The position numbers and the translations under genes are program-made. From a virus: a stretch of DNA of 24,355 nucleotides. Under the pieces are notes generated by a model that made no database searches, was not told where the DNA came from, and was given only the letters and a program-made list of their open reading frames with translations. Shown here in pieces: positions 1 through 24,355 of the stretch. Location of the stretch: positions 1 to 24,355 of the IMG/VR virus record IMGVR_UViG_3300020165_000150, one strand, 5' to 3'. Numbering within the stretch: position 1 is the stretch's first letter; each line of letters begins with the position of its first letter.

Positions 1-273
1 GGAGTTGCTTACTCAGCTACAAGCATTGGAACACAATCTCTAGACACAAGTCAAATAACAAACTTTATACCGTTTGATCAATTAACAAACGATGAAGTAG
101 TTGCTTGGACTAAAGGAGCAATGGGTAACGAACAAGTTGCTAGCATTGAAGCAAGCATACAAAGTCAGATAGATAGTTTGATTACACCTACAAGTGTTAC
201 ATTGACTATTGGGGAGCCTGTGCCGCCAACACCTGAGGTTGAGGAGCCGCAAGAGCCTGAAGCTGAAGATTAA
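1..273 (+). CDS. C-terminal part of a small phage protein (DUF7936-like), 5' end outside window
   Basis: The frame is open from base 1 and gives 90 residues before a TAA. It contains the signature FIPFDQLTNDEVVAWTKGAM followed by EQVASIEASIQSQID. From memory this matches a family of small phage proteins (DUF7936-like) with the pattern 'F.PY..LTEEQVIGWVK..LG.EQV..IEA.L..QI'; the function is unknown. The family usually ends soon after this helix with a short 'P.' tail. Here there is an extra acidic Pro/Glu-rich tail (PVPPTPEVEEPQEPEAED). The start lies upstream of the window. The reading frame is certain; the family assignment is from pattern memory only. Confidence 0.75.
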   Translation, partial: GVAYSATSIGTQSLDTSQITNFIPFDQLTNDEVVAWTKGAMGNEQVASIEASIQSQIDSLITPTSVTLTIGEPVPPTPEVEEPQEPEAED

Positions 274-291
274 TTAGGTAAAAAAAACACA

Positions 292-322
292 AAACAAGTA
301 ATAATATAGTTATTAGTTGTGT
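292..322 (+). promoter_or_regulatory. Imperfect inverted repeat in the groEL leader
   Basis: TAATAA (299-304) pairs with TTATTA (310-315) around a 5-base loop. After one G/G mismatch, ACAA (294-297) pairs with TTGT (317-320). An A8 run (280-287) lies just 5'. It could be a weak terminator for the upstream gene or a leader hairpin for groEL. It is not the CIRCE operator (TTAGCACTC-N9-GAGTGCTAA) that controls bacterial groESL. All-AT stems arise easily by chance in this genome. Confidence 0.3.
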
Positions 323-356
323 AAATCAAATATAATAAAATTTAATTAAATAAACT

Positions 357-1910
357 ATGGATGCAATAGTTAAGAATCTAAACTTCGGTGAGAAGGCTAG
401 AAAAAACGTCTATGAAGGTATAGATAAGCTAACTAGAGCTGTTAGCTCTACTTTAGGCGCTAGTGGTAAATGCGTGATGCTTGAAGATCATACAGGTAAA
501 CCTATTATAACAAAAGATGGTGTTACTGTAGCGGAATCAGTTATATTGAGAGATCCAGTTGAGAATATGGGAGCTACGCTTTTAAAAGAGGCAGCTCGTA
601 AAACCGTAAAAGAAGCTGGTGACGGGACTACAACCGCTACCGTATTAGCTCACGCTATATTGACAGAGGCTTACAAAGTACTAGATAAAACAAACACTAG
701 AAGCTTAAAAGAAGGTATTGATAAATCTGTAGAATCTGTTGTGGAATACTTAAAGAATAAATCTGTACAAGTTACAGATGATATGCTAGATCAAGTAGCT
801 ACAATATCTACAAATAACGATCCTGAATTAGGTAAAATAATTGGTGATGCTTTTAGATTAGTCGATTTAACAGGTGTTGTTGTTATGGAGCCAACAGAGG
901 ACAATGAAACCTCGGTCGAGTTAGTTGAAGGTGTTGAGTATGATAAAGGACTTGTCAACTCTCATTTTGTTACTAGTAAAACCAAAAGAGCGGCAGAGCT
1001 TGACAATGCTTTAGTATTGATAGTAGAATCACCAGTTGAGTCTATAAGAAAAATACAAAGCGTTTTAGAGTATGTTATAAAGAATAATAAATCTCTATTG
1101 ATAATAGCTGATTGTGAGCAGAGCGTTATTTCTGCTTTGGCTATGAACAAAGTTAAAGGTAATATAAAAGTAAATGTTATCAATGCGCCTACATATGGTG
1201 TTAGTAAAAAAGATACCTTAAATGACTTAGCTCTTCTTACAGGAGCTACGGTGATAAATGAAGATCTTGGAGATGATATGGACCTTATACAACCAGAATA
1301 TCTAGGAAGTTGCTTAAAAAGCATTACAACAGATCTAGAGACTATAATACAAGTAGAGGATAATAACCCAGATGTAGAAAAGTTAGTTAAAGATTTAAGA
1401 GATCAAATAGAAACTACCAAAAACCCAAATGAAGTTATAAGACTAGAAAGAAGGCTTGGTAGAATATCAGCTAAAGTAGCTATAGTAAAAGTTGGTGCAA
1501 ACTCTGAAATAGAATTAAAAGAAAAACAAGACAGAGTTGAAGACGCTATTTGTGCTACCAAAGCGGCTGTAAAAGAAGGTATTGTATCTGGTGGTGGTAT
1601 TGCACTTTTAAATGCTTCGAGCAAAATAAAAGCAGATACCATAGGAGAACAAGTATTACTAAGGGCTATAAAAGCACCGTTTAATATAATATTGAGTAAC
1701 GCTGGTATTGAGGAGTATAAGAAACCTAAGAAAGAGGGAGAGGGTTTAGATGTTGTTACAGGTAAAACAGTTAATATGATAGGTTCTGGTATTATAGATC
1801 CTTTATTAGTAACTAAAAGTGCATTAAGGAATGCAGCATCTGTTGCATCAACAATATTATCTACTGATTGTGTAATTAATAATTTAAGGATTGATGATAG
1901 CAATAGGTAG
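357..1910 (+). CDS. groEL: Phage-encoded GroEL-like chaperonin (Hsp60)
   Basis: ATP-driven folding chamber subunit, 517 residues against 548 in E. coli. The equatorial ATP site is present: TKDGVTVA (52-59), GDGTTTATVLA (88-98), the VEDA motif with the catalytic-type Asp396 (E. coli D398), SGGGIAL (411-417), and IIDPLLVTKSALRNAASVAS near the C-terminus. Oddities: the near-invariant TLGPKG loop reads TLGASG; the stretch after NAG(450) is shortened; and the Gly-Gly-Met tail is missing, the protein ending RIDDSNR. In the apical substrate/GroES groove, hand alignment puts Leu, His and Gln where E. coli has Y199, Y203 and L234, while F204 and L237 are kept. ATG 357 follows an A/T-only leader (AATTAAATAAACT) with no Shine-Dalgarno. 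ATA-rich codons match the phage genes around it, so it is not a fresh host acquisition. GroES follows with a 17-base overlap. Identity is firm; activity is inferred. Confidence 0.96.
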   Translation: MDAIVKNLNFGEKARKNVYEGIDKLTRAVSSTLGASGKCVMLEDHTGKPIITKDGVTVAESVILRDPVENMGATLLKEAARKTVKEAGDGTTTATVLAHAILTEAYKVLDKTNTRSLKEGIDKSVESVVEYLKNKSVQVTDDMLDQVATISTNNDPELGKIIGDAFRLVDLTGVVVMEPTEDNETSVELVEGVEYDKGLVNSHFVTSKTKRAAELDNALVLIVESPVESIRKIQSVLEYVIKNNKSLLIIADCEQSVISALAMNKVKGNIKVNVINAPTYGVSKKDTLNDLALLTGATVINEDLGDDMDLIQPEYLGSCLKSITTDLETIIQVEDNNPDVEKLVKDLRDQIETTKNPNEVIRLERRLGRISAKVAIVKVGANSEIELKEKQDRVEDAICATKAAVKEGIVSGGGIALLNASSKIKADTIGEQVLLRAIKAPFNIILSNAGIEEYKKPKKEGEGLDVVTGKTVNMIGSGIIDPLLVTKSALRNAASVASTILSTDCVINNLRIDDSNR

Positions 1911-2154
1911 AAATTTAATAATAAATAAACATAAAGTAGGTACTGCTAAAACAAAAGGTGGTTTACTACTTGCTGAATCTCAAAGAGAGGATATACGATA
2001 TATACAAGCTGACGTTGTAAGTGCTGGTAATGAGGTTGAAGGTATTAAAGCTGGAGATCAGGTATACTACGATAAACACGCTGGACACGGTATAGAACAT
2101 AATGGTGAAAAATATCATGTTATAAGATTTCAAGATGTAGTTGTTGTTTTATGA
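1894..2154 (+). CDS. groES: Phage-encoded GroES-like co-chaperonin (Cpn10)
   Basis: Lid protein of the GroEL chamber, 86 residues against 97 in E. coli. The N-terminal strand is IAIGRNLII. The mobile loop carries KGGLLL (21-26), whose Leu triplet sits where E. coli has the GroEL-contacting Ile-Val-Leu. Then come VVSAGNEVEGIKAGDQVYYD (41-60), equivalent to the 'VKVGDIVIFND' strand, and a final RFQDVVVVL like 'SESDILAIV'. The ATG at 1894 is chosen over an in-frame TTG at 1891 because ATG is the normal start here. It begins inside groEL, whose stop is at 1908-1910, implying translational coupling. Order is groEL then groES, the reverse of the usual bacterial groES-groEL. The 3' end overlaps the next gene by ATGA. 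Confidence 0.92.
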   Translation: MIAIGRNLIINKHKVGTAKTKGGLLLAESQREDIRYIQADVVSAGNEVEGIKAGDQVYYDKHAGHGIEHNGEKYHVIRFQDVVVVL

Positions 2155-2594
2155 AAAGGCTAGAAGCAAGGGACATAAAAGATATGAACTTGTTGAAACA
2201 CTATCGAATAATAAGACGGTGGGCTTGCAGAAACAACAACCTTAATGATGCTGATTTAGAGCTATTAATATATCTTGATTGTATGGACCTATTTTCGAAG
2301 CACGACTTTGAAATGGGTGTATACTCTTATAGTTGGGATAACAGGCGCTGGAACAGGCTTTTAAAAGAGGGTTGGATAACAGTTTGGCGCCATAGAAACA
2401 GGAAAGATATAAAATATAGTATATACAAGGTGTCTTTTAAGTGTAAGCAACTTATAAATAGAATATACAAAGTAATGCTAGGTGAAGAAGATATACCGAC
2501 AGGTAAATCAAATAGTATTATAACAGGGGAAACTTACACTGATAAAGTGTTAAGAACATCAATAAGAAACATTAATAGAGATAAAAATAGATAA
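2151..2594 (+). CDS. Putative winged-helix (MarR-like) DNA-binding protein
   Basis: 147 residues, basic. The core LKHYRIIRRWACRNN / LNDADLELLIYLDCMDLFSK / SWDNRRWNRLLKEGWITVWR has the helix-helix-helix-wing layout of MarR-like winged helices: a helix with 'L...DLELL.YL', a recognition-type helix 'WDNRRWNRLLKEGWI', then a wing 'TVWRHRNRKDIKYSIYKVS'. Residues 100-147 are a basic tail. Its ATG overlaps the groES stop (ATGA), so it is the third gene of the chaperonin operon. Related marine phages carry similar small winged-helix proteins near their structural genes, where they could be late regulators or packaging-related DNA binders. The fold is a pattern-based inference; the role is unknown. 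Confidence 0.6.
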   Translation: MKRLEARDIKDMNLLKHYRIIRRWACRNNNLNDADLELLIYLDCMDLFSKHDFEMGVYSYSWDNRRWNRLLKEGWITVWRHRNRKDIKYSIYKVSFKCKQLINRIYKVMLGEEDIPTGKSNSIITGETYTDKVLRTSIRNINRDKNR

Positions 2595-2595
2595 T

Positions 2596-2934
2596 ATGTA
2601 CACACCATTAGACAAAAAACTAATTGGAGATCAAAACAAACTTCCTGAGGCTTTAAAAGCAAAGATTGAAGCAGCTCCAGAAAGCCCAGCTCAAATGGGT
2701 TACGATACACCGGCAAAGCAGGTTGTAATAGATCCAATGACAGGTATGCCTATGCAACAAGGTGAGATGACAAATGTGCCACCTCAACAATATAATACAA
2801 TGGGTAATGCTAAACCAGTTTTTTCAGAACAAGCGCAGTTATTTTCTGAAAAAATAAACGGTGGAATTCAGGATAGACAAAATTCAGTTTTTGCTACACC
2901 TATGTTTAAGAAAAACTGTAATAAAAAATACTAA
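2596..2934 (+). CDS. Hypothetical Pro/Gln/Met-rich protein, possibly virion-associated
   Basis: 112 residues with low-complexity, disordered-looking composition: IDPMTGMPMQQGEMTNVPPQ in the middle, then a possible helix FSEQAQLFSEKINGGI and a basic end (MFKKNCNKKY). I see no signal peptide, membrane segment or catalytic motif. The ATG sits one base after the previous stop (TAATATG), so it is read in the same transcript. Similar short proteins are common just upstream of the lysis and packaging genes of marine phages. Function unknown. Confidence 0.75.
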   Translation: MYTPLDKKLIGDQNKLPEALKAKIEAAPESPAQMGYDTPAKQVVIDPMTGMPMQQGEMTNVPPQQYNTMGNAKPVFSEQAQLFSEKINGGIQDRQNSVFATPMFKKNCNKKY

Positions 2935-2935
2935 T

Positions 2936-3136
2936 ATGAAAAACATTAAACAACTAAAAGTAGACTTAGCCGGTCAAGTAGGTGAAAACGCCATATGGGA
3001 TGGGCCTTTAAGTAAGGAAGGTTTCCCAATGGGTAAAGGATCTAGTTCAGGTTCTCAAGGTATGGAAGTTAGTAAAGCCTATTGTGGGTGTGACTCTGTG
3101 AAAGGACCTATTACTTTAAGAGCTAAAGCGTATTAA
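2936..3136 (+). CDS. Small hypothetical Gly/Ser-rich protein
   Basis: 66 residues when started at ATG 2936, one base after the preceding stop. The frame is open further upstream to 2861, but that would overlap the previous gene by 74 bases, so the later ATG is preferred. Features: KNIKQLKVDLAGQVGENAIW at the N-terminus, a flexible FPMGKGSSSGSQGMEVS middle, and a Cys pair in AYCGCDSVKGP. No family is recognised. The Gly/Ser segment suggests an exposed or disordered stretch. Confidence 0.65.
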   Translation: MKNIKQLKVDLAGQVGENAIWDGPLSKEGFPMGKGSSSGSQGMEVSKAYCGCDSVKGPITLRAKAY

Positions 3137-3139
3137 TAA

Positions 3140-3499
3140 ATGAAGTTTAAGTACTTTACTTACGATGAATTTGATTGCCCAAGTTTAAAAGGCAGTGGTA
3201 AAAAAACGAGTGATGAGCTAATAAATATGTTAGATATTGTTCGTAAGAAGTACGGTAAATCAATAACTATAAATTCAGGATATAGAACACCTGAAAGAAA
3301 TGAAGAAGTTGGTGGTAAACCTGGTTCATCTCATTTAAAAGGCTTAGCTGTTGATATTGCATGTAAGAACTCTACAGATAGATTTAAACTAACAAGTATA
3401 CTACTTGAGGTTGGATTTAAAAGAATAGGTATGGGTTCAACATTTATACATGTAGATATAGATAAAGATAAATCACAAAACGTCCTTTGGACATATTAA
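3140..3499 (+). CDS. M15-family zinc peptidase, probable endolysin
   Basis: 119 residues, a compact single-domain peptidase of the M15 (D-Ala-D-Ala carboxypeptidase / L-Ala-D-Glu endopeptidase type) fold. NSGYRTPERNEEVGG (45-59) is the substrate-side loop. SSHLKGLAVDIA (63-74) gives zinc ligands His65 and Asp72, and FIHVDID (102-108) gives His104. The whole length equals the catalytic domain, with no separate cell-wall-binding domain and no signal peptide, so release to the periplasm would need the holin (gene at 4899). It should cleave peptidoglycan peptide stems. ATG 3140 follows AATAA. An alternative is a virion-associated lysin used at entry, but the nearby holin favours lysis. Confidence 0.88.
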   Translation: MKFKYFTYDEFDCPSLKGSGKKTSDELINMLDIVRKKYGKSITINSGYRTPERNEEVGGKPGSSHLKGLAVDIACKNSTDRFKLTSILLEVGFKRIGMGSTFIHVDIDKDKSQNVLWTY

Positions 3500-3500
3500 T

Positions 3501-3782
3501 ATGAATTCACCTTTAAATATAAAAGAAAAAGCTTACGAAAAGCAGAACAGGAAGATGCGCTCAGAGTACAGATCTGAAACTGGGAAAACTCTAGGTAGAA
3601 GATTAACCGAGGGTACAAGTTCTAGAAGAGTATCTTTTGCTTGTAGATTTGCAGGTATGAAAGGAGCTATGAAAGACTCTAAAGGTGAACCAACTAAAAA
3701 AGCTATGGCTTTAAAAAAATGGGGTTTTGGCAGTGTAGGCGCTGCTAGTAATTTTTGTCAAAAAAATAAATCTAAAAAATAA
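3501..3782 (+). CDS. Small basic phage protein, DUF6321-like
   Basis: 93 residues, strongly basic. The core RRVSFACRFAGMKGAMKDS followed by KGEPTKKAMALKKWGF matches the pattern I recall for DUF6321 ('KSFCARM.G.KGPMK...GKPTRKALALRKW'), a family abundant in marine phages and of unknown function. The N-terminal half includes RKMRSEYRSETGKTLGRRLT. A C-terminal extension adds GSVGAASNFCQKNKSKK. The conserved Cys and many Lys/Arg suggest nucleic-acid contact or virion DNA packing, which is inference. The start is one base after the peptidase stop. Confidence 0.8.
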   Translation: MNSPLNIKEKAYEKQNRKMRSEYRSETGKTLGRRLTEGTSSRRVSFACRFAGMKGAMKDSKGEPTKKAMALKKWGFGSVGAASNFCQKNKSKK

Positions 3783-3788
3783 ATAAAA

Positions 3789-4340
3789 ATGGGTTACAAT
3801 AATTCAGCTAAAGCTAAAATGATTAGAGTTGCTGCAGACGAGAAAGATAAAAAATATGCTTCTGCCGCAGGTAAAAAAGCATTAAATAAAGACATAAAGT
3901 CTATGATAAACTATGGATCTCCAGTCAAAAAAATTGGACCACAGGGTTTAGGTGTGAAAGGTAACAATGGTTACACTATAGGATCTCCAGCTAAAAAATA
4001 TGGATCTCCAATGAAAATGGGTTCTCATTCTATCCATAAACATATGGGTGGAAGTCCACTAAATCAAACTGTTGAAGATAAAAAACCAGCTGTAAGTAGC
4101 TTAGTGTATGACTACGCTGACAAGCCTGTTGTAGATCTAAGTAAACCAGACGCAACTATATCAACAAAAAAACCTTCTTCAAATAAACCAACTAAATCTC
4201 AGTTAAGAAAAGCAGATAGAGTTGAAAAAACTAGAGAGAAAGGTGCTAAGGCGCTAGAGTCTGGTAACAAATCTAAAGCTTTAAGACTTAAACGTAGAGA
4301 GCAAAGACTTAAAAAAAGAATAGCTAAAAGATCTAAATAA
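3789..4340 (+). CDS. Lys-rich protein with repeated GSPxK motifs
   Basis: 183 residues, very basic. The first half has recurring Ser-Pro-x-Lys units (YGSPVKK, IGSPAKKYGSPMKMGS, GGSPLNQ) at about residues 39-92. The last 60 residues form a Lys/Arg-rich helix (RRKADRVEKTREKGAKA-type, then LRLKRREQRLKKRIAKRSK). SPKK-like repeats are known as minor-groove DNA-binding elements in histone H1-type tails. Marine Bacteroidota phages often carry small proteins with such repeats. A DNA-binding or internal head role is plausible but not shown. No membrane segment or enzyme motif. The start ATG 3789 has the leader TAAATAAAA. Confidence 0.7.
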   Translation: MGYNNSAKAKMIRVAADEKDKKYASAAGKKALNKDIKSMINYGSPVKKIGPQGLGVKGNNGYTIGSPAKKYGSPMKMGSHSIHKHMGGSPLNQTVEDKKPAVSSLVYDYADKPVVDLSKPDATISTKKPSSNKPTKSQLRKADRVEKTREKGAKALESGNKSKALRLKRREQRLKKRIAKRSK

Positions 4341-4345
4341 AATAC

Positions 4346-4657
4346 ATGGCGTTTAAACTAAGTAACCCACCTTATTCAAGCGATAACACACCTATATATA
4401 GGGTAGATATGGAAAACGGTGTTTTAGGTAAAGCTAATAATAATGGTACTATAATACTTAATGATAAATTGAACGCTGGTCAAGAGCAAGATGTTATAAA
4501 TCACGAGATGGTACACATCGACCAAATGAAACGTGGTGACTTAGATTATGATAATAAATACGTTTACTGGAAAGGTAAAAAATACTCAAGATCTCAAATG
4601 AGTGAAGGAGCTAAAAACTTACCTTGGGAAGCTGAGGCGTATAAGAAAGCAAAATAA
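4346..4657 (+). CDS. Small HExxH zinc-metallopeptidase-like protein
   Basis: 103 residues. INHEMVHIDQ (51-60) is an HExxH zincin motif with ligands His53 and His57 and catalytic Glu54. PWEAEAYKK near the C-terminus offers a third ligand (Glu95 or Glu97), as in gluzincin-type mini-proteases. The region before it (GTIILNDKLNAGQEQDVINH) resembles the strand-helix lead-in of such folds. Aromatic/basic stretch YVYWKGKKYSRSQ lies between. No signal peptide. It sits between small basic proteins and the holin, so a role in lysis, virion maturation or cleavage of a host target are all possible. The motif is clear; the substrate is unknown. Confidence 0.7.
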   Translation: MAFKLSNPPYSSDNTPIYRVDMENGVLGKANNNGTIILNDKLNAGQEQDVINHEMVHIDQMKRGDLDYDNKYVYWKGKKYSRSQMSEGAKNLPWEAEAYKKAK

Positions 4658-4659
4658 CT

Positions 4660-4899
4660 ATGGCATTTAAAGTAAAAAGATTCATATCACCTCTTCACGT
4701 AGAAGAAGATCCTAAAAAACCAGAGACAAAAAAACCAAAGGCAGCAAAAGATGTCAAGGGATTTGATGAGCAGTTTGAAATTGTTAAAGCAAAATATCCA
4801 AAATCAATGGTTACAAGAGTGAAAAACAAATTAGGTTCGTATAGTGTTAGAAAAGGATCTGGTCAATTTACATATACTCCAGGGAAACCAGTTGACTAA
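4660..4899 (+). CDS. Small hypothetical basic protein
   Basis: 79 residues, Lys/Pro-rich at the N-terminus (EEDPKKPETKKPKAAKD). The C-terminal half (FDEQFEIVKAKYPKSMVTRV, then GSYSVRKGSGQFTYTPGKP) looks like a small folded unit. It begins MAFKVKRFISPL, and the preceding gene begins MAFKLSNPPYSS, so both share MAFK plus a nearby Ser/Pro. The stop overlaps the next start by one base (TAATG), implying coupling to the holin. No family recognised. Confidence 0.7.
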   Translation: MAFKVKRFISPLHVEEDPKKPETKKPKAAKDVKGFDEQFEIVKAKYPKSMVTRVKNKLGSYSVRKGSGQFTYTPGKPVD

Positions 4900-5300
4900 T
4901 GAAAAAGATATTAGAATTTTTCAGTACTAAAGTCTTTAAGCAAGTAGGTGATGTAGTTGATGACTTATTCACTAGTGAAGAAGAAAGACTTGCTGCTAGA
5001 AACAAAATATTTAAAGTATTACAAGATGCTCAATTAGAATTGCAGAAAATGCAAACTGAAATAATTGTAGCCGAAGCTAATGGTAATTGGTTACAAAGAA
5101 GTTGGAGGCCAATACTAATGCTATCGTTTGGTTTCATAATAATATATACAAAATTCATATCACAATTATCAGTACATTTAGTAACACCTTCACTAGAACC
5201 TCAATTTTGGGGTTTACTAGAAATAGGTATTGGAGGTTATGTAATAGGTAGAAGTGGTGAAAAAATTGTAGATAAATTAGGACCTATGTTTAAAAAGTAA
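4899..5300 (+). CDS. Holin of the 3TM gene-transfer-agent type
   Basis: 133 residues. An amphipathic helical N-terminal half (FTSEEERLAARNKIFKVLQD, then AQLELQKMQTEIIVAEANG) is followed by the hallmark NWLQRSWRP, a membrane segment PILMLSFGFIIIYTKFISQL (71-90), and a second hydrophobic segment around 103-118 (FWGLLEIGIGGYVIGR). This layout matches the 'holin of 3TMs' family (GTA_holin_3TM), which forms inner-membrane holes to release the endolysin. It ends basic (GPMFKK). With the M15 peptidase at 3140 it makes the lysis pair. Coupled to the upstream gene by TAATG. Confidence 0.85.
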   Translation: MKKILEFFSTKVFKQVGDVVDDLFTSEEERLAARNKIFKVLQDAQLELQKMQTEIIVAEANGNWLQRSWRPILMLSFGFIIIYTKFISQLSVHLVTPSLEPQFWGLLEIGIGGYVIGRSGEKIVDKLGPMFKK

Positions 5301-5354
5301 TTAAGAGATAAACAGTGTGATTATATATAAAAATAACCAATTAAATTAAATAAA

Positions 5355-5615
5355 ATGGGAAAATTAACAGATGAACAATTAAAGTCAGTAAAAGAAGGGC
5401 AAGGTAAAATCAACTCTATACTAGTTGAGATCGGTTTTTTAGAAGCTAAAAAAGCAGAGTTTCTAGGAGCACACTTCGAAGCTGTAAAAGCATTAGAAGA
5501 AGTTAAGTCAGAATTAAAAGAAGAGTATGGTGATATCACCGTAAACTTAGCTGATGGATCTTTTGAAAAAGTAGAAGCAGCGGAAGAAACAAAAACTCTA
5601 GAAATAGCGGAGTAA
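5355..5615 (+). CDS. Small coiled-coil conserved phage protein
   Basis: 86 residues, mostly one amphipathic helix (LTDEQLKSVKEGQGKINSIL, then EIGFLEAKKAEFLGAHFEAV, then KALEEVKSELKEEYG) followed by a short strand GDITVNLADGSF and an acidic tail. Proteins of this shape, ending in 'EYG...ININ..G', are common in marine phages without an assigned function. The leader AATTAAATTAAATAAA (54-base gap upstream, in which I see no clear terminator or promoter) is a strong example of the A/T-only start context. The stop overlaps the next start (TAATG). Confidence 0.75.
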   Translation: MGKLTDEQLKSVKEGQGKINSILVEIGFLEAKKAEFLGAHFEAVKALEEVKSELKEEYGDITVNLADGSFEKVEAAEETKTLEIAE

Positions 5616-5842
5616 TGAGCTCTATTATAAGAAAAATAAGCATAGGTTCAGATTACAAAAATGACGCAATGCATTATTCTGTTGGTCAAGAAGTTTATGG
5701 AGGGCATAAAATAGCCTATATAACTTTAAACGACAAAGACAACTCTTATAATATACATATAAAGAAAAACAATGAGGTATTGCCATGGAAAAAGTTTAAT
5801 TCTAACATGGCAATATCCATTGAATATGATCTTCAGTATTGA
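5615..5842 (+). CDS. Small conserved phage protein
   Basis: 75 residues. SSIIRKISIGSDYKNDAMHY and the ending LPWKKFNSNMAISIEYDLQY match, from memory, a family widespread in marine phage genomes ('KISIG.DYK..AMHY..GQ.V', then 'FN.NMP.SIEY'). The composition looks all-beta, with no membrane segment. Function unknown. It is coupled at both ends by one-base overlaps (TAATG at 5615 and TGATG at 5842), so it is probably made in step with the GroES-like gene that follows. Confidence 0.75.
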   Translation: MSSIIRKISIGSDYKNDAMHYSVGQEVYGGHKIAYITLNDKDNSYNIHIKKNNEVLPWKKFNSNMAISIEYDLQY

Positions 5843-6447
5843 TGAGAAGTGTATATGACTTTATTGTAGAACCAGTAGGAGAAAGATACGACAACGAGTT
5901 AAAAGTATGTGATAAAAAATTAGTTTTAAATTCTAAAATAGAAAGTCACAAGTTTATAAACAACAAAGCCAAAGTGATATCTGTGCCAATAGCCTTTAAA
6001 ACCCCTATAAGAGTAGGTGATGAAGTTATTATTCACCACAATGTATTTAGAAGATACTATAACCAGAAAGGTAAAGAGGTAAACAGTAGTAAATACTTTA
6101 AAGATAATAGGTACTTCTGTCAATTAGATCAGATATACCTATACGGTAAAGATGACTCGTGGAAACCTTTTAACAATAGATGCTTTGTAGCACCTATAAT
6201 TAATAAGGACGATCTAGAGCTAAAGAAAGAGAAAAACCATATTGGAATACTTAAATATGGTAATAGTTTCTTAGAAGCTCTTAAAATAAACAAAGGAGAT
6301 GTTATAGGCTTTACACCTAACAGCGAATTTGAATTTGTCGTTAACGATGAATTATTATATTGTATGAAATCAAAAGATATTGTAATTAAGTATGAGCACG
6401 AAAAAAACCAAGCTCAGTATAATCCAAGCTGGGCAAAGAGCAGTTGA
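5842..6447 (+). CDS. Tandem GroES-like (Cpn10-like) phage protein
   Basis: 201 residues from ATG 5842; an in-frame TTG at 5839 is rejected. The protein reads as two GroES-like halves. First half: SVYDFIVEPV, then AKVISVP, TPIRVGDEVIIHHNVF (54-69) and YFCQLDQIYLYG. Second half: KPFNNRCFVAPI (108-119), then IGILKYGN, LKINKGDVIGFTPNSEFEF (147-165) and YCMKSKDIVIKYE (173-185). These line up with the E. coli GroES elements PLHDRVIVKR, GEVLAVGNG, VKVGDIVIFNDGYG and LIMSESDILAIV. Homologous proteins are frequent in marine phages, usually unannotated. It could be a double-domain co-chaperonin, like chloroplast Cpn20, or a GroES fold reused in the virion. No obvious GGIVL-type mobile loop is visible. 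The gene is certain; the fold is my inference from aligned patterns. Confidence 0.72.
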   Translation: MRSVYDFIVEPVGERYDNELKVCDKKLVLNSKIESHKFINNKAKVISVPIAFKTPIRVGDEVIIHHNVFRRYYNQKGKEVNSSKYFKDNRYFCQLDQIYLYGKDDSWKPFNNRCFVAPIINKDDLELKKEKNHIGILKYGNSFLEALKINKGDVIGFTPNSEFEFVVNDELLYCMKSKDIVIKYEHEKNQAQYNPSWAKSS

Positions 6448-6661
6448 GGAATTAATAAAGGTAGCTAAAGAACCTATAGTAGATTCAGGTGATGATATAA
6501 CTGCTGATAGATTAAAGAATGCTGCTGCTACAAAGAAGCTAGCCATATTTGACGCTTTTGAAATACTAACTCGTATTGAAGAAGAAAAAAGTATGATAAA
6601 TGAAAGTGGTAATACTAAAGAAAAATCTTTTAAAGGTTTTGCAGAAGGAAGATCTAAGTGA
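6392..6661 (+). CDS. Conserved small protein upstream of terminase (small-terminase candidate)
   Basis: 89 residues, helical. KLSIIQAGQRAVEELIKVAK, then DDITADRLKNAAATKKLAIF and DAFEILTRIEEEKSM, ending KGFAEGRSK. This pattern ('ITADR.KNAAATKKLA.FDAF.I..RI', '...GFAE.RSK') is one I recall directly ahead of terL in many marine phages. Position and helical character make it a candidate small terminase subunit or packaging factor, but it lacks a clear helix-turn-helix. It begins 56 bases inside the preceding gene and its TGA overlaps the terL ATG by one base (TGATG), so expression is coupled to TerL. Confidence 0.8.
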   Translation: MSTKKTKLSIIQAGQRAVEELIKVAKEPIVDSGDDITADRLKNAAATKKLAIFDAFEILTRIEEEKSMINESGNTKEKSFKGFAEGRSK

Positions 6662-8886
6662 TGTACGAACAAACATTAGTAAAGACTCTCGACAATTATA
6701 TAAAGCCGGGTATTATAAAGAAAAATAACAGATACAAGAAGTGGAGTTATGGTTATGATCCTGAACATGATATAGTCATTATCAGCAGAGATGGTACTCT
6801 AGGTGAAGTTATACAGATACAAAACTTAGTTATAGGATTACCTTTGGAACCCGAAAAGGTATATAAACGTTCTAATAAAAAGCAAGAGCAAAAGTGGGAG
6901 AAATTAGATTATCCTAAAGAGCTTTTAAAAATAAAAAGCGTATTTGATTGGGATAAATACCCTAATGCGTTTAAAGAAAAATGGTATGATTATATTGATG
7001 AAGAGTTTAAGAGAAGGGAGCAAGGTTTTTGGTTTAAAAACAATGGTAATAGCAATTATATTACTGGTACTCACTATATGTTCTTGCAGTGGTCCAAGAT
7101 TGATGTTGGGGCAGCAGACTATAGGGAATCAAATAGATTATTCTTTATCTTCTGGGAAGCTTGTAAAGCGGATATACGGTGTTACGGAATGTGCTATCTT
7201 AAGAACAGACGGTCAGGTTTCTCTTTCATGGCGTCAAGCGAGACAGTTAACCTTGCTACAATATCCACAGATTCAAGATTTGGCATTTTATCAAAGTCAG
7301 GACAAGACGCTAAAAAGATGTTTACTGATAAGGTCGTCCCCATCTCAGTTAATTATCCCTTCTTCTTCAAACCAATCCAGGACGGTATGGACAGGCCAAA
7401 GACAGAACTCGCGTATAGGGTACCAGCGTCGAAACTTACAAGAAAAAAACTCGACGAGGGTATTGCATCAGAGGAGAAGCAGGGTCTCGACACAACAATC
7501 GACTGGAAGAACACCGGGGACAACTCGTATGATGGTGAAAAACTAAAGATACTAGTACACGATGAAAGTGGTAAATGGGAAAGACCTGACAACATACTAA
7601 ACAACTGGAGAGTTACAAAAACATGTTTACGTTTAGGTAAAAAAATAGTGGGTAAGTGTATGATGGGTTCGACATCAAACGCTTTAGACAAAGGTGGTGC
7701 TAATTTTAAAAAATTATATTATGCTTCAGACGTCAGGGAGAGAAACCGCAACGGACAGACTAGCTCAGGACTATATAGTTTGTTCATACCTATGGAATGG
7801 AATTACGAAGGATTCATCGACGCTTATGGAGTACCTGTATTCGATACGCCAAGTGAAAAGGTTATCGATCCAACAGGTGAATTAATACTTACAGGAGTAA
7901 TAGAGCATTGGGAAAATGAAGTTGATGGTTTAAAAAATGATCAAGACGGATTAAATGAATATTATCGTCAGTTTCCAAGAACTGAAAAACACGCTTTTAG
8001 AGACGAAGCTAAATTATCTTTATATAACTTAACTAAAATATACGAACAAATAGATTACAATGAAGAAGTTAAAAATAAAAGCTTAGTTACAAGAGGTAGT
8101 TTTCAATGGAGAGGTGATGTAAAAGATACGGTTGTAGAGTTTAAACCAAACAATAACGGTAGATTTTATGTGTCTTGGATTCCATCTATGAATTTACAAA
8201 ACAATGTTATTGTAAAGAATGGTCTTAAATATCCTGGTAGTGAGCATATAGGTGCTTTTGGATGTGATAGCTACGATATATCAGGTACAGTTGATAAAAG
8301 AGGTTCCAACGGATCTTTACACGGTTTAACTAAGTTCAATATGGATAACGCTCCATCTAACATGTTTTTTCTTGAGTATATAGCTAGGCCACAAACTGCT
8401 GAAATATTTTTTGAAGACGTGCTCATGGCTTTGCATTTCTATGGTATGCCAATACTAGCGGAGAATAACAAACCAAGACTGTTATATTATTTAAGAAGAA
8501 GAGGTTATAGAAACTTCTCAATAAATAGACCTGACAAAGCGTACAATAAATTATCAGTAACTGAAAAAGAAATTGGTGGTATACCAAATTCAAGCGAGGA
8601 TATAAAACAAGCTCACGCAGCTTCTATTGAAACATACATAGAAGATCACGTTGGTTATACTGGCGAAGGTTATGGTCAAATGTATTTTCAAAGAACACTA
8701 GAAGACTGGGCAAGATTCAATATAAACAATAGAACAAAGCATGATGCTACAATAAGTTCTGGACTCGCAGCTATGGCTTGTAATAAAAATAAATATTCAC
8801 CGGTTTATAAAGTTCAAAAAAATAAAGTACAACTATCATTTAACCGATATGATAACAATGGAAGTATTTCAAAAATAATAAAATAA
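6661..8886 (+). CDS. terL: Terminase large subunit (packaging ATPase/nuclease)
   Basis: 741 residues from ATG 6661; an in-frame GTG at 6658 is rejected. It pumps DNA into the prohead and cuts it. The ATPase has a deviant Walker A, LKNRRSGFSFMASSE (180-194), of the 'KxRRxGxS' type seen in crAss-like phages; Walker B LKILVHDE (295-302); and coupling motif GSTSN (336-340). The RuvC-like nuclease has GCDSYDIS (534-541), Glu601 in ILAENNKPRLL, and Asp695 in KHDATISSG, giving likely metal ligands Asp536, Glu601 and Asp695. A roughly 170-residue N-terminal extension makes it longer than typical TerL (about 450-600). A high-GC block with different codon use covers residues about 170-295, between the Walker motifs. 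The portal start follows the stop with no gap. Confidence 0.95.
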   Translation: MYEQTLVKTLDNYIKPGIIKKNNRYKKWSYGYDPEHDIVIISRDGTLGEVIQIQNLVIGLPLEPEKVYKRSNKKQEQKWEKLDYPKELLKIKSVFDWDKYPNAFKEKWYDYIDEEFKRREQGFWFKNNGNSNYITGTHYMFLQWSKIDVGAADYRESNRLFFIFWEACKADIRCYGMCYLKNRRSGFSFMASSETVNLATISTDSRFGILSKSGQDAKKMFTDKVVPISVNYPFFFKPIQDGMDRPKTELAYRVPASKLTRKKLDEGIASEEKQGLDTTIDWKNTGDNSYDGEKLKILVHDESGKWERPDNILNNWRVTKTCLRLGKKIVGKCMMGSTSNALDKGGANFKKLYYASDVRERNRNGQTSSGLYSLFIPMEWNYEGFIDAYGVPVFDTPSEKVIDPTGELILTGVIEHWENEVDGLKNDQDGLNEYYRQFPRTEKHAFRDEAKLSLYNLTKIYEQIDYNEEVKNKSLVTRGSFQWRGDVKDTVVEFKPNNNGRFYVSWIPSMNLQNNVIVKNGLKYPGSEHIGAFGCDSYDISGTVDKRGSNGSLHGLTKFNMDNAPSNMFFLEYIARPQTAEIFFEDVLMALHFYGMPILAENNKPRLLYYLRRRGYRNFSINRPDKAYNKLSVTEKEIGGIPNSSEDIKQAHAASIETYIEDHVGYTGEGYGQMYFQRTLEDWARFNINNRTKHDATISSGLAAMACNKNKYSPVYKVQKNKVQLSFNRYDNNGSISKIIK
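7170..7545 (+). other. High-GC, codon-shifted patch inside terL
   Basis: Within terL, bases about 7170-7545 use C/G-ending codons (ATC, CTC, GTC, CCC, TTC, GAC, AAG, ACC) that are rare in the flanks. By hand count, 7381-7500 is 59/120 G+C (49%), against 18/60 (30%) at 8521-8580. The reading frame and protein motifs continue unbroken. A second, weaker island of similar codons lies near 7730-7770. The likely explanation is allelic replacement from another phage. Confidence 0.7.
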
Positions 8887-11307
8887 ATGATTTATACTAA
8901 CACAAACAGTTCTTTCCCTAGTCAGGTAGTACCAGACTCAGAAAAGCAAAGCTTAGAATATGGCTATGCTGTAGGTAGAGCTATTGAAGACGAATGGTTT
9001 AAAGGTGATAGAGGAACTAATATTGGCGGTAGATTTGCAAGTAATTGGCAATACTTTCACAAGTTAAGACTTTATGCTAGAGGAGAGCAGTCTGTTCAAA
9101 AGTACAAAGATGAGTTATCTATAAATGGTGACTTAAGTTACTTAAACCTAGACTGGAAACCTGTAGCTGTATTATCTAAGTTTGTTGACATCGTTGTTAA
9201 CGGTATGACAGATAAGGGTTATGAAATAAAATCATTTGCATCAGATCCGTTTGCTGTAAAAGAAAGAACACAACACGCTACTGATTTAGCTGAAGATGCT
9301 TTTTCACAAAACATAATACAAGAAGCACAACAAAACTTTGGTATAGATTTAAGTAGAACTAATGTACCAGCTGATCAATTACCAAAAAGTAAAGAAGAAC
9401 TAGAACTGCACATGCAGTTGACATATAAACAAGCTATAGAAATAGCTGAAGAAGAACTTATAAATAACGTATTAGATTATAATAAGTACGAGGAGGTTAA
9501 AAAAAGAGTGGCTTATGATTTAGTCGTACTTGGTGTTGGTGCTAGTAAAACTGATTTTAATTTAGCTAACGGGGTTACTGTTGATTATGTAGATCCAGTT
9601 AATTTAGTACACTCTTACACTGAAGATCCAAACTTTGAAGATATATACTACGTAGGCGAAGTAAAAAGTGTACCATTAGAAGAGGTTAAAAAGCAATTTT
9701 CACACCTTACAGATAAAGATCTTATAGAGATACAGCAATATCCTGGCGACTCAAACTATACCAGAAACTTCAATGGTCAAGACAGTAGTTATGATAACGT
9801 TCAGGTTCTTTATTTTGAATACAAGACTTATAGTAATCAAGTATTTAAAATAAAACAAACAGATCAAGGGTTAGAAAAGGCTCTAGAAAAAGATGACAGT
9901 TTTAACCCGCCAGAGAGTGATAATTTTAATAGAGTTAGTAGGTCTATAGAGGTATTATATAGTGGTGCTAAAATACTAGGTTATGACAAAATGCTTAAAT
10001 GGGAACTAGCAGAAAATATGACCAGACCTTTTAGTGATCAGACTAGGGTTAATATGAACTACACTATATCTGCTCCTAGAATGTACAAAGGTAGAGTTGA
10101 GAGTATAGTTAGTAAGACTATTGGTTTTGCTGATATGATACAGTTAACTCACTTGAAAATACAACAAGTGCTAGCGCGTATGGTACCAGATGGTGTTTTT
10201 GTTGATGTTGATGGATTGGCTGAGGTTGATCTTGGTAACGGAACAAACTACAATCCGCAAGAAGCTCTTAATATGTATTTTCAAACTGGTAGTATAGTTG
10301 GTAGATCACTAACACAAGATGGTGACCCTAATAGAGCTAAAGTACCTATACAAGAATTACAAACATCGTCAGGTATGAGCAAAATACAAGCGCTTATACA
10401 GACTTATCAGTATTACTTACAAATGATAAGAGATGTAACAGGACTTAATGAAGCTAGAGACGGTAGTCAACCAGCAAAAGATTCTTTAGTTGGTTTACAA
10501 AAACTAGCAGCGGCTGCTTCAAATACAGCGACTAAACATATACTTCAGTCATTAATGTATATCACTGTTAGAATATGTGAAAATATAAGTCTAAGAGCAG
10601 CTGATATGTTAAACTTCCCTTTAACTAAAAACGCTTTAATGAATTCAATAAGTAGCTTCAACGTGAATACGCTTGAGCAGATTGAGAAACTAAATATGCA
10701 CGAGTTTGGTATATTCTTAGATTTAGAGCCTGATGAAGAGGAGAAGCAAATACTAGAGAGAAACATACAAATAGCATTGCAGTCTGGAGGTATTGATCTT
10801 GAAGACGTTATAGATTTAAGGCAGATATCCAATATCAAGTTAGCTAATCAAATGCTTAAAATAAAACGTAAGCAAAAAATGGAAGCTGACAAGCAGGCGC
10901 AGATGCAAAACATACAAGCGCAAGCGCAGGCAAATGCTGAGTCCGCTGAAAAAGCCGCTATGTCTGAAGTGCAGAAGCAACAAGCGTTAGCTCAAACAAC
11001 TCTTCAAATAGAACAAGGCAAATCTCAGTTTGAAATGCAACGCATGCAGGCTGAAGCTCAAATTAAGAAAGAGCTTATGGCAGAAGAGTTTAATTATAAT
11101 ATTCAGTTAGCTAAAGCAAGGGCTGATGCTGAAAAAGTAAAAGAAAAAGATATAGAAGATCGTAAAGACGAAAGAACTAGAATACAAGCTACACAGCAGT
11201 CAGAGCTTATAGCACAACGTCAGAACGATGAACTACCTAAGAATTTTGAGTCGTCAGGTTTTGACTCACTAGGCGGATTTGGATTAGAACAATTCGACCC
11301 TAGATAA
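8887..11307 (+). CDS. Portal protein
   Basis: 806 residues; it forms the ring through which DNA enters and leaves the head. Portal-type features: N-terminal wing FASNWQYFHKLRLYARGEQS, then LDWKPVAVLSKFVDIVVNGM, as in crAss-like and related podoviral portals; a clip/stem region with VKKRVAYDLVVLGVGASKTD and NGVTVDYVDPVNLVHSYT; and a late helical region QALIQTYQYYLQMIRDVTGL followed by NEARDGSQPAKDSLVGLQKL. The C-terminal ~150 residues (about 650-790) are a long Ala/Gln/Lys-rich coiled coil, which may form a barrel. ATG 8887 directly follows the terL stop. Length and order (terL-portal-scaffold-capsid) fit. Confidence 0.92.
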   Translation: MIYTNTNSSFPSQVVPDSEKQSLEYGYAVGRAIEDEWFKGDRGTNIGGRFASNWQYFHKLRLYARGEQSVQKYKDELSINGDLSYLNLDWKPVAVLSKFVDIVVNGMTDKGYEIKSFASDPFAVKERTQHATDLAEDAFSQNIIQEAQQNFGIDLSRTNVPADQLPKSKEELELHMQLTYKQAIEIAEEELINNVLDYNKYEEVKKRVAYDLVVLGVGASKTDFNLANGVTVDYVDPVNLVHSYTEDPNFEDIYYVGEVKSVPLEEVKKQFSHLTDKDLIEIQQYPGDSNYTRNFNGQDSSYDNVQVLYFEYKTYSNQVFKIKQTDQGLEKALEKDDSFNPPESDNFNRVSRSIEVLYSGAKILGYDKMLKWELAENMTRPFSDQTRVNMNYTISAPRMYKGRVESIVSKTIGFADMIQLTHLKIQQVLARMVPDGVFVDVDGLAEVDLGNGTNYNPQEALNMYFQTGSIVGRSLTQDGDPNRAKVPIQELQTSSGMSKIQALIQTYQYYLQMIRDVTGLNEARDGSQPAKDSLVGLQKLAAAASNTATKHILQSLMYITVRICENISLRAADMLNFPLTKNALMNSISSFNVNTLEQIEKLNMHEFGIFLDLEPDEEEKQILERNIQIALQSGGIDLEDVIDLRQISNIKLANQMLKIKRKQKMEADKQAQMQNIQAQAQANAESAEKAAMSEVQKQQALAQTTLQIEQGKSQFEMQRMQAEAQIKKELMAEEFNYNIQLAKARADAEKVKEKDIEDRKDERTRIQATQQSELIAQRQNDELPKNFESSGFDSLGGFGLEQFDPR

Positions 11308-11338
11308 AAAAACTTTATTAATTTTATATTATTATATT

Positions 11339-12535
11339 ATGTCAGAACAAACAGTAAAACAAGAAGGTGAATTTAAATTAAAAAAGAAAAAGACACCTAA
11401 AAAACTAAGTACACCTACTAGTAATGTTACAAAGGTAAACATGAAAGAGCCTTTAATAGATACTGATCAGGAGGTTAAAAAAGTTATTATTAAAAACGAA
11501 GATAATGCCATTCACTCACAAGAGACAAATGATAGCAATGTTGCTGTCAAAGAACAAGAAGACAGTAGCAACAGCGAAGGAGTGGTTGAAGAAGTACGGG
11601 CCACCGAAGAAGAATTAGATTCACCTATACAATTAATTGATAGTACGGAAGAGCAGGTTAGTGAAACAGTAGCAGAATATAAAGAAGCTGTTAGAGATGA
11701 AAAAGTGCTAGGTAAACCTCTACCAGAAAACATCGAAAAACTAGTTACTTTTATGGAAGAGACTGGTGGAGATATAAACGATTATGTTAGATTAAATGCT
11801 GATTACTCAACTGTAGATAATAACACATTAATAAGAGAATATTATAAACAAACTAAACCTTATTTAGAAGGTGAAGATATTGATCTGATGCTAGAAGATT
11901 TTTCATATGATGAAGATATTGATGAGCAGAAAGATATACGCAAAAAGAAACTTGCGTTTAAAGAAGAAGTTGCAAAAGCTAGAAACTTTTTAGAGGAAAC
12001 AAAGAGTAAATATTACGATGAGATCAAGTTGAGACCAGGCGTAACTCAAGACCAACAAAAAGCTACTGACTTTTTTAACCGATATAATGAAGAGCAGGAG
12101 GCTGGTAAAGCAAAACACTCGGAATTTTTAAAACGTACTAATGAACTATTAACTAATGACTTCAAAGGTTTTGATTTCAATATTGGTGAAAATAAGTTTA
12201 GGTACAGCGTAAAAAATCCACAAAAGGTAGCAGAAGCACAATCTGATATCTCTAACTTCATTGGGACGTTCCTAAATGACAAAGGAGAGGTTAAAGATAC
12301 TAAAGGTTACCACAAAGCTTTATACGCTGCTAGAAACGCTGATACGATAGCACAACATTTTTACGAGCAAGGCAAAGCCGACGCTGTTAAAGATGTTATG
12401 GTTAAATCAAAAAACATTTCAACTGAGCCTAGAAAAACTAGCAGTGGTGATGTTTTTATAAATGGTTTAAAAGTAAAAGCTATTTCTGGTGCTGACTCTA
12501 CAAAATTAAAAGTAAAAACTAGAAAATTTAACTAA
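11339..12535 (+). CDS. Probable capsid scaffolding protein
   Basis: 398 residues between portal and major capsid protein, the usual scaffold position. A short basic start (EFKLKKKKTPKKLS) is followed by a long acidic, disordered region (about 40-130). Then comes a helical core with LPENIEKLVTFMEETGGDIN, DYVRLNADYSTVDNNTLIRE, and RNFLEETKSKYYDEIKLRPG, which I recall as conserved in marine phages at this position. The end is basic (GLKVKAIS, then TKLKVKTRKFN), as in scaffolds that bind capsid protein through a positive C-terminus. There is no protease motif, so maturation cleavage is not predicted from this gene. The leader before ATG 11339 is AT-only (31 bases). Confidence 0.82.
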   Translation: MSEQTVKQEGEFKLKKKKTPKKLSTPTSNVTKVNMKEPLIDTDQEVKKVIIKNEDNAIHSQETNDSNVAVKEQEDSSNSEGVVEEVRATEEELDSPIQLIDSTEEQVSETVAEYKEAVRDEKVLGKPLPENIEKLVTFMEETGGDINDYVRLNADYSTVDNNTLIREYYKQTKPYLEGEDIDLMLEDFSYDEDIDEQKDIRKKKLAFKEEVAKARNFLEETKSKYYDEIKLRPGVTQDQQKATDFFNRYNEEQEAGKAKHSEFLKRTNELLTNDFKGFDFNIGENKFRYSVKNPQKVAEAQSDISNFIGTFLNDKGEVKDTKGYHKALYAARNADTIAQHFYEQGKADAVKDVMVKSKNISTEPRKTSSGDVFINGLKVKAISGADSTKLKVKTRKFN

Positions 12536-12549
12536 AAAATTAAACAAAA

Positions 12550-14010
12550 ATGGCTTTAACTCCAACATTTGGTTCATTGAAACCATCTCAAAAACAAGAA
12601 ATTTTAGATAGCAATTATCTAAAGTTTAACGACGGCGCTGGCGCTGGCGACACTGATACTTTTGCACAACAATACTTACCAGAGATCTACGAACAAGAAG
12701 TAGAGCGTTATGGAAACAGAACTTTATCTGGATTCTTAAGAATGGTAGGTGCTGAAATGCCAATGAGTTCTGATCAAGTAATTTGGTCTGAGCAAAATAG
12801 ATTACATATTTCTTATGAAGCATGTACTAACGACCAAGTAAATACAATCACAATTCCAGTTGCTTTAAATCCAGCTGACCCTAAAGACTACGTTGCAAAC
12901 GTTGTGTCTCCAGGAGCTACTATTGTAGCAATGGATGCTACAGGTGCTGAATTAAAAGCTGTTGTAACTGCTTCTAACTTAACTACAGGTGCTTTGACAG
13001 TAGCTCCTTATACTGCTGTAAATACAGCTTCTTTAGCTACTACAGGTGTTAAGATATTTGTATTTGGATCTGAATATGGAAAAGGTTCAACTACTCCTAA
13101 CTCTACCGTGACTGCAGGTGCTGCTGACGGATATGTATCTATTGATCCTTCTTTTACACAATTCTCTAACTCACCAATCATCATCAGAAATAAATACGTT
13201 GTAAACGGATCTGATATGGCTCAAATCGGTTGGGTAGAAGTTGCTACTGAAGACGGAACATCTGGGTATTTATGGTACTTAAAAGCTGAATCTGAAACAA
13301 GATTACGTTTTGAAGACTACTTAGAAATGTCTGTTGTTGAAGGTGAAAAAGCTAGTGTTGCAGGTGCTGGAGGAGCTGCTGCTGCTGGTTATAAAGGTAC
13401 TCAAGGTTTATTTGCTGCTGTTGAAGACAGAGGTAATGTAAACGTAGGGTTTACAGCTGCTAACGGATTAGGTCAGTTTGATGAAATCCTTAAGAACTTA
13501 GATACTCAAGGAGCTATTGAAGAAAACATGTTATTCTTACAAAGACAAACTTCTTTGGATTTTGACGATATGTTAGCTGATTTATCTGCTGGAGCACAAG
13601 GTGGAACTGCTTATGGTTTATTTGAAAACTCTGAGGAGATGGCATTAAACTTAGGTTTCTCTGGATTCAGAAGAGGTTCTTATGACTTCTACAAAACTGA
13701 CTGGAAATACCTAAACGATGCTTCTACTCGTGGAGCTATAACTGGAGTATCTTCTATCGAAGGTGTATTAGTACCAGCTGGAACTTCTACAGTTTACGAT
13801 CAAATATTAGGTACTAACATTAGACGTCCTTTCTTACACGTAAGATATAGAGCTTCTCAAGCAAATGACAGAAGAATGAAGCAATGGGTAACTGGTTCTG
13901 CCGGTGGCGCTGCTACATCTGATCTAGATGCTATGGAAGTAAACTTCTTATCTGAAAGATGTTTATGTGTACAAGGTGCTAACAACTTTGTATTATTCAA
14001 AGGTGTGTAA
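12550..14010 (+). CDS. Major capsid protein
   Basis: 486 residues, presumed HK97 fold. Typical N-terminal helix: FNDGAGAGDTDTFAQQYLPE, then IYEQEVERYGNRTLSGFLRM. Later segments include EDYLEMSVVEGEKASVAG, GLGQFDEILKNLDTQGAIEE, and a C-terminal EVNFLSERCLCVQGANNFVL. Codon choice is unlike its neighbours: only 3 of 19 Ile codons are ATA (GroES has 8 of 9), with many GCT, TCT, AAC and TAC codons, as expected for the most abundant virion protein. The leader AAAAATTAAACAAAA precedes ATG 12550. A GC-rich hairpin lies directly downstream. Position after the scaffold and the high-expression codon use support the call; I did not identify the fold by a specific signature. Confidence 0.9.
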   Translation: MALTPTFGSLKPSQKQEILDSNYLKFNDGAGAGDTDTFAQQYLPEIYEQEVERYGNRTLSGFLRMVGAEMPMSSDQVIWSEQNRLHISYEACTNDQVNTITIPVALNPADPKDYVANVVSPGATIVAMDATGAELKAVVTASNLTTGALTVAPYTAVNTASLATTGVKIFVFGSEYGKGSTTPNSTVTAGAADGYVSIDPSFTQFSNSPIIIRNKYVVNGSDMAQIGWVEVATEDGTSGYLWYLKAESETRLRFEDYLEMSVVEGEKASVAGAGGAAAAGYKGTQGLFAAVEDRGNVNVGFTAANGLGQFDEILKNLDTQGAIEENMLFLQRQTSLDFDDMLADLSAGAQGGTAYGLFENSEEMALNLGFSGFRRGSYDFYKTDWKYLNDASTRGAITGVSSIEGVLVPAGTSTVYDQILGTNIRRPFLHVRYRASQANDRRMKQWVTGSAGGAATSDLDAMEVNFLSERCLCVQGANNFVLFKGV

Positions 14011-14030
14011 TCACTAAACAAATGTAATTC

Positions 14031-14057
14031 TTACCCTCGTTGAACTAACGGGGGTAA
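14031..14057 (+). terminator. Stem-loop after the capsid gene (terminator or mRNA-stabilising hairpin)
   Basis: TTACCCTCGTT (14031-14041) pairs with AACGGGGGTAA (14047-14057): an 11-bp stem with one G-U wobble and a 5-base loop (GAACT). It starts 20 bases after the capsid stop. The sequence after it (TTATTACCCTTATAAATTATT) is T-rich but not a clean T-run. It would limit read-through or protect the 3' end of abundant capsid mRNA. Confidence 0.75.
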
Positions 14058-14068
14058 TTATTACCCTT
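14050..14068 (+). other. Alternative hairpin sharing the capsid terminator's 3' arm
   Basis: GGGTAA (14052-14057) can also pair with TTACCC (14061-14066) across a 3-base loop, extended by two G-U pairs (14051/14067 and 14050/14068). The motif TTACCCT thus occurs on both sides of the G-rich arm (14031-14037 and 14061-14067), so two structures compete for it. Confidence 0.5.
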
Positions 14069-14093
14069 ATAAATTATTTAATTATATTATATT

Positions 14094-14924
14094 ATGGCTA
14101 CAAGAAAAGCTAAAGCAGAAACTATTGAGGTCGCACCTCAAAAACCAGTGGTTAAAACCACAACAACAAAACAACAGGATAAAAAACCTAGTTGGGAAAT
14201 AAAAGATAGAACTTATATATTGACAAACGGAAAATCTCCTATAACATTTACAATACCCAGCAAACATACATTGAAACACTCGTTATTGTATTTTGATGCA
14301 GAAAAAAGAGAGCAAAGAGAGATTAAATATGCTACAAATCAATCATCAGTTTTTACAGATGAACAAAAAGGCGAAGCAACATTAGGTCATATTATATTCA
14401 AAAACGGAACATTATTTGTACCAAAAGAAAAACAAAATCTTCAAAAAATATTATCTTTATATCATCCATTGAAAAGTAAAGTATATAAAGAGCTTGACCA
14501 AGTTGAGATAGCTGAAGATGAATTAGATATATTAGAATTACAAATTGAAGCACTTAACGCAGCGAAAGATATGGATATAGATCATGCTGAAGCTATATTG
14601 AGAGTTGAAATAGGTTCTAAAGTAACTAAGATGAGTTCTAAGGAGCTAAGAAGAGATTTATTACTATTTGCTAAGATGAATCCAGGTTTATTCATAGAGT
14701 TAGCTAATGATGAAAATGTTCAATTAAGAAACTTTGCAATACAAGCAACTGAAAGCAATATAATAAGACTATCAGATGATCAAAGGTATTTTACTTGGGC
14801 TAGCAATGGCAGGAAGTTAATGGAAGTTCCTTTTGATGAAAATCCTTATTCAGCATTTGCCTACTTCTTAAAAACAGACGAAGGTGTTGAAATATATAAA
14901 TCTATAGATAAAAAGATTAATTAA
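14094..14924 (+). CDS. Conserved post-capsid phage protein of unknown function
   Basis: 276 residues. A basic, Thr/Lys-rich N-terminus (about 1-32) precedes a beta-rich part beginning SWEIKDRTYILTNGKSPITF. Then come ATLGHIIFKNGTLFVPKEKQ, NLQKILSLYHPLKSKVYKEL, a helical ALNAAKDMDIDHAEAILRVE with SSKELRRDLLLFAKMNPGLF, and WASNGRKLMEVPFDENPYSA near the end. From memory this family regularly follows the capsid gene in marine phages, so it is probably a virion or head-completion component, but no activity is known. The AT-only leader ATTATATTATATT precedes ATG 14094. A second hairpin lies after its stop. Confidence 0.78.
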   Translation: MATRKAKAETIEVAPQKPVVKTTTTKQQDKKPSWEIKDRTYILTNGKSPITFTIPSKHTLKHSLLYFDAEKREQREIKYATNQSSVFTDEQKGEATLGHIIFKNGTLFVPKEKQNLQKILSLYHPLKSKVYKELDQVEIAEDELDILELQIEALNAAKDMDIDHAEAILRVEIGSKVTKMSSKELRRDLLLFAKMNPGLFIELANDENVQLRNFAIQATESNIIRLSDDQRYFTWASNGRKLMEVPFDENPYSAFAYFLKTDEGVEIYKSIDKKIN

Positions 14925-14935
14925 CAGGTAATAAT

Positions 14936-14966
14936 ATATAGGGGCGGGTAAAACCGCTCCATATAT
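14936..14966 (+). terminator. Stem-loop between post-capsid gene and neck genes
   Basis: GGGGCGG (14941-14947) pairs with CCGCTCC (14954-14960), with one G-U wobble and a 6-base loop (GTAAAA). Past a bulged A (14961), ATATA (14936-14940) pairs with TATAT (14962-14966). A short T-run (TTT, 14966-14968) follows. It begins 12 bases after the stop and ends 14 bases before the next ATG. It is a weak terminator candidate or a hairpin near the ribosome entry site. Confidence 0.6.
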
Positions 14967-14980
14967 TTAAATATAAAATA

Positions 14981-15799
14981 ATGGCAATAAACGTAAATAC
15001 TGTATATCAAACCGTTTTGTTAATACTCAATAAAGAGCAGCGTGGTTATATGACACCTGTAGAGTATAATAGAATAGCAACTCAATCACAGCTTGATATA
15101 TTCGAGCAATATTTCGAAGATTTAAATCAGCAATTACGAGTGCCACAAGCAGATCTGGATTACTCAGATAGACAATTAAATATAGACGAGAAAATATCTC
15201 CATTTAAAACATTTGGTAACTGTGTATACGATACACCTTCTTCTTCTTGGAGTTTACCTACAACTGACACTTACTCAAACACAGTGTTATACAATGGGCA
15301 AGAGCCTACTACTAGTCAAGTTTCTTTCTATAAATTAGGGTCTGTAACATATAACCCTATAACTGGATTTCCAGTAGAGCTACAAAGACTAGCTAGAAAT
15401 GAATTTTACAATATACAAAAATCACCACTAACTGCATCTACAAAGGATTTTCCTACTTACTTGTACGAAAATAAAAAACTATACGTTAGGCCAACTAGCA
15501 TAAATCAAGCTGGTGATATAACTGTAGACTTTTTAAGAAAACCTAAAAATATAGTATGGAGTTACTGGATAAGTGATTTAACAGGGGCTTACCTGTATAA
15601 TGATGGAGGAACTCAACCACCGAACACGACAGGGCCATTTCCATCCACTGGATCTCAAAACTTTGAATTACAAGAGTCAGAACAGACTAGACTTATACTT
15701 AAAATACTATTATACGCTGGTATAGTTATTAGGGATCCTCAAATAGTACAAGCAGCTGCTAGTGAAGTTCAACAAAACGAAATAAATCAAAAAAGTTAA
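14981..15799 (+). CDS. Neck / head-tail connector (ring) protein candidate
   Basis: 272 residues. The helical N-terminus VNTVYQTVLLILNKEQRGYM, then TPVEYNRIATQSQLDIFEQY, is a pattern I recall from marine phages at the first position after the head genes. The middle has YKLGSVTYNPITGFPVELQR, then PTYLYENKKLYVRPTSI and DITVDFLRKPKNIVWSYW, which is beta-rich. The C-terminus returns to helix (TRLILKILLYAGIVIRDPQI), with a Gln-rich end. The helix-beta-helix order fits adaptor or tail-tube ring proteins that sit under the portal. The next gene follows after 6 bases. The function is assigned by position and shape. Confidence 0.68.
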   Translation: MAINVNTVYQTVLLILNKEQRGYMTPVEYNRIATQSQLDIFEQYFEDLNQQLRVPQADLDYSDRQLNIDEKISPFKTFGNCVYDTPSSSWSLPTTDTYSNTVLYNGQEPTTSQVSFYKLGSVTYNPITGFPVELQRLARNEFYNIQKSPLTASTKDFPTYLYENKKLYVRPTSINQAGDITVDFLRKPKNIVWSYWISDLTGAYLYNDGGTQPPNTTGPFPSTGSQNFELQESEQTRLILKILLYAGIVIRDPQIVQAAASEVQQNEINQKS

Positions 15800-15805
15800 T
15801 AAAAT

Positions 15806-17011
15806 ATGTCTCTACCAAACGGCGGTTTAATAACCGAAAATAATCAGCAATATTACGCAGGAGTTCAGAAGTATTTATCTGCAGCCGGTGCTGGTCAAGC
15901 ATTTACAACTACTTTTGACACTGATTTAGCATTTGGTAGTTACGACCCGCTACAACCAAACTACGCTTTAAATAATTTTAAATTATATACCGCAAACGCA
16001 GGTGTTCCAACATATACAGAATACACATCCGCTTACACTGTTGTTGGTAATACAATTACTTTCACAGGTAGTTTAGCAGCAAACACTAGTGTTGTTGTTC
16101 AGTTAAAAATATTAAACGGAGGTGAGTACGGAAATAGAGACGCATATGGTAATACCGTAGAAGAAAACTATGGATCATATGCTTATATAAAGTTGAATGA
16201 TGTAATAAATAACTTCATTGTAGCTTATGTAGGAGCTGGAAAGTTAATACCTAGCGCTAAGAGAACTGATATAATATTTCACGCTAAGCGCGCTATGCAA
16301 GAGTTTAGCTATGATACATTGAAAAGTATAAATTCTCAAGAATTAACAATACCAAATAGCTTAAGCGTTATAATGCCTCAAGATTATGTCAACTATGTTA
16401 GTATGTCTTGGTATGACAGTCAAGGTATTGCTCACAAAATATACCCAACAACTTTAACTACAAATCCTTACGAGGTACCAGTACAAGATCAGAAAGGACA
16501 ACCAACACAAGATAATTTTGGTAATAACATTGAAGGTACTTCTATAGTTGAAGATAGGTGGAAGACTAATTTTTATAAAAACATAGACTCAGAAAACATC
16601 GATCTTGCTAATAATGAATTTATTCAAGGTTATGATTTTAGTTATGGAGGTTTATACGGATTAAACGCTCAGTACGCTAATTCAAACGGTTGGTTTACAA
16701 TAAATGAAAGAGAAGGTAAGTTTTCTTTTTCATCAAATTTGGTTGATAAGTTAATAGTGTTAGAATATATATCCGATGGCTTAGCTTCTAGCTTAAACAC
16801 TAGAGTGCCTAAAATGGCAGAAGAAGCTATGTATGCATATATATCACATGCTATTATATCTACAAGAATAAATCAGCCTGAATATATAGTTCAAAGACTT
16901 AAAAAAGAAAAGTCAGCAAAGCTTAGAAATACTAAAATAAGATTATCTAATATAAAACCAGATGAAATAGTTCAGGTAATGAGAGGTAAATCTAAATGGA
17001 TAAAATCATAA
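15806..17011 (+). CDS. Tail tube / neck ring protein candidate (P22 gp4-like role)
   Basis: 401 residues. A beta-rich N-terminal region (about 1-120) includes NFKLYTANAGVPTYTEYTSA and NTITFTGSLAANTSVVVQLK, a jelly-like fold. The conserved helical part reads LNDVINNFIVAYVGAGKLIP, SAKRTDIIFHAKRAMQEFSY and ELTIPNSLSVIMPQDYVNYV, then SWYDSQGIAHKIYPTTLTTN. The C-terminal helices (AEEAMYAYISHAIIS) end in a basic tail. I recall this core as standard in marine podovirus-like phages beside the stabilisation protein. It probably forms a ring in the short tail. An N-terminal insertion of this size may carry the surface-exposed or variable part. Confidence in the gene is high; the role is from context. 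Confidence 0.68.
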   Translation: MSLPNGGLITENNQQYYAGVQKYLSAAGAGQAFTTTFDTDLAFGSYDPLQPNYALNNFKLYTANAGVPTYTEYTSAYTVVGNTITFTGSLAANTSVVVQLKILNGGEYGNRDAYGNTVEENYGSYAYIKLNDVINNFIVAYVGAGKLIPSAKRTDIIFHAKRAMQEFSYDTLKSINSQELTIPNSLSVIMPQDYVNYVSMSWYDSQGIAHKIYPTTLTTNPYEVPVQDQKGQPTQDNFGNNIEGTSIVEDRWKTNFYKNIDSENIDLANNEFIQGYDFSYGGLYGLNAQYANSNGWFTINEREGKFSFSSNLVDKLIVLEYISDGLASSLNTRVPKMAEEAMYAYISHAIISTRINQPEYIVQRLKKEKSAKLRNTKIRLSNIKPDEIVQVMRGKSKWIKS

Positions 17012-17016
17012 ATTAA

Positions 17017-20000
17017 ATGGCTGAAGTTAAAAACGCTTTTATCAAGTCTAAAATGAATAAAGACTTGGACTCTAGACTTATACCTAATGGTGAGTATAGA
17101 GATGCTAAAAACATACAGGTCAGTAGATCTCAAGGTGATGATGTTGGTGCGCTGGAAAACATACTCGGTAATGCTGTCACTGTGAATGGTGATTTCGCTT
17201 CTCATTCAGGTGTCTCTGATATTGAATGTATAGGTTATGTTATAGATCAGTCAAATAATTTTGTTTATTTGTTTTTTACAAACTACACTGATCCTTACTC
17301 TGGAGATGTTTCAACATATAGTACAACCGCACAAAACTTTATATACGCATACAATACACTTACTAATGAAAGAATAAAGTTGTTAGAAGGTGCTTTTCTA
17401 AATTTCTCTACAAATAGACCTATAATAGGTGTAAACTTGCTAGAGAATTTATTATTCTGGACGGATAATAGAAATCAACCTAGAAAAATAAATACAAGCA
17501 TAGCCAATAGTAATGGTGTTTCATATTATAATACTGAAGATAAAATATCAGTAGCTAAATATAATCCATATAAATCACCTGAAATCATAAAAGAAACCTC
17601 ACCGGGTTCTGGAGTTTATGAAACCACTATGTATAATGTTTCTAATGAATTTCTACCTGTTGAAGCAATTGCATTCGTAAATGGTGCAGTGACAAATTCA
17701 ACTACTTTTAATATTGATAACAGAAAAGGAGCTATCAGCGTCGGTAATTTTGTTACAGGTGATGGAGTGACTGCAGGAACAACTGTTTTAAGTTATGATA
17801 TAAACAATGCAACACTGGAAGTTAGCTCAGCTCAAACACTTGATGATAATACTAAATTAAGCTTTCAACAGCAAAACCCATATTATAATGCTAATTTTTC
17901 TGGTGATCCGCAATACTTAGAAGATAAGTTTGTTAGATTTAGTTATAGATTTAAATTTATCGATGGCGAGTACTCTATAATAGCTCCATTTACTCAAGCT
18001 GCTTTTATACCAAAACAAGACGGGTATTTTTTAGAAGGAGATGAACAACAAGCGGTATCAAGTACTGTTGTTGAATTCATGGAGAATAAAGTAGATAAAA
18101 TAGATTTACAAATACCACTACCTGCAAGTTCAGATAACCTGCAAAATAACTACTTAATAACAGACATAGATATTATATACAAAGAGTCTGACTCTAATGT
18201 TGTTCAAGTAGTTGAAACAATACCAGTGTCTAGTATTACAGGCGATGTAGATACTTACGTTTATTCTTATGTTTCACAAAAACCTTACAAGACTTTACCT
18301 GGAGATGAGATTATTAGAGTATACGATAAAGTACCTGTAAAAGCTTCAGGTCAAGAAATAGCTAGTAATAGGGTTATTTATAGTAATTTCCAAAACAAGC
18401 ACACTCCACCTAATTTTATAGATTATCAAGTAGCTGTTAGCGATAAATTATTAGATAATATAGATGGTTCGGCAAAATCTAGAGTTGAATACCCAAATCA
18501 TAATGTAAAAGAAAATAGAAATTATCAAGTAGGTGTTGTGTTAGCTGACAAGTTTGGTAGGCAATCTACAGTTATACTTTCAAACAATATAAGTGATTTA
18601 AGTGGTGGTTTTGGCGCTGACACTGTCTACTTACCATACAATTCAATTAATAACTCTATAGATTTCCCTGGAAACTCTATTAAAGCACAATTCAATACAG
18701 TGCTTAGCGGTGTTGGTATAGATAAAGATGAAGTAAGTGGTATACCTGGTTTATACAATAGCGACCCAACTAGCTCAGAATATAATCCATTAGGCTGGTA
18801 TTCTTACAAGATAGTTATAAAACAAAACGAACAAGAGTACTATAATGTATATGCTCCTGGTGCGATGAAAGGAAACCCATATTATATAGCTCCTTCTTCA
18901 GATTTAAATCCAGAAAATCAAAACGCTTCATTTATAACATTAATAAATGATAATATAAATAAAATACCTAGAGACTTAACAGAGGTTGGGCCTCAAGATA
19001 AACAATTTAGAAGTTCTGTTAGACTTTTCGGTAGAGTTGATGTTGGTGATATAATATGGGGTCCGGGAACTAATCCAAGAAAAAATAAACAATATTTTCC
19101 AGGTAGAAGATCTTTTACAACAAATACTATAGAGGACTTATTCGACTTATTTGATGTTGCAGATTTTGATGCCACTGGTCAAGCGCCTCCAATTACGAAC
19201 AATAACAATCCTTACTATTCTTTTTTAAGATCTGAGTCAAATCCTTTTATAGCGGAGATAATAACATCTCAAGATCCTGATAACCAGTTTGGTATAATAA
19301 ACAACGATTATACAAATGGCCGTGTTTATGAAAAGTTTGATACATTAACTATATTAGAAACAAAACCAACAACCTCTAGATTAGATATATATTGGGAAAC
19401 ATCTACATCCGGTTTGTTGTCAGACTTAAATGAAGCTATTGGCGCAGGTGCTCAAGCTTCTCAAATATCTGGCTGGGTTTATGATCATACAGAAGCTATG
19501 TCGCCTGGTGAAGACATAACAGGTAACTTTGAGTTTCAAGATGTTTTAGGTGTTTCATTTACAAGTATACACGATGTTACAATGACTGTGACAAATAGTG
19601 CTGGGGAAGATGTTACTTCTAAATTTAATTTAATTAGAAATACACCACCCGCCGATAATAATTCTTTTAAAATAGAAACAGCTGCTGGTGAGTATTTTTA
19701 TTATGACACAAATAGTCTTAAAAATATTTTTAATTTTGTGTTTTCAGTTACAGTTAACAGTGGCGACTCGTCGAGTAACGTTTCTAAACCCAACCAACCA
19801 TTAACAAACGTAGCACCTACGATAACTAACGATGCAACCGACACTATATTAGTGTTTGAAGGAGTAAGAAATATACCTCTAGCAAACGGTACACCTACTG
19901 GTAAAGCGACAGGTTTGAACGGTTCAAATATAAGTGGTGGTAAATCAACGGATAACTTAATATTCTCAATAGGTACACAGTCTGGTGTTGGTAACTTTGA

Positions 20001-20154
20001 AATAGATACAACGGATGGTATATCAGTTATAAACACTGATGGTACTGCTGTGGGTGATGCAACTTTTAAGTTGAGACTAGAAGATGGTGGTAGTCCAAAT
20101 AATTTAAGTACTACATTACTCTTTAGTGTTAATTTTGATGCATCAAATTTTTAG
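17017..20154 (+). CDS. Large tail stabilisation-type protein with C-terminal Ig/cadherin-like domains
   Basis: 1045 residues, the largest protein here. The N-terminus VKNAFIKSKMNKDLDSRLIP, then NGEYRDAKNIQVSRSQGDDV, is the signature I recall for stabilisation/tail proteins of marine and crAss-like podoviruses. A long beta-rich body includes VRFSYRFKFIDGEYSIIAPF and NRNYQVGVVLADKFGRQST-like segments. From about residue 815, two Ig-like units follow: one near 820-920 (NFEFQDVLGVSF, VTMTVTNSAGEDVTSKFNL) and a cadherin-like one at 932-1042 (APTITND, NLIFSIG, FEIDTTDGISV, FKLRLEDGGSP). These may bind carbohydrate or host surface. It probably closes the neck or forms the tail hub. No catalytic motif seen. 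Confidence 0.75.
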   Translation: MAEVKNAFIKSKMNKDLDSRLIPNGEYRDAKNIQVSRSQGDDVGALENILGNAVTVNGDFASHSGVSDIECIGYVIDQSNNFVYLFFTNYTDPYSGDVSTYSTTAQNFIYAYNTLTNERIKLLEGAFLNFSTNRPIIGVNLLENLLFWTDNRNQPRKINTSIANSNGVSYYNTEDKISVAKYNPYKSPEIIKETSPGSGVYETTMYNVSNEFLPVEAIAFVNGAVTNSTTFNIDNRKGAISVGNFVTGDGVTAGTTVLSYDINNATLEVSSAQTLDDNTKLSFQQQNPYYNANFSGDPQYLEDKFVRFSYRFKFIDGEYSIIAPFTQAAFIPKQDGYFLEGDEQQAVSSTVVEFMENKVDKIDLQIPLPASSDNLQNNYLITDIDIIYKESDSNVVQVVETIPVSSITGDVDTYVYSYVSQKPYKTLPGDEIIRVYDKVPVKASGQEIASNRVIYSNFQNKHTPPNFIDYQVAVSDKLLDNIDGSAKSRVEYPNHNVKENRNYQVGVVLADKFGRQSTVILSNNISDLSGGFGADTVYLPYNSINNSIDFPGNSIKAQFNTVLSGVGIDKDEVSGIPGLYNSDPTSSEYNPLGWYSYKIVIKQNEQEYYNVYAPGAMKGNPYYIAPSSDLNPENQNASFITLINDNINKIPRDLTEVGPQDKQFRSSVRLFGRVDVGDIIWGPGTNPRKNKQYFPGRRSFTTNTIEDLFDLFDVADFDATGQAPPITNNNNPYYSFLRSESNPFIAEIITSQDPDNQFGIINNDYTNGRVYEKFDTLTILETKPTTSRLDIYWETSTSGLLSDLNEAIGAGAQASQISGWVYDHTEAMSPGEDITGNFEFQDVLGVSFTSIHDVTMTVTNSAGEDVTSKFNLIRNTPPADNNSFKIETAAGEYFYYDTNSLKNIFNFVFSVTVNSGDSSSNVSKPNQPLTNVAPTITNDATDTILVFEGVRNIPLANGTPTGKATGLNGSNISGGKSTDNLIFSIGTQSGVGNFEIDTTDGISVINTDGTAVGDATFKLRLEDGGSPNNLSTTLLFSVNFDASNF

Positions 20155-20187
20155 TAATTTATTTAATAAATAAGTAATAATAAAATA

Positions 20188-21558
20188 ATGGCAGCTATAG
20201 TAGAAGTAAAATTCTTTAATTCTTTTATTTTAAAAAAGACAGTTAATAACAGCAACCTTCCTATTTGGAATGGTTCTACCGGTGTACCCAGTGGTACCGT
20301 TGGTAGTTTTCCTGTTAGGCCATCAAACACAACTAATCAAGACGATAGTTATTATATTGAAGAAGCTAGAATTAGAGGTGGTTACAATAACACAAATGTA
20401 TCTTATGGCGTTAGAGCTTACTTAGTTGAAGACGAGCCTAAGTCATCTACTAGATTCAACTCAATGATATACTCAGGTATATTTAATTCTAGAACCGGTG
20501 TAAATGACACTAATGTGTTTAGTGTTGGTCAAGATATAACTAAATCAGTAGATCCAGCGAATGGTAGTATACAGAGACTATACGCTGAAGATACTAATTT
20601 AATTGTGTTTCAAGAAAACAAAGTTAGTAGAGCATTGATAGATAAAGATGCAATATACTCGGCTGAAGGAGGCGGTAGTGTTACTTCATCTAATTTAGTT
20701 ATAGGTCAAATAGTACCTTACGCAGGAAACTTTGGTATAAGTAAAAACCCAGAAAGCTTCGCTGTATACGGTTATAGAAAATATTTTACAGATAAAAATA
20801 GAAATGCTGTTTTAAGATTGTCAAGAGACGGTATAACTGAAATATCTAATTATGGTATGGTTGATTATTTTAGAGATGAATTATCAACTCTAGATGATAT
20901 ATCTACACCTGGTAAAGCTATTGGAGCTTGGGATATTTACAATAAGCAATACGTATTAAGCTTACAAAAAGATGATAGTTACAACACATTGTCTTTTGAT
21001 GAAGCTGTACTTGGTTGGACTAGTCTTTTTGATTATGATCCAGAGCAAGCATTTAGCCTAGGTAGCAACTACTACTCGGTAAAGAACGGTAAACTATGGC
21101 AACATTACTCACCTACTGCGCTTAGAAACAACTTATATGGAACTCAGTATGACTCATCTGTAGACTTTGTGTTTAATCCAAGCCCTAGCACTTCTAAAGT
21201 ATTTAAAACCGTAAACTATGAAGGCTCTAATGGCTGGGAGGTTTCTGCTTTCAATGCTGCTAGAAGTTTTGAATTAAACGATACTGCAAAACCAGTATTA
21301 AGTTTTGACGATGGTGCTTATACAGATCCTGAGTATGGTGGAACTATACACGCTGGATTTGACAAGAAAGAAGGTAAGTATTATGCTAACTTAATAAACT
21401 CTAGCCCAGTGACATCAGGTGAGATTGTATACGGTAATAGTATGACAGGTGTTAAAGGTTATTATTCAACAGTTACAATAAAATCAGATAGTGATAATAG
21501 AAGTTTACCACTTGAATTATTTGCAGTGTCATCAGAATATGTGACATCTGCTTATTAA
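20188..21558 (+). CDS. Tail structural protein paired with the stabilisation-type protein
   Basis: 456 residues, beta-rich. A conserved core reads YIEEARIRGGYNNTNVSYGV, MIYSGIFNSRTGVNDTNVFS, QRLYAEDTNLIVFQENKVSR, ALIDKDAIYSAEGG, then FGISKNPESFAVYGYRKYFT and NAVLRLSRDGITEISNYGMV. From memory this core accompanies the preceding large protein in marine phages, sometimes close enough to suggest parts of one tail hub. The repeated 'NLIVFQENKV' and 'VLRLSRDGITEISNYG' strand-turn units hint at a propeller-like fold. The 33-base AT-only gap and own start (leader AAGTAATAATAAAATA) show that it is a separate gene here. A receptor-binding role cannot be excluded. Confidence 0.7.
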   Translation: MAAIVEVKFFNSFILKKTVNNSNLPIWNGSTGVPSGTVGSFPVRPSNTTNQDDSYYIEEARIRGGYNNTNVSYGVRAYLVEDEPKSSTRFNSMIYSGIFNSRTGVNDTNVFSVGQDITKSVDPANGSIQRLYAEDTNLIVFQENKVSRALIDKDAIYSAEGGGSVTSSNLVIGQIVPYAGNFGISKNPESFAVYGYRKYFTDKNRNAVLRLSRDGITEISNYGMVDYFRDELSTLDDISTPGKAIGAWDIYNKQYVLSLQKDDSYNTLSFDEAVLGWTSLFDYDPEQAFSLGSNYYSVKNGKLWQHYSPTALRNNLYGTQYDSSVDFVFNPSPSTSKVFKTVNYEGSNGWEVSAFNAARSFELNDTAKPVLSFDDGAYTDPEYGGTIHAGFDKKEGKYYANLINSSPVTSGEIVYGNSMTGVKGYYSTVTIKSDSDNRSLPLELFAVSSEYVTSAY

Positions 21559-21568
21559 ATAAAATTAA

Positions 21569-21973
21569 ATGCAATTGAATATTAGAAAATTAAAAGAGAG
21601 CGACTGGGAAACCTTGTGTTCTTGGTGGGATGAATGGCCTGAATGGCAGAATCCACCTAGGGATTTTTTACCTGATAATGGTAAAGGAGGTTTGATGGTT
21701 GAAAAAGACGTGCCTATTGTGGCAGGTTTCATATATTACACTAACTCTAAGGGAGCTTTACTAGAATGGGTTGTATCTAATCCAGATTATAGAGAGGCTG
21801 ACAGAAAACAAGCTATAGCGCTTTTAATAAATGCAGCTGAAGAAGTTTGTAGAAGTAATGGTGTAAAGTACATGTTCTCTATAGGTAGAAATGAATCATT
21901 AATAAATATACACGAAGAGCTTGGTTGGAACGTAGACAGCAAGTCTTCTAAAGAATTAGTAAAAAAAATATAA
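21569..21973 (+). CDS. GNAT-like acetyltransferase in the tail module
   Basis: 134 residues. The GNAT layout is visible: strand-helix start LNIRKLKESDWETLCSWWDE; central strands GLMVEKDVPIVAGFIYYTNS and ALLEWVVSNPDYR (63-75); helix RKQAIALLINAAEEVCRSNG; strand KYMFSIGRNESLINIHEELG, then W. It would transfer an acetyl group from acetyl-CoA to an unknown amine. The usual Gln/Arg-x-x-Gly-x-Gly/Ala pyrophosphate loop is not canonical (READRKQA at 75-82), so activity is uncertain. Trp-rich WWDEWPEWQNPP (19-30) is a signature of the phage subfamily I recall between tail and internal-virion genes. It follows the tail gene by 10 bases and precedes the Ala/Gly-rich protein by 3. Confidence 0.75.
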   Translation: MQLNIRKLKESDWETLCSWWDEWPEWQNPPRDFLPDNGKGGLMVEKDVPIVAGFIYYTNSKGALLEWVVSNPDYREADRKQAIALLINAAEEVCRSNGVKYMFSIGRNESLINIHEELGWNVDSKSSKELVKKI

Positions 21974-21976
21974 ATT

Positions 21977-22711
21977 ATGGCAATAGCAACGGCAATAGCG
22001 GTAGCAGCAGGTGTAGGCGCGGCAGCAAGTGTAGCAGGTGGAGCTATAGCAGGTGGAGCTGCTGGTAAAGCAGCTAGGAGAGCTAGAGGAGATAAGCAGA
22101 GGGCTGAAGCTGAACTAGAGTCTATTAAAAACTCTAGACAGCAAATAACAAATCCATATGCTTCTACTGAAGATCTTAGTGGATTAGCTACGGACTTGAG
22201 TAGTCAATTATCTAACCCATTTGAAAATTTAGGTGTTGCAACTAAGGCTGCTGAGATTCAGATTGAACAAGCCGATATATCTTTAGCAAATACGCTAGAT
22301 ACATTAAGAGCTACCGGGGCAAGTGCTGGTGGTGCTACAGCGCTCGCTCAAGCAGCTTTGCAAAGTAAGCAAGGTGTTGCCGCTAGTATAGAACAACAAG
22401 AGGCACAAAACGAAAAGCTAAGAGCTCAAGGAGAGCAAAATTTAATGAATGCTAAGATGTCAGAGCAGCAAAGAATGCAAAACATAGCTATCTCGGAGGG
22501 TCAAAGATTACAAGCTACTGATGCAGCTGGTAAACAATTCATGTTTCAAGCTGAGGAAAATAGAACCAACATGGATCTTGATAGGGCAGCTGGTCAAATA
22601 TCACAAGCGCAAGCTGCTGAGGCTTCAGCTAATCAAGCTAAAGCACAGGCTTGGAGCGGTGCTTTAAGTGGTGTTGGTAATATAGCTTCCTCTGTAATAG
22701 GTGCTGTATAA
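21977..22711 (+). CDS. Ala/Gly-rich probable internal virion (ejection) protein
   Basis: 244 residues. Both ends are small-residue hydrophobic segments: AIATAIAVAAGVGAAASVAG (2-21, continuing to about 32) and a C-terminal WSGALSGVGNIASSVIGAV. They resemble Gly-zipper membrane-inserting helices. Between them are long Gln/Ala/Glu-rich helices (QAALQSKQGVAASIEQQEAQ; EQQRMQNIAISEGQRLQATD) and a Gly/Ala hinge RATGASAGGATALAQ. This matches T7 gp14-like internal core proteins, which are ejected into the envelope to make the DNA channel. No tape-measure gene is in the window, which fits a short-tailed virion. The family is inferred from composition and position. Confidence 0.7.
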   Translation: MAIATAIAVAAGVGAAASVAGGAIAGGAAGKAARRARGDKQRAEAELESIKNSRQQITNPYASTEDLSGLATDLSSQLSNPFENLGVATKAAEIQIEQADISLANTLDTLRATGASAGGATALAQAALQSKQGVAASIEQQEAQNEKLRAQGEQNLMNAKMSEQQRMQNIAISEGQRLQATDAAGKQFMFQAEENRTNMDLDRAAGQISQAQAAEASANQAKAQAWSGALSGVGNIASSVIGAV

Positions 22712-22729
22712 AAAATAAACGAATATAAT

Positions 22730-24313
22730 ATGAGTTATAGAAACCCACAGATAATAGTAGATAGATCAGCTGAGATATGGGCTCAAGGTGTTAGTAAGAT
22801 TGGTGATATTGTTAGCGCTGGTATAACTAAATACAGTGAAGCTAAAAAACTAGCTGCAGAAAAGCAAAAAAAAATAGACGAGGCTAAGAATAGGTTTTTA
22901 ATAAATACCGAGCTACAGCAAGACAAGGATATATTAAAGATTACGTCGCAGGTAAAAGACGCTAGAGTTAGAGAGCAACTTACTAAGGTGTTTCAAGAGA
23001 AAGGTGCTGGTGCTATGGCGGCCTCAGCTGAACTGGGAATTAATAATAATTTATCTAAAGAAGCTAGGGTTTCGTATAGAAAATCTATTAGTGATTTTCA
23101 ATCGTATATGACTAATACTAAAGATCAGATGAACAACATTTCTGCTGGAGCAGAGGAGTTTAATAAGCTGACTGTAGATCAAATAGTTTCAGGTCAAGCG
23201 CCTAGCTTTGGGGATGAAATATCTAACTTAGTAGGCGTAATGGCGATAAACGGCAAGAAAACACCTGGTATTGAGAGTAGTGTAAATGTATCTGCCAATG
23301 ATAGTAACTCAAACATACTTAAAGTTAATTCACGTATAAAAGTTGGCAGCGATGTATATAATAAATTTAAAGAAGCTGGTTTACTTGATGAATACAAGGA
23401 ATCTGATGGGTATGTTAACGTTAAATTTGAGCGTGATTTATCTAAGTGGGATGGGTCGTTTTTTGAACCTATACCAGCTGAAAGCGACAGAAATAAAACA
23501 CTTCAAGAGTCTAATATATTTGACAACAAAAACCAACTAACAAAAGGATTTGTTTACCCAAACATAACTACTAGAACCGTTGGTGGTTTTCAGTATAAAG
23601 AGCAGGTTATAAACAACGCTGCTATTGAAGACAACGTAGCGTATATGGATTTAATTAAATCGCACGCTAAAGGAATAATGTCTTACCCTATAAAGCAACA
23701 GAAACAGTTTATTACTGGTCGATTAAAATGGGATAAAGAAACTGCAGCAATGTATGAATCAGTTCCAGAGGCTTTAAGAGAGTCTTTTCTCGTGGGTCAA
23801 ATGGTACATAAAAATTTAGAGTCTCTAGGTACTAAGAGATTAGCAACACCAGATGATGTAAAAAACTTAGGTATACCTAACCTTAAAGTTAATGATCCAA
23901 TATACACTAAGAACATTGGAAAACCTACAGCTGTAGAAGTTGAGGAACAAGAGGAAGAAGAAGAAGAAGAAGATACAGACTTTAAGATGAATGCCGCTGA
24001 AAGAGCTGTTAGCGATCTTTTAGAAGATCCTATATCTTACTTAACAAACATTGGCGGTCCAGATGCTAGTGGAGTTGCTGATAGAAACTACGATGAAGAA
24101 ACTAAAATTCTTGAGTTCTCTATGACAGATAAAGGTACTGGAAACAAAAAAATGAAAAAGTTTGATCTTTCTGATAAATCTCAAGTTAAAAACTTAGCTA
24201 GAACCTTGTTTAATTTTAGAGGCAATAAAAGTTTAGAGGTTTCTGAAAATATAGATAGTGTAGTTGATAAAATATTTGACTTTAGTGATACTGGTGATTT
24301 ACCAATTTTTTAA
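22730..24313 (+). CDS. Structural/internal virion protein with poly-Glu linker
   Basis: 527 residues. The N-terminus YRNPQIIVDRSAEIWAQGVS, followed by charged helices (KYSEAKKLAAEKQKKIDEAK), matches what I recall of a marine phage family placed after the tail genes. Middle helices and strands (200-400) include VNVKFERDLSKWDGSFFEPI. A Glu run (Glu408-Glu414, GAA repeats) then separates a C-terminal domain containing AERAVSDLLEDPISYLTNIG and KILEFSMTDKGTGNKKMKKF. It is probably an internal or tail-associated protein delivered with DNA. No lytic or peptidase motif was found. It precedes another + strand gene. Confidence 0.68.
   Translation: MSYRNPQIIVDRSAEIWAQGVSKIGDIVSAGITKYSEAKKLAAEKQKKIDEAKNRFLINTELQQDKDILKITSQVKDARVREQLTKVFQEKGAGAMAASAELGINNNLSKEARVSYRKSISDFQSYMTNTKDQMNNISAGAEEFNKLTVDQIVSGQAPSFGDEISNLVGVMAINGKKTPGIESSVNVSANDSNSNILKVNSRIKVGSDVYNKFKEAGLLDEYKESDGYVNVKFERDLSKWDGSFFEPIPAESDRNKTLQESNIFDNKNQLTKGFVYPNITTRTVGGFQYKEQVINNAAIEDNVAYMDLIKSHAKGIMSYPIKQQKQFITGRLKWDKETAAMYESVPEALRESFLVGQMVHKNLESLGTKRLATPDDVKNLGIPNLKVNDPIYTKNIGKPTAVEVEEQEEEEEEEDTDFKMNAAERAVSDLLEDPISYLTNIGGPDASGVADRNYDEETKILEFSMTDKGTGNKKMKKFDLSDKSQVKNLARTLFNFRGNKSLEVSENIDSVVDKIFDFSDTGDLPIF
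23954..23971 (+). repeat. (GAA)6 in-frame trinucleotide repeat
   Basis: Six perfect in-frame GAA codons (409-414) follow a GAG codon and encode part of the seven-Glu run in the structural protein at 22730. Such a run is prone to slippage in steps of three, which keeps the frame and alters linker length. Confidence 0.85.
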
Positions 24314-24333
24314 CAATTAAAATAAAATAAAAT

Positions 24334-24355
24334 ATGTATACTTACAAGGATGTTT
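24334..24355 (+). CDS. Start of a further gene (3' end outside window)
   Basis: ATG at 24334 follows the A-rich leader CAATTAAAATAAAATAAAAT and the frame is open to the window end, giving MYTYKDV. The leader is the same type as at other starts here, and the next gene is expected in this position. Too short for any functional call. Confidence 0.6.

Follow-up and report, generated by a model that had tools for sequence, protein, structure and literature searches.

A GroEL, a single-domain GroES and a tandem GroES-like protein in one tailed-phage lineage: a probable virus-dedicated chaperonin system

Does a phage that encodes GroEL and GroES side by side maintain a chaperonin system for its own virion proteins? 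The question was raised by a 24,355-base IMG/VR fragment of tailed-phage origin (IMGVR_UViG_3300020165_000150), the whole of which is referred to here as the window. By its large terminase subunit (6658–8886; phrog_6681), used as lineage marker, the window is related to the elemo phages, Callevirus, Maribacter phage Panino and MW202828. The terminase gene precedes those for the portal protein (8887–11307; phrog_6547, Pfam P22_portal) and for a virion structural protein (12550–14010; phrog_13704), probably the major capsid protein, as the Calle_1 gene at the equivalent place is annotated. All three genes are on the plus strand.

The groEL-groES operon and its origin

The first chaperonin gene (357–1910, plus strand) encodes a protein of 517 residues that was matched by Pfam Cpn60 over residues 25–508 (E = 1.5e-57) and by the PHROG family groEL (E = 1e-132). 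With a Cpn60_TCP1 score of 195.9 bits (cut-off 34.3) and all three domains present, it is a full-length group I chaperonin. The adjacent groES gene (1894–2154, plus strand) begins at the ATG at 1894, downstream of the TTG at 1891 given by the ORF lister, and its product of 86 residues scored 46.7 bits with Pfam Cpn10 (cut-off 21.1). The protein carries a mobile loop with the motif GGLLL, and its AlphaFold2 model (pLDDT 87.8) displays a GroES-type fold matching GroES/Cpn10 and T4 gp31. In an alignment with host GroES proteins and gp31, the GN-to-GD stretch, corresponding to the roof hairpin, comprised 11 residues in the window GroES compared to 15–20 in hosts and E. coli and 13 in gp31. The window GroES is roofless as is gp31, whose missing roof has been linked with a more open cage for folding of the capsid protein gp23 (PMC6318259).

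The two genes overlap by 17 bases (1894–1910, plus strand), as was observed in 73 of 81 IMG/VR loci, the window included. In all 81 viral loci groEL is followed by groES, whereas groES came first in 31 of 32 cellular reference loci. An intact GroEL and GroES in exactly this arrangement had been claimed in the original prediction, which was borne out by the reading frames and the Pfam and PHROG matches. That inventory had overlooked two further genes, a tandem co-chaperonin gene at 5842–6447 (see below) and a third gene of the operon (2151–2594, plus strand; phrog_17028). The latter, adjacent to groES in 81 of 81 loci, encodes 147 residues and begins inside the groES stop codon, the two genes sharing the four bases ATGA in 80 of 81 loci. 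It matched no Pfam family, the match to PadR being weak (E = 0.09), and homologues are located near groEL/groES in elemo, MW202828 (deposited as repressor protein) and Panino. Judged by eye, the product looks like a winged-helix DNA-binding protein and is a possible regulator of the chaperonin operon.

Residues of GroEL were compared by aligning 84 viral proteins with 31 from hosts, using the E. coli numbering. K51, D52, D87, G88, T89–T91, S151, N153, D398, G414, G416 and D495 were invariant in all 84 viral GroELs; among them are the ATP-binding and catalytic residues D52, D87, T89–T91 and D398, by which group I membership was assessed. The ATPase motifs, originally described as intact, are so with respect to these catalytic and contact residues, but not throughout the site: G415 is Gly in 82 of 84 viral GroELs, adenine-side N479/A480/A481 also drift, and P33, the sole host-invariant ATP-site residue that is always replaced, is A in all 84. 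ATP-site positions were nevertheless spared from loss compared to the rest of the protein (p = 4e-4). The viral clade has lost 111 of 291 host-conserved positions altogether; at 69 of these, another largely fixed residue is found instead.

Replacements at most client sites are likewise fixed and not drifting. Five client and lid contacts, Y199, Y203, L234, V263 and V264 in 31 of 31 hosts, are occupied by L/I199, H/N203, Q234, A263 (83 of 84) and M264 in the viral clade; the client/lid face of GroEL is rebuilt clade-wide. The L, H and Q at Y199, Y203 and L234 that had already been read from the window sequence, together with TLGASG in place of TLGPKG, the lack of a Gly-Gly-Met tail and the GGLLL loop, proved correct in alignment to E. 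coli GroEL. The alignment and the tree described below support the view that the phage encodes a GroEL/GroES pair that looks functional and has a remodelled apical face. The proposal that client and lid preference is altered agrees with the fixed substitutions, but loss at client contacts (8 of 14, compared to 37% protein-wide) was not significantly enriched (p = 0.16), and we therefore word it conditionally: preference may have shifted. Ring-ring contacts are poorly kept, with R452 and A109 absent from the common viral residues and 467–469 deleted. Since this erosion was not significantly greater than the background (p = 0.37), a single-ring state of the viral GroEL is kept as a possibility. 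A seven-membered ring acting with a GroES-type co-chaperonin is predicted for the window GroEL, groES being co-encoded in 81 of 81 loci. One contig, IMGVR_UViG_3300046167_000476, has an intact GroES and tandem gene, but its GroEL frame (17709–19160) is split into three pieces with one stop, reflecting either decay of the gene or an error in sequencing.

With respect to its origin, the window GroEL is 42% identical to the best Bacteroidota host GroEL and 40% identical to that of E. coli. Maximum-likelihood analysis placed the GroELs of the lineage in one clade (support 100/99) outside all host GroELs; the placement of long-branched phage GroELs in the resulting tree is unsure. A recent host copy or a contig chimera, against which a phylogeny had been suggested as a check, is ruled out by the separate clade and the host identity of at most 42%. 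Three other contigs encode relatives with 94–97% identity, and on each of them groES again follows groEL. The nearest kin of the clade are contigs binned in metagenome-assembled genomes (MAGs). The MAGs holding contigs with viral-type GroELs bear names such as Aliivibrio, Euryarchaeota, Rickettsiales and Desulfobacteraceae, and such GroELs could mislead chaperonin-based taxonomy.

Close relatives of the window GroEL occur on at least 593 IMG/VR contigs, and 287 public phage records, including some bacterial contigs deposited under phage, had a GroEL-like match. Existing annotations of elemo, immuto, Callevirus, phi38:1 and MW202828 phages already include groEL and groES pairs. These numbers refute the assumption that viral GroELs, and phages with both partners, are rare, and the title of Marine et al. 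2017, as cited in PMC7185714, likewise calls viral chaperonins prevalent in virioplankton.

A tandem GroES-like protein encoded upstream of the terminase

Directly upstream of the large terminase gene, the window encodes a protein of 201 residues (5842–6447, plus strand; the ORF was listed from a TTG at 5839). The PHROG family phrog_13932 (co-chaperonin GroES) matched this protein along its length (E = 1e-23), and Pfam Cpn10 on the whole protein reached 12.9 bits, below the cut-off of 21.1. In the AlphaFold2 model (pLDDT 88.7, pTM 0.82) the protein consists of two GroES-like domains. Foldseek comparison to the PDB returned as top matches the chloroplast co-chaperonins Cpn20 and Cpn23 of 7ekq, aligned over about 207–214 columns with modest TM-scores of 0.50–0.55; the further matches, down to rank 33, were exclusively GroES/Cpn10. 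Among the viral predictions in BFVD, the fold matched phage proteins of about 185–200 residues, including cpn10 of Cellulophaga phage phi18:3. A search of the PDB with the sequence profile of the tandem protein returned nothing useful, and Cpn20 was found by fold comparison alone.

Using broad alignments, domain 2 was clearly related to GroES by hhalign (probability 97, E = 5e-11), while domain 1 gave a weak probability of 37 that was still above 20 column shuffles. With narrow alignments, comparison of the tandem protein to GroES gave a probability of 28, and the two domains displayed no recognisable likeness to each other by profile comparison. Two head-to-tail GroES domains are thus indicated over the full length by fold prediction, with profile support for domain 2 and, weakly, for domain 1; because of this weak sequence support, domain 1 is assigned to GroES on its predicted fold. 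The loop of domain 1 is 33 residues long and contains a conserved hydrophobic tripeptide (LVL in the window; motif L-I/V-L/V-N). In domain 2 the loop comprises 18 residues in 45 of 50 rows of the window clade, compared to about 28 in viral GroES, and 28–29 in just two rows; long domain-2 loops occurred in Calle_1 and phi19:3. A mobile loop is present in one domain of the window protein and not in each. As domain 2 is without a full mobile loop, we file the tandem protein as Cpn20-like in architecture and not as a member of Cpn20.

Two observations were made beside the tandem gene and in other phages. The 75-residue ORF directly before it (5615–5842) matched an archaeal Argonaute N-domain model below the cut-off (E = 3e-4), probably by chance. 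In crAss-like phages with GroEL, ORFs near the terminase had weak GroES HMM matches in phi14:2 (L169, 2264–2653; E = 0.05) and cr108_1 (L173, 5899–6378; E = 0.003) and are possibly unannotated co-chaperonins; S0A2F3, a phi14:2 protein of 129 residues, was also matched by fold to the tandem protein.

Linkage and co-inheritance of the chaperonin genes

Wherever the locus left room, the tandem gene was located directly upstream of the terminase gene, both in loci fetched by GroEL (51 of 51) and in those fetched by the capsid gene (29 of 29). Both GroES and the tandem gene were present in each of the 68 viral GroEL loci extending as far as the terminase. Twenty records were searched whole, and 18 of them encode GroEL, the tandem protein and GroES together. 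Tenacibaculum Gundel_1 has none of the three, and Cellulophaga phi19:3 has the tandem protein (L301, 7085–7687) and a single GroES (L304, 3117–3371), both annotated as GroES in RefSeq, without GroEL. A single GroES was therefore present in 19 of 19 whole-searched records with the tandem protein. Nearly the same tandem protein as in phi19:3 is found in phi13:2, phi18:3 and phi46:3, which seem to be without GroEL as well, since Calle, phi38:1, phi40:1 and phi14:2 together make up all nine Cellulophaga GroEL records.

Protein distances of GroEL, GroES, the tandem protein and the terminase were correlated (r 0.79–0.90; 0 of 999 permutations reached these values), the pattern that vertical co-inheritance of the chaperonin genes with the terminase would produce. 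Among 15 extra contigs, GroEL and GroES were both missing from seven, and none had one without the other. Truncation likely explains the missing genes, since the tandem gene was near the contig end wherever its position was checked. On the contig of one GroEL-GroES relative (L184), neither a tandem gene nor a terminase was recognised.

Proposed function of the two lids and relation to known systems

Taken together, the locus is probably best explained by a vertically inherited group I chaperonin system dedicated to the virus and serving its virion proteins. The phage would supply an ATP-driven GroEL ring of its own, whose client/lid face is rebuilt and which would be capped by its own co-chaperonins, namely the roofless single-domain GroES and the tandem GroES-like protein. 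The tandem protein is encoded just before the terminase, portal and capsid genes, and the chaperonin genes would be inherited vertically within the virion-morphogenesis programme. Late in infection the system would fold virion proteins, foremost the major capsid protein, and the product of 12550–14010 is the presumed main client. Because the hosts have a chaperonin of their own (GroEL was present in 40 of 41 Bacteroidota genomes), we infer rather than observe that the phage chaperonin is dedicated to the virus. By its fold and its company, the tandem protein would be a working lid that acts with the phage GroEL.

How the two lids might cooperate allows for different arrangements. A mixed asymmetric lid of seven domains on the phage GroEL, composed of three tandem subunits and one single GroES, is a tentative and rather unlikely solution. 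As each tandem subunit contributes one domain with a loop, such a lid would present four mobile loops, the number reported to be needed for GroEL binding (PMC4242682); mixed chloroplast Cpn10/Cpn20 rings are active (PMC4242682, PMC5780408), and the co-chaperonin chains of 7ekq, one Cpn11, two Cpn20 and one Cpn23, likewise add up to seven domains. Alternatively, GroES and the tandem protein may form separate oligomers, the former for general clients and the latter for one large client in a swap as with gp31, which we regard as possible but on the whole doubtful. The separate location of the two lid genes, the function of Cpn20 homo-oligomers with seven-fold GroEL in vitro (PMC5780408) and the precedent of T4 gp31 (PMC6318259) are in line with this arrangement, but an even number of domains mismatches a seven-fold ring, and the constant company of a single GroES in the 19 whole-searched records is what a shared lid predicts.

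A small terminase or a head factor is often encoded just before the large terminase. The tandem protein might accordingly be a packaging or head-assembly protein reusing the GroES barrel, with GroEL and GroES alone forming the chaperonin. Its gene is always directly upstream of the terminase and not beside groEL, the protein occurs in phi19:3 without GroEL, and its domain 2 loop is short. We nevertheless consider this role unlikely, as the homology of domain 2 to GroES is clear, the long domain 1 loop keeps its conserved hydrophobic tripeptide, the best fold matches are tandem co-chaperonins, and in phi19:3 the co-chaperonins go together even in a phage without GroEL. Most improbable appears an ordinary accessory set, host-derived groEL and groES genes that boost folding capacity and whose drifted residues have no meaning. 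Viral GroELs are indeed common, and losses at ring-ring and client contacts are not significantly above the background, but the reversed gene order, the fixation of most client-site substitutions, the separate clade of the GroELs and the presence of a second lid protein argue against it.

The virus-dedicated system resembles several known ones in part. Flavobacterium elemo and immuto, Cellulophaga Callevirus/phi38:1 and MW202828, mostly phages of Bacteroidota, likewise encode GroEL and a single-domain GroES; the window GroEL is 34–41% identical to theirs and belongs to its own clade. In elemo, Calle and MW202828 the tandem protein adjoins the terminase as in the window, while in immuto and Calle groES comes before groEL, unlike in the window. 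The chloroplast proteins of 7ekq (Cpn11, Cpn20 and Cpn23) combine two head-to-tail GroES domains with a single-domain partner as does the phage set, but Cpn20/Cpn23 and the tandem protein are only 12–13% identical with no plastid link, and domain 2 in the window clade is without a full-length loop. T4 gp31 is, like the window GroES, a phage-encoded lid of GroES fold without roof loops and is tied to capsid protein folding (PMC6318259); however, it is a single-domain homo-heptamer that acts with the host GroEL, whereas the window phage encodes a GroEL itself, together with two lids. In this respect phi19:3, with both lids but no GroEL, more closely resembles T4. Pseudomonas phages EL and OBP also encode GroEL homologues. 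No interaction with E. coli GroES was seen for the EL chaperonin, which was proposed to work without encapsulation (PMC7185714); the window GroEL, 24% identical to an EL-like GroEL, is encoded together with a GroES. For Vibrio K364, phiKT1024 and the EL-like phage, no GroES was found within the stretches read.

GroEL/GroES pairs in phages are already known; the new element is the tandem lid and its combination with a single GroES. A review called the tandem type of co-chaperonin chloroplast-specific (PMC5780408), and cpn10 is listed among the core genes of Pervagoviridae (PMC8776804); our literature search, thin on subscription journals and hence weak evidence of novelty, found no report of a phage tandem lid or of this pairing. 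How even domain numbers fit a seven-fold ring is a standing question for the chloroplast tandem co-chaperonins. It could be approached in a simple bacterial model, namely a common marine phage lineage with both lids and a GroEL, with the phi19:3 group as natural comparison. A mixed lid, if true, would be the viral equivalent of the Cpn11/20/23 ring of chloroplasts and possibly older than the phage GroEL, since phi19:3 has both lids without a GroEL and would use that of its host. The lineage suggests that these phages may keep a private folding machine for their virion proteins instead of borrowing that of the host.
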